This document shows positions 1-64,000 of a stretch of DNA of 64,000 nucleotides, one piece after another (position 1 is the stretch's first letter; every line of letters begins with the position of its first letter). The stretch is taken from NCBI RefSeq assembly GCF_006364435.1, contig NZ_CP040977.1:744001-808000 (forward strand), in the 5' to 3' direction. The DNA is from Candidatus Methylopumilus universalis. GTDB lineage: Bacteria; Pseudomonadota; Gammaproteobacteria; Burkholderiales; Methylophilaceae. The notes under the pieces were generated by a model. That model was not told the DNA's origin and made no database searches. It saw nothing but the letters and a program-made list of their open reading frames with translations. Made by a program: the position numbers and the translations under genes.

Positions 1-960
1 GTCAAGATTAATTCTTTTAGCTTCTTTTTGAGCAGCCCAAGTATCTTTAGGCCATAAACTTAAATCAGGTATTTTAAAATGTGCTGGGCCTGAGCCATCC
101 AAGGTGAAGTGCGTATGTCTTGTTGCTGCACAATTTGGTATTAATGCAACAGGCAAGGAGGAAGCGTGGCAAGGATAATCGATGATTTTAACGTCAAGCA
201 CAGTGGTTAAACCACCAAACCCTTGTGCGCCTATACCTAGCTGATTTATTTTATTATAAAGTTCTATACGCAACTCCTCCGTCTTATTCTTTGCGCCGCG
301 CTTAACGAGCGAGTGAATATCGATCGGCAACATCAGTGACTCTTTTGCCATTAACATGGCTTTTTCAGAAGACCCGCCAATACCAATACCAATCACGCCA
401 GGTGGACACCAGCCCGCTCCCATCTCAGGAACGACTTTTAATACCCAATCTACAATACTATCCGATGGGTTAAGTGTTATGAATTGAGCTTTATTTTCTG
501 AGCCTCCACCTTTTGCACTAATAGAAATGCTTACTTTGTTACCTTTGATTAACTTCACGTGCGTGATTGCGGGTGTATTGTCTTTTGTGTTCTGTCTCTT
601 GCCAGCTGGATCTGACACCATAGATGGGCGAAGCGGATTATCTTGATTTGAATAAGCGCGTTTAACACCTTCATTCACCATATCTTCGATTGAAAGATCT
701 GATTCCCACTCCACATTCATTCCAACTTCAATAAAGGCAATCACAATGCCCGTGTCTTGACATATAGGTCTATGACCTAAGGCGCTCATTTTTGAGCTCG
801 TAAGAATCTGAAGCATGGCATCTTTAGCAGGAATAGATGTTTCTTTTTCATATGCTTCACGCATAGATAGAATAAAATCTTCTGAATGATAGTAAGAAAT
901 AAATTGCAAAGCATCACTGATGCTTTCGATAAAATCTTCTTTTTTTATAGATGTCTTCAT
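1..960 (-). CDS. fumA: Class I fumarate hydratase (partial, C-terminus beyond window)
   Basis: Oxygen-sensitive [4Fe-4S] fumarase of the TCA cycle, interconverting fumarate and malate in the cytoplasm. I translated the 320 codons present; the frame runs open to base 1, so the C-terminal part is missing. Family landmarks seen are RPICQDTG near residue 60, GAGWCPPGVIGIGIGG, and NCAATRHTHF; the Cys residues in the first and third are cluster ligands in this family. The third ligand would lie outside the window. The ATG at 960 is 3 nt after the acnB stop, so both genes very likely share one transcript with consecutive TCA functions. Class I assignment is firm; the A/B distinction is meaningless here. 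Confidence 0.9.
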   Translation of the reverse strand, partial: MKTSIKKEDFIESISDALQFISYYHSEDFILSMREAYEKETSIPAKDAMLQILTSSKMSALGHRPICQDTGIVIAFIEVGMNVEWESDLSIEDMVNEGVKRAYSNQDNPLRPSMVSDPAGKRQNTKDNTPAITHVKLIKGNKVSISISAKGGGSENKAQFITLNPSDSIVDWVLKVVPEMGAGWCPPGVIGIGIGGSSEKAMLMAKESLMLPIDIHSLVKRGAKNKTEELRIELYNKINQLGIGAQGFGGLTTVLDVKIIDYPCHASSLPVALIPNCAATRHTHFTLDGSGPAHFKIPDLSLWPKDTWAAQKEAKRINLD

Positions 961-963
961 GTA

Positions 964-3528
964 TTAAATTTCAGTAATCTCGATCACTTTTTTTGGTTTG
1001 TATTCTGGCATCTGATCAAAATTTAAATATCGATAAATTGAATCTAAGTCTTTCGAAAGTTTTTGATTACTAATAGCAAGATATTCATCAAGCGTTGGAA
1101 TTTTTCCTAAAGAAGCGCAAACTGCTGAGAGTTCTGCAGATCCTAAATATACTTGCGCATCTTTTCCCATGCGATTATCGAAATTTCGTGTGCTTGTTGA
1201 AAAAACATGTGCTCCATCATCAACTCTCGCCTGATTTCCCATGCATAGAGAACATCCAGGTACTTCTGTTCGAGCGCCTACTTTATTGAAGACATCATAT
1301 ACACCCTCTTTCTTAAGCTCTGTTTCATCCATACGAGTAGGAGGTACGATCCATAATCGTGTTGGGATTTTATCTGTATCTTCAAGCACTCTAGCTGCTG
1401 CTCGATAATGTCCAATATTAGTCATGCAACTTCCAATGAATACCTCATCAATTTTATTACCTGCAATCTCAGACAAGGGCTTAATATTATCTGGGTCATT
1501 TGGACATGCAATTAATGGCTCTTTAATTTCATCAAGATTAATTTCAATAATACTTGCGTACTCTGCATCATGATCAGCTTCTAATAATGCTGGATTTTTT
1601 AACCAATCCTCCATTGCTTTCATGCGACGCAATAATGTTCTTTTATCTTCATAATTGTTATCAACTAAATTTTTAATAAGCGCAATATTAGATTTGATAT
1701 ATTCAATAATCGGTTCTTTATTAAGTTTTACCGTACATCCATTTGCAGATCTTTCAGCCGATGCATCAGCAAATTCAAATGCTTGTTCAATTTTTAGATC
1801 AGGCAACCCTTCAATTTCTAAAATACGTCCATTAAAAATATTTTTTTTATTTTGTTTTGCTACCGTGAGATCACCATTTTTAATAGCAGCATAAGGTATT
1901 GCATTTACGAGATCTCTTAATGTAATACCTGGTTGCATCTTTCCCCTGAATCTCACCAAGACTGATTCAGGCATATCAATTGGCATGGCTCCCATGGCTG
2001 CTGCAAAAGCTACAAGGCCTGAGCCTGCTGGGAATGAAATACCTATAGGAAAGCGCGTATGGGAGTCACCACCTGTGCCTACAGTATCTGGAAGTAAAAG
2101 GCGATTAAGCCAAGAGTGAATAATTCCATCGCCAGGTCTTAAAGTAACCCCTCCTCTACTCGACATAAACTCAGGAAGCTCGTGTTGTAATTTAAGATCT
2201 ACAGGCTTCGGATAGGCTGCTGTGTGGCAAAAACTTTGCATGACTAAGTCAGCATTAAATCCGAGACAAGCTAATTCTTTTAACTCGTCTCTTGTCATTG
2301 CACCCGTTGTATCTTGCGAACCAACAGAGGTGACTTTCGGCTCACAATATGTGCCAGGCCTAACACCAACACCTGCCGGCAAGCCGCAAGCCCGACCGAC
2401 CATTTTTTGCGCAAGCGTAAATCCTTTTTTAGAAGAGATAGCTGGCGCAGGAGTTAAGAATAGAGTGCTTGCAGATAATTTTAAAAACTCCCTTGCTTTA
2501 GATGTTAATCCTCGACCAATAATAAGAGGTATCCTGCCACCTGCGCGATATTCATCTGCAAGCGTAAATGGTATTAAATTAAATGTAGCGATGGATTCGT
2601 TTTTACTATTTAGAATTTTTCCTTCAAATGGTTGAATAGTAATTTCATCTCCTGTTTTCATCCGACTAACATCACACTCAATAGGAAGTGCGCCTGAATC
2701 TTCTGCTGTATTAAAAAATATAGGCGCAATCTTATTACCTAATACAATGCCACCCGTTCTTTTGTTTGGAATAAAAGGAATATCACTTCCCATGTGCCAT
2801 TGAAGAGAGTTAATTGCTGATTTCCTTGATGAACCTGTTCCTACAACATCACCCACATAAGCTATAGGTAATTGTCTTGTTTTTAAGTCCTGAATTGTTT
2901 TAATGCCGTTTGGCATTTTATTCACTAACATCGCTTTTGCATGTAATGGGATGTCTGGTCTCGACCAAGCTTCTTGCGCTGGGGAAAGGTCATCGGTATT
3001 TGTTTCGCCATCTGCTTTAAAAACAATTGCTTTTATTTCTTTGGGTAATGCGGATTTTTTTAAAAACCAATCGCCATTCGCCCATGACTCCATTAGCTTC
3101 ATTGCAGCTTTATTACCTGACTTTACTTTTTCACTTACATCGTGAAACGCGTCAAAAATTAAAATGATATGAGATAAAACTTTAACAGCATCATCAGCAA
3201 GATCTGAGTCTAGAAGAGAAATAAGTGATTGAACGTTATAACCACCAACCATGGTTCCTAATAATTCAATAGCATACTTAGGTGAAATGATTTTTGATTG
3301 TTCTATACCCTTCGCAATATCTGTAAGGTAAGCAGCCTTAATATAAGCAGCTTGATCAACACCTGATGGAACGCGATGACAAAATAATTCCATCAACGTC
3401 TGAGTATCTTTTGTATCGGGTGACTTTAATAAGGTGACGAGTTCTGCGGTTTGCTTTGCTGTCAGAGGAAGTGGCGGCAGGCCCTCATTTAAACGGTTAG
3501 CGGCTTCTTTTCTGTAATCATCGATCAT
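964..3528 (-). CDS. acnB: Aconitate hydratase B
   Basis: Bifunctional aconitase/2-methylisocitrate dehydratase of the TCA cycle. At 854 residues it has the length and domain order of AcnB: N-terminal HEAT-like helical domain, then the swivel domain ([13 protein letters not shown] near 230-245), then domains 1-3. Iron-sulfur ligands are seen in [13 protein letters not shown] and in [13 protein letters not shown] near the C-terminus. Substrate-binding DSHTRFPIG is present. The ATG at 3528 begins MIDDYRKEA as in family members. The fumarase gene follows 3 nt downstream. AcnB moonlights as an iron-responsive RNA-binding protein in some bacteria; nothing in the sequence tests that here. Confidence 0.97.
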
Positions 3529-3619
3529 TGGATTTTGATGGGCTTTAAAAAGGTAATTGAATATCGATTAGTATAAAGCCAATGCATTCGTCTTTAAAAG
3601 ATAAATCACTAGAATATGG

Positions 3620-3707
3620 CGGAAGGGGCGGGATTCGAACCCGCGTTAGGTTATTCACCTAAACACGCTTTCCAGGCGTGCGACTTAAACCGCTCATCCA
3701 CCCTTCC
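3620..3707 (-). tRNA. tRNA-Ser (anticodon GGA)
   Basis: An 88-nt class II tRNA on the minus strand. The acceptor arms GGAAGGG (from 3707) and CCCTTCC (to 3621) pair fully, with discriminator G at 3620. The T arm reads GCGGGTTCGAATCCCGC. The anticodon stem-loop ACGCCTGGAAAGCGT gives anticodon GGA, and the long variable arm typical of tRNA-Ser sits between it and the T arm. CCA is not encoded. It stands alone, 91 bp before the acnB start and on the same strand. Confidence 0.95.
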
Positions 3708-3912
3708 GAAAAGAGTCGGCATTATAACTTATGCCTCACTTCGCTTTAAGAATGATCTTTTCTCTCTTGATTAAAATTCGCAGTCGTATTAAGGTTGACC
3801 TATTGAATTTATTTACCGTACGTCTACCGCAGTACATCCGTTTTAATAATTTCATAACTTATTGATTTATTTAGCATTTATTATTAATTAACTATTAACT
3901 TAGGGGCGATTT

Positions 3913-5433
3913 ATGGGCTTAGAAACATTAAATAATCTTGGAGTAAAACATCCATTTAAGGCCAAATATGACAATTATATTGGCGGTAAATTTGTACCTC
4001 CAGTAGACGGCAAATACTTTGAAAATATTTCACCAGTCACCGGCAAAGTTTTTTGTGAGGTTGCACGTTCAAACGAAAAAGATATTAATTTGGCGCTAGA
4101 TGCAGCGCATGCAGCCAAAGATGGCTGGGCTAAGAAGAGCCCTACTGAACGCGCAAATATTTTGATGCAAGTAGCAGACATCATGGAAAAAAATCTTTCA
4201 ACGATTGCGATTGCTGAAACAATCGACAACGGCAAGCCTCTCCGTGAAACTACTTATGCTGATATTCCATTAGCGATCGATCACTTCAGATACTTTGCAA
4301 GCTGTGTTAGAGCGCAAGAAGGCAGTATCGGTGAAATTGATCACGAGACAATGGCTTATCATTTTCATGAGCCTTTAGGTGTTGTCGGACAAATTATTCC
4401 ATGGAACTTCCCTATTCTTATGGCAGCCTGGAAATTAGCGCCTGCGATTGCTGCAGGTAATTGTGTAGTCATTAAACCAGCAGAACAGACACCTGTATCA
4501 CTCCTAGTTGTGCTTGAGTTAGTAGGTCATCTCATCCCCCCTGGTGTATTAAATATTGTGAATGGTTTCGGTTTAGAAGCTGGTAAACCACTTGCAAGCT
4601 CGCCACGTATTGCAAAAATTGCATTCACAGGCGAAACATCAACAGGTCGATTGATTATGCAATATGCATCACAAAATCTTATTCCAGTAACTTTAGAGCT
4701 TGGTGGTAAATCACCTAATATCTTCTTTGAAGATGTGATGGATAAAGATGACAACTTCTTTGATAAAGCGCTAGAAGGCTTTACATTGTTTGCGCTCAAT
4801 CAAGGTGAAGTATGTACATGCCCTTCACGTGCCTTAATCCAAGAATCTATTTACGATAAATTTATGGAGCGTGCACTTAAACGTGTTGCGGCAATCAAAC
4901 AAGACAATCCCCTTGATATGACAACAATGATCGGCGCTCAAGCATCAAGTGAGCAAGTTGAAAAAATTATGTCTTATATGAAGATTGGTCAAGAAGAAGG
5001 CGCTCAAATCCTCATCGGTGGTAATCGTAAAAAATTAAGTGGTGAACTCGCAGAAGGATATTACATTGAACCTACTGTATTCAAAGGTCATAACAAAATG
5101 CGTATTTTCCAAGAGGAAATTTTTGGACCTGTCGTTTCCGTTACAACATTTAAAGATGAAGATGAAGCGCTTGAAATTGCAAATGATACGCTCTATGGCT
5201 TAGGCTCAGGCGTATGGTCACGCAACGGCAATCGCGCATTTAGAATGGGCAAAGGCATTCAAGCAGGTCGTGTATGGACTAATTGCTACCATGCTTATCC
5301 TGCACATGCAGCATTTGGTGGCTATAAACAATCAGGTATCGGTCGCGAAACACACAAGATGATGCTTGATCACTACCAACAAACAAAGAATCTTCTAGTG
5401 AGCTACAGTGAAAATAAACTTGGTTTCTTTTAA
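3913..5433 (+). CDS. aldB: NAD-dependent aldehyde dehydrogenase, AldB/ExaC type
   Basis: Oxidises short-chain aldehydes such as acetaldehyde to the carboxylic acid. The 506 residues align end to end with what I know of E. coli AldB and Pseudomonas ExaC, including the C-terminal [19 protein letters not shown] block and final LGFF. Catalytic landmarks are PWNFP (about 163-167), general base Glu in LELGG (262), and nucleophile Cys301 in [11 protein letters not shown]. The ATG at 3913 has a weak upstream AGGGG. A hairpin terminator follows the stop, then a DUF779 gene, a partner commonly found beside this dehydrogenase class. The physiological aldehyde cannot be told from sequence. Confidence 0.93.
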
Positions 5434-5453
5434 GATTCAATTTAACTAAAATC

Positions 5454-5488
5454 AAAGGCAGGACTTATACGTCTTGCCTTTCTTTTTT
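5454..5488 (+). terminator. Rho-independent terminator between aldB and the DUF779 gene
   Basis: Eleven-base arms AAAGGCAGGAC (5454-5464) and GTCTTGCCTTT (5471-5481) pair with one G-U, separated by the 6-nt loop TTATAC. CTTTTTT follows at 5482-5488. This is a canonical intrinsic terminator, 20 nt after the aldB stop. Its T tract ends immediately before the ATG of the next gene at 5489. Confidence 0.85.
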
Positions 5489-5875
5489 ATGGAAAAAACT
5501 TTTACACGCATAGATACAACAGAAACTGCAAACACACTGATTGATTCTTTAAAGGAAAAATATGGTGAAATTATATTTCATCAATCAGGTGGCTGTTGTG
5601 ATGGAAGCGCACCTATGTGTTATCCCAAGAGTGAATTTTATTTAGGCGGCTCAGACGTTGAAGTTGGTATGACGCATGGTGTTCATTTTTATATGGGCGC
5701 TAGTCAATTCTCCTACTGGGAACACACACATTTAACGCTCGATGCCATACCAGGCAATGGTGGCCAGTTTTCACTAGAAAATGGAACAGGCATGCGCTTT
5801 ATTATTCGGTCGCGTTTATATAGCGATGAAGAATGGGCGTATTTAAGCCAACATCCTGTTAAACATTGCGGGTAA
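5489..5875 (+). CDS. DUF779 family protein
   Basis: A 128-residue protein of the uncharacterised DUF779 family. The family signature HQSGGCCDGSAPMCYP is clear near residue 30, and the chain ends in HCG; the Cys and His residues suggest metal or redox chemistry, but no activity is established. Family members often sit next to acetaldehyde/aldehyde dehydrogenase genes, as here, so a helper role for AldB is a fair inference. I chose the ATG at 5489 because the in-frame TTG at 5474 lies inside the terminator stem. No Shine-Dalgarno site is possible other than within that hairpin, so translation may be leaderless or depend on hairpin opening. Confidence 0.85.
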   Translation: MEKTFTRIDTTETANTLIDSLKEKYGEIIFHQSGGCCDGSAPMCYPKSEFYLGGSDVEVGMTHGVHFYMGASQFSYWEHTHLTLDAIPGNGGQFSLENGTGMRFIIRSRLYSDEEWAYLSQHPVKHCG

Positions 5876-5904
5876 AAGGCGTTCCCTTAGGTTAAAATAA
5901 TCAC

Positions 5905-6003
5905 TGGCGGGCCTCCCCGCATTGTAATTTAGCCAACCTGGTCAGATGCGGAAGCAAGCAGCCACAACTAAAGAAACAAGTGCCGGGGGTCTGGCTCGCC
6001 TCT
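5905..6003 (+). ncRNA. ffs: 4.5S RNA of the signal recognition particle (small bacterial type)
   Basis: The sequence has the SRP RNA domain IV core: GGTCAGATGCGGAAGCAAGC followed by AGCCA, close to the universal motif bound by Ffh. The outer strands GGCGGGCCTCCCC (from 5906) and GGGGGTCTGGCTCGCC (to 6000) pair imperfectly to make the long hairpin. The ends are approximate. A -10-like TAAAAT lies at 5893-5898, about 7 nt before the start; no good -35 is seen at standard spacing. It stands directly upstream of dnaX, a common arrangement. Confidence 0.92.
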
Positions 6004-6032
6004 TATTAAATTGGATTGGTTAAAAATTATTC

Positions 6033-7685
<1,653 letters not shown>

Positions 7686-7696
7686 GGAGTCATCAT

Positions 7697-8005
7697 ATGA
7701 TGAAAGGCGGCATGGGCAATTTAATGAAACAAGCGCAAATGATGCAAGCTAATATGCAAAAAGCGCAAGATGAACTTGGGCTAATAGACGTTGAAGGTTT
7801 AGCAAGTAATGGGCTTGTTAAAATCGCTATTTCTTGCAAGCATCAAATTAAAAAAATATCGATCGATCCTTCTGTCATGAATGATCACGAAATGTTAGAA
7901 GATCTTCTCATTGTAGCTTTTAAAGATGCATTGCAAAAAATTGAACAAACTACCAATGCTAAGATGGGCAATATGTTGCCTCCTGGCATGAAATTACCTT
8001 TCTAA
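7697..8005 (+). CDS. ybaB: Nucleoid-associated protein, YbaB/EbfC family
   Basis: Small DNA-binding protein, 102 residues, the usual family length. The N-terminal Met/Gln-rich helix (GNLMKQAQMMQANMQKAQ), central VEGLASNGLVKI and the C-terminal Met-rich NMLPPGMKLPF are all typical. It forms dimers that coat DNA and may help recombinational repair. A strong AAGGAG at 7684-7689 sits 7 nt before the ATG and overlaps the end of dnaX; recR follows 9 nt downstream. The three-gene order is conserved across many bacteria, which supports the call. Confidence 0.95.
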   Translation: MMKGGMGNLMKQAQMMQANMQKAQDELGLIDVEGLASNGLVKIAISCKHQIKKISIDPSVMNDHEMLEDLLIVAFKDALQKIEQTTNAKMGNMLPPGMKLPF

Positions 8006-8014
8006 ATTCACTGC

Positions 8015-8617
8015 ATGAAAAATACTGAAGCACTGGAACAGCTCGTTGATGCCTTAAGGTGCTTACCAGGTATTGGCCCTAAATCAGCTTTACGTATGGC
8101 TTATCATCTTCTACAGCACAATAGAAAAGGTGCCTCGCAACTCTCAAGCGCTATTGCTAACGCAATCGAATTAGTTGGTCACTGCTCACATTGTAATAAC
8201 TTTTCTGAAGAAGTGATTTGTTCACTTTGCTCATCGAAAGATCGTGATCCATCCATACTCTGCGTGATCGAAATGCCAAGTGATCTCATGATGTTGGAAC
8301 AAACGCATTCCTATAACGGCATGTATTTTATTTTAATGGGCAAGCTCTCACCTTTAGATGGTATTGGCCCTAAAGACATTCATCTAGACAGGCTTTTAAA
8401 ACGTCTTGATGCTGGAATTGTTAAAGAAGTAATCTTAGCGAATAATTTTACGGTCAGTGGAGATGCGACAGCCCACTATGTCACTGAGCTCCTTAAAGCA
8501 CGTGGTATTCGGTTAAGTCGAATAGCAAGAGGTTTGCCCATGGGTGGTGAAATTGAATACGTGGATAGCGGGACTCTTGCTCAGGCAATGATTGAACGTA
8601 AAATAATTAAGGACTGA
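8015..8617 (+). CDS. recR: Recombination protein RecR
   Basis: Part of the RecFOR pathway that loads RecA on gapped DNA. The 200 residues are the family norm. Visible are the N-terminal helix-hairpin-helix ([20 protein letters not shown]), the four-cysteine zinc site ([16 protein letters not shown]), and the Toprim domain starting at [14 protein letters not shown]. It closes the dnaX-ybaB-recR operon. Its last 11 bp overlap the tail of the convergent gph gene, leaving no room for a separate terminator. Confidence 0.96.
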
Positions 8618-9257
8618 GATAGCTTAAGAGATCAGACGGCTTATCAATAATGTGCTGAGCATTCCAAGTGTTTGCATCATCCCCTGCTTCTAAATAACCA
8701 TACCGTGCCACTATACTTACCATACCAGCATCATTTGCAGCCATGACATCACGTCGATCATCGCCTAAATAAATAATATCAGATGGTTGTATTGAGAGGA
8801 GTTGTGATGCTTTAAGAAGTCCTTCGGGTGAGGGTTTGGGGACGCCAACTTCATCACCTGCAATCAGACATTCTGTACTTGATAAAAGTGGATGAGAAGA
8901 CACCAGAGGCTGTGCAAATTTCTTTGCTTTATTCGTGACAATACCCCAAGAAATTTCTCTAAGATTTAAAGTATTAATCAATTCTTCAATACCTTCCATA
9001 CATTGCACATTATGATTAAAAACTTCTTTATAAATATCTAAAAATTCTTGCACACGAGCATCATAAGCAGGATCATTTTTATCCATATCAAAACCTGCTT
9101 TAAGCAAACCTGCCGCACCATGGGAAGCAAAAGGACGGCCTACCAAAAAAGGGATGGGGGGTAAATTATACTGTTGTCTTAATTGATTAAGTGCTCCTAC
9201 AAGTTGTGGTGCGCTATCAATCAAAGTACCATCTAAGTCAAATAGAACAGCTTTCAT
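8607..9257 (-). CDS. gph: Phosphoglycolate phosphatase-like HAD hydrolase
   Basis: HAD-superfamily phosphatase, 216 residues. Motif [11 protein letters not shown] is at the N-terminus (nucleophile Asp7, Asp9), motif II VTNKAKK is in the middle, and motif [15 protein letters not shown] near the end; [10 protein letters not shown] contains the motif III lysine. Dephosphorylation of 2-phosphoglycolate is the usual assignment, but close relatives act on other small phosphates, including MupP in peptidoglycan recycling. The start ATG overlaps the ubiG stop (ATGA), and in beta- and gammaproteobacteria ubiG-gph is a standing pair. It is the last gene of the long minus-strand run that starts at rluD. 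Confidence 0.88.
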
Positions 9258-9979
9258 GATGAATCTTTTGCAACTTCAATTAGATAATTCACCGAAACAT
9301 CATCGCCTAACTTATACACATCTGTGATGGGGTTATAAGTCATACCTTTTAAAGTCACAATCGTTAAATCTTGCTGCCGACACCAAGAAATGAGTTCAGA
9401 AGGTTTAATAAATTTTTCATAATCGTGCGTGCCACGTGGTAATAATTTAAGAATATATTCAGCACCAATGACTGCAAACAAATAAGCTTTTATATTGCGA
9501 TTAATAGTTGACATAAAAAGCGTGCCACCTGGCTTTAAAAGTTTTGCGCATAAAGATACAACAGCCGAGGGCTCTGGGACATGCTCTAACATTTCCATAC
9601 ATGTAATCACATCAAAAATAGGCTTATGTTTTGACGTAAACGCCTCTAGGGAAGTGCATTGATAATCGATATCTAATTTTGTCTGAAGCGCGTGAAGTTT
9701 TGCAATATTGATCACTTTCTCACCCATATCAATCCCTGTGACATCTGCACCTAGATTTGCCATAGATTCAGAAAGAATACCTCCGCCACAACCGACATCG
9801 AGCACTTTTTTATTCTTTAAGTTTATTTTTTCATGAATAAAATTAAGACGAAGAGGATTGATGTCGTGAAGTGGTTTAAATTCACTCGTCTTATCCCACC
9901 ATTTGTGAGCAAGCTCATTAAATTTAGCGACTTCTTCTTCTGAAACGTTTATACGTTTTGTTTTAGCTTGAGTTGCCAT
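9254..9979 (-). CDS. ubiG: Ubiquinone biosynthesis O-methyltransferase
   Basis: SAM-dependent methyltransferase acting twice in ubiquinone synthesis. The 241 residues match UbiG throughout: KWWDKTSEFKPLHDINPLRL, motif I VLDVGCGGGILSES, CMEMLEHVPEPSAVV, and GAEYILKLLPRGTHDYEKFIKP. Its start lies 31 bp inside the upstream deaminase gene, suggesting translational coupling. The neighbour hydrolyses S-adenosylhomocysteine-type products, so a methyltransferase and a by-product scavenger are co-expressed. Confidence 0.96.
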   Translation of the reverse strand: MATQAKTKRINVSEEEVAKFNELAHKWWDKTSEFKPLHDINPLRLNFIHEKINLKNKKVLDVGCGGGILSESMANLGADVTGIDMGEKVINIAKLHALQTKLDIDYQCTSLEAFTSKHKPIFDVITCMEMLEHVPEPSAVVSLCAKLLKPGGTLFMSTINRNIKAYLFAVIGAEYILKLLPRGTHDYEKFIKPSELISWCRQQDLTIVTLKGMTYNPITDVYKLGDDVSVNYLIEVAKDSS

Positions 9980-11283
9980 CTTAGCGCTATATCCTTACAT
10001 GTTTGAACATCAATAGATGTGAGATGTCCTTCTTCGTATTGCAATAAACCATTGACCCATACATGACTAACTTCTTCTCGGGTGGCTGCATAAACTAAGT
10101 GGCTCATAGGGTCATACATCGGCAATGTAGATATGTGATCCATATTAAATACTGTCAAGTCTGCGAGCTTTCCTTTTTCAATCGAACCAATACAGTCTTC
10201 AAGTCCAAGCGCTTTGGCACCATTAATAGTGACCATTTCTAAAGATATTTTAGCATCAAGTATCGCAGGGTTTTTTGTCATGCCTTTAGCAAGCAAAGAT
10301 GCTAATTGCATATCATGCAATACGTCTTGCTTATTATTGCTGGCACTTCCGTCTGTACCAATACATACATTAATATGTTTTTTTTGTAACGCTTCAATAT
10401 GAGCGATACCACTCCCTAATTTTAAATTGGATGTCGGACAATGAATGACAGATGCAGACTCTTTTGATAGCGTGTTTAAATCTTCATCGTTCAGATAAAC
10501 AGCATGCACAGCCATAAATTGTGGGCTCAGAATCCCAAGACGATTCAGTCTCTCAATGGGTCTTAGTTGATATTCCTTTAGACTACTATTGATCTCGTGT
10601 TCCGTTTCATGCACATGCATATGAATCGTAAGATTGAGTTGATTCGCATAGGTTACGACTTGATTTAATGTTTTATCTGAGACTGAATAGGGAGCATGAG
10701 GAGCTAGGCTTGATGTGATAAGATTTTCATCACGCCAGCCATCTCTAGCTTCAAGCCCTTTCATTAAATAATCCTCTCCGTCATTCGCGTAATTAGAGGG
10801 GTAATCCATTACAAAAAGACCGATGTTAGCTCTCATACCAATTTGCTTAATCGCGCGAGAGGCTGCCTCGGGATAAAAATACATTTCATTAAATGTAGTG
10901 ATCCCACTCTTTAACATTTCAGCGCATGCAATCAATGTCCCGTCATGGACAAAATCAGGTGTGACCCATTTTTTTTCAAGCGGCCAAATAGAGTCATTAA
11001 GCCATGTATCAAGGGGTTGATCGTCGGCAAACCCTCTAAATAAATTCATCGCAGCATGTGTATGCGCATTTATAAGACCAGGCGTAACGATATGATGATG
11101 AAGCTGAAAGTGTTGATTAGTTTGATAAAGGGATGCGACTTTTTTTGTTTCTATTACATCAATGATTCGATTCTCATCAATAATAATCGAATGATCTTCG
11201 AGTACTGTATTCTGGGGTCTCACGGGACAAATCCATTTGGCAGAAATAATCGTGCTGACAATCTGGATACGAGTATCTGTCAT
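9949..11283 (-). CDS. mtaD: 5-methylthioadenosine/S-adenosylhomocysteine deaminase (TRZ/ATZ amidohydrolase)
   Basis: Metal-dependent amidohydrolase of 444 residues. Zinc ligands are visible in NAHTHAAMN (His74, His76), HMHVHETE and GTDGSASNN. The overall pattern, including VIHCPTSNLKLGSGIA, fits the MTA/SAH deaminase branch rather than atrazine hydrolases. It would deaminate S-adenosylhomocysteine or methylthioadenosine to the inosyl form, relieving product inhibition of methyltransferases. The 31-bp overlap with ubiG and close spacing to purA (6 nt) place it in a SAM/purine context. Guanine or other aminopyrimidine deaminase activity cannot be excluded. Confidence 0.8.
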   Translation of the reverse strand: MTDTRIQIVSTIISAKWICPVRPQNTVLEDHSIIIDENRIIDVIETKKVASLYQTNQHFQLHHHIVTPGLINAHTHAAMNLFRGFADDQPLDTWLNDSIWPLEKKWVTPDFVHDGTLIACAEMLKSGITTFNEMYFYPEAASRAIKQIGMRANIGLFVMDYPSNYANDGEDYLMKGLEARDGWRDENLITSSLAPHAPYSVSDKTLNQVVTYANQLNLTIHMHVHETEHEINSSLKEYQLRPIERLNRLGILSPQFMAVHAVYLNDEDLNTLSKESASVIHCPTSNLKLGSGIAHIEALQKKHINVCIGTDGSASNNKQDVLHDMQLASLLAKGMTKNPAILDAKISLEMVTINGAKALGLEDCIGSIEKGKLADLTVFNMDHISTLPMYDPMSHLVYAATREEVSHVWVNGLLQYEEGHLTSIDVQTCKDIALRWQLKLKQNV

Positions 11284-11289
11284 GAGCTA

Positions 11290-12609
<1,320 letters not shown>

Positions 12610-13761
12610 TTAAACCGTTTTAACTTTCCACGCTTTATTCGCGTCTTGCATTAATATGCGATCACAATTATTTTCTTTAGCGTTCATATCACCAAATAAA
12701 TCAATGGCGACTGTTTCGCCTTGTTGGCGAAGTGATTCAATGGCATTTTGTAAGTCACGCTCGCTACCTTGGGGCGCTAGAATTGCTTTCGCTTTTTTTC
12801 CATTTGGGAATAAAGTGACAATATTTTTTAAATCCATCGTGAAGCCTGTGGCTGGTCGGTTACGACCGAATGATGCGCCAATATTGTCGTAGCGACCACC
12901 TAATGCAATGGGTGAATAACACTGATCTGCATATACTGAAAACACTAAACCATTGTGATACTGGTAGCCCCGAATATCACTCAAGTCATATGACACTTTA
13001 ATCTGATTGTTTTTTAAAGCCTGATCAAGTTGGTTTAAAAATTGCAACGCACTTTTAATAGCCTGATCTTGTGGCAATAATTTCTCAGCTTCTTCTAGAA
13101 CATTGACATCACCATAAAGACTCACTAATTCAATGAGAGCATCTCGATTTTTTTTATCTAATGATTTAGTTAAACCAATCACTTCTGATTTATCTTTTTT
13201 CTGCATCGCTTGATACAAAAGATCAAGTTGATCACGTTCCATATTGGATGATGCGATTAAGGACGTAAAAATATCAAGGTGATTAAAATCAATTACTGGA
13301 TTTTGAATACCGATGGTACTCAGTGTCTTAATTAAAAGCGTTTGTATTTCAAGATCAGCTTCGATGCCTTTAAACCCATAGAGCTCAGCTCCAATTTGGA
13401 ATGGCTCTCTTGACTGAAGAAAGCTGGCTGGCTTTGTTCTTAACACCGAGCCTGCGTAAGACAATCTTGTGACTTCATCATTTTGAATAAGGTGTGCATC
13501 AATACGTGCGACCTGAGGTGTGATATCAGCGCGAACACCCATAAGTCTTCCTGTCAACTGATCAACAACTTTAAATGTATCCAGATCCATATCCTGGCCA
13601 TTGCCATTTAAGGATTCAATGTATTCCAACATAGGGGGAATAACATATAAATAGCCGTGCGTTTGATAGAGATCAAGAATAGAGCGTCTTAATGACTCGA
13701 GATAGACTGCTTCATCGGGAAGCATGTCTTCAACATAATCTGGGAGTGTCCATTGATTCAT
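12610..13761 (-). CDS. hisZ: ATP phosphoribosyltransferase regulatory subunit
   Basis: HisRS-like protein without tRNA charging role; it activates the short form of HisG, the first enzyme of histidine biosynthesis. At 383 residues it is shorter than the real HisS (421 residues, also in this window at 28564-29829) and lacks the C-terminal anticodon-binding domain pattern. N-terminal YVEDMLPDEA, motif 2-like RADITPQVARIDAH and ALGGRYDNIGASFG are typical. It implies that the genome carries a short HisG. It lies 3 nt after the DUF2065 gene. Confidence 0.93.
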   Translation of the reverse strand: MNQWTLPDYVEDMLPDEAVYLESLRRSILDLYQTHGYLYVIPPMLEYIESLNGNGQDMDLDTFKVVDQLTGRLMGVRADITPQVARIDAHLIQNDEVTRLSYAGSVLRTKPASFLQSREPFQIGAELYGFKGIEADLEIQTLLIKTLSTIGIQNPVIDFNHLDIFTSLIASSNMERDQLDLLYQAMQKKDKSEVIGLTKSLDKKNRDALIELVSLYGDVNVLEEAEKLLPQDQAIKSALQFLNQLDQALKNNQIKVSYDLSDIRGYQYHNGLVFSVYADQCYSPIALGGRYDNIGASFGRNRPATGFTMDLKNIVTLFPNGKKAKAILAPQGSERDLQNAIESLRQQGETVAIDLFGDMNAKENNCDRILMQDANKAWKVKTV

Positions 13762-13764
13762 CAG

Positions 13765-13950
13765 CTAGCGGCCTAAAAATAAAAAAATTAATCCTAGTGA
13801 AAAAGATATCAAACCCATAAAACGAATCTGACCACCTTTCATGGTAATCATTTTTCTGAAAGTATTACGCCAACCCTCTGGAAAAAATAAGGGCATGAGA
13901 CCTTCTAAAATCAACATAAGACCAAAAGATGAAAAAAGCCAACTTTTCAT
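13765..13950 (-). CDS. DUF2065 small inner-membrane protein
   Basis: Only 61 residues with two hydrophobic segments (about 5-22 and 43-60) around a short basic loop, including the family-like LEGLMPLFFPEGWR. DUF2065 genes commonly follow hflC, as here with a 2-nt gap, and precede hisZ. No function is established; a link to the HflKC membrane complex is only suggested by position. Confidence 0.85.
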   Translation of the reverse strand: MKSWLFSSFGLMLILEGLMPLFFPEGWRNTFRKMITMKGGQIRFMGLISFSLGLIFLFLGR

Positions 13951-13952
13951 GG

Positions 13953-14828
13953 CTAATCTTTTTTCTTCTTAGAACTACGCATGTACCTTAAAAAATCTGA
14001 GGTTGGATCTAAGACCAACACGTCAGCTTTATCCTTAAAGCTTTTTTTGTAAGCTTCAATGCTTCGATAAAAGGCATAAAATTCGGGATTCTTAGCATAG
14101 GCATTGGCATAGATTTCTGAGGCCTTTGCATCGCCATCACCCTTTACTTTCTGTGCTTCTTTATAGGCTTCCGCAATAATGACATCACGCTGCTTTTCAG
14201 CATCAGCACGAATTTTTTCTGAAGCTGCAAAACCTTGTGAGCGCAACTCATTGGCCACTGATTTACGCTCAGCTTCCATACGCTGATAAACAGACTCACT
14301 CACCTCTTTAGGAAGATCAACGCGTCTTAAGCGCACATCTAAAATTTGAATACCCATCGAACGTAAATCTCGGTCCGCACGATCTGTCAGAATTTGCATA
14401 ATTTCACCACGTTCGCCTGATACGACATCATGAATGGTCCTTTTACCAAACTCCGCGCGTAATCCATCATTCACTGTTTGAGAGATTCTTCTCTCAGCTT
14501 GCACTTCATCACCCTTCACAGATACATAATATTTTGCAGGGTCGACAATTTTCCATTTAATGAATGAATCAACAAGTACGTTTTTCTTTTCGCTCGTGAT
14601 AAAACGATCAGGCTCTTGCCAATTCAGTGTCAAAATTCGATTGTCAAAAAACTGCACATTTTCGATGAGCGGTGTTTTGAAATAGAGCCCTGGCTCTTTT
14701 TTAATCGATATGATTTCACCTAAGCGAAATACAATGGCGTACTCTCTTTGATCTACAGTGAAAGTAGACATCGCTAAAATCATGATGCCTGCTAAAAAAC
14801 TCACCAATACATATGTAATATTTTTCAT
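13953..14828 (-). CDS. hflC: HflC, SPFH-domain regulator of FtsH protease
   Basis: One half of the HflKC complex that encloses FtsH in the inner membrane. The 291 residues start with an N-terminal membrane anchor (about 4-22), followed by the SPFH/band-7 domain (REYAIVFRLGEI, PGLYFKTPLIENVQFFDNR) and a long coiled-coil region with VDLPKEVSESVYQRMEAER. The C-terminal FLRYMRS is typical. It follows hflK by 5 nt in the same operon, and the two proteins alternate in the ring-like cage. Confidence 0.96.
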   Translation of the reverse strand: MKNITYVLVSFLAGIMILAMSTFTVDQREYAIVFRLGEIISIKKEPGLYFKTPLIENVQFFDNRILTLNWQEPDRFITSEKKNVLVDSFIKWKIVDPAKYYVSVKGDEVQAERRISQTVNDGLRAEFGKRTIHDVVSGERGEIMQILTDRADRDLRSMGIQILDVRLRRVDLPKEVSESVYQRMEAERKSVANELRSQGFAASEKIRADAEKQRDVIIAEAYKEAQKVKGDGDAKASEIYANAYAKNPEFYAFYRSIEAYKKSFKDKADVLVLDPTSDFLRYMRSSKKKKD

Positions 14829-14833
14829 ATTCT

Positions 14834-16036
14834 TTATCTCACTTCTCGTTCTCTTGATTTAAAGGCATCTCGCGTTCGCTCCACATTTTGCAGTGAAGAC
14901 TGATTCATGTCGACTTGCGGTATGACATCCACCCTGGGCGATGTTGTGTCTGGTGTTGCTTGCTGAATCAATTTATCCAAGGGCAAATAAAGCAAATTAT
15001 TCGAGTTTTTTTGATCGATAAATACTTTAGAAACACTCGATAAGATTTGCTCTTGAGCTTCAATATAAAGTCGATCTCTCATCACTTCGGGTGCACGATT
15101 ATATTGCGTCAATATTTGCTCGAAACGACTTGCGTTACCCTTCGCTTCATTTTCAACCCTTAAACGGTAGCCTTGCGCTTCTGCTGTGAGCCTTGATGCT
15201 GTGCCTTTGGCTTTCGGGATGATGTCATTGGCATAAGCTTGACCCTCATTTTTTTGTCGCTCTAAGTCTTGCTTAGCTTTTACAGCATCATCAAATGAAG
15301 CTTGCACCTGCTCTGGCGGCTGTGCATTTTGCATAGTGACACTTGTCACATTAATGCCCGTATTGTATCGATCCAAAATTTCTTGCATAAGTTTTTTGGC
15401 TTTGACTGCAATCTCTTCGCGACCTTCGTATAACGCAAAATCCATTTTACTTTTACCAACGATTTCGCGAATGGCCGTTTCAGCAGCGCCTCTTACTGAG
15501 GACTCCGCCGAACGATTATTAAATAAAAAATCTTCCACTGACTTTAAGTTGTATTGCACAGCAAATTGGAGGTCAATAATGTTTTCATCATCCGTTAACA
15601 TCAATGACTCTCTTAGTTCTTTTGACCTCGCAGCAGCATCGCCTGCAGAACGATAGCCAACTTCAATGGTTCGCACCTGTTCAAGGTTCACAACCTCAGC
15701 TGATTCAATCGGATATGGAATGTGCCAACGCGGTCCTGGCATGGTGACTTCTGTATTTTTGCCGAATCTTAAAACAACACCTCGTGAACCCTGATCTACG
15801 ATATAAAAGCCTGTGGCTGCCCAAAGTAGAACCACAATAAGGAGAATGGGTACGATAGGAAGTTGGTCATTTCCTGAGTTCGGTGTCGGATTACCTCCGG
15901 AAGATTTGGGTGTTTTTTGATCTATTTCTTTTTTACCAAATATACGCCCTATTTTTTTTCTTAAATCATTTAAAAGCTCGTCTAGATCAGGAGGTCCTTC
16001 TTCTTGGTTATTGTTTTGCCCAGAGTTTTTTGCCAT
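14834..16036 (-). CDS. hflK: HflK, SPFH-domain regulator of FtsH protease
   Basis: Partner of HflC, 400 residues. The N-terminal 60 residues are polar and cytoplasmic (GPPDLDELLNDLRKKIG is the family signature), followed by one membrane span near 64-82 (VPILLIVVLLWAATGFYIVD). The SPFH domain follows (GVVLRFGK, PGPRWHIPYPIE), then a coiled coil with QPPEQVQASFDDAVKAKQD. The C-terminal tail is Gln- and Arg-rich. Order hfq-hflX-hflK-hflC is preserved. Confidence 0.97.
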   Translation of the reverse strand: MAKNSGQNNNQEEGPPDLDELLNDLRKKIGRIFGKKEIDQKTPKSSGGNPTPNSGNDQLPIVPILLIVVLLWAATGFYIVDQGSRGVVLRFGKNTEVTMPGPRWHIPYPIESAEVVNLEQVRTIEVGYRSAGDAAARSKELRESLMLTDDENIIDLQFAVQYNLKSVEDFLFNNRSAESSVRGAAETAIREIVGKSKMDFALYEGREEIAVKAKKLMQEILDRYNTGINVTSVTMQNAQPPEQVQASFDDAVKAKQDLERQKNEGQAYANDIIPKAKGTASRLTAEAQGYRLRVENEAKGNASRFEQILTQYNRAPEVMRDRLYIEAQEQILSSVSKVFIDQKNSNNLLYLPLDKLIQQATPDTTSPRVDVIPQVDMNQSSLQNVERTRDAFKSREREVR

Positions 16037-16053
16037 AAATTTATACTATCTAA

Positions 16054-17193
16054 TTAATTAAGGGGATTTTCTTCAAATATTTTGGTTTCAGTTGACTGCT
16101 TTGCTACATGTAGTTGGAGGATAGCCTCTTTTAAAAGTTCAATACCCTCGCCTGTCTTTGCAGATAACTGAATAGTAGAAATTCTACCATATTCATCTTT
16201 TTCATGATTTGCCTTTATATCAAGTCTATCAATTTGATTTAAAACAAGAATTTGAGGTATTGCCGCCGCTTTTATTTCTTCTAGAATCTTATTCACCGCT
16301 GCGATTTGCTCGCTATGATTTGGGTTGGCCATATTCACGACATGAAGAAGTAAATCAGCCTCTCTTGACTCTTCAAGGGTCGATTTAAATGCCTCAATTA
16401 AGGTAGTAGGAAGCGCCTTAATAAAACCCACCGTATCTGAGATTACGCATTCCACCCCTTCTTGAATAAAAAGTTTTCGAGAGGTGGTATCTAGTGTTGC
16501 GAAAAGCTGATTCATCGCTAATGCATTCGCATGCGTCAGCTGGTTAAAGAGTGTGGATTTACCGGCATTGGTATAACCTACAATGGAAATGTTCAATACA
16601 TTCGAGCGACTTCTTTTTTTTCGCTGCATCGTGCGTTGTCGTTTTAATTTATCTAGTTTTTCTTTCAACTGCTTAATGCGAAGTTTTAACATGCGGCGGT
16701 CAAGTTCTAATTGTTTTTCACCGGGGCCTCCCCTGACACCAATCCCCCCTTTTTGCCTTTCTAAGTGACTCCAGCCTTTAATCAGTCTTGTCGATAAATG
16801 ATCAAGCTGGGCTAATTCGACCTGAAGTTTTCCCTCGTGACTTTTAGCGCGCTTTGCAAAAATTAATAAGATGAGTGCGGTGCGATCAAAGATGCGTGTA
16901 CTAAAATATTTTTCTAAGTTTCGCTCTTGGGAGGGGCTGAGGTTATGATTAAAAATGACGGTATCAGCTTTTGACTCTTGAATGATGAACTTCACTTCTT
17001 CGGCTTTTCCTGAACCCAAAAAATACTTAGGATCGGGTGCCGATCTCTTAATATTCACTGTGCTCACAATTTTCATGTCAGCACTTAATACGAGCTCTTT
17101 AATTTCTTCGACACTCTCTTCGAAATCGGTATCCCCAAAATTAATACTAATAACGCAAGCAGACTTTCCTTCGTTAGGACGTTCAAACATCAA
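16054..17193 (-). CDS. hflX: GTPase HflX, ribosome-associated
   Basis: OBG-HflX family GTPase that binds the 50S subunit and splits stalled ribosomes in stress. The 379 residues show the N-terminal HflX domain ([15 protein letters not shown]), the glycine-rich [19 protein letters not shown] linker, and the G domain: G1 [15 protein letters not shown]3 DTVGF, G4 NQID. The start overlaps the hfq stop by 4 bp. It is somewhat shorter at the C-terminus than the E. coli protein. Confidence 0.96.
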
Positions 17194-17426
17194 TCGTCAT
17201 CTGCTGGTGGCTCGATATTGACATTGCGCATGGGCACAATCGTTGAAATAGCATGTTTATAGACGAGTTGACTGACAGTATTTTTTAATAAAATAGCGTA
17301 CTGATCGAATGACTCAATATTACCTTGCAGCTTAATACCGTTCATCAAATAAATGGAGACTGATACATGTTCTTTTCTGAGTTGATTTAAAAACTCATCT
17401 TGTAAATGTGTATTCTTTTTTTCCAT
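17190..17426 (-). CDS. hfq: RNA chaperone Hfq
   Basis: Sm-like hexameric RNA chaperone pairing small RNAs with mRNAs. Sm1 ([27 protein letters not shown]) and Sm2 ([11 protein letters not shown]) motifs are intact. I chose the ATG at 17426 (78 residues, [13 protein letters not shown]) over the in-frame TTG at 17438, because homologues start close to the LQD motif and GGAA lies 6 nt upstream. The C-terminal tail after Sm2 is very short, as often in betaproteobacteria. It heads hfq-hflX-hflK-hflC, 18 nt after gltX. Confidence 0.97.
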
Positions 17427-17444
17427 AGAGGATTCCAAATATAG

Positions 17445-18836
17445 TTATAAGTAAAGATTCAATCGTTTCATCGTTTCATCGCGTCCTAAGATCGCCATCA
17501 CAGCATCAATACTTGGTGATTGTGCGATACCTGTCAAAAGAACACGCAGTGGCATCGCAAGTTTTGGAAATTTAATCGCATGTAAAGTCACCACTTCATT
17601 CATTACATTATGAATGGCTTCTTTCGTCCAATCAATCTTATTTAAAGAGGCTTGAAAAGATTTAATAAGCTCTAAGGCTTCAGCATTAATATGCTTTTCA
17701 AAATCTTGCTGATTCGGCTTTTGAACTTCAAATATATAAGCGATATCCTTCGCAAGATTTGTTAAATGGTTTGCGCGCTCGCGATGAATATCAATTGCAC
17801 CTATTAAGAGATTTTGATCGATAGGCGTATGAACCACTTTTTTTAGATAGGGCTCTATAGCCGAACTTATGCGATCAAGTGGAAGTGTTTTGATGTAATG
17901 GCTATTAAGCCAATCTAATTTTTCAGTATTAAATTGTGCAGATGAGGAAGTGATATGGTCCAAATCAAACCATTGACAAAAGTCAGTCATGCTAAAAATT
18001 TCGTCATCGCCATGACTCCATCCGAGCCGGGCTAAATAATTGAGAATCGCCTCAGGCAAATAACCTTGATCAAAATATTGCATCACACTGACAGCGCCAT
18101 GTCTTTTAGATAGCTTTTGGCCATCATCGCCTAATATCATCGATAGATGCGCATAGGCTGGAATGTTTGCATTTAGAGCTTTCAAGAGATTAATTTGACG
18201 TGGTGTATTATTAATATGATCATCCCCGCGAATGACATGTGTCACTTTCATTTCCCAATCATCAATCACCACACAAAAATTATAGGTAGGTGTGCCATCT
18301 CCTCTTGCAATGACGAGATCATCAAGTTCTTCATTCGCAATCGTGATTTCACCTTTCACTAAATCATGCCAAGACACAACACCTGATGTTGGATTTTTAA
18401 AACGCACGACCGGTTGAATGTTCTTAGGCGTTGGGGGTAAACTTTTTCCAGGTTCAGGCCGCCACTTACCATCATACTTTGGCTTTAAGCCTGCTTTCAT
18501 TTGTGATTCACGCAACACTTCTAATTCTTCTTTGGATGAATAACAAAGGTAGGCTTTATCTTCTTTAATCAATTGATCAATATATTGTTTGTACACAGCC
18601 ATGCGTTTTGTTTGATAGATAGGACCTTCATCGAAATCAAGATGAAGCCATGTCATACCATCCATAATGGCTTCTACTGCTTCAGGGGTTGATCTTTCTA
18701 TATCAGTATCTTCAATACGTAAGATAAATTGGCCCCGATGTCTTTTGGCATAAGCCCAAGAAAATAATGCAGTCCTCGCGCCACCAATATGAAGATAACC
18801 TGTGGGGCTCGGTGCAAAACGGGTGACAACGGTCAT
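17445..18836 (-). CDS. gltX: Glutamate--tRNA ligase
   Basis: Class I aminoacyl-tRNA synthetase charging tRNA-Glu. The 463 residues carry the HIGH-equivalent GYLHIGGARTALFSWAYAK, the RIEDTD substrate motif and the KMSKS-equivalent KLSKRHGAVSV near 240. The all-helical anticodon-binding half follows. It sits between rimO and hfq, an unusual place: in related genomes der or yfg genes usually precede hfq. Discriminating versus non-discriminating charging was not judged. Confidence 0.97.
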   Translation of the reverse strand: MTVVTRFAPSPTGYLHIGGARTALFSWAYAKRHRGQFILRIEDTDIERSTPEAVEAIMDGMTWLHLDFDEGPIYQTKRMAVYKQYIDQLIKEDKAYLCYSSKEELEVLRESQMKAGLKPKYDGKWRPEPGKSLPPTPKNIQPVVRFKNPTSGVVSWHDLVKGEITIANEELDDLVIARGDGTPTYNFCVVIDDWEMKVTHVIRGDDHINNTPRQINLLKALNANIPAYAHLSMILGDDGQKLSKRHGAVSVMQYFDQGYLPEAILNYLARLGWSHGDDEIFSMTDFCQWFDLDHITSSSAQFNTEKLDWLNSHYIKTLPLDRISSAIEPYLKKVVHTPIDQNLLIGAIDIHRERANHLTNLAKDIAYIFEVQKPNQQDFEKHINAEALELIKSFQASLNKIDWTKEAIHNVMNEVVTLHAIKFPKLAMPLRVLLTGIAQSPSIDAVMAILGRDETMKRLNLYL

Positions 18837-18848
18837 AGGGATTTCTTC

Positions 18849-20168
18849 TTAAACATTAGGGCCTGCGAACAAATCATGTTGATCATAAGATTCAATTTTA
18901 ACATCGACAAAATCACCTGGCTTTAAAAGCTTGCCGTCCCTTAAATAAACTTTGCCATCTATATCGGGTGCATCTGCCATCGATCTTGCAATCGCATAAT
19001 CACCGTCATGACTATCGACTAAAACGGTGAATGTTTGCCCCACTTTGGATTCGAGTTTTTGATGACTAATGCGCGCTTGGGTTTCCATAAATTTTTGTAA
19101 TCGTTCTTCTTTAATGTCTTCAGGGACTTGGCCCTCTAGAAGATTTGCACTCGCACCATCCACAGGCGAATATTTGAAACAACCGACACGATCTAATTGG
19201 GCCTCTTCAAGAAAATCTAAAAGCGCTTCAAATTCAGCCTCGGTCTCTCCTGGAAAGCCTACGATAAAAGTACTGCGTATCGTGATATCAGGACACACTT
19301 CTCTCCATTTGTTGATACGCAAAAGATTATTCTCAGCACTTGCAGGACGTTTCATGAGTTTTAAAATCCGAGGGCTTGCATGTTGGAAAGGCACATCAAG
19401 ATAAGGCAAAATCGAACCCTCACTCATCAAAGGAATGATGTCATCGACATGAGGATAAGGATAAACATAATGCATTCTGATCCAGACTCCTAAAGATCCA
19501 AGAGCTTGAGCTAAATCATACAGTTTAGTTTTAACGGGGCGACCATTCCAAAAACCACTTCGATATTTGATATCCACACCATAAGCACTTGTGTCTTGTG
19601 AAATCACTAAAATTTCTGATACACCACTATTAACTAGCGTTTCCGCTTCAGTCATCACATCATCAATCGAACGACTCACCAGGTCTCCACGCATGGATGG
19701 AATAATACAAAATGAACATCGATGATTGCAGCCTTCTGAAATTTTTAAATAAGCGTAATGTTTAGGCGTTAAACGAATGCCTTGAGGTGGCACTAAATCA
19801 CTAAAAGGATCATGTGGCTTTTCTAGGTGGGTATGCACAGCCGACATCACTTCATTTAATGCATGCGGTCCTGTAATGGCGAGTAAATTTGGATACTCTT
19901 TTTCAATGATGTCTTTTTTGGCACCCAAACAACCCGTGACTATCACTTTGCCATTTTTTTTAACGGCTTCACCAATCGCATCCATCGATTCTTTAACCGC
20001 TGAATCAATAAAACCACAGGTATTCACTACAACCAGATCAGCATCTTGATATGACTTAGAAATGTCATAACCTTCTGCACGTAATTGCGTCAATATTCTT
20101 TCAGAATCTGAACCGGCTTTGGGGCAGCCTAAGGATACAAAACCTACTTTAGGAGTATGTAACGCCAT
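18849..20168 (-). CDS. rimO: Ribosomal protein S12 methylthiotransferase RimO
   Basis: Radical SAM enzyme that methylthiolates an aspartate of ribosomal protein S12. In order: UPF0004 domain with [23 protein letters not shown] and VTGCLGAKK cysteines for the second cluster; radical SAM site [22 protein letters not shown]; and a C-terminal TRAM domain. 439 residues fit RimO rather than MiaB (SLGCPKA start). The ATG at 20168 overlaps the ZIP transporter stop by one base. Confidence 0.95.
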
Positions 20169-20965
20169 TAGCCTTCAACAATCCATTGTGTGAGAGCCAC
20201 AGATGCAACGCCTAACACGATAAGTGCGACTTGAAATATAGTGGAACGTAATTCAGTTTTTTTATGTAGGCCTGGAATCAAATCAGCGATTGATACATAA
20301 ATCATACTGGATGCTGCAAGCGCTAAAATAAATGGCACCCAGTCCATCATGGACTCCAAAATGAAATAAGCTAATAGCCCGCCTAAAACAGTAAAAGAAC
20401 TTGCGAGAAGATTAAAAATAAAAGCTTCTTTTTTCTTATACCCCGAATGAAGCAGAATTAAAAAATTACCTACTTCTTGAGGGATCTCGTGCGCAATAAT
20501 TGCTAATGCTGTCACGATACCTACACTGGTACTCACCATAAAAGCCGAACCAATTAAGATACCATCAACAAAATTATGAAATAAGTCACCGACCATAATC
20601 ATGCTACCGCTTCGTCCTGCATCATGACTATGTTGATGATTTTTAGAAGCATGGCTGTCTTGATGCACGTCATGCACTTCACAATGGTCACCATGACAGT
20701 GACGCCATAACAATAATTTTTCTAACACAAAAAATAAAAGAATGCCGAATAAAACGACAAAGGTTATCGCTTCTATATGATTGGTAAGTTTAAAAGCATG
20801 AGGTAATATTTCTAAGAAAACTGCACCCAACATGGCACCCACAGCGTAACTTACTAAATGAGAAACAAGATGCGTTCTTGTATTCATTGTTACGAGCGCT
20901 GCAGCAGTCACGCTTAATAAACCACCGATAAAGCAAGAAAATAGAATCCAAAGAAGTGTATGCAT
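20168..20965 (-). CDS. ZIP-family divalent metal transporter
   Basis: Inner-membrane transporter of 265 residues with about eight hydrophobic segments. The metal-site motifs of ZIP proteins are present: [10 protein letters not shown] in TM4 and [10 protein letters not shown] in TM5. Between TM3 and TM4 is a histidine-rich loop (about residues 88-117) with [17 protein letters not shown], a likely zinc-sensing or -collecting element. Zinc uptake is the usual role; iron or manganese transport is possible. No Zur box was identified in the 61-bp upstream gap. Confidence 0.9.
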
Positions 20966-21026
20966 GAGGTTAAACTATGGTGAAATAATTAAGCATTATA
21001 ACGAAACTTGAAATGATTGGATGTCT

Positions 21027-21761
21027 TTATGCATCGATCCAGATGAGGGAGGCCATTCTGCCTGTCATGCCATCACGCCTATAGGAAAAATACTCTAATT
21101 CATTAGCAAAAGTGCAGTAATCATCCGACATGCTGCCGCCATAAATTTGGTGGACACCACATCCATTGAGTCTTATTTTGGCAAGCGTGTAAATATCAGC
21201 TAACCATTTTTGATCTGAAATTAAATGAAAAGCTTTTTCAGACTCAATATGTTTTTCGCAAAAACTATTTTTTACATCAAAGCCTACTTCAAAATGCTTT
21301 TGACTGATGGCAGGTCCTAACCACACAAGACAATCATTTGGCGAGACATTCATTTTCTCAATGGTATTTTCAATGACACCATTTAAAAGGCCACGCCAAC
21401 CGGCATGAATAGCAGCCACTATTGTCCCCTCATTATTTGTCACTAATAAAGGTAAACAATCAGCTGTCTGAACAACACATATTGTATTTGTTTCTATCGT
21501 ATAAGAAGCATCTGCATTAAATGAGAGTGAAGGGAGTTTTATCACATCCACACTATGCGTCTGATTTAGCCAATGAGGCGCGCTAGGTAAAAATTGATTA
21601 AGTCGATCGCGATTCAAATGAACAGCATTGATGTCGTCATTCACATGTGTCGCTAAATTAAAACTGTTGTATTTGCCTTGGCTGTTTCCCTCAGCTCTCA
21701 GCGTTTGCATGGATTTAATATGCGAAGGTGCAGGCCAGTCTGGAATAAAAAAATTACTCAT
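21027..21761 (-). CDS. pgeF: Peptidoglycan editing factor / multicopper-like nucleoside hydrolase (YfiH)
   Basis: 244-residue DUF152/YfiH protein. Copper/zinc-site motifs are seen in QTHSVDVI, QTADCLPLLV and AAIHAGWRGL, followed by WLGPAISQKHFEVG. Family members correct misincorporated serine in peptidoglycan precursors and show laccase-like or purine nucleoside phosphorylase activity. I chose the ATG at 21761 (MSNFFIPDWPAP) because homologues begin near I-x-P-DWP; the longer frame to 21818 has unrelated residues. The start overlaps the rluD stop by 8 bp, with GGAGG just upstream, so coupling with rluD is likely. Confidence 0.92.
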   Translation of the reverse strand: MSNFFIPDWPAPSHIKSMQTLRAEGNSQGKYNSFNLATHVNDDINAVHLNRDRLNQFLPSAPHWLNQTHSVDVIKLPSLSFNADASYTIETNTICVVQTADCLPLLVTNNEGTIVAAIHAGWRGLLNGVIENTIEKMNVSPNDCLVWLGPAISQKHFEVGFDVKNSFCEKHIESEKAFHLISDQKWLADIYTLAKIRLNGCGVHQIYGGSMSDDYCTFANELEYFSYRRDGMTGRMASLIWIDA

Positions 21762-22800
21762 CATCCTCCAGCATGTCATCATCGATATCGTCACTGACCT
21801 CATCAAGATAGTCATCAAAACTTAAATCTTCTAGAGGTTCTGTAACACCCACCTGCTCAGCTCGAATGATTTCAAGTAAAACCTTCATATCATCGGGTAA
21901 ATCAATCGACCATTCCATCGCCTCACCACTTAATGGATGAATCAGTCCTAAGCGAATCGCGTGAAGTGCTTGACGATTAAAACCTAACACATGCTGGCGT
22001 AACTCATCACTCATGGATTTAATCGGCATAATACTTTTTAAACCATAGACAGGGTCGCCCACAATAGGTGCTTTTAAATATTGCATATGCACTCGAATTT
22101 GATGTGTACGACCTGTCTCAAGATTGCATCTTAAGTAAGTGTGAACGCCAAATCGCTCTAAAATCTCATAATGCGTAATCGCTGGCCTACCGGATAAATG
22201 AATAGCCATGCGAGTGCGAATGGATGGATGCCGGCCAATGGGCTGATTCACTGTGCCATTTTTCCATAACTGTCCCCACACAATCGCTCGATATTCTCTT
22301 TTTACAGATCTTGCTTGAAGTTGTTGCACGAGATGTGTTTGTGCATTTAAGGTCTTAGCCACGACTAGAAGCCCGCTGGTTTCTTTATCCAATCGATGCA
22401 CAATACCGCAGCGAGGGATATGTGCGATATCTGGCATATGATGCAGAAGCGCATTCAGAAGCGTGCCAGACCAATTGCCAATTGCCGGGTGAACCACCAT
22501 GCCGGCGGGTTTGTTAATGACGAGCAATGTCTCGTCTTCAAAAATAATATGAAGCGGAATCGCTTCAGGTAAAAATGCATTGTTCTCTGGGTTTGATTGA
22601 ACGATGACTTTAATTTCATCCCCCGCATACACCTTATGTTTTACTGACACATAGGATTGATTCACCAGCACGAACTCATCTTTAATCCATTCTTGCAATT
22701 TGGAGCGAGAAAATTCCGGTAAAAGTTGCTGCAAAGCCACATCCACCCTTAAGCCGGCGTGCGTATCTGGGACGATCAATAATCTTTCATCATCATTCAT
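21754..22800 (-). CDS. rluD: 23S rRNA pseudouridine(1911/1915/1917) synthase
   Basis: Makes pseudouridines in helix 69 of 23S rRNA. The 348 residues show an S4-like RNA-binding N-terminus (LPEFSRSKLQEWIKDEFVLVN) and the catalytic motif GIVHRLDKETSGLLVVAKT with its aspartate. C-terminal HQIRVHMQYLKAPIVGDPVYG is typical. An unusual Asp/Glu-rich tail of about 25 residues ends the protein and contains the pgeF overlap. It is divergent from bamD, a well-conserved arrangement. Confidence 0.95.
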   Translation of the reverse strand: MNDDERLLIVPDTHAGLRVDVALQQLLPEFSRSKLQEWIKDEFVLVNQSYVSVKHKVYAGDEIKVIVQSNPENNAFLPEAIPLHIIFEDETLLVINKPAGMVVHPAIGNWSGTLLNALLHHMPDIAHIPRCGIVHRLDKETSGLLVVAKTLNAQTHLVQQLQARSVKREYRAIVWGQLWKNGTVNQPIGRHPSIRTRMAIHLSGRPAITHYEILERFGVHTYLRCNLETGRTHQIRVHMQYLKAPIVGDPVYGLKSIMPIKSMSDELRQHVLGFNRQALHAIRLGLIHPLSGEAMEWSIDLPDDMKVLLEIIRAEQVGVTEPLEDLSFDDYLDEVSDDIDDDMLEDDE

Positions 22801-22805
22801 AATGC

Positions 22806-22811
22806 TATAAT
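22806..22811 (+). promoter_or_regulatory. Candidate -10 element for bamD
   Basis: A perfect TATAAT lies 31 nt upstream of the bamD start in the 42-bp gap shared with divergent rluD. The matching -35 position (about 22783-22788, inside the rluD start region) is a poor match, so only the -10 is supported. Confidence 0.35.
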
Positions 22812-22842
22812 TCTTCGTATATTTTTATAGTTAAAGGTTCGT

Positions 22843-23643
22843 ATGCGTATTGGTATAGTCGTTATTATGATGCTTTTTCTTGGGTCTTGTGCCATTTTTG
22901 GCCCGCCTACTGAGCTTGACGATACCAAAGGCTTATCAGCTGAACGCATCTATGAAAAAGCATCGGAAAAAATGACCGATCGAGATTATAAAAAATCTAT
23001 CGAGTATTTAAAAAAATTAGAATCGCGCTACCCTAATAGCAAATTTGGTGCGCAAGCAAAACTTGATATGGCCTATGCCTATTACAAGCAACAAGATGCG
23101 GCGCAATGCGTCTCATCGGTTGAGCGTTTCATTAAAATACATCCTAATCATCCGAATCTCGATTATGCCTATTACTTAAAAGGCGTCGCTTACTTTAAGG
23201 AAAGAGGCATCGTCGAAAAAGCGACTTTCCAGGATATCAGTGATCGCGACCCTAAAGTCTTAAGGCAGTCCTTTCTTGCCTTTAAAGATTTACTGACGCT
23301 TTACCCCAACACGCGTTATGGCAAAGATGCCACGGAACGTATGATTTATTTAAAAAATAAATTAGCCGATCATGAACTTCATGTGGCGCGTCATTATATG
23401 AAAGTGAAGGCGCATGTCGCGGCGTTGAACCGGGCTAAATATGTCATTGAATCTTACCCTGATTCTAATTTTGTTGAAGAAGCGCTTGTGATTATGATCA
23501 GCGCTTATGACAATTTAGGGATGGATGATTTGAAAGAAGATACCTTAAGGGTTTTAAAACAAAATTATCCAAATAGTGCTATGTTCACTAAAGGCCAAGA
23601 TACTAAGAAAAAAGATTGGTGGAAATTCTGGGATAAAGACTAG
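22843..23643 (+). CDS. bamD: Outer membrane protein assembly lipoprotein BamD
   Basis: Essential lipoprotein of the BAM complex. The signal peptide ends in the lipobox LGSC with Cys16 as the lipidation site. TPR repeats follow ([61 protein letters not shown]). 266 residues match the family. BamB, another BAM lipoprotein, lies about 1.4 kb away on the other strand. Its 3' end overlaps convergent der by 4 bp. Confidence 0.97.
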
Positions 23644-25070
23644 CGCTTCTTCGCTTCTAGTTTATTTTTATCTGTAAGTTTTTTACGAAGCGCATTCTTG
23701 CGACGACGCATCGATACCACACCCTCTTTAGGTTTTCTTTTTTCTTCATCCAGGTAAGGATTTTCACCTTGCTTAAATTGTACCCTTAACGGTGTGCCAA
23801 TAATTTGAAACGCTTGTCTAAAAGCTCCTTCTAAGAATCGCATATAACTATCCTTAATGGCATTGACATGATTGCCATGAATCACAATGACAGGTGGATT
23901 GGATCCGCCTTGATGCGCATAACGCAATTTAGGGCGAATACCTTTTGAGATTGGTGGCTGATGCTGTTGCAATGTATCTATGAGTGCGCGTGTTAGTTTA
24001 GGTGTCGACATTTTAATGAATGCACCACGATAAGCTTCATCGACCGATTTTAAAATTTCAGTGAGGCCTTTTTTCTTTAAAGCTGATACATATTGAAATT
24101 CTGCAAACTTTAAAAATTGTAATTTACGTTGGATATCTTGCTTGACGATTTCTCTTTCATCTTCTTTTAATCGATCCCATTTATTAATAGCAACCACAAG
24201 TGCACGACCTGCTTCTAAGATATAAGCCCCCACGTGCGCATCTTGCTCTGTGATGCCCTCTTCGGCATCTACGACAAGAATCGCAACATTCGCCTCTTCA
24301 ATCGCTTGCAAAGTTTTAATGACAGAAAATTTTTCAACTGCTTCAAAGACCTTACCTTTTTTACGAATGCCTGCGGTATCGATCAGTGTGTAATTTTTAT
24401 CATGGCGCTCTATATCAATTTGAATTGAATCACGCGTCGTTCCAGGTTCGTCAAAAGCAATCACACGATCTTCACCTAGAAATGCATTCACTAAAGTTGA
24501 TTTACCGACATTCGGGCGACCTACAATGGCAATCTTCGGAATTTTTTGCTGCACTTCATCTGTGTCAATGTCTTCTTTTTTAAAAGGTTCCAATGCCATC
24601 TGAATCATGTCACGCACACCTTCGCCATGTGCTGACGAAATACCTAATGGATCGCCCAAACCAAGTTCAAAAAATTCGGCCGTGACAATACCTCTTTGCA
24701 TACCTTCTGTTTTATTGACTAACAAATAAATATTACGATTCATCTTGCGAAGTAAATCTGCAATCACACGATCGTGAGGCGTGACCCCTTGTCTGCCATC
24801 GGTAATAAAAAAAATTACATCGGCTTCATCAATGGCGAGTAGCGTTTGCTTCGCCATTTCTTTTTGAATGCCTTTTTCTATCAAAGGCTCGAAGCCTCCT
24901 GTATCAATGACGATATAAGGCATGTCGCCCCCTACACCTCGCCCATAATGACGGTCACGTGTTAAGCCAGGAAGGTCAGCTACAAGGGCGTCACGCGATT
25001 TCGTTAAACGATTAAATAAAGTGGATTTGCCGACGTTAGGTCGACCCACAAGGGCGATGGTGGGTAACAT
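23640..25070 (-). CDS. der: Ribosome biogenesis GTPase Der (EngA)
   Basis: Double-GTPase required for 50S assembly. The two G domains are obvious: [14 protein letters not shown] with DTGGF and NKTE, then [14 protein letters not shown] with DTAGI and NKWD. A KH-like domain follows, and the C-terminal 35 residues are strongly basic. 476 residues. It is the last gene of the run ndk-rlmN-ispG-hisS-ABC-ABC-yfgM-bamB-der, 2 nt after bamB. In most betaproteobacteria hfq follows der directly; here it is about 6 kb away. Confidence 0.98.
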
Positions 25071-25072
25071 GA

Positions 25073-26251
25073 TTATTGAATAGCGATGGCGTAGAGTCCG
25101 CCATTTCGAGTTTGCGCTAAAAACTTACCTGTTTCAAATTCAACCAGTCGACGCATCACAGGTAAAGCATCGTCGTCTAATTGAATACGGCCTAAAAAAG
25201 TACCCGTTTCTTTATCTAAGATATGAATATAACCTTCTAAGTCGCCTACAACCACGTAATCGCCCATGCCTAAGGGTGTGGTGAGTTTACGGTTTAAGAG
25301 GTCGCCTTGACGCCAATAGGTCTTACCTGATTCAAGCGCTAACGAATAAACAGCGCCACCTGTATGCGATAGATAAATCCTAGCACCATCAATATTTATA
25401 CCTGTATAACTTGAAATGTCGCGGCTCCATAAAGTTCTCGCATTCACCCGATCGACTGCAGCCATTTTGCCTTGGTAAGCCACCGTATAAATATTTAAGC
25501 CATCGATCACGGGTGAACTTGTGACATCAGATGCACGTTCAATTTCAGTTACCCCTTTCGGTTGGGCCACCGTCATTTCCCAAAGGAGTGAGCCGTTATC
25601 TTCTCGAATAGCCGCTAATTTACCACCTGGAAATCCGGCATAAATCACACCGTCACTTGCCACCACCCCTACACTGGATCTTAAACTCAAAGGTGGGCCG
25701 ACTCTTGAGAAAGTCCATTTTTTTAAACCATCTTTGACATTGACCCCATGAATAAGATTATCTGATGTTCTCACAATCACAAGACCTTCATGAATGGTAG
25801 GCGCACTTAAAATTTGGCTCGATAATCTCGTTTTCCAAAGCAACTTGCCATTTAAATCATAAGCCACTAATAAACCCGAAGATGTGCCCACGGTAATTTC
25901 ATTCACCCCAACACCTACACCGCCTGATAATTTTTCACCCGTATTAATTTTCCAAATGGCTTTACCACTTTTCAAATCAAATTTAGCTAAACTTCCATCG
26001 GATGATGCAGCGTATGCTTCTTCTCCAATAATGCCAGGATAGAATTCAAATGACTCAGTGCCTTCTAATTTTGCAGACCAAAGTATTTTAGGGTTAAGTT
26101 TCGCTTTAAATTCTTTAAGACTTGCAGGAGGGTCAATGGGATCTTGACCTACAAAGCGCTCCTGAATTTGATCCGTCAAATCTTTAACGGGACCGCAAGC
26201 TAAAAGCGAAATAGATAAAAGTGCGAGAAGAAGATAACGAAATAAAATCAA
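25073..26251 (-). CDS. bamB: Outer membrane protein assembly lipoprotein BamB
   Basis: Beta-propeller lipoprotein of the BAM complex. The signal peptide has the lipobox LLAC with Cys19. PQQ-like repeats are visible throughout ([56 protein letters not shown]), enough for an eight-bladed propeller in 392 residues. It lies 3 nt after the yfgM gene and 2 nt before der, the standard neighbourhood. Confidence 0.96.
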
Positions 26252-26254
26252 ACC

Positions 26255-26881
26255 CTATACCCCAAGTGATTCTAATTTTTCTTCTGTGAATCTTGCATAA
26301 GGGTCTTTAGGTCCAAATCGTTTTAATGCTTCTTGATAGGCTTTTTTAGCGTCTTCTTTTTTACCCATCGCATTTAAAATGTCACCCTTTAAATCATTCG
26401 ATAGACCAAGGTAACCTTCATTATCGACATCATTCGCTTTCTTTAAAGCATCCTCATATTTTTTTTCTTCAACTAATATTTGACCTAATTGAATGAGCGC
26501 TATCGATTCTGTGGCAGATTCTTTTGCGTGGCGAGATGCCCACTCCAATTTTTCTTTGGCCTTGTCTTTTAAACCTTCAGCATAGCTTGCCTTCGCAAAT
26601 AAAATAGCCGCGCGACTTGCATAAGGTGTACCGCCATATTGATCGATTAAGCTTTGTGCTTTTTGCATAATGTCTTTGGTATTTTTTTCATCCAATACCA
26701 CAATGCTTTGATAAAGTTCAGAAGCGCTCAATGATTGCTTAGTTTGGTAATAACCCCATCCTTGATAGAGGCCATATAAAACAAAGAATGCAATCACACC
26801 CCGCGTAATATAAGTCCCATATTTTTTCCACAGCGCTTTAAGTTCGTCTACCTGTTCTTGTTCTTCTAAATCGAGTGCCAT
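26255..26881 (-). CDS. yfgM: YfgM-like inner-membrane TPR protein
   Basis: Ancillary SecYEG-translocon protein family (DUF2133). 208 residues: a short cytoplasmic N-terminus (LEEQEQVDELKALWKKYG), one membrane span near 25-46, then periplasmic TPR-like helices (ASRAAILFAKASYAEG, EDAKKAYQEALKRFGP). In E. coli YfgM connects the translocon with periplasmic chaperones. The yfgM-bamB-der order is conserved and supports the call. Two ABC ATPase genes, not hisS, stand immediately upstream. Confidence 0.92.
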   Translation of the reverse strand: MALDLEEQEQVDELKALWKKYGTYITRGVIAFFVLYGLYQGWGYYQTKQSLSASELYQSIVVLDEKNTKDIMQKAQSLIDQYGGTPYASRAAILFAKASYAEGLKDKAKEKLEWASRHAKESATESIALIQLGQILVEEKKYEDALKKANDVDNEGYLGLSNDLKGDILNAMGKKEDAKKAYQEALKRFGPKDPYARFTEEKLESLGV

Positions 26882-26907
26882 AGCTTTTTATTTCCTTTAA
26901 AAAAAAA

Positions 26908-27732
26908 TTAACTGACTTTAAATTTAAAATGATTGCCCGGAATTGCATTTAAGAGTTCACGCGTGTAATTCGCTTTTGGTTTTTCATAAATGCCTTTAAT
27001 AGAACCTTGCTCTACAATTTTCCCTTGATGCATCACAGCAATACTATCTGCCATATGTCGGACGACTCTTAAATCATGACTAATAAAAAGATAGCTCAAA
27101 CCTAATTCTTTTTGTAGTTCTTTTAGTAATAATAAAATCTGCGCTTGAATCGACACATCAAGGGCTGAAACAGGCTCATCACAAATCACGAGTTCGGGTT
27201 CTACAATTAAAGCTCTTGCAATACCAATTCTTTGTCTTTGCCCGCCTGAGAACTGATGCGGGTATTTATTTAAATCAGACACCTCCAACCCTACTCTTTT
27301 AATCATGTCACGCATCTTTTTATCGCGCGAAATTTTATTGCCTAAATCATGAATTAATAAGCCTTCTTCTAAAATCTCAGCAATCTTCATGCGAGGATTT
27401 AGTGACGCATAAGGATCTTGAAATACCATTTGTATATGGCGTTTAAGATATTTTTTACCTTGCACATCTAAAGTGGTGAGATTTTTACCTTTAAAGAAAA
27501 GCTCACCCTGATCAAGCGACAGCAATTGTAACAGACATCGAGCCAAGGTTGACTTACCACTGCCTGATTCACCTACAATCGCTAACGTTTCTCCTTTTTT
27601 AATCGATAAACTGACATTATTGAGCGCTTTGATCACTCTTTGTTTTTTTACAAAAAAGCCAGACGTTTGCGTATAGGTTTTATAAAGGCCCGTAGCTTCT
27701 AACAACACTTCATTTTTAACAATTTTTGCCAT
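26908..27732 (-). CDS. ABC transporter ATPase, OppF/DppF type
   Basis: 274-residue ATPase of the peptide/nickel importer class. Walker A GESGSGKSTLARCLL, Q-loop QMVFQDPYASLNPRM, signature SGGQRQRIGIARALI, Walker B LVICDEPVSALD and H-loop FISHDLRVV are intact. The C-terminal EQGSIKGIYEKPKANYTRELL is the oligopeptide-transporter tail. It follows its OppD-like partner by 16 nt. No permease or substrate-binding gene is nearby, so the partner proteins must be encoded elsewhere. In some genomes the two halves are fused (YejF). Confidence 0.87.
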   Translation of the reverse strand: MAKIVKNEVLLEATGLYKTYTQTSGFFVKKQRVIKALNNVSLSIKKGETLAIVGESGSGKSTLARCLLQLLSLDQGELFFKGKNLTTLDVQGKKYLKRHIQMVFQDPYASLNPRMKIAEILEEGLLIHDLGNKISRDKKMRDMIKRVGLEVSDLNKYPHQFSGGQRQRIGIARALIVEPELVICDEPVSALDVSIQAQILLLLKELQKELGLSYLFISHDLRVVRHMADSIAVMHQGKIVEQGSIKGIYEKPKANYTRELLNAIPGNHFKFKVS

Positions 27733-27748
27733 GGTTTAAATATGACTC

Positions 27749-28567
27749 TTAAATAAATGTACGATGTTGAATAGGTTTTAATTTATTTATACCTTTTGCA
27801 TCTGGCACACATTGCAGCAAAGCTTTGGTGTAAGCATGTTTTGGTTTTTTTAATACGTCCTTCACGCTTCCCTTTTCAACAATGTGGCCTTGATACATCA
27901 CAATGACATCGTCTGCGATTTCCTCTACCACACCAAAATCGTGCGTTATAAAAAGCATGGCCATGTGTCTTTTTTCTTTTAAATCAGATAGGAGTTTTAA
28001 AATTTGCGCTTGCACTGTGACATCCAAAGCGGTCGTAGGTTCGTCTGCGATTAAAATTAAGGGTTCACAAGCAATACTCATCGCGATCATGATGCGTTGT
28101 CTTTGTCCACCTGACAGCTCATCGGGGTAACTTGAAATACGATCGCCTGGAATACCCACCTCTTTTAAAAGAGAGATCACTTTTTTATTTAAACTATTGT
28201 TATCTAAATCAAAATGCACACTTAATGCTTCTTTAATCTGATCTCCAACCGTTAAGACAGGATTTAAAGATGTCATCGGCTCTTGAAAAATCATCGCCAT
28301 CGATTGACCACGAAAAGGTCGCATCTCCACATTAGATAATTGAGATATATTTTTTCCTTCAAAAGAAATATCACCTGTTTGTTTGAGTTGAGATGACAAA
28401 AGTTTCATGATGGAGAGTGCGGTGAGACTTTTACCACTGCCTGATTCGCCCACAATGCAAGTGGTGCGGCCAGGATATAAATCAAATGAAACATCACTCA
28501 CTAAAATTTTACGTGGCTCATTCATGGGAGACACTTTTAAATGTTTGACTTCAAGTATTTTTTTCAT
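27749..28567 (-). CDS. ABC transporter ATPase, OppD/DppD type
   Basis: 272-residue ATPase with Walker A GESGSGKSLTALSIM, Q-loop AMIFQEPMTSLNPV, signature SGGQRQRIMIAMSIA, Walker B ILIADEPTTALD and H-loop FITHDFGVV. The tail EKGSVKDVLKKPKHAYTKALL fits the Opp/Dpp family. Its ATG overlaps the hisS stop by 4 bp, so it is co-translated with a tRNA synthetase. Together with the next gene it supplies a heterodimeric ATPase pair for a peptide-type importer, possibly of the Yej/microcin-C kind; the substrate is unknown. Confidence 0.87.
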   Translation of the reverse strand: MKKILEVKHLKVSPMNEPRKILVSDVSFDLYPGRTTCIVGESGSGKSLTALSIMKLLSSQLKQTGDISFEGKNISQLSNVEMRPFRGQSMAMIFQEPMTSLNPVLTVGDQIKEALSVHFDLDNNSLNKKVISLLKEVGIPGDRISSYPDELSGGQRQRIMIAMSIACEPLILIADEPTTALDVTVQAQILKLLSDLKEKRHMAMLFITHDFGVVEEIADDVIVMYQGHIVEKGSVKDVLKKPKHAYTKALLQCVPDAKGINKLKPIQHRTFI

Positions 28568-29829
28568 GATGTTTGTTTCAACAAGAATTGAGCTAATTCA
28601 TCTAATGGCATCTTCGATTGCACATTTTCAACCCTTAAGGATTTCACTTGTGCCACCCCTTCTTTCATTTCATCCTCACCTAAGATGACAGCAAATGCTG
28701 CACCACTTTTATCAGCACGTTTCATTTGTGATTTAAAGCTACTACCACCTGAATTTAAAACGACTTTTAATCCTTGAGTTCGAAGCGTTTCAGATAATTT
28801 CAACGCGTATTTTTCGGCAGCATCACCTAAGTTCACAAGGTAAATATTGGGTTCGTTTTGGAGAACCACACCCATATCTTCTAAAAGTAAAATGATGCGT
28901 TCCATGCCAATACCAAAACCACAAGCAGGTGTTTTGTCTCCCCCTAAACGCTCAATCAAATAATCATAGCGGCCACCTCCTGCAATGGTACCTTGGCTTC
29001 CCAAACGGTTGGTCACCCACTCATAAACTGTTCGATTGTAATAGTCTAATCCTCTCACCAATCGGTGATTAAGTTTGAAAGGAACGCCCGCTTCTTTGAG
29101 ATAGCCACATACTGAATCAAAATGAGCTTTTGCTTCACTGTTTAAATAGTCAGATAGTTTTGGTGCTCCTTCAATCATGTCTTGCATGGCAGGATTTTTA
29201 CTATCCAAAATCCGCAATGGATTTTGATGGAGTCGCCTTTTGGCATCTTCATCTAGGATATTTTGATGACCTTCAAAATAACGAATGAGCTCAGTTCTAT
29301 ATTTCAATCGATCTTCAGGGTCCCCAATCGAATTAATATGAAGTTCCACGTCTTTTATATCAAGGGCTTTCCAAAGACGGCTTAATAATAAGATTTGTTC
29401 GGCATCGACATTAGCGTCAACCAATCCAAAAGCTTCAGCTCCCACTTGATTGAATTGGCGCTGACGTCCTTTTTGCACATTCTCGTGCCTAAACATCGGG
29501 CCTTGATACCACAAACGAATAGGTCCATTGTAGGTTAAATTATGTTCAATGACCGCTCTCACACATCCAGCAGTGCCTTCAGGGCGTAAGGTCAATTGAT
29601 CATCATTTAAAGGATCTACCCATGAATACATTTCTTTTTCAACAATATCGGTATGTGTGCCAACACTGTCAATGAAAAGCGAAGTAGGTTCCACTAAGGG
29701 TAAATTGATTTTTTCGTACGCATAAAGATTTAACACTTCACGCATTTTATCTTCGACAAAATGCCAGAGCGGTGTCTTATCAGGTAAGACATCATAGAAA
29801 CCTTTAACACTTTGTAATTTTTGCGCCAT
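28564..29829 (-). CDS. hisS: Histidine--tRNA ligase
   Basis: Class II synthetase of 421 residues. Motif 2 FRHENVQKGRQRQFNQVGAEAFG, histidine-specific RGLDYYNRTVYEWV and motif 3 GCGFGIGMERIILLLE are present, and a C-terminal anticodon-binding domain follows. Start MAQKLQSVKGFYDVLP is typical. It lies 5 nt after ispG, the conserved ispG-hisS pair. The catalytically inactive relative HisZ is encoded 15 kb away. Confidence 0.98.
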   Translation of the reverse strand: MAQKLQSVKGFYDVLPDKTPLWHFVEDKMREVLNLYAYEKINLPLVEPTSLFIDSVGTHTDIVEKEMYSWVDPLNDDQLTLRPEGTAGCVRAVIEHNLTYNGPIRLWYQGPMFRHENVQKGRQRQFNQVGAEAFGLVDANVDAEQILLLSRLWKALDIKDVELHINSIGDPEDRLKYRTELIRYFEGHQNILDEDAKRRLHQNPLRILDSKNPAMQDMIEGAPKLSDYLNSEAKAHFDSVCGYLKEAGVPFKLNHRLVRGLDYYNRTVYEWVTNRLGSQGTIAGGGRYDYLIERLGGDKTPACGFGIGMERIILLLEDMGVVLQNEPNIYLVNLGDAAEKYALKLSETLRTQGLKVVLNSGGSSFKSQMKRADKSGAAFAVILGEDEMKEGVAQVKSLRVENVQSKMPLDELAQFLLKQTS

Positions 29830-29834
29830 AGTGA

Positions 29835-31061
29835 CTATTTTAACTTTGAATAGTGCGATTCCACATAGTTCATCACAATCGCCTTAAATTCATTCGCGAT
29901 ATTGTCACCCTTTAGAGTGACGGTTTTTTCACCATCGACAAACACAGGGGCCACTGGAATTTCACCGGTACCAGGAAGACTAATCCCAATATTGGCGAGC
30001 TTTGATTCTCCAGGGCCGTTGACCACACACCCCATGACAGCGACTGACATATCCTCCACACCTGGGTAGGTATTTTTCCATTGCGGCATGGACTCACGTA
30101 AAAATGTTTGAATGTTGAGAGCCAACTCTTGAAAATAAGTCGAAGTCGTTCGGCCACATCCAGGACAAGCCGTGACAAGTGGTGTGAAAGAACGAATCCC
30201 CATGGTTTGTAAAATCTCTTGGGCGACCACCACCTCTTTGGTACGAGGCTCATCGGGCGTTGGGGTGAGTGACACGCGAATCGTGTCGCCTATGCCTTGC
30301 TGTAAAAGAATTGCGAGAGCAGCGGTCGATGCCACAATACCTTTCGATTCCATACCGGCTTCGGTGAGCCCTAAATGTAAGGGATATGCAGTTCTTTGGG
30401 CTAGCTCTTGATAAATGAGAATTAAATCTTGCACATGACTCACTTTGCAAGAGATAATAATTTTGTTTTTTGGGAGTCCCCACAAAATCGCTTGTTCAGC
30501 ACTTTCTAATGCAGATTGAATTAAAGCTTCATGCATCAATGCATCGGATGATAATGGGTTTTTTAATTTCGCATTTTCATCCATCATGACGGCTAATTTA
30601 ACCTGATCTAAACTTCCCCAATTAACTCCTATACGAATCGGCTTGTCAAACGTTTTAGCAATTTGAATCATCGCTTCAAATTGCTCATCGCGACGACTGC
30701 CCTTACCTACATTGCCTGGATTGATGCGATACTTAGCGAGTCCTTTTGCACACTCTGGATAAGCTTGTAATAATTTATGGCCATTAAAATGAAAATCGCC
30801 CACGATCGGCACAAAACAATTTCGCTTATTTAAGGCTTCAATAATGTAAGGAATCGCATCTGCTGAGGCTTCATTATTGACCGTGACTCTCACAATTTCA
30901 GAACCCTTTTCCCATAACTCATACACTTGCTCAGTCGTTTTTGCGATATCTGACGTTTCAGTATTGGTCATGGATTGCACCACAACAGGAGAACCACCCC
31001 CGACGGGGACGGATCCCACCATCACTTGATAGGTCGGTTTTTTAATTAAAATTTTTTTCAT
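29835..31061 (-). CDS. ispG: 4-hydroxy-3-methylbut-2-en-1-yl diphosphate synthase
   Basis: Iron-sulfur enzyme of the MEP isoprenoid pathway (GcpE). The 408 residues begin with [20 protein letters not shown] as in the proteobacterial type. The [4Fe-4S] cysteines are in [10 protein letters not shown] and [10 protein letters not shown] near the C-terminus. It follows rlmN by 22 nt; pilF and rodZ, which commonly sit between rlmN and ispG, are absent. Confidence 0.97.
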
Positions 31062-31083
31062 TTATAGTCTAATAATCAATAAG

Positions 31084-32181
31084 TTATTCAATTAAGTTAA
31101 TTCTTTTTAGAGATCTTGTCGTCTTATCTTTGACCTGTCCTGCGAGCTGCCCACAAGCGGCATCAATATCGTCCCCCCGCGTTTTTCTGACCGTCACAAT
31201 ATAATTTTGATGCATCAACACTTCTTTAAAACGTCTTATTTGTTCATATGATGAACACTTATATCCGCTATTCGGAAACGGATTAAAAGGGATTAAATTA
31301 AATTTACATGGCACGTCTTTGACGATTTGTATTAAAGCTTTTGCATCTTCCACCGAATCATTAATACCATCCAACATGACATATTCAAACGTCACAAAAT
31401 CCCGCGGTGCTTTTTCTAAATAACGCTGACACCCTGCCATGAGTTCTTTAATAGGAAATTTTTTATTGATGGGGACAATTTCATCCCGCAATTTATCATT
31501 CGATGCATGAAGCGATACGGCTAACGCCACAGGACAATCCTCTTTTAAACGATCCATCGCGTTGACAAGTCCACTGGTAGAAAGCGTGACACGGCGGCGA
31601 CTTAAACCATAAGCTCTATCATCTAACATCAATTTCATCGCACTCACGACATTGTCGTAATTTGCGAGTGGCTCCCCCATGCCCATCATGACGACATTAC
31701 TGATAATGCGTTCTGAATTCGCTAATCCGTTATAACCTTCTTGCTGCCTGACATAAAAATTAGCGAGCCAAAGCTGGCCTATAATTTCAGCGGTCGTTAA
31801 GTTGCGATTAAAACCTTGGCGACCTGTGGAACAAAATGTGCACTCGAGTGCACATCCAACTTGGGACGAAATGCATAAAGTGCCTCGATCATCTTCGGGA
31901 ATAAATACAGTCTCGATGCCATTATTTCCACCCACATCAAAGAGCCATTTACGTGTGCCGTCATCCGATAGCGCATCACTCATAATACTAGGTAATTGGA
32001 TGGAAACCTTCTCTTTTAATACATCACGAAATACTTTAGAAATATCCGTCATCTCATTGAAATCAATGAGATTTTCTTGATAAATCCAATGCATTAACTG
32101 CTTGGCTCGATAAGGCTTTTCACCAAACGTTTCGATATATGAAACGAGGTGCTCGTAGTCCAAATCGAGCAAGTTTGTCAT
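31084..32181 (-). CDS. rlmN: Dual-specificity RNA methyltransferase RlmN
   Basis: Radical SAM enzyme that makes 2-methyladenosine at 23S A2503 and tRNA A37. The radical SAM cysteines are in [15 protein letters not shown], and the methyl-carrying cysteine in [12 protein letters not shown] near the C-terminus. [15 protein letters not shown] and [10 protein letters not shown] are typical. 365 residues with the usual N-terminal helical domain. It follows ndk by 8 nt in the same run. Confidence 0.97.
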
Positions 32182-32189
32182 TTAAAAAA

Positions 32190-32594
32190 TTAACCGAAGA
32201 AGTATTTGATTTCAATTTTAGCGTTGTCTAATGAGTCCGATCCATGCACGGCATTGGCATCAATACTCTCCGCAAAATCTGCACGAATGGTTCCAGGTGC
32301 TGCATCTTTAGGATTAGTGGCACCCATCAAATCGCGGTGTTTTAAAACAGCATTGTCACCTTCTAAAGCTTGAATCATCACAGGCCCTGAAATCATAAAA
32401 CTCACTAAATCTTTAAAGAAAGGGCGGTCTTTATGCACCGCATAAAAACCTTCAGCCTCTTGTTGTGTGAGATGTGTCATTTTAGCTTTGATAATTTTTA
32501 AACCAGCAGCTTCAAAACGTGCATAAATTTGTCCGATGACATTTTTTTTAACTGCATCAGGTTTAATAATAGATAAGGTTTGTTCGATTGCCAT
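32190..32594 (-). CDS. ndk: Nucleoside diphosphate kinase
   Basis: Balances NTP pools by phosphate transfer through His117 in NAVHGSDS. I chose the ATG at 32594 ([15 protein letters not shown]), which is the universal start, over the longer frame to 32690. With 134 residues it ends at KYFFG, a little shorter than the usual 140-143. A GGAG lies upstream of the start. It heads the minus-strand run down to der and is divergent from trhO, with 85 bp between starts. Confidence 0.97.
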
Positions 32595-32679
32595 TGTTGA
32601 ATACTCCGTAAGATTTAAGATCGTTGAAAAGACTGATAAAATAACATTTTTGAAAGAATTAATAAATAACAATTCGTTG

Positions 32680-33603
32680 ATGTCACACACCTATTTAACC
32701 ACCGCGATGTACTATTTTGTGAGCCTGCCTCACTTTAAAACTTTACGTGAACCACTTTTACATTTTTGTGTGTCGCACGATATCAAAGGTACCCTTCTTT
32801 TAGCTGATGAAGGGATTAATGGCACCGTCGCTGGATCTGAAAAAGCGATTTGTGAGTTACTTAATTATTTAAAAACCGATCCGCTTTTTGAAGGTCATTT
32901 TAAAAATCTAGGCCATAAAGAATCATGGTCGGATAAACACCCCTTCTACCGCATGAAGGTTAAATTAAAGAAAGAAATTGTGACCTTAGGAGTTCCCGGA
33001 GTTTCGCCCACAAAAATAGTTGGTACTTATGTGAAGCCTCAAGACTGGAATGCCATTATTTCAGATCCTGAAGTTGTGTTGATCGATACACGTAACGACT
33101 ACGAATACGCGATTGGGACTTTTAAAAATGCCATTAATCCTAAAACCAATACATTCCGTGAATTTCCGGAATATGTAAAAACGCACTTTGATCCTAAGAA
33201 GCATAAAAAGGTCGCCATGTTCTGTACCGGCGGTATTCGTTGTGAAAAAGCCTCTTCTTATATGATGAGTGAAGGCTTTGATGAGGTCTACCATTTAGAA
33301 GGTGGTATTTTGAAATATTTAGAAGAAGTGAAACGAGAAGAGAGCTTATGGCAAGGCGAGTGTTTTGTATTTGACCAAAGAGTTGCAATTAAACATGGGC
33401 TTGAGATAGGTGATTATGATCAGTGCTATGCGTGTCGGTATCCATTATCTGAAGATGATATAAGGAGTGATAAATATACCCCTGGCATATCCTGTCCTCA
33501 TTGCTATAACAAACACACCTCTGAAAAACTCAAAAGCCTTACTGAGCGACAAAAACAAGTAATTTTAGCTAAAAAACGAGGGGTTAATCATATAGGATCA
33601 TAA
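32680..33603 (+). CDS. trhO: tRNA uridine(34) hydroxylase, rhodanese-fold
   Basis: YceA/TrhO family enzyme that makes 5-hydroxyuridine at tRNA position 34. The rhodanese active loop [13 protein letters not shown] with its cysteine is intact, and [14 protein letters not shown] and [13 protein letters not shown] are typical. The tail contains two CxxC pairs (CYACRYP, CPHCYN), probably a zinc site. I chose the ATG at 32680 (307 residues) because the frame further upstream overlaps ndk and shows no similarity; [10 protein letters not shown] at 32707 is another possibility. Its 3' end overlaps the convergent glycosyltransferase gene by 16 bp and marks the edge of the polysaccharide island. Confidence 0.93.
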
Positions 33604-35099
33604 TTAAATTTCCACTTAATTAAATACTTTAAAAAAGAATTAAGGTGTATCAAAAATAATTTTATAGACTTTGATGACCCTCTTTCAAATCGATGGACTA
33701 TAGAAAATTGTGATGAAAAGTAATTATTTTTTAACTTATGCATTCGTCGTGAAATATCGACATCCTCCATGTAAAGAAAGAATCTTTCATCAAAACCACC
33801 TAGCTTTTGAAAGTCTCTTGTTTGGGCTAACAAAAAACATCCGCTAACACACTCGACAGGGTAAAATCCTGGTGAGTGTTTTACTGAATACTTAAAAAAT
33901 TTACTCTTAAAAAAATCAAATAAACCAGGAAAAGGTCGAAAAGAAAAATGATGCTTACCATTATAAAATTTTATGGCCGGTATAAGAAAACCAATTCTCT
34001 CCCAATTAAAAGATGAAATCATACTCTTTAATAAATTTGGTTCAAAAGAAACATCAGGATTAAGACAAAGATGAAATCTTGAATTCAGAGAACCTAAAAT
34101 GACAATATTATGAGCACTTCCAAATCCTATATTTGCATGTGTATTTAAAACATGAATTTTTTTATTGCCCAAAATCTCCTTAGGTAATACTTTTTTGCTA
34201 TTATTTATTATGAAAATTGATAATCTCAAACCTTTGCTATTCAACAAAGATTCTATAGTTTTAAGAAAAATTTCCATTGGAGTATCAAAATAAACAACTG
34301 AAACTGACAAATCACTCGTCTCTTGCGATAACAAACTAAAACTAGGAGGAAGAATTTGGTTAGAGTTAAATTGAATTTGATAGATTTTTTTAGATATCTT
34401 TTTCAATATACTTAATATGCTGTATTTACCTGAAAATAAAAGCTCGCTATTCGAAGTAAATATTGCAAAAATATTTTTTGAGCTTTTTCCGCCATCTCTC
34501 ATGACGGTTGTAAAATTATTCAAATAAACAAATCTGCTAGGCTTTAGAGCTTCGACTGTTCTTGAGATAAGATCATAATCTGCAGCAATTTTAAATCTCG
34601 TATCAAAAATACCCACTTCTTTAATAAGTGAGGTTCTAACAAAAAAACTTGGGTGTGGGATATTAAGCGGAAGTATCTTATTACTATGTAGATGTGAACG
34701 TAAATTTATCCACTTTCTAAAAACTCTAAAAGGATAGTAATTATTTACAATAAATATATTCCCAAAAAGCGCATCAACTTCTTCACCAAGACCTAAAGAG
34801 ACCTCTTTTAAGACGTCTGAAGAATAATACCAATCATCTGAATTAAGAAAGACTATAAATTCTCCTTTTGCTATTGAAAAAGCTTTGTTCATGCCAAAGT
34901 AAATTCCTCTATCTTTAGAAGAAATAAAGATTACATCTTTATATTTACTAACAATTTCTTTAGTTCCATCAGTTGACGCGCTATCTATAACAATATGCTC
35001 AAAATTCCTAAACGACTGATCTTTCAATGAAAGTAATGTATCTTCAATTGTAGATGCGGAATTCTTGGTTATAGTAATAACTGAAAACCTTGTGTTCAA
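33588..35099 (-). CDS. Tandem two-domain GT2 glycosyltransferase
   Basis: A 503-residue fusion of two GT-A family 2 domains. Domain 1 (about 1-240) starts [20 protein letters not shown] and has the nucleotide-sugar motif [10 protein letters not shown]. Domain 2 (about 265-500) resembles WbbL-type rhamnosyltransferases, with [19 protein letters not shown] and [16 protein letters not shown]. No membrane spans are evident. It is the last gene of the block, starting inside the stop of the previous gene (ATGA). Donor and acceptor sugars cannot be read; two linkages made by one polypeptide are likely. Confidence 0.85.
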
Positions 35100-36166
35100 T
35101 TAAAATCCTTTAACTTGCTACAAAAAACTTGCCATGAATTATCTGCCAAGTAAGCTGGAGAAAATTGAGATAAGTTGTTACTAAAGACCTCAAGGATTAC
35201 CCTCTTAAAATCATCAATATTCTCATTTTGATAAAAAAAGGTACCGATTTTACATACCTCCCTAGAGTAAGGCAGATCAGGGCATATAATAGGAATGCCT
35301 AGTGATTGGGCTTCAATTAATGGAAGGCCTAATGATTCTTTTTGAGATAAGTAAACAATACAATCTATAGAGCGATACAACTCGAGTATTTTATTGTAAC
35401 TAAGAACACCAGTACATTGAATTAATCTAGATCTTGGGGCTGGATTTAAATCAGGATCAATTGTAAGTATGATCTTATCTATATATAAATCTAAAGATTT
35501 ATCTGAATCTAAAAACTTCAAGAAATCATGATTCTTATGTAAGTAGAATGCAGATGGATATAGCAGAGTAAGCGCTTTTTTGGGCCGTCGATGCTTAAAA
35601 GATAATCTAGCATTAAGAATAGCAGGCCTTTTCGCAATAAAATTTAAGCTAAGAGGATTGTCCAATAAGGATAATTGGCTTTTTTTTCTTAAGAAACTTA
35701 AATTCAAGGTAAGGCCTGATCTCATCACCCTCGTTTGAACATAAATATTTTTTATATGTGTACTCATTTTAGAGACAAAAAATAAAAAAAGAAGTTTTTT
35801 AATCAAGTTTGAAAGATTTATTGGATAATCTGAAAAAGATTCCGAATAAATAGGGTTATGAACAAGAACATTTTGCTTAACTTTTAAGTTAATTGGTATG
35901 TCTCCCAGCACAATAGTATTCAGAGGCTGAAAAAAAAAACGGGAAAAAAATAATTCAAAAAATCTAGAAATATAATTAGGGAAGTGTCTCCTAAAAATTG
36001 AAATTTTTTTATTTTTTTTAAGTTCGATTGGTAGTGAATCAAAAAGTGATTGCGAAACATACACCCTGAAAAGATTTTCGTCTGAAATCATCAAACTAAT
36101 AATGTCCCTACATAAAACAACTGCTCCCAATCCGTTTATATTAGTTGCATGTATGCAAAACTTCAT
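35096..36166 (-). CDS. GT4-like glycosyltransferase
   Basis: 356-residue GT-B enzyme of the glycosyltransferase group 1/GT4 type. The C-terminal domain carries LTLLYPSAFYLHKNHDFL, the E-x7-E region LPLIEAQSLGIPIICPDLPYSREV and GTFFYQNENIDDF, all typical of GT4. The N-terminal half is poorly conserved. A run of ten T lies near codon 76. Both ends overlap neighbouring GT genes by 4 bp, showing tight translational coupling. Specificity unknown. Confidence 0.8.
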   Translation of the reverse strand: MKFCIHATNINGLGAVVLCRDIISLMISDENLFRVYVSQSLFDSLPIELKKNKKISIFRRHFPNYISRFFELFFSRFFFQPLNTIVLGDIPINLKVKQNVLVHNPIYSESFSDYPINLSNLIKKLLFLFFVSKMSTHIKNIYVQTRVMRSGLTLNLSFLRKKSQLSLLDNPLSLNFIAKRPAILNARLSFKHRRPKKALTLLYPSAFYLHKNHDFLKFLDSDKSLDLYIDKIILTIDPDLNPAPRSRLIQCTGVLSYNKILELYRSIDCIVYLSQKESLGLPLIEAQSLGIPIICPDLPYSREVCKIGTFFYQNENIDDFKRVILEVFSNNLSQFSPAYLADNSWQVFCSKLKDFN

Positions 36167-36900
36167 AAAAAAAAGTTTACCAATCTAAAATAATAGCTTT
36201 TGATATAATAATAAAGTTTATTATCACCGTAGACCGCAAGTCTTACTTTTAATGCTTCACTTCTCGCTTTTGATTCAAATTTGACCATTTTTCGTTCTTT
36301 ATGAATTCTATTGCATGACACAACCCAATTAGCATGATGCATTTTAATAGAGTTATCTTGCATGAAATGAATCCACAGATCAAGATCCATAGAATAATTT
36401 AAATCAGTATTCAATTTATATCTCTCAAAAAGATTCTTTTTAAAAAAACAAGTTGGCTGAGAGAGACTATTAACATAAACTAATTTCATAGTATTCATAC
36501 CAATAAATGATCTCTCTTTTATATATTCTCCAACTTCATTAACGAGAATATCATTACCATAAATGAAATCATAATTATGTGACTCGAAGAGATTATTAAT
36601 TTTAAATAATATATTCTCATCGACAAAAAAATCATCATAATTTAACCAAAATAAGACATCGCCAGTGGCCAATGAAAATCCTTTGTTGAGAGCATCAGCT
36701 TGACCTTTGTCTTTTTCTGAAATAACTTTTATAAAAGGAAGATGAGTATATTTTTCGATAATTTTTATTGTATCGTCACTAGAAACTCCGTCGATAATTA
36801 TGTACTCAAAATTTTTATAATTCTGACTTACCACAGAACTAATGGTTCTTTCTATATATTTTTGACCATTTAAAACTGGGGTAACTATTGAAAACTTCAT
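36163..36900 (-). CDS. GT2 glycosyltransferase
   Basis: 245-residue GT-A protein. It starts SIVTPVLNGQKYIERTISSV, then IIIDGVSSDDTIKIIEKY and the metal-binding FWLNYDDFF, the standard family 2 arrangement, related to WcaA-like transferases. The C-terminal half contains LDLWIHFMQ. It overlaps both neighbours by 4 bp. Substrates unknown. Confidence 0.88.
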   Translation of the reverse strand: MKFSIVTPVLNGQKYIERTISSVVSQNYKNFEYIIIDGVSSDDTIKIIEKYTHLPFIKVISEKDKGQADALNKGFSLATGDVLFWLNYDDFFVDENILFKINNLFESHNYDFIYGNDILVNEVGEYIKERSFIGMNTMKLVYVNSLSQPTCFFKKNLFERYKLNTDLNYSMDLDLWIHFMQDNSIKMHHANWVVSCNRIHKERKMVKFESKARSEALKVRLAVYGDNKLYYYIKSYYFRLVNFFL

Positions 36901-37982
36901 AGTATTAAATAATTTTTAAAGAATTTATATAGATCTCTAGAATATTTAATATACTTTAAATTCACATTAGCGTTCGTTGCGATGAACGCTGCCTGATTCT
37001 CACTATACGAAGAATATCCATGCATTGACTTACATGCTCGAACACCAAAGAAATTCGGTACAAACATCATTCCTTCATTTAGCCTAAATATAATATCGCC
37101 AAAGTCTTTATTTGTAATTCCAAAAGTCTTTCTCTCCTGTCTGTTAATAATTTTTCCATACTTATACCCTTTAAGGTATTTAAGGATGTCCAAATGAAAT
37201 ACTTTGTCATATGTCCAAAATCTAATAAAGGTAGAATCTATAAAATAATGATAGGTAAAGTCAGAAGGTTTACCAAAAATATGCTCAACATTTAATGCAA
37301 GAACTTTTGTAACATTCGACATTCCATGATCTGAAAAAATAAAAATATTTAAAGATTCTAATGGCTTATTAGTTTTAAAAAAATTAATAAGCCTTAACAA
37401 GTGAAAATCAAGAAGCTTTAAATGGGAGTCATACTGCTTAGAATTAACGCCGTATATGTGAGAAATATTATCAAGATCAACAAGAGATAAGAAAGTATTT
37501 TTTGAGTATGATTTATACAAACTATTAATAGCAATCAAATCTCTTTTGCCAACACTTTTTTTTATCTGTGAGGAATCTGAAATTAAGAAATTAAAATCTT
37601 TAATTATATTTGGCGATTTGAAAAAGCTAAAATGATGGGGTCCATTTGATTGGAACATATTAAAATATGAAAAGGGTATATTAAAAAAATTAAAGCCGCA
37701 TTTTTTTAAAAATAAACGTATGGCAAGATTCAGATACTTAATGCCTCTAAAATAGTCGAGAAATTTGTAAAAAGATACTTTCCGTGAGGTTGGAAATCTA
37801 CATAATGACCACTCATTGAAATATCCAATTTCGTCTGGTGTTTTACCTGTAACTATCTCAGCGTAAATATTATTACTAAAACCAACTCCTGGAATCACCT
37901 TTTTAACTTTAAAAGTATTTATCAGAGAGAGTTTTCTTGAATTTTTGAACGACAAGCCGTCAATAAATATCAAAAGATTCAA
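36897..37982 (-). CDS. Alkaline-phosphatase-superfamily (NPP-like) phosphodiesterase
   Basis: 361 residues with the metal-site plan of nucleotide pyrophosphatase/phosphodiesterases: Asp8 (FIDG), a serine at the nucleophile position (Ser36 in GFSNNIYAEIVTG), Asp171 and His175 (DNISH), Asp218-His219 (SDHGMSN) and His321 (MHGYS). I see no signal peptide or membrane span, so the enzyme should be cytoplasmic, unusual for this family. It shares a 4-bp overlap with a nucleotidyltransferase-fold protein upstream. Likely substrates are phosphodiester or pyrophosphate bonds of sugar nucleotides, or a phosphate-linked glycan substituent; this is inference. Confidence 0.7.
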   Translation of the reverse strand: MNLLIFIDGLSFKNSRKLSLINTFKVKKVIPGVGFSNNIYAEIVTGKTPDEIGYFNEWSLCRFPTSRKVSFYKFLDYFRGIKYLNLAIRLFLKKCGFNFFNIPFSYFNMFQSNGPHHFSFFKSPNIIKDFNFLISDSSQIKKSVGKRDLIAINSLYKSYSKNTFLSLVDLDNISHIYGVNSKQYDSHLKLLDFHLLRLINFFKTNKPLESLNIFIFSDHGMSNVTKVLALNVEHIFGKPSDFTYHYFIDSTFIRFWTYDKVFHLDILKYLKGYKYGKIINRQERKTFGITNKDFGDIIFRLNEGMMFVPNFFGVRACKSMHGYSSYSENQAAFIATNANVNLKYIKYSRDLYKFFKNYLIL

Positions 37983-39130
37983 TGTGTAAACCTTTCTTTA
38001 CTTGGATTAAATAATATGCAGGAAAAAATACTCTCGAGGTTCTTATATGATTGCATGTAAATTTCATAAGAGCTTCGATTTTTAGTTAATAATTTATTTT
38101 TAAAAATTAGATTATGATTTTTAATGATGTTTAATAGCGTTTCTTTAGATTTAACATCTGATTGCTTTTTTGCAATAACAAAGGTATGCATATCTATCAA
38201 AAGTTGCGCCAAATTATTCCTAAAGTTTATTGGTTTTTGCTGAAAAATTAGGTGAAAAGCTCTTAATTTGAGCAAAAAAAATCTAAATCTATAGCGAATA
38301 TCGAATTGTTGACTATCTTTTTTATGCTCAATCTCATGTAATAAATCTTTGTACATCTCAAGAAAATTACTCAATTTTATTGGGCTATTCAATGGATGTT
38401 TTATATTTAATTTGATATCTAAAGCGGTTACAAAGATGTTCTTATATTTAGTTGTGAAATCATATCGATGAGTATTTATATAGTCATTTCTTGATTTGTA
38501 CGAAGATCTAAGTATGCCTTGGTTTGGAAGAAAAATAGTTAGCGCATCCAGGCAGTTTCTCGCAATCATAAAGTTTAGGTTTTCTTTTGTTTGTTTTTCA
38601 CTTATAAATCTTAATGAGTGCCAAAGCCTGACATAAATCAAATCATTTACAGAGTTTAAAGAGAGATTATTGATATTTATTTGTTTAAAAAAATGATTTA
38701 ATAATATATTATTTTTTCCCAGTAAAATTCCATTTACGGATAATTCATATTTCCAGATAGAATTTGGTGACATTAGCAATTTAAAAATTGAATAAAATCC
38801 ATAATCAATCTCAAAGAAAGGGCTGTAACTTAATAGCCCATTATTGTGTTTATCTAAAACTCTTAGAAGCTTTGTTTTAAATATTTTGGTTAGAAAAAAA
38901 GGATATAAAACAATAAATTCAATATCACTATAGAATTTTATTCCTTTTTTTGAATATTTATAGGAAAGCTCATTCCTAGAAGTACTTCCTATCAACAAAA
39001 TATTAACGAAGTAATTCTCATGTATTAATAAGGCCAAATCATCAAACAGAGCTATTAAATATGTAGCTACTATTTCGTGATAAAAAAACTTAATTTTTTT
39101 TTTAAATTTACTTGCTTTTGTGTTTTTCAA
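37979..39130 (-). CDS. Putative nucleotidyltransferase-fold protein
   Basis: I do not recognise this 383-residue protein as a named family. Near residues 45-75 it has LLIGSTSRNEL followed about 20 residues later by SDIEFIVLYP, which fits the hG[GS]...Dh[DE]h signature of the nucleotidyltransferase superfamily; FFEIDYGFY near 105-112 could provide the third carboxylate. The rest is helical and basic. A ten-A run covers codons 10-13. It overlaps a GT2 gene upstream by 23 bp and an NPP-like phosphodiesterase downstream by 4 bp. A role in modifying the glycan or its precursor is inferred from position. Confidence 0.55.
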   Translation of the reverse strand: MKNTKASKFKKKIKFFYHEIVATYLIALFDDLALLIHENYFVNILLIGSTSRNELSYKYSKKGIKFYSDIEFIVLYPFFLTKIFKTKLLRVLDKHNNGLLSYSPFFEIDYGFYSIFKLLMSPNSIWKYELSVNGILLGKNNILLNHFFKQININNLSLNSVNDLIYVRLWHSLRFISEKQTKENLNFMIARNCLDALTIFLPNQGILRSSYKSRNDYINTHRYDFTTKYKNIFVTALDIKLNIKHPLNSPIKLSNFLEMYKDLLHEIEHKKDSQQFDIRYRFRFFLLKLRAFHLIFQQKPINFRNNLAQLLIDMHTFVIAKKQSDVKSKETLLNIIKNHNLIFKNKLLTKNRSSYEIYMQSYKNLESIFSCILFNPSKERFTH

Positions 39131-39764
39131 TCAATAATTCCGTAAATTTTTCCATTTTTTCTTTTTTAAGCGTCATGTTCATTCCATGAATATGATATTT
39201 ATATAAAGGAAGGCTTACATAGCCAATTCGATATTTATGTTTGAATCTTATTCTCAAATCCTCATCTTCTCTAAATAAAAAGTTGGTATCATAAAGCCCA
39301 ATATCAATAAGCTTATCTGCCCTGTACATGATTCCACATCCAATAGGAAATTCTTCATGTCGTTTTCTTTCTGATACATTTTGTAAATCATCAATTAGTA
39401 AATAATCGCAAGCAAATGCGTCAATATCATTATTAAGCTGAAGATGTATCATTAAGATATACAAATAATCTTCATGGACATAGTCATCGGAATCAACTCT
39501 CACTATAAACTGACCTTTTGCTTTTAAAATTCCAGCATTTAATGCTGCTGGAAGACCAAGGTTATTGTCATGTTCAATTAACTCAATACTTTCGCTATAT
39601 TTTTCTAGGATTTTTTTGGTATTATCTGTGCTTGCATCATTAATAATAATTATTTCAAATAATTCTGGATTAATTTTATTATTTAATATCGATCTAATAC
39701 ATCTCCCGATATATTTTTCAGAATTAAATACTGGGACAATAACTGATATTTTCGGATTTTTCAT
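39108..39764 (-). CDS. GT2 glycosyltransferase
   Basis: 218-residue family 2 GT-A protein: SVIVPVFNSEKYIGRCIRSI, IIINDASTDNTKKILEKY and metal site VRVDSDDYVHEDYLY. LFREDEDLRIRFKHKYRIGY is the usual late acidic motif. It is short but complete for a single catalytic domain. It overlaps the cytidylyltransferase gene upstream by 41 bp and the nucleotidyltransferase-fold gene downstream by 23 bp. Substrates unknown. Confidence 0.88.
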   Translation of the reverse strand: MKNPKISVIVPVFNSEKYIGRCIRSILNNKINPELFEIIIINDASTDNTKKILEKYSESIELIEHDNNLGLPAALNAGILKAKGQFIVRVDSDDYVHEDYLYILMIHLQLNNDIDAFACDYLLIDDLQNVSERKRHEEFPIGCGIMYRADKLIDIGLYDTNFLFREDEDLRIRFKHKYRIGYVSLPLYKYHIHGMNMTLKKEKMEKFTELLIEKHKSK

Positions 39765-40515
39765 TTTTATATAAAAAACGAGAAGGTAAGGTTATATTAC
39801 TCTGTTTTATAAATCTATCGGAAAATTCTTCTTTGTTACTATCTATGTAATTCAGGATTGCATTAAGATTATTTGTCTTGGGATCAAAATTAGCCAAGAC
39901 TTTTTTTATGAAAACAAGATCCTTAGGAGTATCTATAGTCAATGATAGATTTGAAAATATTTTTTTTACTTTTCTAGAATTGTATTTATTTACTAGAAGT
40001 TTGTCGGGTCTTTTTAGCATGTATGTCATGTACTCCGTACAATCTTTTCTTCTGATATTTGCATGAGCTTTAATAAGTGCCTTGAGATTTATAATTTCAG
40101 AGCGAGTTCCTATTGGCGAATCTACTGTGTAAGTGTAATCGCTCTTTAGATAAAGATGACTTTTTAACATACTTTGCATTAAGTAAGGATCCGTAAGAGG
40201 GTTGTCACCTGTGACCCTGATTATTGTTTCGGCATTAAATTTTAAACCGCAATCAATAAACCTTTTCATAACATCAAGCCTGCTCCCAGAAAAAAACCCA
40301 ATATTATATTTTCTTGACCACTCTGACAGTTGTTGATCTTCGGGGGAGTTTGAAGTACAAATCACAAGATTTTTTCTTGGAATTACTTTTAGTAAATTTC
40401 CAATAAGAATAGAAATTAATGGCTCTCCATTAATTTTTCTAATTGCTTTTTTAGGAAGGCGCTTAGAGTTCAATCTTACCGCTATTAAAACAACTGAATT
40501 ATCCCAAATCTTCAT
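39724..40515 (-). CDS. SpsF/NeuA-like cytidylyltransferase
   Basis: 263-residue protein with the cytidylyltransferase signature RLNSKRLPKKAIRKINGEPLI at its N-terminus and RVTGDNPLTDP as the metal-binding region. This pattern is that of the SpsF/CMP-sialate synthetase group (COG1861-like). It would activate a nonulosonic or related acid with CTP for transfer into the glycan. Its stop and start overlap both neighbours, and the gene directly upstream is a NeuB-like synthase, so synthesis and activation are probably consecutive. The sugar is unknown. Confidence 0.8.
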   Translation of the reverse strand: MKIWDNSVVLIAVRLNSKRLPKKAIRKINGEPLISILIGNLLKVIPRKNLVICTSNSPEDQQLSEWSRKYNIGFFSGSRLDVMKRFIDCGLKFNAETIIRVTGDNPLTDPYLMQSMLKSHLYLKSDYTYTVDSPIGTRSEIINLKALIKAHANIRRKDCTEYMTYMLKRPDKLLVNKYNSRKVKKIFSNLSLTIDTPKDLVFIKKVLANFDPKTNNLNAILNYIDSNKEEFSDRFIKQSNITLPSRFLYKNEKSENISYCPSI

Positions 40516-41497
40516 TAGAAATCATCTGTCCAGCATTTAATGTAGTTAGAAAAACTTTGTAGTTTTTATTTGAAAAATCTATTCTAGCAAGCCCAGGGCT
40601 CGATGTTCTTTTAAAAACAATTTTATCAAGGCTAAATGGCTGGTTTTTTTCAATATGTTCTTTTGCAATAGCAAATTTTTTCATATTTTCCCTGTAGTTG
40701 CTTTCAGCAGGATCTAATAAATTAAATTCACTCATTTTCATCATCTCTGCTACATTTTTTATGTCAGAAATGAAAATCTTAAATTCATCGATATTAAGGG
40801 CGGAATGATAGTCTGATTTTTTTAAAAACCTATCTGGTGATATGTGCTTTTCTATATATGACGCTCCAAAAGCAAGCGCGAGGAAGCACGGAATATCTCT
40901 AAGTTTGTTGTTGCTATCAGTATGATCAGCATATCCAACATCAAATTTAAATGTATCGGACAGCCATTTAATTTTACTAATATTAACATCATCAATTTGC
41001 GTTGGAAAATTTTGAAATCCGTGTAGTAAAATAGTTTTGTTTTTATATTGTTTTAGGTGCTCAGCTAGAATATATATTTCATCTATAACGGCTCCACCCA
41101 CACCTATAAATACTGGCTTATTATATGAATAGATTTTATGTATAAGTGAAAAGTCATTTATATCAGATGTTGGAATTTTATAGGCATAGATTAATGAGTG
41201 GTTGTTTATAAGCCCAACTGATTTTTCGTCATAGAATTCACATATAACCTTTAAATTACATTTCGACGCTTCATGAATTAGTAAATCCCAGTCGCTAGGT
41301 TTAATGTAGATCGAATTCAGGGGGGAGTTAACTACAGAGTCTGCAACTAGTTCACTTGTATCAAAAATTTGAAACTTTACAAATTCCACCCCAATACTAC
41401 TAATAGATCGAATTAGTTGCAAACAGGCAGAAAAACTTCCTTCATGGGATGAAGCAATTTCGCATATTATCTTCGGCACATCATTTAATTTATCCAT
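40499..41497 (-). CDS. Divergent NeuB-type sugar-acid synthase (second paralogue)
   Basis: 332 residues, NeuB TIM barrel followed by a SAF-like C-terminus. Matches include CEIASSHEGSF, FVKFQIFD, YKIPTSDIND, VGYADHTDS and IEKHIS; the metal histidines and phosphate-binding serines or equivalents are kept. It differs from classic sialate synthases at LLHGFQNFPTQ (versus H-C-x-x-x-YPT) and at KRTSSPGLARI in the SAF part. It probably condenses phosphoenolpyruvate with a sugar, but perhaps not the usual N-acetylmannosamine type. Overlaps the cytidylyltransferase by 17 bp and the radical SAM gene by 13 bp. Confidence 0.8.
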   Translation of the reverse strand: MDKLNDVPKIICEIASSHEGSFSACLQLIRSISSIGVEFVKFQIFDTSELVADSVVNSPLNSIYIKPSDWDLLIHEASKCNLKVICEFYDEKSVGLINNHSLIYAYKIPTSDINDFSLIHKIYSYNKPVFIGVGGAVIDEIYILAEHLKQYKNKTILLHGFQNFPTQIDDVNISKIKWLSDTFKFDVGYADHTDSNNKLRDIPCFLALAFGASYIEKHISPDRFLKKSDYHSALNIDEFKIFISDIKNVAEMMKMSEFNLLDPAESNYRENMKKFAIAKEHIEKNQPFSLDKIVFKRTSSPGLARIDFSNKNYKVFLTTLNAGQMISNEDLG

Positions 41498-42825
41498 TCA
41501 TAAGTATCCTTAAATGAGCAACCCTTGCAAACCTCTATTTTATCGATATTTCCTTCGATATGAGATTGTCTTACTTTATTAATTTCCATGCCATTCCAGA
41601 TGTCTTTTAAGGAGCTAATTTTTTCCAATGGCTTGTTAAAAACAGGAGGTAGCTTAACTCCTGACATTAAGTCAAAGCCCTTTTTGGATTCATTTATGCT
41701 TTTAATAACTATATATTTATCTTTATGGGGGTCCCCAAAAGGCTTGTCTGAAATGAAGCCAACAGGGTGCATCGAACCCCAGTCATAGCAGCACATAGAA
41801 ACTCTGCCATCGTATGTCACCATAAGCCTCTGAAATGGTTGCTCACATGGCTTGCGCTTATTAGCCACAAATAAAATACCACTTGGATCTTTCAAATAGG
41901 CAGGATTATTAACAAGATTATGCTTTTTGCAAAGATTTTGATAATTTTGTAAATCAAATTCAGACAAATGACTCACTTCGCCGCCTCTTTCTGTGTATTG
42001 AGTAACAGTTACGTCATCAACATAATTAGAAAATAATTTAAAAAAACTATCAATTTCACTTGAGGTTTGATCTGTGAGAATCATTTGAATTTTTGTCGTA
42101 GGAAACTTAGCCCCCAATCCACTTCTAATCTTTTTAAAATTTTTAATATTTTCATAAACATCATCAAAACTATTAAACTTAAATCTGCCAGGCCTCATTT
42201 TTTCATAAGTTTCCTTCGATCCGCCATCAAATGAATAAATAAGATGGTCGAGGCCAGAATTAATTAAACTATGAGATTTTCTTTCATCCAAATGAGTGGC
42301 ATTGGTATTAATAATAGTATCAATAATTCCATTTTCTTTTGAATACCTTATGTACTCATGCAATCTTGGATTTAGTAGGGGTTCGCCCCTCCAATTAAAT
42401 TTTAGAGATGGAACTCCCAAATCTGCAGCCTGATCAATAACATTAAAACATAGCTCATCCGAAATAATTTTATCTGGCGTAGCTAGTGACTCTCGATAAC
42501 AAAAAGGGCAAGCTAAATCACAAATTGCAGCAGTTTCAATATCAACACACAATGGAATATTCTGAACTTTTTCTGGGTTATGAATTCTGTTAATTTGATC
42601 TGCGGGCTGTCTCTTCCAATTTTTACGATAAGTAATAAAGTTATTTTTAAATAAATTTAATGCCTCATTAAAATTAGCAGAATTTTTCGTCATAAAAGTC
42701 TTGAAGGCAAGATTTTCAGACATATTTTCAACCATAAAATTTTCACGATCAAATGTAGTGGTATTTTTTGAAACAATTGACGAGCCTGTTAAAATTTTTT
42801 GCTTATATAAATTAATTTTTTCCAT
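41485..42825 (-). CDS. Radical SAM/SPASM domain protein
   Basis: 446 residues. The radical SAM cysteines are in CDLACPFCYRE near residue 115, followed by FNWRGEPLLNP and HLIYSFDGGSKETYEKMRPG. A SPASM region follows with KPCEQPFQRLMVTYDGRVSMCCYDW and ends with CKGCSFKDTY, able to hold an auxiliary cluster. I chose ATG at 42825 because GGAGT lies 6 nt upstream; the longer frame to 42867 reads into the preceding gene. Enzymes like this dehydrogenate, epimerise or modify sugars and peptides. Placement between two NeuB paralogues suggests action on a sugar precursor. Function unknown. Confidence 0.85.
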   Translation of the reverse strand: MEKINLYKQKILTGSSIVSKNTTTFDRENFMVENMSENLAFKTFMTKNSANFNEALNLFKNNFITYRKNWKRQPADQINRIHNPEKVQNIPLCVDIETAAICDLACPFCYRESLATPDKIISDELCFNVIDQAADLGVPSLKFNWRGEPLLNPRLHEYIRYSKENGIIDTIINTNATHLDERKSHSLINSGLDHLIYSFDGGSKETYEKMRPGRFKFNSFDDVYENIKNFKKIRSGLGAKFPTTKIQMILTDQTSSEIDSFFKLFSNYVDDVTVTQYTERGGEVSHLSEFDLQNYQNLCKKHNLVNNPAYLKDPSGILFVANKRKPCEQPFQRLMVTYDGRVSMCCYDWGSMHPVGFISDKPFGDPHKDKYIVIKSINESKKGFDLMSGVKLPPVFNKPLEKISSLKDIWNGMEINKVRQSHIEGNIDKIEVCKGCSFKDTYEWIN

Positions 42826-42829
42826 CAAT

Positions 42830-43882
42830 CTACTCCAGATCTTGCCATTGAATAATATGATCTTCACTTAAATCAATTTTTACTTTTTTCCCAATTACAG
42901 ATTCAAGCTTCATCGGGCAAATTCCAGTTCCTGGCCTTTTAGAAATTAGCATAGATTCAGTTATAGTCATTCCCTTGGAAATTTTGCAGTTTGTAACCAG
43001 GCTTCTTCTTGCATTTTTAATGGAAAGTAACTCAGAAGCTCTAAATTCCATAGAAAAATTTGGGTTATAAATACTAAAGAATTTATCAATGTTTTTTCTT
43101 AAAATAATGAGGTCAGTAACATCCATAGCATGATAATGATCATTGCCAGGAAGAGTTTTATCATAAGTGAAATGCTTTTCTATTATTCTTGCACCAATGG
43201 AAACTGAACTAATTAGAGTAAATGCGTCCATTTCTGGAATTGTATGATCTGAATAACCAATCAAGCAATCTATAAAATTTTCCTTGAGTAAATTTATGCC
43301 TCTAAGGGAAGCATTTTCGAAGTCAGTTGGGTAATTTAAAATGCAATGTAAAAGTGCAACATTTGGCGCACCATTTTCTTCTAGAATAGTCTTAGCACTT
43401 AAAACTTCATTTAAATTACTAGCCCCTGTAGATAAAATAACAGGTTTCGATTTTTGACCTATAGCCTTAAGTAGTGGCAGGTTTGTAATATCAGAAGAGG
43501 AAACCTTAAAAAAACTTACTAAAGTGTCTAAGAAGTCAACTCCATCAATATCAAAAGGGGTAGAAGAAAACTCAATCTCCTTATATTTGCAGTACTCAAA
43601 GAGCTCTCTATAATCCTCATGGGTGAAATTATCGTATTTTTTAAATAGTTCGTATTGAGACTTTGTTGGTTCCTTTGACAAATCCCAGTATGACGGACTA
43701 TTTTTCGAAGCTAATTTGTTAGCAGTATACGTTTGAAATTTGACTGCATCAGCCCCGCCACTTTTTGCTAGGTCAATCATTTTCTTCGCTTTTTTGATAG
43801 AGCCTTCGTGGTTGACACCAATTTCAGCAATTACAAAAACATAATTGTCAGTATAGGATTCTAGAAAATTAAGGTAAGTCAT
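42830..43882 (-). CDS. neuB: NeuB-family nonulosonic acid synthase
   Basis: 350 residues with full NeuB architecture. TIM barrel: VIAEIGVNHEGSIKKAKKMI, AVKFQTYTA, SSTPFDIDGVDFL, FKVSSSDITNLPLL, HCILNYPT, IGYSDHT and IEKHFT, covering the PEP- and metal-binding residues. The C-terminal SAF antifreeze-like domain contains SKRPGTGICP with the conserved arginine. It would condense PEP with a hexosamine to give a sialic-, legionaminic- or pseudaminic-type acid; sequence alone does not tell which. The radical SAM gene starts 4 nt downstream of its stop. Confidence 0.88.
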   Translation of the reverse strand: MTYLNFLESYTDNYVFVIAEIGVNHEGSIKKAKKMIDLAKSGGADAVKFQTYTANKLASKNSPSYWDLSKEPTKSQYELFKKYDNFTHEDYRELFEYCKYKEIEFSSTPFDIDGVDFLDTLVSFFKVSSSDITNLPLLKAIGQKSKPVILSTGASNLNEVLSAKTILEENGAPNVALLHCILNYPTDFENASLRGINLLKENFIDCLIGYSDHTIPEMDAFTLISSVSIGARIIEKHFTYDKTLPGNDHYHAMDVTDLIILRKNIDKFFSIYNPNFSMEFRASELLSIKNARRSLVTNCKISKGMTITESMLISKRPGTGICPMKLESVIGKKVKIDLSEDHIIQWQDLE

Positions 43883-43884
43883 AA

Positions 43885-45540
43885 CTAGTTTTTTTTAATT
43901 TTAATAATATAGTCAAAATATTTAGCAAGGAAGTTATTATGAGTAACAAGAATTACAGTAGCAATCTTGCTCGATTTTAAAATTAATTTAATAGCACTAA
44001 ACTCACTTTCTTTGTCCAGAGAACTAGTCGGCTCATCTAAAATTAATATTTTTGGCTCAAGATATAAGGCTCTAGCAATGTTAATTTTTTGTTTTTCTCC
44101 TCCGGACAAATCCTTTTTTCCAATATTAAGATGATCATCGAGAGATACTGATGTTAGGTTAACAGATTTCAACAAACCCAGCAAAAATTTATCCCCTTTA
44201 CGTGGAAAATTTTTATCAAGCGTAATATTCGCTCTCAATGTATCAGATAAGATTAATGTATCCTGGCTCAAATAAAAAACCTCATTTGGAAAAAAATTAA
44301 AATTCAAATTATAGGGTTTTTTGTCTACGATAATACTGCCAGACTCTGGCTTAAGTAAGCCAGCAATTATATTCACTAATGTAGTTTTTCCAGATCCACT
44401 TGGGCCTAAAATACAGTATGTCTTACCTTTTTGAATTTTCAAATTAAAAGGCCCGATTTCACTTTTTTTATTCGGGAATCGGAAAAAAATATCCTTATAT
44501 TCGATCGTATTCCAGGATTTTTTTATCATAGAAACCTTCGAATTTACTCTCGAAAAATTAAATCTTTGAAAATTACTAATCAAACCTTCACATGTGCCCA
44601 CTGAAAACTTCAAGTTATTAATATGTGAAATCGACCTCGAATATACAGGCGAAATTCTTAGGGCAATCAAAGTGTAAAAAATAAATACATACGACAGATC
44701 ATTAAAATTTTCTTTATGAGAAATAAGGTAATAAGAAAATATTAATATAATTGAAACAACAACAAATTCGATGCCAGCCTTGATATTGGATTGGCTTCTG
44801 TGCAGCTTAATTGATAACCTAGCAGATTCCTCAACTGAGTTATTTAAACCAACATTAAATAACTTTATTTTATTAATCTTTACGTTTTTAAGAAAAGCCA
44901 GGAAGTCACTAAATAAACTATTTTTTTTTCGAACACTCAACCTTCTTAAATTTCCTAACTCAATAAATTTGGCTGAGTATAAATGCTTATACGAAAGGTA
45001 AAATAATAAAAGTGTGCTGCTGGCTATCAGTACTGGATAAAAACCCATGTAAATAAGAGGTATGAATAAAATTGCTATAAGAATAAAATCTGAAATAAGT
45101 TGAAGGAATGGCATAAAAAAAAGATGAGTAACGCTATCTATTTCATTGCTAATAATTGACTTTAACGAATTTTTGTTAGAGTTAATTATATTTATGTAAT
45201 CTGATTTTTCGATTCTGCTGAAAAAATTAGAGTGTAATTCTTTGTTTATATAAAAAATAAAATTATAATAATATTTTATATATTGATCATTAAATATGAA
45301 TTTAACTAGAAAAAATAAGAAAGAAAGAATATAAATTACTTGAAACTCAATTTCATAACCAAAAAAAATAAATTGCTCGTTAGAGAAAATCGCTTTCACA
45401 GTTGGTATGAGGATTGTAATCCCAAGTAATTCAAATAAACCGTAAAGAACTGTAAGAAATAAAACTTTGTATATGCTTTTGTATATATACCCTTTAAGTA
45501 TAGAGTCGAACTTTGATAAAATTAAAAAATAATTTTTCAT
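43885..45540 (-). CDS. PglK-like ABC lipid-linked oligosaccharide flippase
   Basis: 551 residues: a membrane half of about six spans (1-310) fused to an ATPase. The N-terminal LTVLYGLFELLGITILIPTVKAI resembles Campylobacter PglK. Walker A GPSGSGKTTLVNIIAG, signature LSGGEKQKINIARALYLEP, Walker B ILILDEPTSSLD and H-loop LVTHNNF are intact. It would flip undecaprenyl-linked sugars across the inner membrane. A second, Wzx-type flippase is encoded at 60021-61319. It lies between gmd and the neuB genes, 2 nt before neuB. Confidence 0.85.
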   Translation of the reverse strand: MKNYFLILSKFDSILKGYIYKSIYKVLFLTVLYGLFELLGITILIPTVKAIFSNEQFIFFGYEIEFQVIYILSFLFFLVKFIFNDQYIKYYYNFIFYINKELHSNFFSRIEKSDYINIINSNKNSLKSIISNEIDSVTHLFFMPFLQLISDFILIAILFIPLIYMGFYPVLIASSTLLLFYLSYKHLYSAKFIELGNLRRLSVRKKNSLFSDFLAFLKNVKINKIKLFNVGLNNSVEESARLSIKLHRSQSNIKAGIEFVVVSIILIFSYYLISHKENFNDLSYVFIFYTLIALRISPVYSRSISHINNLKFSVGTCEGLISNFQRFNFSRVNSKVSMIKKSWNTIEYKDIFFRFPNKKSEIGPFNLKIQKGKTYCILGPSGSGKTTLVNIIAGLLKPESGSIIVDKKPYNLNFNFFPNEVFYLSQDTLILSDTLRANITLDKNFPRKGDKFLLGLLKSVNLTSVSLDDHLNIGKKDLSGGEKQKINIARALYLEPKILILDEPTSSLDKESEFSAIKLILKSSKIATVILVTHNNFLAKYFDYIIKIKKN

Positions 45541-45557
45541 CTGTCTCTTATTTCAAA

Positions 45558-46652
45558 TTAATAGCCAGCATCTTTTAAGACCAAGCGTTGCTTTGCTTCT
45601 ATATAATCATTAGATATCATTTCATCAATGAGTAGTTCAAGATCAAATTCAGGTACCCAATTCAAATCTTTTGCTGCTTTAGACGAATCCCCACATAAAG
45701 TATCAACTTCCGATGGTCTAAAATATTTAGCGCTCACTTTTACAATTACGTCTCCTTTACTTATGAAGGGGGCTATTTTTTTATCTACCCCTACAACTTT
45801 ACCTTCCTCTTTAATCCCTTTATTTACAAACTCCAACTCCAATCCAATTTTTTTTGCGCTCGCAACAATAAAATCTCTTACACTATATTGTTTACCAGTT
45901 GATATTACATAATCAACAGGTTTTTCTTGTTGAAGCATAAGCCATTGCATCCGGACATAATCTTTTGCATGACCCCAGTCTCTTTTTGCATCTAAATTAC
46001 CAAGATAGATGCATTTTTCAATTCCAAATGCAATATTCGCTAACCCTCTAGTAATTTTGCGAGTAACAAAAGTCTCCCCTCTTCTTGAGCTCTCATGGTT
46101 AAATAAAATTCCATTGGCAATAAACATCTGGTATGACTCTCTATAGTTAACTCCGATCCAATATGCAAAAAGTTTAGATACTGCGTAAGGCGATCTCGGA
46201 TAAAACGGCGTGGTTTCTTTTTGAGGAGATTCTTGAACAAGGCCAAAAAGTTCAGACGAGGATGCCTGATAAATCTTAACCGAATTCTCCATACTCAGCA
46301 TTCTTACAGCTTCGAATATCCTTAGCGGACCTAAAGCATTTACATTAGCAGTATATTCTGGAACCTCAAAAGAAACTGCTACATGGCTTTGCGCACCCAG
46401 GTTATAAATTTCGTCAGGACAAACTTTCCTTATAATGTCCACGCAAGATAAGCTGTCAGTAAGGTCTCCGTAGTGCAGAATAAAATTTTCACTTGCAGGT
46501 CCCTCAATGAGATGGTCAATTCTTTTTGTATTGAAAGAGCTTGATCTTCTTTTGATACCGTGGACTAAATAATTTTTTTTTAGAAGAAATTCAGCCAAAT
46601 AAGAACCATCCTGCCCAGAAATTCCAGTTATGAGTGCAACTTTTTTCTTCAT
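45558..46652 (-). CDS. gmd: GDP-mannose 4,6-dehydratase
   Basis: Converts GDP-D-mannose to GDP-4-keto-6-deoxy-D-mannose. The 364 residues show the NADP-binding [27 protein letters not shown], catalytic SSSELFG and [15 protein letters not shown], and [16 protein letters not shown]. Its start overlaps the fcl stop by 4 bp. The product can go to GDP-fucose through Fcl, or to an amino sugar through the DegT aminotransferase at 49844. GDP-mannose would come from ManC at the far end of the island. Confidence 0.97.
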
Positions 46653-47632
46653 ATAAAACCACTTTCTTTTAGATAAGATTTGTAGGTCATAATTAATCCA
46701 TCTTCCAGATTAACCCTAGGATTCCAGCCTAAAGATTTTATTAATCTAGAGTCCAAGAGCTTCCTCTCTGTACCATTCGGCATCTTACTATTAAAAACAA
46801 TTTTTCCTTCATAACCAACTATTTTTTTTATGATATTTGCTAAACTAACGATATCGATGTCTTCACCATAACCGACATTTATATGTGATTGATTTGGAGA
46901 AATAAACGTGTTGAATTCTTTTTTTTCTATATCCATTAATTTAAGTGATGCCTCAGCTAAATCATCTACATATAAAAACTCTCTAAGTGCACTTCCCGAA
47001 CCCCAAATTGATACTTCTTTCGTACTTTTAATTTTGCTCTCATGAAATCTTTTAATAAGACCTGGAATAACATGTGAATTCTCAGGATGATAATTATCGC
47101 CAGGACCATAAAGATTAGTCGGCATAACAGATCTAAAATCAGTACCAAATTGACGATTATAGCTTTCGCACATTTTAATACCCGCTATTTTAGCAATGGC
47201 ATAAGGCTCATTAGTTTCTTCTAGCTTTCCTTTAAGTAAATCTTCCTCTCTTATAGGTCGGTCAAGATTTGCAGGATAAATACAACTAGAACCAAAAAAT
47301 AAAAGTTTTTTGACAGAATGCAGCATTGAGAAATGAATTACATTCGATTGAATCATTAAATTTTTATAAATAAAATCAGCAGGAAAAGTGTTGTTAGCGT
47401 ATATACCACCTACAAGAGCAGCACACAAATACACCTCTTCTGGTTTGTGCAAACCTAAAAAATTTTTCACTTGCTGCTGATCCTCCAAGTCTAAATCAGA
47501 GCGCCTTACAGTAATAATATTTTTATAGCCTCTCCTTATTAATACTCTATGAATTGATGAACCAACCATTCCTTCATGTCCAGAAATATAAATTGCTTTA
47601 TTTTTTTTATTATCGTTTTTGTCAGTCATCAT
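46649..47632 (-). CDS. fcl: GDP-L-fucose synthase
   Basis: Bifunctional epimerase-reductase (WcaG) making GDP-L-fucose from the Gmd product. In 327 residues: [44 protein letters not shown] with the Tyr and Lys of the short-chain dehydrogenase triad, and [20 protein letters not shown]. It leads the minus-strand block with gmd. A 222-bp gap upstream, rich in A and T, presumably holds the promoter; TATAGT near 47658-47663 on the minus strand is only a weak candidate. Confidence 0.96.
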
Positions 47633-47854
47633 GTCTCGATATTTCTACCTATACTATAGATAAACAAGATTGAATTTCCATAACTTATTTATCCCATTAA
47701 AAAGTTAAGAATATATATATATTCTCAAATAAATTTAGGGTTTTTGTTTGTAAAATTTGCTTGAAAAGAAGCCATATAGGTTACCCAAAAAAAAAGAAAA
47801 AAAATTATCGAATAAAATTTCATAAATATTTATATCAATTTTATTAATACAATA

Positions 47855-49111
47855 TTAAAAGGACCATGCAGCCTTCTTTCTAGAAAATTTCTTGATGATT
47901 AAGATAAGAGACTCTACATTATTACTTATTCTATATTTCTTAACCTCTAATTTTCCGAGAGATATAAGTTCTTTACGCTTGTTTTTATCTCGAAGGAGTA
48001 AATTTAAATGCTTGGCCATAGATTTTGGATCCTCGAGGTCCATGAACAGAGCCGCTTTGTTAGCCTGGGTTTTGAACTCAGGAAGATTTGAATATAAAAC
48101 TGGAGTACCTAAGTAAAATGCTTCTAATGGAGGTATATTTGTCGGCCCGAAATATGTAGGCATTACTAACGCAATGGCTTGTTGATAGATCGATGCTATT
48201 TCTGAGTTAGCTACAAATCCAATAAAATGAACCCTAGAAGTCAAATCTAACTTTGCAACCTTTTCTTTTATAAAATTCATATTACCGCGATCGGAACCAG
48301 AAAAAATAACACTAATTTTCTTATTGTAATATTTTTCAAGAACTTTAATACCTTCTAAGAGATAGCTATGATTTTTATGGGGCCAAAACTGAGCAGGATA
48401 GAAAATATATGGATACTTTACATTAAATTTTTTTCTTACATCAATCATTTTTTCTATTTTCACTAAAGCATTCTCACTCAAAATTGCTTTTGAAGGAAAA
48501 AGATCAATAATTGCACATCGCTCGGGTTTAACACCATATTGTTCGATTACTTTTTGCTTCCCAATTTCAGATTCAACAATCACAGCAATAGATTTTTTTA
48601 AACTTTTTTTATAATAGTTCTCTCTAATTTCAAATTCCTTATGTTCCCGAACCTCTGGAAACTCTGGATGATCAATGTGACATAAATCCCAAACGGTTAA
48701 GATAAAATTAATCTCATCTAAATATTCTGAATATCTGCATGGCGAAATAAAATAAATTAAATCAACTTTTCTCTTAATAAAAAAATCTTCAAATTTATTG
48801 TAACCAAATAAATATTTGATGGTTTTCGAAATTCTTTTATTGAGAAAGGAATTTCTTATATTAATAATAAATTTATCAAAAAAAGTTATTTTTAATACTT
48901 GAGCATCTATTCCGTAATCCGAAAGAATTTCGGCATTTAATTTAGAATTTGTAATTACTTTTACTTTAGCAACTTTATTTGGTATTTTTCTTAAAGCGAA
49001 TAATATATTTATAGATTGCTGAAATCCTCCACCCGAATGCAATGGCTGATCGAAGAAAACAGCTAACTCTATGGGGCGATGATTATATTTCACGAATTTT
49101 TTTCGCAACAT
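47855..49111 (-). CDS. GT4 glycosyltransferase
   Basis: 418-residue GT-B enzyme. N-terminal LHSGGGFQQSINILFAL is the acceptor-side glycine loop; the C-terminal domain has YPAQFWPHKNHSYLLEGI, FSGSDRGNMNFIKE, HFIGFVANSEIASIYQ and the E-x7-E region GPTNIPPLEAFYLGTPVL. This is a mannosyl- or rhamnosyl-transferase-like pattern. The start overlaps the methyltransferase gene by 29 bp. Its end is followed by a 222-bp noncoding gap before fcl. Confidence 0.87.
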   Translation of the reverse strand: MLRKKFVKYNHRPIELAVFFDQPLHSGGGFQQSINILFALRKIPNKVAKVKVITNSKLNAEILSDYGIDAQVLKITFFDKFIINIRNSFLNKRISKTIKYLFGYNKFEDFFIKRKVDLIYFISPCRYSEYLDEINFILTVWDLCHIDHPEFPEVREHKEFEIRENYYKKSLKKSIAVIVESEIGKQKVIEQYGVKPERCAIIDLFPSKAILSENALVKIEKMIDVRKKFNVKYPYIFYPAQFWPHKNHSYLLEGIKVLEKYYNKKISVIFSGSDRGNMNFIKEKVAKLDLTSRVHFIGFVANSEIASIYQQAIALVMPTYFGPTNIPPLEAFYLGTPVLYSNLPEFKTQANKAALFMDLEDPKSMAKHLNLLLRDKNKRKELISLGKLEVKKYRISNNVESLILIIKKFSRKKAAWSF

Positions 49112-49847
49112 AACAAGAACCCCAAGTCTTCTCGGAAAGTTGTTTTGAGGTCATCCACTCAAAATTTTCCATGAGTTTAAATCCGGCTTGTTCTAGAAAA
49201 TACTCAATTTCACTCTTAAAGTAATAGCGGACACGATGCACCTCATTAAAATCGATATTTTTTTTAGAAATTTTATCGGTAATTCTTATTTTATACTCCA
49301 CATCAACGACACTCTCTCTTTGGAGTAAGTTTGGATAAGCAACTCTAGTTAATTTAAAATCTTTTTGTTTTATATGTTTATATTTTATTTTTGGCGGGTG
49401 GCTAAGAACGGCAGGACCATACCAACAGTCAAATATAAAGAAACTATTCTTCTTTAGGTTGATGTTTGCGGTTTTGAACGTATCTAAAAGATCGTAGTAA
49501 TTTAACTGGTAGCTTATGACATGAAAAAGAGAAATTACAGCATCAAATAACATAAGACTTCGAAATTTTCTGACGTCACCAATCTCGAAATTGAGCTTAA
49601 GGGTTTTTTGTTTTTTGGCCAAACGCACCATATCTTTGCTTATATCTATTCCATGAACTGAATAATTTAATTTTGATAATTCAACAGCATGCTTTCCAGT
49701 TCCACAACCCAATTCGAGAATATTTGCTTTTGTTTTCACTTTTAGCTTCATTAAAATCGCATTGAGATAATTTACTTCTTTTTTGTAATCTTTGTGGCTA
49801 TATATCAAATCATAATAGTCTGCATATTTCTTAAACAAGAAGCTCAA
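49083..49847 (-). CDS. Class I SAM-dependent methyltransferase
   Basis: 254 residues with the Rossmann methyltransferase core: motif I ILELGCGTGKHAVELSK, acidic strand-2 end VHGIDISKDMVRLA, and DAVISLFHVISYQ. The N-terminal YADYYDLIYSHKDYKKEV is often seen in sugar methyltransferases of polysaccharide clusters. It overlaps the aminotransferase gene upstream by 4 bp, so it may methylate an amino sugar made by that enzyme. Substrate unknown. Confidence 0.85.
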   Translation of the reverse strand: MSFLFKKYADYYDLIYSHKDYKKEVNYLNAILMKLKVKTKANILELGCGTGKHAVELSKLNYSVHGIDISKDMVRLAKKQKTLKLNFEIGDVRKFRSLMLFDAVISLFHVISYQLNYYDLLDTFKTANINLKKNSFFIFDCWYGPAVLSHPPKIKYKHIKQKDFKLTRVAYPNLLQRESVVDVEYKIRITDKISKKNIDFNEVHRVRYYFKSEIEYFLEQAGFKLMENFEWMTSKQLSEKTWGSCYVAKKIREI

Positions 49848-50956
49848 TTAAAGATCTCCCAGGCTGCATCTGCAACAATTTCAATTTCGTTATCAGTTAT
49901 GCCTAATCCACTTGGAATATAAAAACCATGCTTGTAAAGACTTTCTGAATTAGGGAATGTTTCATTTCTAAAGAATCCTTTTTTCTTCAAAACTGGCTGC
50001 ATATGCATGGGATAGAAAAAAGGTCTACATCCAATGTTTTTGGCAAAAAACTTTTTAATTGCTGTTTCAGCAGTCATTGGATTTGCTCTTTCAATTACTA
50101 AGCTAAATACCCAATAAATATTTTCAGCAATTTCATTTTTTTTTACTGGGAGCTGTATATTGGGTAAGCCATTAAGCAGCTTATTATATCTTTTCCCTAT
50201 GTCTCTTTTACGCTTAATAAATTCCTCAATTCTCTCTAGCTGGGCCACACCAACAGCTGCTTGGATATTTGTCATTCTCATATTCCAACCCAAGCGATTA
50301 TGAACAAATCTTTTTTTTGGGTTAAAACATAAATTTCTTAAGCCTTTACATGTGTCAGCAAGGGCCTTATTATTGACAGCAACCATTCCACCCTCTCCAG
50401 TGGTAATGTGCTTATTTGAGTAAAAACTAAAAGTACTAATGTCTCCGAAGCTTCCACATGGCTTACCTTTATAATCTTGTCCAAGAACCTCGGAAGCGTC
50501 TTCAATAATAAAAAGATTGAATTTTTTAGCTAATCTTAAGACTGGATCCATATCTACTGGCATTCCATATATGTGAACTACCATTATAGCTTTAGTCTTT
50601 TTTGTAATCTTTTTCTCAATCTCCTCAACATTCATATTGAAGGTAAATGGATCGCAGTCGAGCAAAATAGGAACAGCAGAGCATCTAATAATTTGATTTA
50701 TGCATGAAATTATTGTAAACGATGGCATTATTACCTCATCCCCAGCACTTATTCCCAATGCTTCAATTGCTAAATCCAGAGCGGCTGTGCCATTAGAAAC
50801 TGAAATGGCATATTTTTTTTCTATTTTCTTGGCAAACATTAACTCGAAACGCTCAACAAAGGGGCCTTCAGAAGAGATCCATCCCGAATCAATACATTCA
50901 TTAAGGTACTTTTTCTCATTGCCATTTAATAAAGGTCTATTTACAGGGATAAAAAT
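49844..50956 (-). CDS. DegT/DnrJ/EryC1-type sugar aminotransferase, perosamine-synthetase-like (AUU start)
   Basis: PLP-dependent aminotransferase acting on a 4-keto sugar nucleotide. Landmarks: SNGTAALDLAIEALGI, IYGMPVDMDPVL, EDASEVLGQDYKGKPCGSFGD, PLP lysine in FYSNKHITTGEGG, and NMRMTNIQAAVGVAQLE. The family N-terminus IPVNRPLLNGNEKKYLNEC is encoded upstream of the first ATG (50839) without ATG, GTG or TTG. The frame opens after TAA at 50960-50962, and AAAGGAG sits 6 nt before ATT at 50956, which I take as the start (370 residues). Similarity to RfbE, with gmd nearby, suggests GDP-perosamine, but other keto sugars are possible. Confidence 0.83.
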   Translation of the reverse strand: MFIPVNRPLLNGNEKKYLNECIDSGWISSEGPFVERFELMFAKKIEKKYAISVSNGTAALDLAIEALGISAGDEVIMPSFTIISCINQIIRCSAVPILLDCDPFTFNMNVEEIEKKITKKTKAIMVVHIYGMPVDMDPVLRLAKKFNLFIIEDASEVLGQDYKGKPCGSFGDISTFSFYSNKHITTGEGGMVAVNNKALADTCKGLRNLCFNPKKRFVHNRLGWNMRMTNIQAAVGVAQLERIEEFIKRKRDIGKRYNKLLNGLPNIQLPVKKNEIAENIYWVFSLVIERANPMTAETAIKKFFAKNIGCRPFFYPMHMQPVLKKKGFFRNETFPNSESLYKHGFYIPSGLGITDNEIEIVADAAWEIFN

Positions 50957-50962
50957 AAGTTA

Positions 50963-50969
50963 CTCCTTT
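50963..50969 (-). promoter_or_regulatory. Shine-Dalgarno site deciding the AUU start
   Basis: On the minus strand AAAGGAG lies 6 nt before ATT at 50956. It is one of the best ribosome sites in the island, and no ATG, GTG or TTG follows in the aminotransferase frame at usable distance. The first ATG is 117 nt further in, beyond conserved family residues. Confidence 0.7.
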
Positions 50970-51029
50970 AGAATAATTATCGTGTAGCTCAGCTGTATTA
51001 TAATTAACAAGTAGAGTTTTTGCGCAAAT

Positions 51030-52868
51030 TTAGATCAAATCAAGGTTGGAAATCAAGGGGGGGTGCAGTACATTTAAAATATGATTTTTTCTTTTAATAT
51101 TTGATTTATCTAAATTTCTGTAAATTGAAGATAAATACTCGTAAAGGACTTCTGAATCAGTTACCTTAGTAACGTTTTTGCTATAAAAATCGAATTCATT
51201 TTCGTAATCCACCTGAATGCTCACCTTACCAAAAATTGATCCCTCCTCTAAAAGCGAAGTAAATTTAGAAATAATGCAATCTGAAAAATTCAAGATATCA
51301 TAAGGATCAATATGGTCTTCGAAAAAAAAGAAATTATTTAATTTTTGTTTATTCAAATAATTAAATAAAAAATCAGTTCTGGATGGGCGTTTTTTTAAAA
51401 TTACACATACGTCTTGATGTTGAGATAGAAACCTAACTAATGTAATAAAAGTTCTATTAAAATCATTGTAAGAATAAAATCCTTTTAAAATCTCATTGGT
51501 AACAAAAAAAATTTTCATCTTAAAATTTTTTATGCGAGAAAAAACTAAATTTTTATCCAGTTCTAACGATTTACTAAGGGCGCTATTTCCCAACATTTTT
51601 TTCTCAATCAACGATCTCATTATGGAACCTAAAATAATAGTTTTCTTGCTACCTCTAACATTAATTAAGTATTTATGATGATATCGATTGTTAGCAAGAT
51701 TTAATACATTAAATTTTTCATTTATTCTCCTAATTTCACTAAGTGGATATATAAAATCAAAATTAACATTAAAATCATAATTCATAAAAAATATTGTATC
51801 TTTATAAATTTTAGATGACAAATCGAAAGTGATCTGACCATAGTTAAGTGACTGAGTGGAAGGCCTAACAAAATTGAAAACATTTTTAGTGTATAGTTTG
51901 GCAAGAGCCATCCTGAATAACATGTGAGAAAAAAGATTCATATGAACGCTAAAAATGATTTCTTTCTTTACAATATCCTTAATATTTTCTGGTAATGCAA
52001 TATCGCTAACAAAAAAATTTAAATTCGTATAAACAAAATGAAATAATTTTATTTTTTGTTTAAAAGCGCCTATTAGGTTTGTGAGTGATACGTCATTGAT
52101 TAAGTAATATTGGTGATCATAATTTGAATAAATATTAAATTTTTCTCTAGGATTCCAAATTATTATCAGTGCATTGCGCTTGCCAAATTTAAGTGCTTTC
52201 GACAATGCAATTGAGGGGCGAAAATGCTTCTCTAAAACACTATTTTGATGAATAGCAACATCGTATTTAGCTAAACTATAAGCATGAGATCCTACATAAA
52301 GAATTTTTCGATATATAAAAAATAAAATTAATCTAAAATCATAAAAATATAATTTCATTTTTTTCTTAATTTTATTCAGTAAGTTCAAGAAATGGAATTT
52401 TTTGAACCTGATTGCTATTTTTGCGTCAGTACAATAATTAATTACAGACTCAACTTCAACAATATCAAGGGAATCAAGCACAACAGTATCAAAATTATAT
52501 TTAGTATGTAATTTTTTTAAATAGTTAAAGTCAAAAAAATAATTTTGAATTTTACTTAAAAAATTATCACCTTCTGCGTGACCTTCAATTTTAAGAAAAA
52601 AATAATATATTGAATTAAGTTTACAAAAAGACCTTATCTTTTCATTGATCAATTTATATACTACATTTGTCTGCTTTTGAGACTTATTTAAGCTATCTGC
52701 GTGTTCGCCATAAATTAGACATTTGCCTTTATTTACTTGCTTAGAAAATAACAAATTATTTGTAAGGAAGACAGCTGTATGGCTGTCGTAATCGAGAATT
52801 TTATTTATATTATTCGTAATGAATAATGTTTCATATTTCGAGCCTAATAAAGGTTTTTTTAAGGCCAT
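51030..52868 (-). CDS. Large protein with GT-B/capsule-transferase-like C-terminus
   Basis: 612 residues, not assigned to a named family. The first half is poorly conserved, basic and aromatic. The C-terminal 150 residues contain FITLVRFLSQHQDVCVILKK, DPYDILNFSDCIISKFTSLLEEGSIFGK and a hydrophobic strand after it, the layout seen in CDP-glycerol glycerophosphotransferases and surface-carbohydrate GT-B enzymes. No signal peptide. It sits between the cupin gene and the DegT aminotransferase, all on the minus strand. I infer a polymer- or linker-transferring glycosyltransferase with low certainty. Confidence 0.5.
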   Translation of the reverse strand: MALKKPLLGSKYETLFITNNINKILDYDSHTAVFLTNNLLFSKQVNKGKCLIYGEHADSLNKSQKQTNVVYKLINEKIRSFCKLNSIYYFFLKIEGHAEGDNFLSKIQNYFFDFNYLKKLHTKYNFDTVVLDSLDIVEVESVINYCTDAKIAIRFKKFHFLNLLNKIKKKMKLYFYDFRLILFFIYRKILYVGSHAYSLAKYDVAIHQNSVLEKHFRPSIALSKALKFGKRNALIIIWNPREKFNIYSNYDHQYYLINDVSLTNLIGAFKQKIKLFHFVYTNLNFFVSDIALPENIKDIVKKEIIFSVHMNLFSHMLFRMALAKLYTKNVFNFVRPSTQSLNYGQITFDLSSKIYKDTIFFMNYDFNVNFDFIYPLSEIRRINEKFNVLNLANNRYHHKYLINVRGSKKTIILGSIMRSLIEKKMLGNSALSKSLELDKNLVFSRIKNFKMKIFFVTNEILKGFYSYNDFNRTFITLVRFLSQHQDVCVILKKRPSRTDFLFNYLNKQKLNNFFFFEDHIDPYDILNFSDCIISKFTSLLEEGSIFGKVSIQVDYENEFDFYSKNVTKVTDSEVLYEYLSSIYRNLDKSNIKRKNHILNVLHPPLISNLDLI

Positions 52869-52908
52869 TTTTAAAAATCCAGCTTTTTGTTATGCAATCT
52901 AATAAAAA

Positions 52909-53319
52909 TTAAAATCTTTCTTTATCCATATCATCATTATAGGGTCCTTGTTTTACCTCGATAATCTCTGTATCTTCAAGCATTTCAAATCCATGCCCTC
53001 CTCGAGCCAGAAGTAGAACATCGCCTGCACTAAGAACTAAGGAGTCAAAAAAAATTTTATCCTCAGTATAGAAATTAACTTTGACTTTGCCAGATTTTAT
53101 AAATAATGTTTCCTGTGTAAGCAATATTTCTCTTTTTGTGATTTTATGAATATGAGGAGGAATAACATAGCCTTTTTTTCTATTCATGTAACCTAACTGC
53201 TGCGAGTAATTTTTAGGTGTAAAAAAAGCAATATCGTTGCTTTTGTAATCGCTTCTTAATATAATTGCGTAAGTTGTTGAGTTATAGTTAATAAAATTAA
53301 TATTAGGGATTTTTGACAT
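52909..53319 (-). CDS. Small cupin-fold protein
   Basis: 136 residues forming a single cupin. IPPHIHKITKREI carries the histidines of cupin motif 1, GKVKVNFYTEDK the next strand, and LSAGDVLLLARGGHGFEML motif 2 with a histidine, so a metal site is likely. Similar small cupins (WbuC-like) recur in O-antigen clusters without proven function; a sugar keto-isomerase is another possibility. It is divergent from the Sqd1-like gene with 101 bp between. Confidence 0.7.
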   Translation of the reverse strand: MSKIPNINFINYNSTTYAIILRSDYKSNDIAFFTPKNYSQQLGYMNRKKGYVIPPHIHKITKREILLTQETLFIKSGKVKVNFYTEDKIFFDSLVLSAGDVLLLARGGHGFEMLEDTEIIEVKQGPYNDDMDKERF

Positions 53320-53362
53320 TTTGACCCTTTCGTAAGAACTTAATTAATTACTTTTTTTAGAT

Positions 53363-53382
53363 ACTATCATTTATTTGATAGT
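53363..53382. promoter_or_regulatory. Palindrome between divergent cupin and Sqd1-like genes
   Basis: ACTATCA and TGATAGT form a perfect 7-bp inverted repeat around a 6-base centre. It lies midway in the 101-bp divergent intergenic region and lacks a following T tract in either direction, so an operator is more likely than a terminator. No known regulator site was recognised. Confidence 0.3.
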
Positions 53383-53420
53383 CCACCATTTATTTATTAT
53401 TAAGTATCAAGGAAAAAATA

Positions 53421-54581
53421 ATGAAAATTATAGTTCTTGGAGGAGATGGATTTTGCGGCTGGCCAACTTCTTTGCACCTTTCAAATTTGGGGCATGAAAT
53501 AACAATTATTGACAATCTTTCTAGAAGAAAAATTGATATAGATTTAGAAACAAATTCCTTAACTCCGATTAAACCAATTCATAGGAGAATAAAAACCTGG
53601 GAAGAAATGACTTCTAAAAAAATTAATTTTTTAAATATTAATGTTGCAACAGATTATGAATTAATTAAAAAAGCGATCGCAGACGTCAGCCCTAATGCAA
53701 TAATTCATTTTGCTGAACAACGCTCAGCACCTTATTCAATGATATCAGCAACAACAAAGAGATATACCGTCAATAATAATGTGAATGCAACACACAATAT
53801 CTTAGCTGCTATAAGCGAACTTAAAAAAGATATTCATCTAATTCACCTTGGCACAATGGGCGTTTATGGCTACGGTCAAACTGGAGAGAATCCAATCCCT
53901 GAGGGATATTTAGAAATTAAAATTGATCAACCTGATGGAAGTCAGGTCAGCAAAGAAATTCTTTATCCTGCGGCGCCTGGGAGCATTTATCATACAACAA
54001 AAACACTCGATGCACTTCTTTTCTACTTTTACAACAAAAATGATAATTTAAGGATCACTGATCTTCATCAAGGCATCGTGTGGGGTACAAATACATTCGA
54101 AACAAACCTCCATGAAGATTTAATTAATAGATTTGATTATGATGGTGATTATGGAACAGTTTTAAATCGTTTTTTAATGCAGTCTGCAATAAATCACCCA
54201 CTAACCGTTCATGGTTCGGGCAATCAAACAAGAGCCTTTATTCACATTCAAGACTCTGTTAAGTGTATAGAAATAGCCTTAAACAACCCTCCTCAGGCGC
54301 AAGATAAAGTACAAATTTTTAATCAAATGTCGGAATCTAAAAAGCTGATTGATCTAGCAAATATAGTTTCAAAATTGACAGGCGCAGAAATTTTACTATT
54401 AAACAACCCAAGAAACGAAGCTGACTGCAACGAATTAAATGTGATAAATACTAAATTTATTGGTTATGGGCTGTCCCCACTTAAATTGAGCGAAAATTTG
54501 ATGTACGAAGTTACTGAAATTACTAAAAAATTTACCCACAGAATAAACAAAGATAAGATTTTAGCAAAAGCTAAATGGTAA
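53421..54581 (+). CDS. sqdB: UDP-sulfoquinovose synthase-like NAD-dependent enzyme
   Basis: 386 residues matching the Sqd1/SqdB family from end to end as I remember it. Landmarks are GGDGFCGWPTSLHLS, the RRKIDID and NSLTPI segment, HFAEQRSAPYSMI, LGTMGVYG, YHTTK (the Tyr and Lys of the catalytic pair), TDLHQGIVWG, RFDYDGDYGTVLNRF and HPLTVHGSGNQTR. Family members make UDP-sulfoquinovose from UDP-glucose and sulfite. It starts a four-gene plus-strand operon with a glycosyltransferase. No sulfolipid synthase gene is near, so the sugar may go into the glycan. A related non-sulfonated product cannot be excluded. Confidence 0.82.
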   Translation: MKIIVLGGDGFCGWPTSLHLSNLGHEITIIDNLSRRKIDIDLETNSLTPIKPIHRRIKTWEEMTSKKINFLNINVATDYELIKKAIADVSPNAIIHFAEQRSAPYSMISATTKRYTVNNNVNATHNILAAISELKKDIHLIHLGTMGVYGYGQTGENPIPEGYLEIKIDQPDGSQVSKEILYPAAPGSIYHTTKTLDALLFYFYNKNDNLRITDLHQGIVWGTNTFETNLHEDLINRFDYDGDYGTVLNRFLMQSAINHPLTVHGSGNQTRAFIHIQDSVKCIEIALNNPPQAQDKVQIFNQMSESKKLIDLANIVSKLTGAEILLLNNPRNEADCNELNVINTKFIGYGLSPLKLSENLMYEVTEITKKFTHRINKDKILAKAKW

Positions 54582-55498
54582 TAAGAACTATTCCGGTTTT
54601 ATTTTTTTGCTTTAACAGACCATACCACGCTCAAAAGTGCCTAAAATCCCTCAAAAAAAATTATAAATCTCATGAAATTACACTGTACATATTTATAGAT
54701 GGGCCCAGAAATAGCGATGACCAAAAAAAATTATTAAAAATGGAAAAATTAGCTTTAGGGCAAACCTGGTGTAAAGCCCTATATATAAAAAAGCAAAAAG
54801 AAAATATAGGATGCGCTAAGTCCGTTATAAAGGAAACGTCATCAATTTTAAAAAAATATAAAGCTGCAATAATTTTAGAAGATGATAATTATCTAAGTCC
54901 ATACTTCTATGACTATTTAACAACAGCCCTAAGGATGTATGCTGAAGACATAAGAGTAATGGAAATAAGTGGTTACAGATATCCCTGTGCCACCAAAGAT
55001 AAAAGTTCATTGTTTATAAATGGCTCTGCTGGGTGGGGTTGGGGAACATGGGCGCGAGCATGGTCTAAATATGAAATGAATGGAATAATGTTAAAAAACA
55101 AGATTCTTAAAGATAAAAATTATATTAACAATTTTACTTACGGGAAAACTCTTAATGCAATTGAATTGCTTGATAAACAAATAAATAAAGAAATTGGGGG
55201 TTGGGATATATTATGGCATGGAACAATAGTGATAAATAATGGGCTGACTTTAATACCAGCAAAATCATTAGTTAGAAATATAGGACACGACGGATCGGGT
55301 ACAAATTCAGGGATAACAAAAAAGTGGGATGTTAAGCTAAGCAAAAATAAAATTGAAGATTACCCAGACACAATTTCACCTAACGAAACCTTTCAAATAG
55401 CTTTAAAAAAATACTTTTACACTACAAATCGATCATTTAAACATTACATTCTAAATCAAATAACAAGAATATCTAAAAATTGGCAAAGATCGCTATAA
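54575..55498 (+). CDS. GT2/HlpA-like glycosyltransferase
   Basis: 307-residue GT-A type protein. PVLFFCFNRPYHAQKCLKSL starts the fold, IILEDDNYLSPYFYDYL carries the metal-binding EDD, and GSAGWGWGTWARAW is a hallmark of the subfamily sometimes labelled HlpA-like or sugar transferase. It overlaps the SqdB-like gene by 7 bp and the next gene by 19 bp. Being coupled to SqdB suggests it uses that sugar nucleotide; this is inference. Confidence 0.8.
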   Translation: MVIRTIPVLFFCFNRPYHAQKCLKSLKKNYKSHEITLYIFIDGPRNSDDQKKLLKMEKLALGQTWCKALYIKKQKENIGCAKSVIKETSSILKKYKAAIILEDDNYLSPYFYDYLTTALRMYAEDIRVMEISGYRYPCATKDKSSLFINGSAGWGWGTWARAWSKYEMNGIMLKNKILKDKNYINNFTYGKTLNAIELLDKQINKEIGGWDILWHGTIVINNGLTLIPAKSLVRNIGHDGSGTNSGITKKWDVKLSKNKIEDYPDTISPNETFQIALKKYFYTTNRSFKHYILNQITRISKNWQRSL

Positions 55499-56502
55499 TA
55501 GGCGCAGGCATTTATGGCTCAACGATTGCTATATCGCTAGCAAAACAAGGGATGTATGTTGATCTTTTTGACCCAAATGGCGTTTTAAATCAAACATCAT
55601 CAATTAACCAATTTAGAGTTCATGCAGGTTATCATTATCCTAGAAGCACTGAAACAATAGACGAAATTCAAAGCTCAAGAATATCTTTTAAAAAAATTTA
55701 TAAAAATGCAATCTTTAAAGCAAAAAAACATATATACGCAATCCCATTTAAAGACACCAAAATAAACTGTACCCAATACGAACAAATATTAAATGATCAC
55801 AATTTAAGTTACAAAATAATTAAATCGAGAATTTTTGATAAAGCAAAAATTGAGCAAGCATATGAGGTTGAAGAAGAGCTCTACGATCCAGATCTTCTCA
55901 GAAAAATCATCTCGCATAAAATAAATAAATTTAATATAAATCTAAAGTATCAAAAATATAAAGATGACTTCAAAAACGATTATGATTTCATAGTATGGTG
56001 TACATATGGATTTAACTATCCGGATAAAAAATTAAATATAAAATATTCACTAGTGGAAAAATGTTATTTTAAGCCCCCAAGCAATTTAGAGGGTTTGTCT
56101 GTAGTAATTATTGACGGGCCATTTACGGCTTTTGACACAACAATTAATAATAAAGTTTGTATTTTTGGATCTGCAAAATATACAAATATAAAATCTTTTT
56201 CTATGCTACCAAGCAATTATGAATTAAAAAAATATCGAGATTACTTGAATAAGCCTTTTCTAATAAAATCAGAAAAATCAAATTTTCAAATCCTAAAAGA
56301 GCATGGATCAGAATTTATCCCGAAATTGAGGAATGCAGAATATTTAGGATCTAAATTTACATTTAGAGTTACAGAAAATAACCCTAATAAAGATAATCGA
56401 ATTCTACATATAGATAAATGCAATAATGAAATTTATGTGTTCTCTGGGAAAATTGTATCCTGCATTAAAGCAGCTAATGAAATCAAAAAACTTTTACTAT
56501 AA
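55480..56502 (+). CDS. FAD-dependent oxidoreductase (DAO family), TTG start
   Basis: 340 residues opening directly with the Rossmann FAD fingerprint IIGAGIYGSTIAISLAKQG, then NQFRVHAGYHYPRS, a pattern of DAO-type oxidases in surface-polysaccharide clusters. The only possible start is TTG at 55480: a TAA stop lies two codons upstream at 55474. No Shine-Dalgarno is apparent, and the start lies 19 bp inside the preceding gene, so translational coupling is likely. The substrate may be the amino or hydroxyl group of a sugar nucleotide. Function unproven. Confidence 0.75.
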   Translation: MAKIAIIGAGIYGSTIAISLAKQGMYVDLFDPNGVLNQTSSINQFRVHAGYHYPRSTETIDEIQSSRISFKKIYKNAIFKAKKHIYAIPFKDTKINCTQYEQILNDHNLSYKIIKSRIFDKAKIEQAYEVEEELYDPDLLRKIISHKINKFNINLKYQKYKDDFKNDYDFIVWCTYGFNYPDKKLNIKYSLVEKCYFKPPSNLEGLSVVIIDGPFTAFDTTINNKVCIFGSAKYTNIKSFSMLPSNYELKKYRDYLNKPFLIKSEKSNFQILKEHGSEFIPKLRNAEYLGSKFTFRVTENNPNKDNRILHIDKCNNEIYVFSGKIVSCIKAANEIKKLLL

Positions 56503-56505
56503 ATC

Positions 56506-57273
56506 ATGGAAACATATAAATACGCCATTATTGGTCACGGAAACTGGGGATTAAAAGTAAGAAATTGTCTTTTAAAAATGGGAAGAGATGTTGCATTTTT
56601 AAAAAAAACAAGAATTAACGTAAATGAGGAAATAAAAAATTTTCAAGAAAGAATGGAAGATAAATTCTCAAAAACCTCAGCAAATGTCATTTGGCTTTGC
56701 ACTCCACCATCAGACATAAGAGATGTGTTAATAATTGCAGCAATTAAAAATAATAAAAAAATAATTGTTGAAAAGCCGTGGGTAACGAACAAAATAAGAT
56801 CTCATCACATAACAAAATTATGCAAAGAAAATAAAATTAATATATTTTTAACTCTACAATATTTGTTTATTAAAAAATTTTCACAGGTAAATTTAAATAG
56901 ATTTAATAAAAAAAAATACTATTTTGAGGGAACATTCAATACAAAAAAAGAAAACCCAAGGATTGATGCAAAGTTAAACCTTGGTTTTCATTTAATTTCT
57001 ATTCATCAGAATTTTTTTAAAAATACAAAAATTAGAAAGATTAATACTTCGTATAATTCAATTAATCAAAGATCAATTAAAATTTATTCAAAAAATGAAT
57101 TAATTTTTGAGTGTGACTTCACTAAAAATAAAGAACCTATTCTTGAAAGATATATTTTACATTTTGAAGATGAGTCAAAAAAATTAATTTTAAACATAGA
57201 ATTTTATTCTAGGATATACAAATTAATTAATCAACTGCATGCGAAAGAATCGTCAATGGTAAAATTATTGTAA
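56506..57273 (+). CDS. Gfo/Idh/MocA-like oxidoreductase
   Basis: 255 residues with N-terminal NAD(P)-binding IIGHGNWGLKVRNCLLKMG and the family lysine motif IVEKPWVTN. It is shorter than typical members (about 330), with a reduced C-terminal domain, yet reads without interruption. It follows the FAD oxidoreductase by 3 nt and ends the SqdB-like operon. Oxidation or reduction of a sugar nucleotide is likely. Confidence 0.78.
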   Translation: METYKYAIIGHGNWGLKVRNCLLKMGRDVAFLKKTRINVNEEIKNFQERMEDKFSKTSANVIWLCTPPSDIRDVLIIAAIKNNKKIIVEKPWVTNKIRSHHITKLCKENKINIFLTLQYLFIKKFSQVNLNRFNKKKYYFEGTFNTKKENPRIDAKLNLGFHLISIHQNFFKNTKIRKINTSYNSINQRSIKIYSKNELIFECDFTKNKEPILERYILHFEDESKKLILNIEFYSRIYKLINQLHAKESSMVKLL

Positions 57274-57409
57274 GATCTTTGTGTGCAAATAAAAATTTAT
57301 AGAATACAAATTAAATACAAATAGCCCCAATAAATTACAATTCCTCTATTATTTCTAGTAAATAGCTATCTAAAAACTATAATGAAATTTATAAACTTCG
57401 CTCGCACAT

Positions 57410-57434
57410 AAAGCAAAGTAGTAAAAGCAAAGTA
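57410..57434. repeat. Two-copy 11-bp direct repeat
   Basis: AAAGCAAAGTA occurs at 57410-57420 and again at 57424-57434, with a 14-bp period. A related GCAAAGTAAAAT-like stretch follows. Only two clear copies exist, so this is not an array. Confidence 0.5.
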
Positions 57435-57435
57435 A

Positions 57436-57458
57436 AATAATACAAGGCTTGTATTATT
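57436..57458. repeat. 11-bp perfect palindrome, possible bidirectional terminator or processing hairpin
   Basis: AATAATACAAG and CTTGTATTATT flank a single G. As RNA it could form a 9-bp stem with a 5-nt loop. It lies between two convergent transcripts, where a shared terminator is expected, but it lacks GC content and a T tract. Confidence 0.4.
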
Positions 57459-57621
57459 GCTATTAAGTCGAAGTAAAATCGAAATAACAAATTACTTCAA
57501 AGCAGAAAATAACTTGAGAATTATTTTAGAAAGGCCAAAAAAAAGTTTTTCTTAAATTAGAAAAAAATAATTTAAAAAAAATATTATCATTAATTTAGTC
57601 CGATTTTGTAGCCAAAGATTT

Positions 57622-58986
57622 TTACAGTTTAGGGTATAAAGCATTCCTAAGAATAAAAAGTCTGAGAAATAAGCCCATCAATACGAACTGAAAAATTCTT
57701 AATGGCGAAAATATTGGCAGATCCTGATAGAATAAGAAAAAAATAACAAAAATAATGGCACCATTTACCTTAAAAAATCTTTTATTTAAAAGGTAAAATA
57801 TAACTATTACACTTATGGCTCCAATGTATCCTGCTTCGACAAATAACTGCAATATATAAAAATTTAAAACATATAGTACGTTGCTATTATCGGTAAGTAA
57901 ATTTACTTTATGCATTGAAGTGTACACAGATAAGTTATTAAATCCTATACCAAAAGAATTATTTGCTAACACATCAAGTCCAGTAAAGATTTTATAGGCT
58001 CTATATTTAAGACTCGCGTCTAAAGTATGGTCAGATATTGAAACAAAAAGATTTAAAGAATGTTTAAGTCTATCCATCGAAATCAAAATAAAAGGAAGTA
58101 ATAAAACAGAAAATAGGTATTTATATATAATTTTTACTCGTAAGTTATACAATTCAAATAAAATAAAAGAAATTAAGAAAATATTAACATATAAGGATCT
58201 AGCTATTATTATCCCAAATATTAAAATTAAAAAAAATAAGAATTGTGATTTCCTTTGGATTTTTATTACACCTTTTTTTACTAGCGAATAGTTTAGCAAA
58301 AAAATTACAGTTAAAATAAAAGCAAAGTGTGAAGGCTCTTTGAAAATTGAAGTTGCCCTATATATACCGTCATCATAATGAATTGCAGAGTAACCAATCA
58401 AACTAGGATTATTAAAAAAAAGAATTGCCCCATAGCTGCAGGAGGGTGATCTACATCCAGTATTGAATATAATAAACTGATAAATGCCATAAAAAACTAG
58501 AATAATTGCAACTGAATTTATGAATTTAAATTGATTCAGGGCTTCTCGCACATTTAACTTGTCATAGATTTTTTCTATTGATGCCAAAATAAAAATCATC
58601 AATAATAGTTGTAGCAATCCTTTCAAGTGCAAGGAAAGTGAAAAAAAATCGCTATAAAAAAAACCTACTGAGCTGAAAAGAAAAATGATAAAAGATTTTA
58701 AACCTAAGCTAAAAAATTCCTTTTTTGATACATGAATTAAAGATAAAGAGATGAGTAATATTTGACCGAGCGTGTCCAATCTAAGTATTGAAGGCGGATA
58801 TATGTCTTTTGGATTTTCAACTAAAGATACTCCATTAAAGAATTCACTGAATATTACGTGGCCATTATTAAATGACAAAATACTAATTCCTGGAAATAGT
58901 AAAGTTAGCAATGAAATACTAATTAATATATTTACCACCCTAGAATTGAGTTTTCTTTTCAAGGCACCTAAAATATTTATACTCAT
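57622..58986 (-). CDS. wzy: O-antigen polymerase-like membrane protein (Wzy candidate)
   Basis: 454 residues and about a dozen hydrophobic segments. A large extracytoplasmic loop in the middle contains NTGCRSPSCSYGAI and YRATSIFKEPSHFAFIL; the EPSHFA-type segment is common in Wzy/O-antigen ligase proteins. Near the C-terminus comes LANNSFGIGFNNLSVY. I chose ATG at 58986 over TTG at 58995. Its place beside galE and a Wzx flippase supports Wzy. WaaL-type ligase is the main alternative. Confidence 0.7.
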   Translation of the reverse strand: MSINILGALKRKLNSRVVNILISISLLTLLFPGISILSFNNGHVIFSEFFNGVSLVENPKDIYPPSILRLDTLGQILLISLSLIHVSKKEFFSLGLKSFIIFLFSSVGFFYSDFFSLSLHLKGLLQLLLMIFILASIEKIYDKLNVREALNQFKFINSVAIILVFYGIYQFIIFNTGCRSPSCSYGAILFFNNPSLIGYSAIHYDDGIYRATSIFKEPSHFAFILTVIFLLNYSLVKKGVIKIQRKSQFLFFLILIFGIIIARSLYVNIFLISFILFELYNLRVKIIYKYLFSVLLLPFILISMDRLKHSLNLFVSISDHTLDASLKYRAYKIFTGLDVLANNSFGIGFNNLSVYTSMHKVNLLTDNSNVLYVLNFYILQLFVEAGYIGAISVIVIFYLLNKRFFKVNGAIIFVIFFLFYQDLPIFSPLRIFQFVLMGLFLRLFILRNALYPKL

Positions 58987-59028
58987 ATTTAACAATTCTT
59001 AATAGTCTGCTTCAAGGTATTAAATCTT

Positions 59029-60024
59029 TCACTTCATCTGAAGGGAATTGAATGAGTCAATGCACATTTCTTCTAAGCTTCGAGAAGACTTCCAGCCCAA
59101 TAGCTTTAAAGCTTTTTCAGCACTTGCGTAAACAATAGCAAGATCGCCTTTACGACGCCCTGAAAACTTAGTGGGAATTTTTGTGCCTGTAGAATAAGCA
59201 AATGTTTTAACTAGCTCAAGAATTGATATTCCAAATCCTGTGCCCAAATTAATAGCCACATAACCATTATTTGCTTGAGAGTAGTTTAGCGCGGCTAAAT
59301 GCCCTTCGGCTAAATCAGAAACGTGAACAAAATCTCGAATACATGTTCCGTCATTAGTTGGATAATCGCTGCCATAAATTTCAAGGTAATCTCTTTTTGC
59401 TCTTGCAACACTTAAAATCAAAGGCATAATGTTTGTGGCGGGAGTTCTTGGGTTTTCTCCCAAAAGCCTGGATCTATGGGCCCCGATAGGATTAAAATAT
59501 CTCAGAGAAACAATACTCCAATTTGAGTTTGCATGCGAAATATCAAAGCATATGTCTTCAATAATTGATTTAGACTTAGAGTAAACATTGCTGGGGTTTT
59601 TTTTAAAGTTTTCGAACAACGGAGAATTTTCTTCTTCGCCGTAAACTGAAGCTGAGGAAGAAAAAATTAGATTACTAACACCAAATTCAGACATCACATG
59701 CAGTAAATTAGTCGTAGAATTTAAATTATGATAATAGTATTTTAATGGATCATAAAATGACTCAGTAATTGATTTTAACCCAGCGAGATGAATAACAGAA
59801 GATACGTTATTTTCAATAAATATATTTCTGACCATGCCAACATCCAATAAACTAGACTGATAAAACTTAGGAACAGTCCCTGAAATTTTCGAAATAGAAA
59901 TTAGCACCTCTTTTTTACTGTTTGATAAATCATCTAAAATAATAATATCGTGACCTTTTTCTATTAATGTCACGCTCACATGGCTTCCAATATATCCAAG
60001 CCCTCCTGTGACAAGAATGCTCAT
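59029..60024 (-). CDS. galE: UDP-glucose 4-epimerase
   Basis: Extended short-chain dehydrogenase, 331 residues, interconverting UDP-glucose and UDP-galactose. NAD-binding VTGGLGYIGSHVSVTL, SSSASVYGEEE, active-site NVYSKSKSIIEDI, RYFNPIGAH, and C-terminal RKGDLAIVYASAEKALKLLGW are typical. It overlaps the wzx stop by 4 bp. UDP-N-acetyl sugars may be used as well. Confidence 0.94.
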   Translation of the reverse strand: MSILVTGGLGYIGSHVSVTLIEKGHDIIILDDLSNSKKEVLISISKISGTVPKFYQSSLLDVGMVRNIFIENNVSSVIHLAGLKSITESFYDPLKYYYHNLNSTTNLLHVMSEFGVSNLIFSSSASVYGEEENSPLFENFKKNPSNVYSKSKSIIEDICFDISHANSNWSIVSLRYFNPIGAHRSRLLGENPRTPATNIMPLILSVARAKRDYLEIYGSDYPTNDGTCIRDFVHVSDLAEGHLAALNYSQANNGYVAINLGTGFGISILELVKTFAYSTGTKIPTKFSGRRKGDLAIVYASAEKALKLLGWKSSRSLEEMCIDSFNSLQMK

Positions 60025-61319
60025 ACTAATTTCCTAAAATACATAGTAAAAAACAAAATTGATATGCAAGAGCTTACAATAATACTAATTTCAAAATCAT
60101 AAAAATTAATCATTAAAAACTTTACAGAAAAAATTAAAATGCTAAAAAATAAAATTGGCAACGAATTTCTCAGAATTAAAGTTGAAGCGCCATGAACAAC
60201 AATAAAATAGAGTGTAATCACCTCTAAAATAGATCTTAAGGCAAAAGCTGAATACATACTATCTGAAATATAATGTTTATCATTTGATAAAATCAAACCT
60301 AACGTATTGATAGAAAAATACAAAAAAAAGATCATACAAAGAGTATAAAATACATTAAATGATTTTAAAAAGCTTTTTGTTCTTAGGTACGTAATATTAT
60401 TGTTAACTTTACTAAAGGCGATTTGCCCCCAAAACTGATTATTTATTAAATAAAGCGGCTGAATAACAATTTGAAAGATTCGCTGGCAAAGATTAAAGCC
60501 TACTAGTCCAAATATTCCATAATATTTAATAGCTATAAAATAGTCGCCCGTTATTAGAATCACATAAGCTAAAGTACTCACAAGATAGGGAAATGAATTA
60601 ACTAAAATTTTCTTTGTAGTTTTAAAATTACTTAAATTCAAGAAATTTCTAAAAAGCTTTTGCCTAAAATTAAATTTGATAAAAAGTATAAGATTAACGA
60701 AAATAGGCACAATAAGATTTAATAATAAAAGTAATGTGATATTTAGTTTAAAACTATAAAAATTTGATAAAAATAAAAAAATCATAGTCAAAAGATACCC
60801 GCAGATGCTATATATGTGGAGATAATGCATCTTTAATTGACCAAATAGTATCCTTTCAAAACCATTTGTTATCATCGAAAAGGAAGATAGTATGATAAAT
60901 ATTAAGTACGTAGAATTAAAAATTTCAGTGTACATTTCACCCTGACTTGAAATTATTTTTTTTATTAAGTAGGCCTTAAAGCTATATAAAATCAAGAAAT
61001 AGGAAATGGCTATTACGGCTAAGCAAATAATAATGTTTACTGCCATCTTATCCAAACGGAATCTATTTGCCTTGGTTGAAACATAGTTAGCAAAAAAACT
61101 GTTTATTCCAAGATCCGCAAATAAAAATAAACCGGAAAGACCTGTTAAGGTAAGCCAAAAAGAAATTTGCGACTGATCCAAATATTTACTTGATAAATAA
61201 ATGGACAGAAAAACAGTTATTATCTGAAGTAATTTCGAAAATAAACTTAGGATAATTGAATTATTGTGTTTGCGATTCCATATATGGGTATAAAATATAA
61301 ATTGCTTAAAATTTTTCAT
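60021..61319 (-). CDS. wzx: Wzx-like polysaccharide flippase
   Basis: 432 residues with about twelve hydrophobic segments and the MOP/PST-family N-terminal region (SLFSKLLQIITVFLSIYL, FADLGINSFFANYVS). It would move undecaprenyl-linked repeat units to the periplasm. The start is separated from the divergent methyltransferase start by only 7 nt of A/T with no ribosome-binding site. It is the second flippase of the island after the PglK-like ABC protein. Confidence 0.82.
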   Translation of the reverse strand: MKNFKQFIFYTHIWNRKHNNSIILSLFSKLLQIITVFLSIYLSSKYLDQSQISFWLTLTGLSGLFLFADLGINSFFANYVSTKANRFRLDKMAVNIIICLAVIAISYFLILYSFKAYLIKKIISSQGEMYTEIFNSTYLIFIILSSFSMITNGFERILFGQLKMHYLHIYSICGYLLTMIFLFLSNFYSFKLNITLLLLLNLIVPIFVNLILFIKFNFRQKLFRNFLNLSNFKTTKKILVNSFPYLVSTLAYVILITGDYFIAIKYYGIFGLVGFNLCQRIFQIVIQPLYLINNQFWGQIAFSKVNNNITYLRTKSFLKSFNVFYTLCMIFFLYFSINTLGLILSNDKHYISDSMYSAFALRSILEVITLYFIVVHGASTLILRNSLPILFFSILIFSVKFLMINFYDFEISIIVSSCISILFFTMYFRKLV

Positions 61320-61326
61320 AAAAAAA

Positions 61327-62064
61327 ATGGCCCATCACAATCAATTAAAATTTATTGAACTTACAATAAACGAATTTTTTAGCAATTCCCGCCACCTTAA
61401 AATTCTGGAAATTGGATCTTATAATGTAAACGGTATTGATCTAAGAAAATTTTTTCTAAGTCCAAATTATACGGGCTCAGACATAATAGCAGGTCCTAAT
61501 GTAGATTTGATATGTGCTGGACAAAAAATAAGGCATCCAAAAAATTACTATGACATAACAATGTCTTGCGAGTGCTTTGAGCATAATCCGCATTGGAAAT
61601 CTACCCTTGCTAATATGATCAGAATGACAAAAAAAAATGGTTTCGTAATATTTACTTGTGCAACAAAAGGTAGAATCGAGCATGGCACTGCAAGATCTTC
61701 ACCTGAGTCCTCGCCGGGAAATTGGGTAAGAAAAATTGATTATTATAAGAATCTTACAAGCGATGATTTTCCACCTAGCTTACTTAAAGAATTTTCTACT
61801 TTTATGTTTTTTTCAAATAACCAATCTTTTGATCTTTATTTTATTGGAATTAAAAAATTTCGAACTAATAAAATTGCAATTCCTGAAGGGCTAATAAAAA
61901 AAATAAATTTAATTAAAGAAAAAAAAGGTGTCTTTTTTTACTTATGGAAAGTACCCCTACTTATTGCTTCGAAGACTCTCTCAGAGGAGTCTTACCAAAA
62001 ATTTGGAATTAGTTGGTATAGGCTTGCATCAAAAATCAAAAGTTTTTTTAGCCTATACTCGTGA
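61327..62064 (+). CDS. Class I SAM-dependent methyltransferase
   Basis: 245 residues. Motif I is the glycine-poor ILEIGSYNVNGIDLRKFF, followed by YTGSDIIAGPNVDLIC and CECFEHNPHWKSTLANMIRM, a pattern of methyltransferases in polysaccharide clusters. The C-terminal 80 residues are basic and add a helical extension. It overlaps manC by 4 bp, so the two are co-translated. Substrate unknown; methylation of a terminal sugar is possible. Confidence 0.8.
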   Translation: MAHHNQLKFIELTINEFFSNSRHLKILEIGSYNVNGIDLRKFFLSPNYTGSDIIAGPNVDLICAGQKIRHPKNYYDITMSCECFEHNPHWKSTLANMIRMTKKNGFVIFTCATKGRIEHGTARSSPESSPGNWVRKIDYYKNLTSDDFPPSLLKEFSTFMFFSNNQSFDLYFIGIKKFRTNKIAIPEGLIKKINLIKEKKGVFFYLWKVPLLIASKTLSEESYQKFGISWYRLASKIKSFFSLYS

Positions 62065-63527
62065 TAAATAATACCCCCCCTCTTTTAATTCCGGTAATCC
62101 TATCTGGCGGAACAGGAAGTAGGCTGTGGCCTCTCTCTCGTGAAGGGCATCCTAAGCCTTTCATTAAGCTATTCGATGGCGAGACTCTTCTTGAAAAAAC
62201 TTATCGTCGTATAAGTCTGTTAGATCATATACCCAAAATAAATGGCAAACCTTTCGCCCTAACTATTACAAACCGTGAATATTATTTTATCAGTAAGGAT
62301 GAACTTGAAAAAACTGATCTTAATAGTTTTTTTCTGCTGGAACCAGAGGCTAGAAATACTGCGCCAGCGATCTCAATGGCGGCTCTTTGGATTAGAGAAC
62401 ATTATGGCCAAAATGCCACAATGCTTGTCTTGCCAGCTGATCATATTATTGAAGATCAAAAGAATTTTGCATTAAATGTGTATGAAGCGCTATCACTGTC
62501 ACATCAGGACCCAGCATATTTTGTTACTTTTGGCATTAAGCCACAATCAGCAGATACAGGTTTCGGTTACATTGAATCAGGAAAGGCTTTGAAAGGCGGA
62601 TTTGAAGTAGCTCGCTTCTATGAGAAACCTGATACTAAAACAGCAGAAAACTTTATTAGATCAGAACATTTTTATTGGAATTCAGGTATTTTTTGTTTTA
62701 ATGTAGGTCATTTTTTTGATGAAATGGCAACGCATTCTCCCGTAGTTTTGCAGCATGCTGAAAAGACATGGGATATCTATTCTAAAAGTCCATCAAAAGA
62801 CCACTCAAAAATTGAAATTCCACTTCCCTCCTTTAAACAATGCCCCAGCATTTCAATTGATTACGCCCTCATGGAAAAATCAAAAAAAGTTGCTGTGATT
62901 CCAGCTAATTTCGGATGGAATGATATTGGTTCGTGGTTGAGCTTTTCAAGACTTATCAAACCTGACTCACATGGGAATAGCATGATCGGTGAAAGCTTGA
63001 TTTTTAAGTCACAAAATACTTTTATTCAATCAAGTCATCGAGTTATTGCTGCCGTAGGAGTAAATAATCTTATTATTGTCGATACTCCTGATGCGCTTCT
63101 TGTTATAGACAAAACACATACTCAAGATATAAAACTAGTCACCTCAGAACTAAAACTAACCCATTCGGAAGTTTTACACTCTCACAAAACTATTAAAAGA
63201 CCTTGGGGTAAATTTACGACACTTCAAAGCGGGCCTTCTTTTAAAATCAAATGTATCGAAGTTAGTCCATTGAAGTCATTAAGTCTTCAATCTCACAAAT
63301 ATAGGAGTGAGCACTGGATAGTCATCGAAGGTGAGGCGGAAGTTATAAATCAAGACAGGACATATAGGATAAAGACAAATGAATCTACATTTATTTCGCA
63401 AGGCTCCAAGCATCGATTAATTAATCCATTACCCAATAAAACTTTGAAAATTATAGAAGTACAATCAGGCTCTTATCTTGATGAAGATGATATTGAAAGA
63501 TTTGATGATCAATATGGGCGAGTCTAA
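62061..63527 (+). CDS. manC: Mannose-1-phosphate guanylyltransferase / mannose-6-phosphate isomerase
   Basis: Bifunctional type II enzyme giving GDP-mannose. The pyrophosphorylase domain (1-345) has GTGSRLWPLSREGHPKPF, LEPEARNTAPAI, VLPADHI and FGWNDIGSW. The C-terminal cupin domain (345-488) has RPWGKFTTL, KYRSEHWIVIEGEAEV and GSKHRLINP, the isomerase signature. 488 residues match the family. GDP-mannose feeds Gmd and Fcl 15 kb away. The start overlaps the methyltransferase by 4 bp. Confidence 0.95.
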   Translation: MINNTPPLLIPVILSGGTGSRLWPLSREGHPKPFIKLFDGETLLEKTYRRISLLDHIPKINGKPFALTITNREYYFISKDELEKTDLNSFFLLEPEARNTAPAISMAALWIREHYGQNATMLVLPADHIIEDQKNFALNVYEALSLSHQDPAYFVTFGIKPQSADTGFGYIESGKALKGGFEVARFYEKPDTKTAENFIRSEHFYWNSGIFCFNVGHFFDEMATHSPVVLQHAEKTWDIYSKSPSKDHSKIEIPLPSFKQCPSISIDYALMEKSKKVAVIPANFGWNDIGSWLSFSRLIKPDSHGNSMIGESLIFKSQNTFIQSSHRVIAAVGVNNLIIVDTPDALLVIDKTHTQDIKLVTSELKLTHSEVLHSHKTIKRPWGKFTTLQSGPSFKIKCIEVSPLKSLSLQSHKYRSEHWIVIEGEAEVINQDRTYRIKTNESTFISQGSKHRLINPLPNKTLKIIEVQSGSYLDEDDIERFDDQYGRV

Positions 63528-63853
63528 TCTGTTCTTTCGTAAAAAATTCAAGATTAATACATTCTGAAATATATTTAATTGCATAAAATACTTACAACTG
63601 GGGGCAAGAGTTTCTTTATTTTTTCATAAAAAACTTTGGGCATCCATAATGCTTTACTTAATCACGCATTTAAATCTAGAGTTAATAACAGGCCTTTTTT
63701 ATTAACAGTGTTTGATAACAATAAAAGGATATAAGCAGCAGATAAAAAAAGATTGCCATTAGAGCAACCTCTTTTACATTTCACTGGGCCTCCCAGAACT
63801 CGAATCAGCGGCCAATCGATTAACAATACTTCGTCAAGCTAATTCATAGATAA
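63528..63853. other. Noncoding stretch after manC
   Basis: 326 bp without a supported gene. It holds an inverted repeat GTTAATAA/TTATTAAC (63681-63688 and 63699-63706) and, at 63783-63848, a degenerate tRNA-Asn-like sequence. No typical terminator follows manC. Confidence 0.6.
63783..63848 (-). pseudogene. Degenerate tRNA-Asn-like relic
   Basis: Reading the minus strand, TTGTTAATCGATTGGCCGCTG then ATTCGAGT resembles the anticodon-to-T-arm part of a proteobacterial tRNA-Asn(GTT), with anticodon-loop TGTTAA and T-loop TTCGAGT. The D arm is shortened (TTAGCTTGACGAAG) and the acceptor stem cannot pair, so a working tRNA is unlikely. Such relics mark former integration or recombination points at tRNA genes. 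Confidence 0.45.
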
Positions 63854-64000
63854 CTACTTTTGCAGGTTAGTTACGATTGTATAAAGTACGCCATAAAAAA
63901 ACATAAATAAAATAATGGCAATCCAGATGAAAAGAGATTTGGGATATCCCCAGCAAATCGCAATTAAGGGAAATAACCAAAGCAGGCTTAAAGTTGGAGT
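63854..64000 (-). CDS. C-terminus of a small integral membrane protein (partial)
   Basis: An open frame enters from base 64000 and stops at TAG 63854-63856, giving 48 residues. They include two hydrophobic stretches, LSLLWLFPLIAICWGYP and FIWIAIILFMFFYGVLYTI, around a basic turn. The pattern recalls small DUF2069-type membrane proteins, but the family assignment is uncertain with the N-terminus missing. Confidence 0.5.
   Translation of the reverse strand, partial: TPTLSLLWLFPLIAICWGYPKSLFIWIAIILFMFFYGVLYTIVTNLQK

Follow-up and report, generated by a model that had tools for sequence, protein, structure and literature searches.

A radical SAM enzyme and an altered second NeuB in a gene cassette that probably makes an unusual sialic-acid-like surface sugar

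The window analyzed here, a 64,000-nucleotide stretch of the Candidatus Methylopumilus universalis genome, contains a single tight operon that encodes a NeuB-family synthase (NeuB1), a radical SAM/SPASM enzyme, a second NeuB-type protein (NeuB2), an SpsF-like cytidylyltransferase and, as part of the same operon, a GT2 glycosyltransferase. The first four genes form a conserved unit. The cassette, which this bacterium of very small genome has in common with distant marine microbes, probably serves to build and attach an unusual surface sugar of the sialic-acid-like class, with a radical enzyme and an altered second synthase in place of the textbook steps. For the reading as a whole, in which a mobile five-gene cassette synthesizes one nonulosonate-like acid, activates it with CMP and transfers it, all without NeuC, we consider the balance to be even. 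Genomes are usually scored for sialic-acid-like sugars by means of NeuB, NeuC and NeuA. Although it lacks NeuC and NeuA, this cassette could pass for sialic acid synthesis; in the same way NeuB2 could pass for an ordinary synthase, though the PEP side of its site is partly rebuilt. If the reading is true, radical chemistry would be added to sialic-acid-like sugars through a defined enzyme set, and surface-sugar genes would move among SAR11, the most abundant bacteria of the ocean, other bacteria and an archaeon.

Operon layout and missing pathway genes

All four genes lie on the minus strand, are full length and are free of stops. NeuB1 is separated by 4 nt from the radical SAM gene, which overlaps NeuB2 by 13 nt; NeuB2 in turn overlaps SpsF by 17 nt, and SpsF overlaps the GT2 gene by 41 nt. 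Alignment with homologues places the start of the radical SAM gene at the ATG at 42825 and not at the GTG at 42867. The order of four genes with overlaps or 4-nt gaps described in the initial annotation is thus real, as coordinates, spacing and Pfam matches (PF03102, PF04055, PF13186 and PF02348, all above their cut-offs) agree with it.

Table 1. Features of the cassette and its surroundings (positions in the window)
Feature	Coordinates	Strand	Evidence or remark
NeuB1, NeuB-family synthase with SAF/AFP domain	42830..43882	-	PF03102 242 bits, SAF 34 bits
Radical SAM/SPASM enzyme, long form, 446 aa	41485..42825	-	PF04055 56 bits, PF13186 40.5 bits
CDLACPFC, CxxxCxxC radical SAM cluster motif	42499..42522	-	3 cysteines invariant in 14 aligned homologues
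NeuB2, TIM barrel and C-terminal AFP-like domain	40499..41497	-	PF03102 132 bits, tree, residues
SpsF-like cytidylyltransferase	39724..40515	-	PF02348 79 bits
GT2 glycosyltransferase (fifth cassette gene)	39108..39764	-	PF00535 117 bits
ABC transporter, directly upstream	43885..45540	-	ABC_tran; PglK/MsbA matches below cut-off
GDP-mannose 4,6-dehydratase	45558-46652		over equivalog cut-off; in the same gene run as the cassette
DegT-type aminotransferase	49844-50839		6 kb upstream; 337 bits
UDP-sulfoquinovose-synthase-like epimerase	53421..54581	+	NF041015 337 bits, below cut-off of 575

The GT2 protein is 49% and 51% identical to those of two SAR11 loci (L201 and L202, respectively), and locus L020 encodes a fusion of a GT2 homologue with a CTP_transf_3 domain. 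Judging by homology, the ABC transporter is a probable partner of the cassette, though a less constant one, with homologues in three of the eight SAR11 loci (L202, L206 and L208). The epimerase, 10 kb away, is possibly an accessory enzyme; it shows 37-38% identity to genes of two cassette loci, L020 and L208.

The initial annotation had recognized no NeuC, LegB- or PseB-type gene beside the cassette, and profile searches extend this absence to the whole host genome (a single contig of 1.30 Mb with a completeness of 99.97%). There were no matches to NeuC/LegG (PF02350) or PseG (TIGR03590), which were found in 11 and 5 of the 14 control genomes, respectively, and the LegB model (TIGR04180), whose cut-off is 475 bits, scored 130 bits at best. 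The LegB/PseB profile PF02719 gave four weak matches of at most 45.6 bits, over the Pfam cut-off of 20.2, which on inspection turned out to be RmlB, RmlD and two general epimerases; LegB/CapD-type controls scored 144 and 311 bits. A PF02348 search of the host genome yielded only KdsB and SpsF above the cut-off, with MobA below it, and no recognizable NeuA/LegF-type CMP synthetase. SpsF, a CTP_transf_3-domain protein with one solved homologue (6oew), may be the substitute for such an enzyme. A third PF03102 match in the genome (599724), which we take to be a DAHP-synthase-like protein, is not part of the cassette, and similar matches occur in many relatives.

Two NeuB proteins of different kinds

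NmeNeuB numbering was transferred to the window proteins via alignments. We take K53, H236, D247 and S154 to have their known roles in the NeuB site. The other site positions of NmeNeuB are listed in PMC6795526 or PMC7371886. NeuB1 differs from NmeNeuB at three of the 28 tabulated positions (D134, L184 and K235; Asn74 and Phe288 lie outside the table) and retains E25, K53, Q55, T110, K129, S132, S154, S213, H215, E234, H236, D247 and R314. It has the features of a PEP-dependent synthase with an intact NeuB site, yet its NeuB_NnaB score of 322 bits is below the equivalog cut-off of 399.65, and its PseI score of 244.5 bits is below 340.25. Cassette NeuB1 proteins are not canonical everywhere: that of L206 has D25, A110 and A154, and that of L203 has G314. 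The L207 NeuB1 scores just 125 bits.

NeuB2 belongs to a clade that is separate from, and sister to, that of NeuB1 (SH-aLRT 100), and the window protein sits on a long branch (2.1-2.3). Its difference at HGFQNFPT, which had been pointed out before, is a signature of the NeuB2 family. The NeuB2 rows of the tree were picked by the motif G[FV]Q..PT, so that the conservation of G182, Q184 and T188 is partly by choice; the NeuB2/NeuB1 split persists after these columns are dropped, and eight SAR11 NeuB2 genes picked by a profile match, the profile itself being built from motif-chosen rows, show the same residues. The metal side of the site is kept, with E25 present in 48 of the 48 and H215, E234, H236 and D247 in 50 of the 50 aligned rows, and together with the PF03102 score these residues make NeuB2 a member of the NeuB family. 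Its AlphaFold model (mean pLDDT 92) has NeuB (1xuu) as the closest solved fold.

The canonical PEP side is a different matter. At the positions of T/S110, S154 and S213 the window protein has E87, G132 and A190. T/S110 is found in 0/49 NeuB2 rows vs 42/43 NeuB1 rows, S154 in 8/50 vs 42/43, and S213 in 5/50 vs 43/43. In the cassette forms, K53, Q55 and K129 are retained in 9/9 and S154 in 4/9, so PEP binding by NeuB2 may still be possible. Inactivity of one NeuB at its metal- and PEP-binding residues had been named at the outset as an argument against the two-synthase idea, and half of it was found: the metal side of NeuB2 is intact, and part of its PEP side is not.

These residues bear on the alternative in which NeuB1 and NeuB2 are independent PEP-dependent synthases making two acids, both activated by SpsF and one of them modified by the radical SAM enzyme. 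Both proteins are full length, NeuB2 is predicted to fold as a NeuB, it keeps all metal ligands and, in its cassette form, K53, Q55 and K129 too, and 38 of 50 NeuB2 loci have a NeuB1 gene no more than 10 kb away. However, position 110 is acidic in 9/9 and S213 is replaced by A or Q in 8/9 of the long-form NeuB2 proteins compared, SpsF is the sole activating enzyme besides KdsB, and NeuB2 occurs with a cytidylyltransferase (47/50) more often than with NeuB1 (38/50, several of the NeuB1-less loci ending at contig ends). Since NeuB2 belongs to another clade and keeps the metal ligands while several PEP-side residues are replaced, two ordinary synthases for two acids are doubtful, and we regard this alternative as unlikely, if the strongest of those weighed here. 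Hence, of the earlier suggestion of a new nonulosonic-type acid or a double acid residue, the step from two NeuB genes to a double acid finds no support in the form proposed, with T/S110 lost in 49/49 and S213 in 45/50 NeuB2 rows. The other part is supported: the set is conserved and the genome lacks at least part of every known Neu, Leg or Pse gene set, which makes an unusual acid likely.

Recurrence of the set and the radical SAM enzyme

When SAR11-family genomes were searched with no profile other than that of the radical SAM protein, eight new long-form loci emerged, and all eight contain NeuB2, SpsF and a NeuB1. The exact gene order of the window recurs in two of them (L201 and L208) and, with NeuB2 and SpsF fused, in L205; L206 has 2.8 kb between its radical SAM gene and NeuB2. 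This is the outcome of the co-occurrence check that the initial annotation had proposed. In a scan of 50 NeuB2 loci (a fragment, L073, was left out), SpsF was present in 40, fused in seven of these, and a NeuA-type gene in seven others; the radical SAM gene was present in eight, adjacent to NeuB2 within 60 nt in every one. These loci cannot be counted as 50 independent cases, since they include near-copies (L036/L043 and L032/L034), and three of them (L023, L055 and L070) come from genomes that supplied the query alignment. The SAR11 loci and the 50-locus scan led us to reject a chance neighborhood.

They also contradict the view that unrelated sugar genes, with an inactive NeuB copy among them, hitchhike in a variable polysaccharide island. 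The cassette does sit in a low-GC polysaccharide region (25-36% vs 36-42% GC), and no close radical SAM relative was found in 14 genomes of the same genus, several of them incomplete. Against this, the set and its order recur in SAR11, an archaeal MAG and members of several phyla carry linked gene sets, and the NeuB2 residues are conserved across phyla, which leaves this view very improbable. A phage or plasmid origin was rejected, as tblastn of the radical SAM protein gave only distant partial matches in phages (4 records) and plasmids (149 records), none of which covers 80%. A scan of viral contigs with the single radical SAM protein found nothing; an alignment-based scan of putative viral contigs detected more distant relatives, some of them beside SpsF-like and NeuB genes.

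The radical SAM protein is a radical SAM/SPASM family member by its two Pfam domains and its aligned CxxxCxxC and SPASM cysteines, and is 44-55% identical to the eight SAR11 copies. Its best sequence matches among solved structures are two small-molecule enzymes, BtrN (1.6e-14) and BlsE (2e-11). In the BtrN match the core stretch alone is significant by itself; two further stretches towards the C terminus keep the matching order, neither being significant alone. A fold search with the AlphaFold model (mean pLDDT 81) gave Z scores of 20.0 for BtrN, 20.0 for SkfB, 19.5 for SuiB, 19.5 for DesII and 19.0 for BlsE, a ranking that separates neither BtrN from peptide maturases nor sugar from peptide substrates. 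The identity to BtrN and BlsE is about 20%, and the window protein has some 85 additional N-terminal residues; no function can be transferred from them.

Could the radical SAM enzyme replace NeuC, feeding NeuB1 by C2 epimerization of a hexosamine-type sugar, with NeuB2 as a non-catalytic, product-binding subunit of SpsF? PF02350 is missing from the host and from eight of ten SAR11 genomes with the long form, and the NeuB2-SpsF fusions in 7/50 loci would fit. However, NeuC genes co-occur with the shorter, ~330-aa radical SAM form in L024, L036 and L043, and the complete metal site of NeuB2 argues for a catalyst. We consider this replacement rather improbable.

Proposed route and known systems

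In our preferred reading the five genes would be one horizontally spread cassette devoted to one surface sugar, a nonulosonate-like alpha-keto acid, made by a route with no hydrolyzing 2-epimerase. PF02350 is absent from the host and from eight of the ten SAR11 genomes with the long form, but independence from NeuC is not general: PF02350 proteins are present in the other two SAR11 genomes, in that of L040 (long form, archaeal MAG) and in those of L023, L024, L036 and L043 (~330-aa form), with completeness known for the host genome only. Gene content, co-occurrence, fusions, residue changes and genome-wide absences are observed; the chemistry and the order of steps we infer as follows. NeuB1 would condense PEP in the ordinary way with an aldose that is not of the usual ManNAc type. 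Hydrogen abstraction from a sugar carbon would fall to the radical SAM/SPASM enzyme, in a BtrN-like dehydrogenation or an epimerization that either prepares the aldose or alters the acid. NeuB2, with its metal and sugar sites kept and its PEP side rebuilt, would act on the acid or hold it beside SpsF, which would convert it to a CMP-sugar, and GT2 would transfer the acid of the CMP-sugar onto a lipid-linked glycan. More tentatively, and with less than even confidence, we propose that this is a fourth kind of ulosonic-acid pathway, radical-SAM-dependent and NeuC-independent, in which NeuB2 is a new NeuB-fold activity (metal-dependent, not canonical towards PEP) that forms one unit with SpsF, and which has spread among SAR11, other bacteria and archaea.

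Going by titles and the beginnings of abstracts, none of the papers listed describes a nonulosonic acid locus that includes a radical SAM gene, and 'radical SAM' combined with 'nonulosonic' returned 0 papers; PMC8743553 contains 'radical SAM' and 'sialic acid'. The nearest parallels are partial. The spiroSPASM family (NCBIfam TIGR04321) matches SpsF with its first half and the radical SAM protein with its second, so a fusion of both parts is on record, though it is one fused protein and the window scores of 31 and 44 bits are far under the cut-off of 250. The sps operon of Bacillus subtilis encodes the same two enzyme families, SpsE and SpsF, for which we know of no radical SAM partner; in an alignment, SpsE (1vli) shows the NeuB1-type HC..YP and SDH motifs. 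In the Leg locus of Campylobacter, PtmF occupies the position of NeuB2. The legionaminic cluster of Leptospira interrogans, as described in PMC3438082, has near LegI, LegG and a guanylyltransferase gene a second NulO synthase, termed 'distantly related', which is said to carry a phosphatase-like domain at its C terminus and is read there as a sialic acid synthase. By that description it is, like the NeuB2 of Leg-type loci, a divergent copy in a Leg cluster. With the Neu, Leg and Pse pathways the cassette shares the retained synthase site of NeuB1, a cytidylyltransferase and a glycosyltransferase coming after it, and a surface glycan locus. It differs from them in that its host has no recognizable NeuC/LegG, PseG, LegB/PseB or NeuA, and in that it adds a radical SAM enzyme and NeuB2.

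The cassette and its surroundings

The cassette genes (see the table) are tightly packed: 4 nt separate NeuB1 from the radical SAM/SPASM gene, the later neighbours overlap, and 2 nt lie between NeuB1 and the end of the ABC transporter gene upstream. They are located in a low-GC surface-polysaccharide region (25–36% GC from 32 kb of the window onward vs 36–42% before it), which also holds a GDP-mannose 4,6-dehydratase, a GDP-fucose-synthase-like gene, glycosyltransferases and a DegT aminotransferase. The region extends over 33.5–62 kb, and the sharp GC shift near 33 kb adjoins genes that, judged from their translations, look like ndk, rlmN and ispG. Amid the downstream glycosyltransferases, positions 36897-37982 encode a Type I phosphodiesterase/nucleotide pyrophosphatase domain protein, conceivably a nucleotide-sugar hydrolase.

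Positions of the cassette genes in the window and of the comparison locus in a relative
Feature	Coordinates	Strand	Remark
NeuB1	42830-43882	minus	
Radical SAM/SPASM gene	41485-42825	minus	
NeuB2	40499-41497	minus	
SpsF-like cytidylyltransferase	39724-40515	minus	
GT2 glycosyltransferase	39108-39764	minus	overlaps the preceding cassette gene (SpsF-like)
L245	G004:C1:506000-525000		canonical-looking locus of G004

The two NeuB synthases

In a tree of 93 rows, built by a quick method with no bootstrap, a single branch (SH-aLRT 100) separates NeuB1 (43) from NeuB2 (50), and the split persists when the motif columns are taken out. Active-site residues were taken from PMC6795526 and are numbered as in NmeNeuB. 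The window NeuB1 agrees with NmeNeuB at 25 of the 28 tabulated positions, which omit Asn74 and Phe288; the differing residues are D134, L184 and K235. Asp134 recurs in all eight NeuB1 proteins of the window and seven SAR11 loci, two of which carry further changes (L206 is also without E25, T110 and S154, and L203 is without R314).

All NeuB2 rows share the metal-side residues at positions 25, 215, 234, 236 and 247, and 42/48 retain Arg314, but T/S at position 110 is lost in 49/49, S154 in 42/50 and S213 in 45/50. Positions 182/184 are G/Q, which is partly an effect of row selection. Among the nine cassette NeuB2 proteins (eight from SAR11 and that of the window), position 110 is E or D and K53, Q55 and K129 are retained in all, S154 is retained in four, and S213 is lost in eight. 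The predicted NeuB2 model has a mean pLDDT of 92, comprises a barrel and an AFP-like end, and is nearest to NeuB 1xuu. Hence, these residues and the confident model suggest that NeuB2 is a working metal enzyme with an altered PEP side rather than a decaying copy.

The cassette as a unit

An alignment of four NeuB2 sequences, run against 84,980 species genomes, yielded 51 loci from many phyla. NeuB2 was called in 50 of them (L073 was left out), including three from query-alignment genomes, one of the three with a radical SAM gene, and the near-copies L036 and L043. SpsF is fused to NeuB2 in seven loci, lies within 100 nt in 31 and is more distant in two; a NeuA-type gene takes its place in seven, and three loci are truncated by contig ends. 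NeuB1 is found within 10 kb in 38/50 loci and NeuC in 23/50. The radical SAM family occurs in eight, always within 60 nt of NeuB2.

Several other arrangements were seen. In Leg-type loci such as L022, L037, L051, L061 and L063, NeuB2-SpsF lies downstream of Leg-like genes, which we take to resemble LegB, LegC, LegI, LegG and PtmE, and no NeuA was found nearby. Eleven loci contain a YhcH/DUF386 gene, presumably sialic acid anomerase-like. NeuB1 forms the C-terminal part of an ~800-aa fusion in L021, L033, L040, L050 and L073; in L021, flavin amine oxidoreductase is the match to the N-terminal part (57 bits), and a dehydrogenase-like 350-aa gene adjoins the fusion. In L025, a radical SAM-NeuB2-SpsF-NeuA-NeuB1 operon is immediately adjoined by a B12-binding radical SAM protein (L025:1524-3557), and the IMG/VR loci L084, L087, L088, L089 and L112, labelled viral, bring radical SAM, SpsF-like and NeuB genes together.

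A radical SAM profile searched against 347 genomes of the Pelagibacteraceae (SAR11), the family of the L050 genome, gave 16 matches at E ≤1e-50, namely nine of the long form found in the window (>500 bits) and seven of a short form (185–228 bits). One long-form match is the genome behind a profile row. The eight new long-form loci all contain NeuB2, SpsF and a NeuB1, the last being weak in L207 (125 bits). The window gene order is reproduced exactly in L201 and L208, and likewise in L205 with NeuB2 and SpsF fused, whereas 2.8 kb separate the radical SAM gene from NeuB2 in L206. NeuB2 was found in none of the seven short-form loci, some of which end at contig ends. The window GT2 is 49% and 51% identical to its L201 and L202 counterparts, and its homologue in L020 bears a CTP_transf_3 domain. 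Furthermore, SpsF matches the first half of the NCBIfam spiroSPASM model and the radical SAM protein the second. On the strength of the NeuB2 scan, the SAR11 loci, the GT2 likeness and this two-half match, the cassette is a unit.

No protein close to the window radical SAM enzyme was found in 60 relatives (top match 48 bits). All 16 NeuB genes compared from these relatives score as NeuB1, at least one further gene (in G059) lying outside this set. G004, a member of the same genus, carries elsewhere in its genome a locus of canonical appearance (L245), in which NeuB1 and NeuC each occur twice and PtmE-type and NeuA genes once each; the 19 kb inspected contain no NeuB2 and no copy of the radical SAM gene. 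The window radical SAM protein shares 44–55% identity with its counterparts in the eight SAR11 loci and, contamination of the MAG apart, 46% with a copy in a Nitrososphaerales archaeon MAG; these identities fit with horizontal spread of the cassette.

Pathway genes and a proposed route

The Candidatus Methylopumilus universalis genome is a single contig of 1,304,290 bases, 99.97% complete. Across it there is no PF02350 protein (NeuC/LegG/WecB) and no PseG, and the best score against the LegB model TIGR04180 is ≤130 bits vs a cut-off of 475. Four proteins match PF02719 weakly, though above Pfam's low cut-off: RmlB, RmlD and a pair of general epimerases. Controls of the LegB/CapD type, taken from other loci, gave 144 and 311 bits. 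KdsB and SpsF are the sole proteins to pass PF02348, with MobA under the cut-off. NeuC is dispensable in this genome, and likely also in eight of ten SAR11 carriers, whose genomes are of unknown completeness; the other two contain PF02350 proteins, as do the genomes of L023, L024, L036, L040 and L043.

The radical SAM enzyme has the CxxxCxxC and SPASM-type cysteines. Among solved proteins, its closest sequence-profile matches are BtrN (1.6e-14) and BlsE (2e-11); the core stretch of the BtrN alignment is significant, and two C-terminal stretches are collinear but weak. In structure comparison BtrN, SkfB, SuiB, DesII and BlsE are tied (Z 19–20), so the substrate cannot be read from the fold by itself. 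A sugar is likely, since the gene adjoins synthase, cytidylyltransferase and glycosyltransferase genes.

The most likely route is as follows. NeuB1 would condense PEP with an aldose not supplied by a NeuC-type enzyme, and the radical SAM enzyme would oxidize or epimerize a carbon before or after this step. NeuB2 may act on the acid, or hold it, next to SpsF, which would form the CMP-sugar, and GT2 and the ABC transporter would put the derived residue onto a surface glycan. Among the open-access papers listed, judged by titles and the starts of abstracts, we found none that pairs NeuB with a radical SAM enzyme. The cassette set does not match the gene complement that defines the Neu, Leg or Pse pathway. 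A second divergent synthase is noted in a Leptospira Leg cluster (PMC3438082), and the cassette parts are all members of known families.
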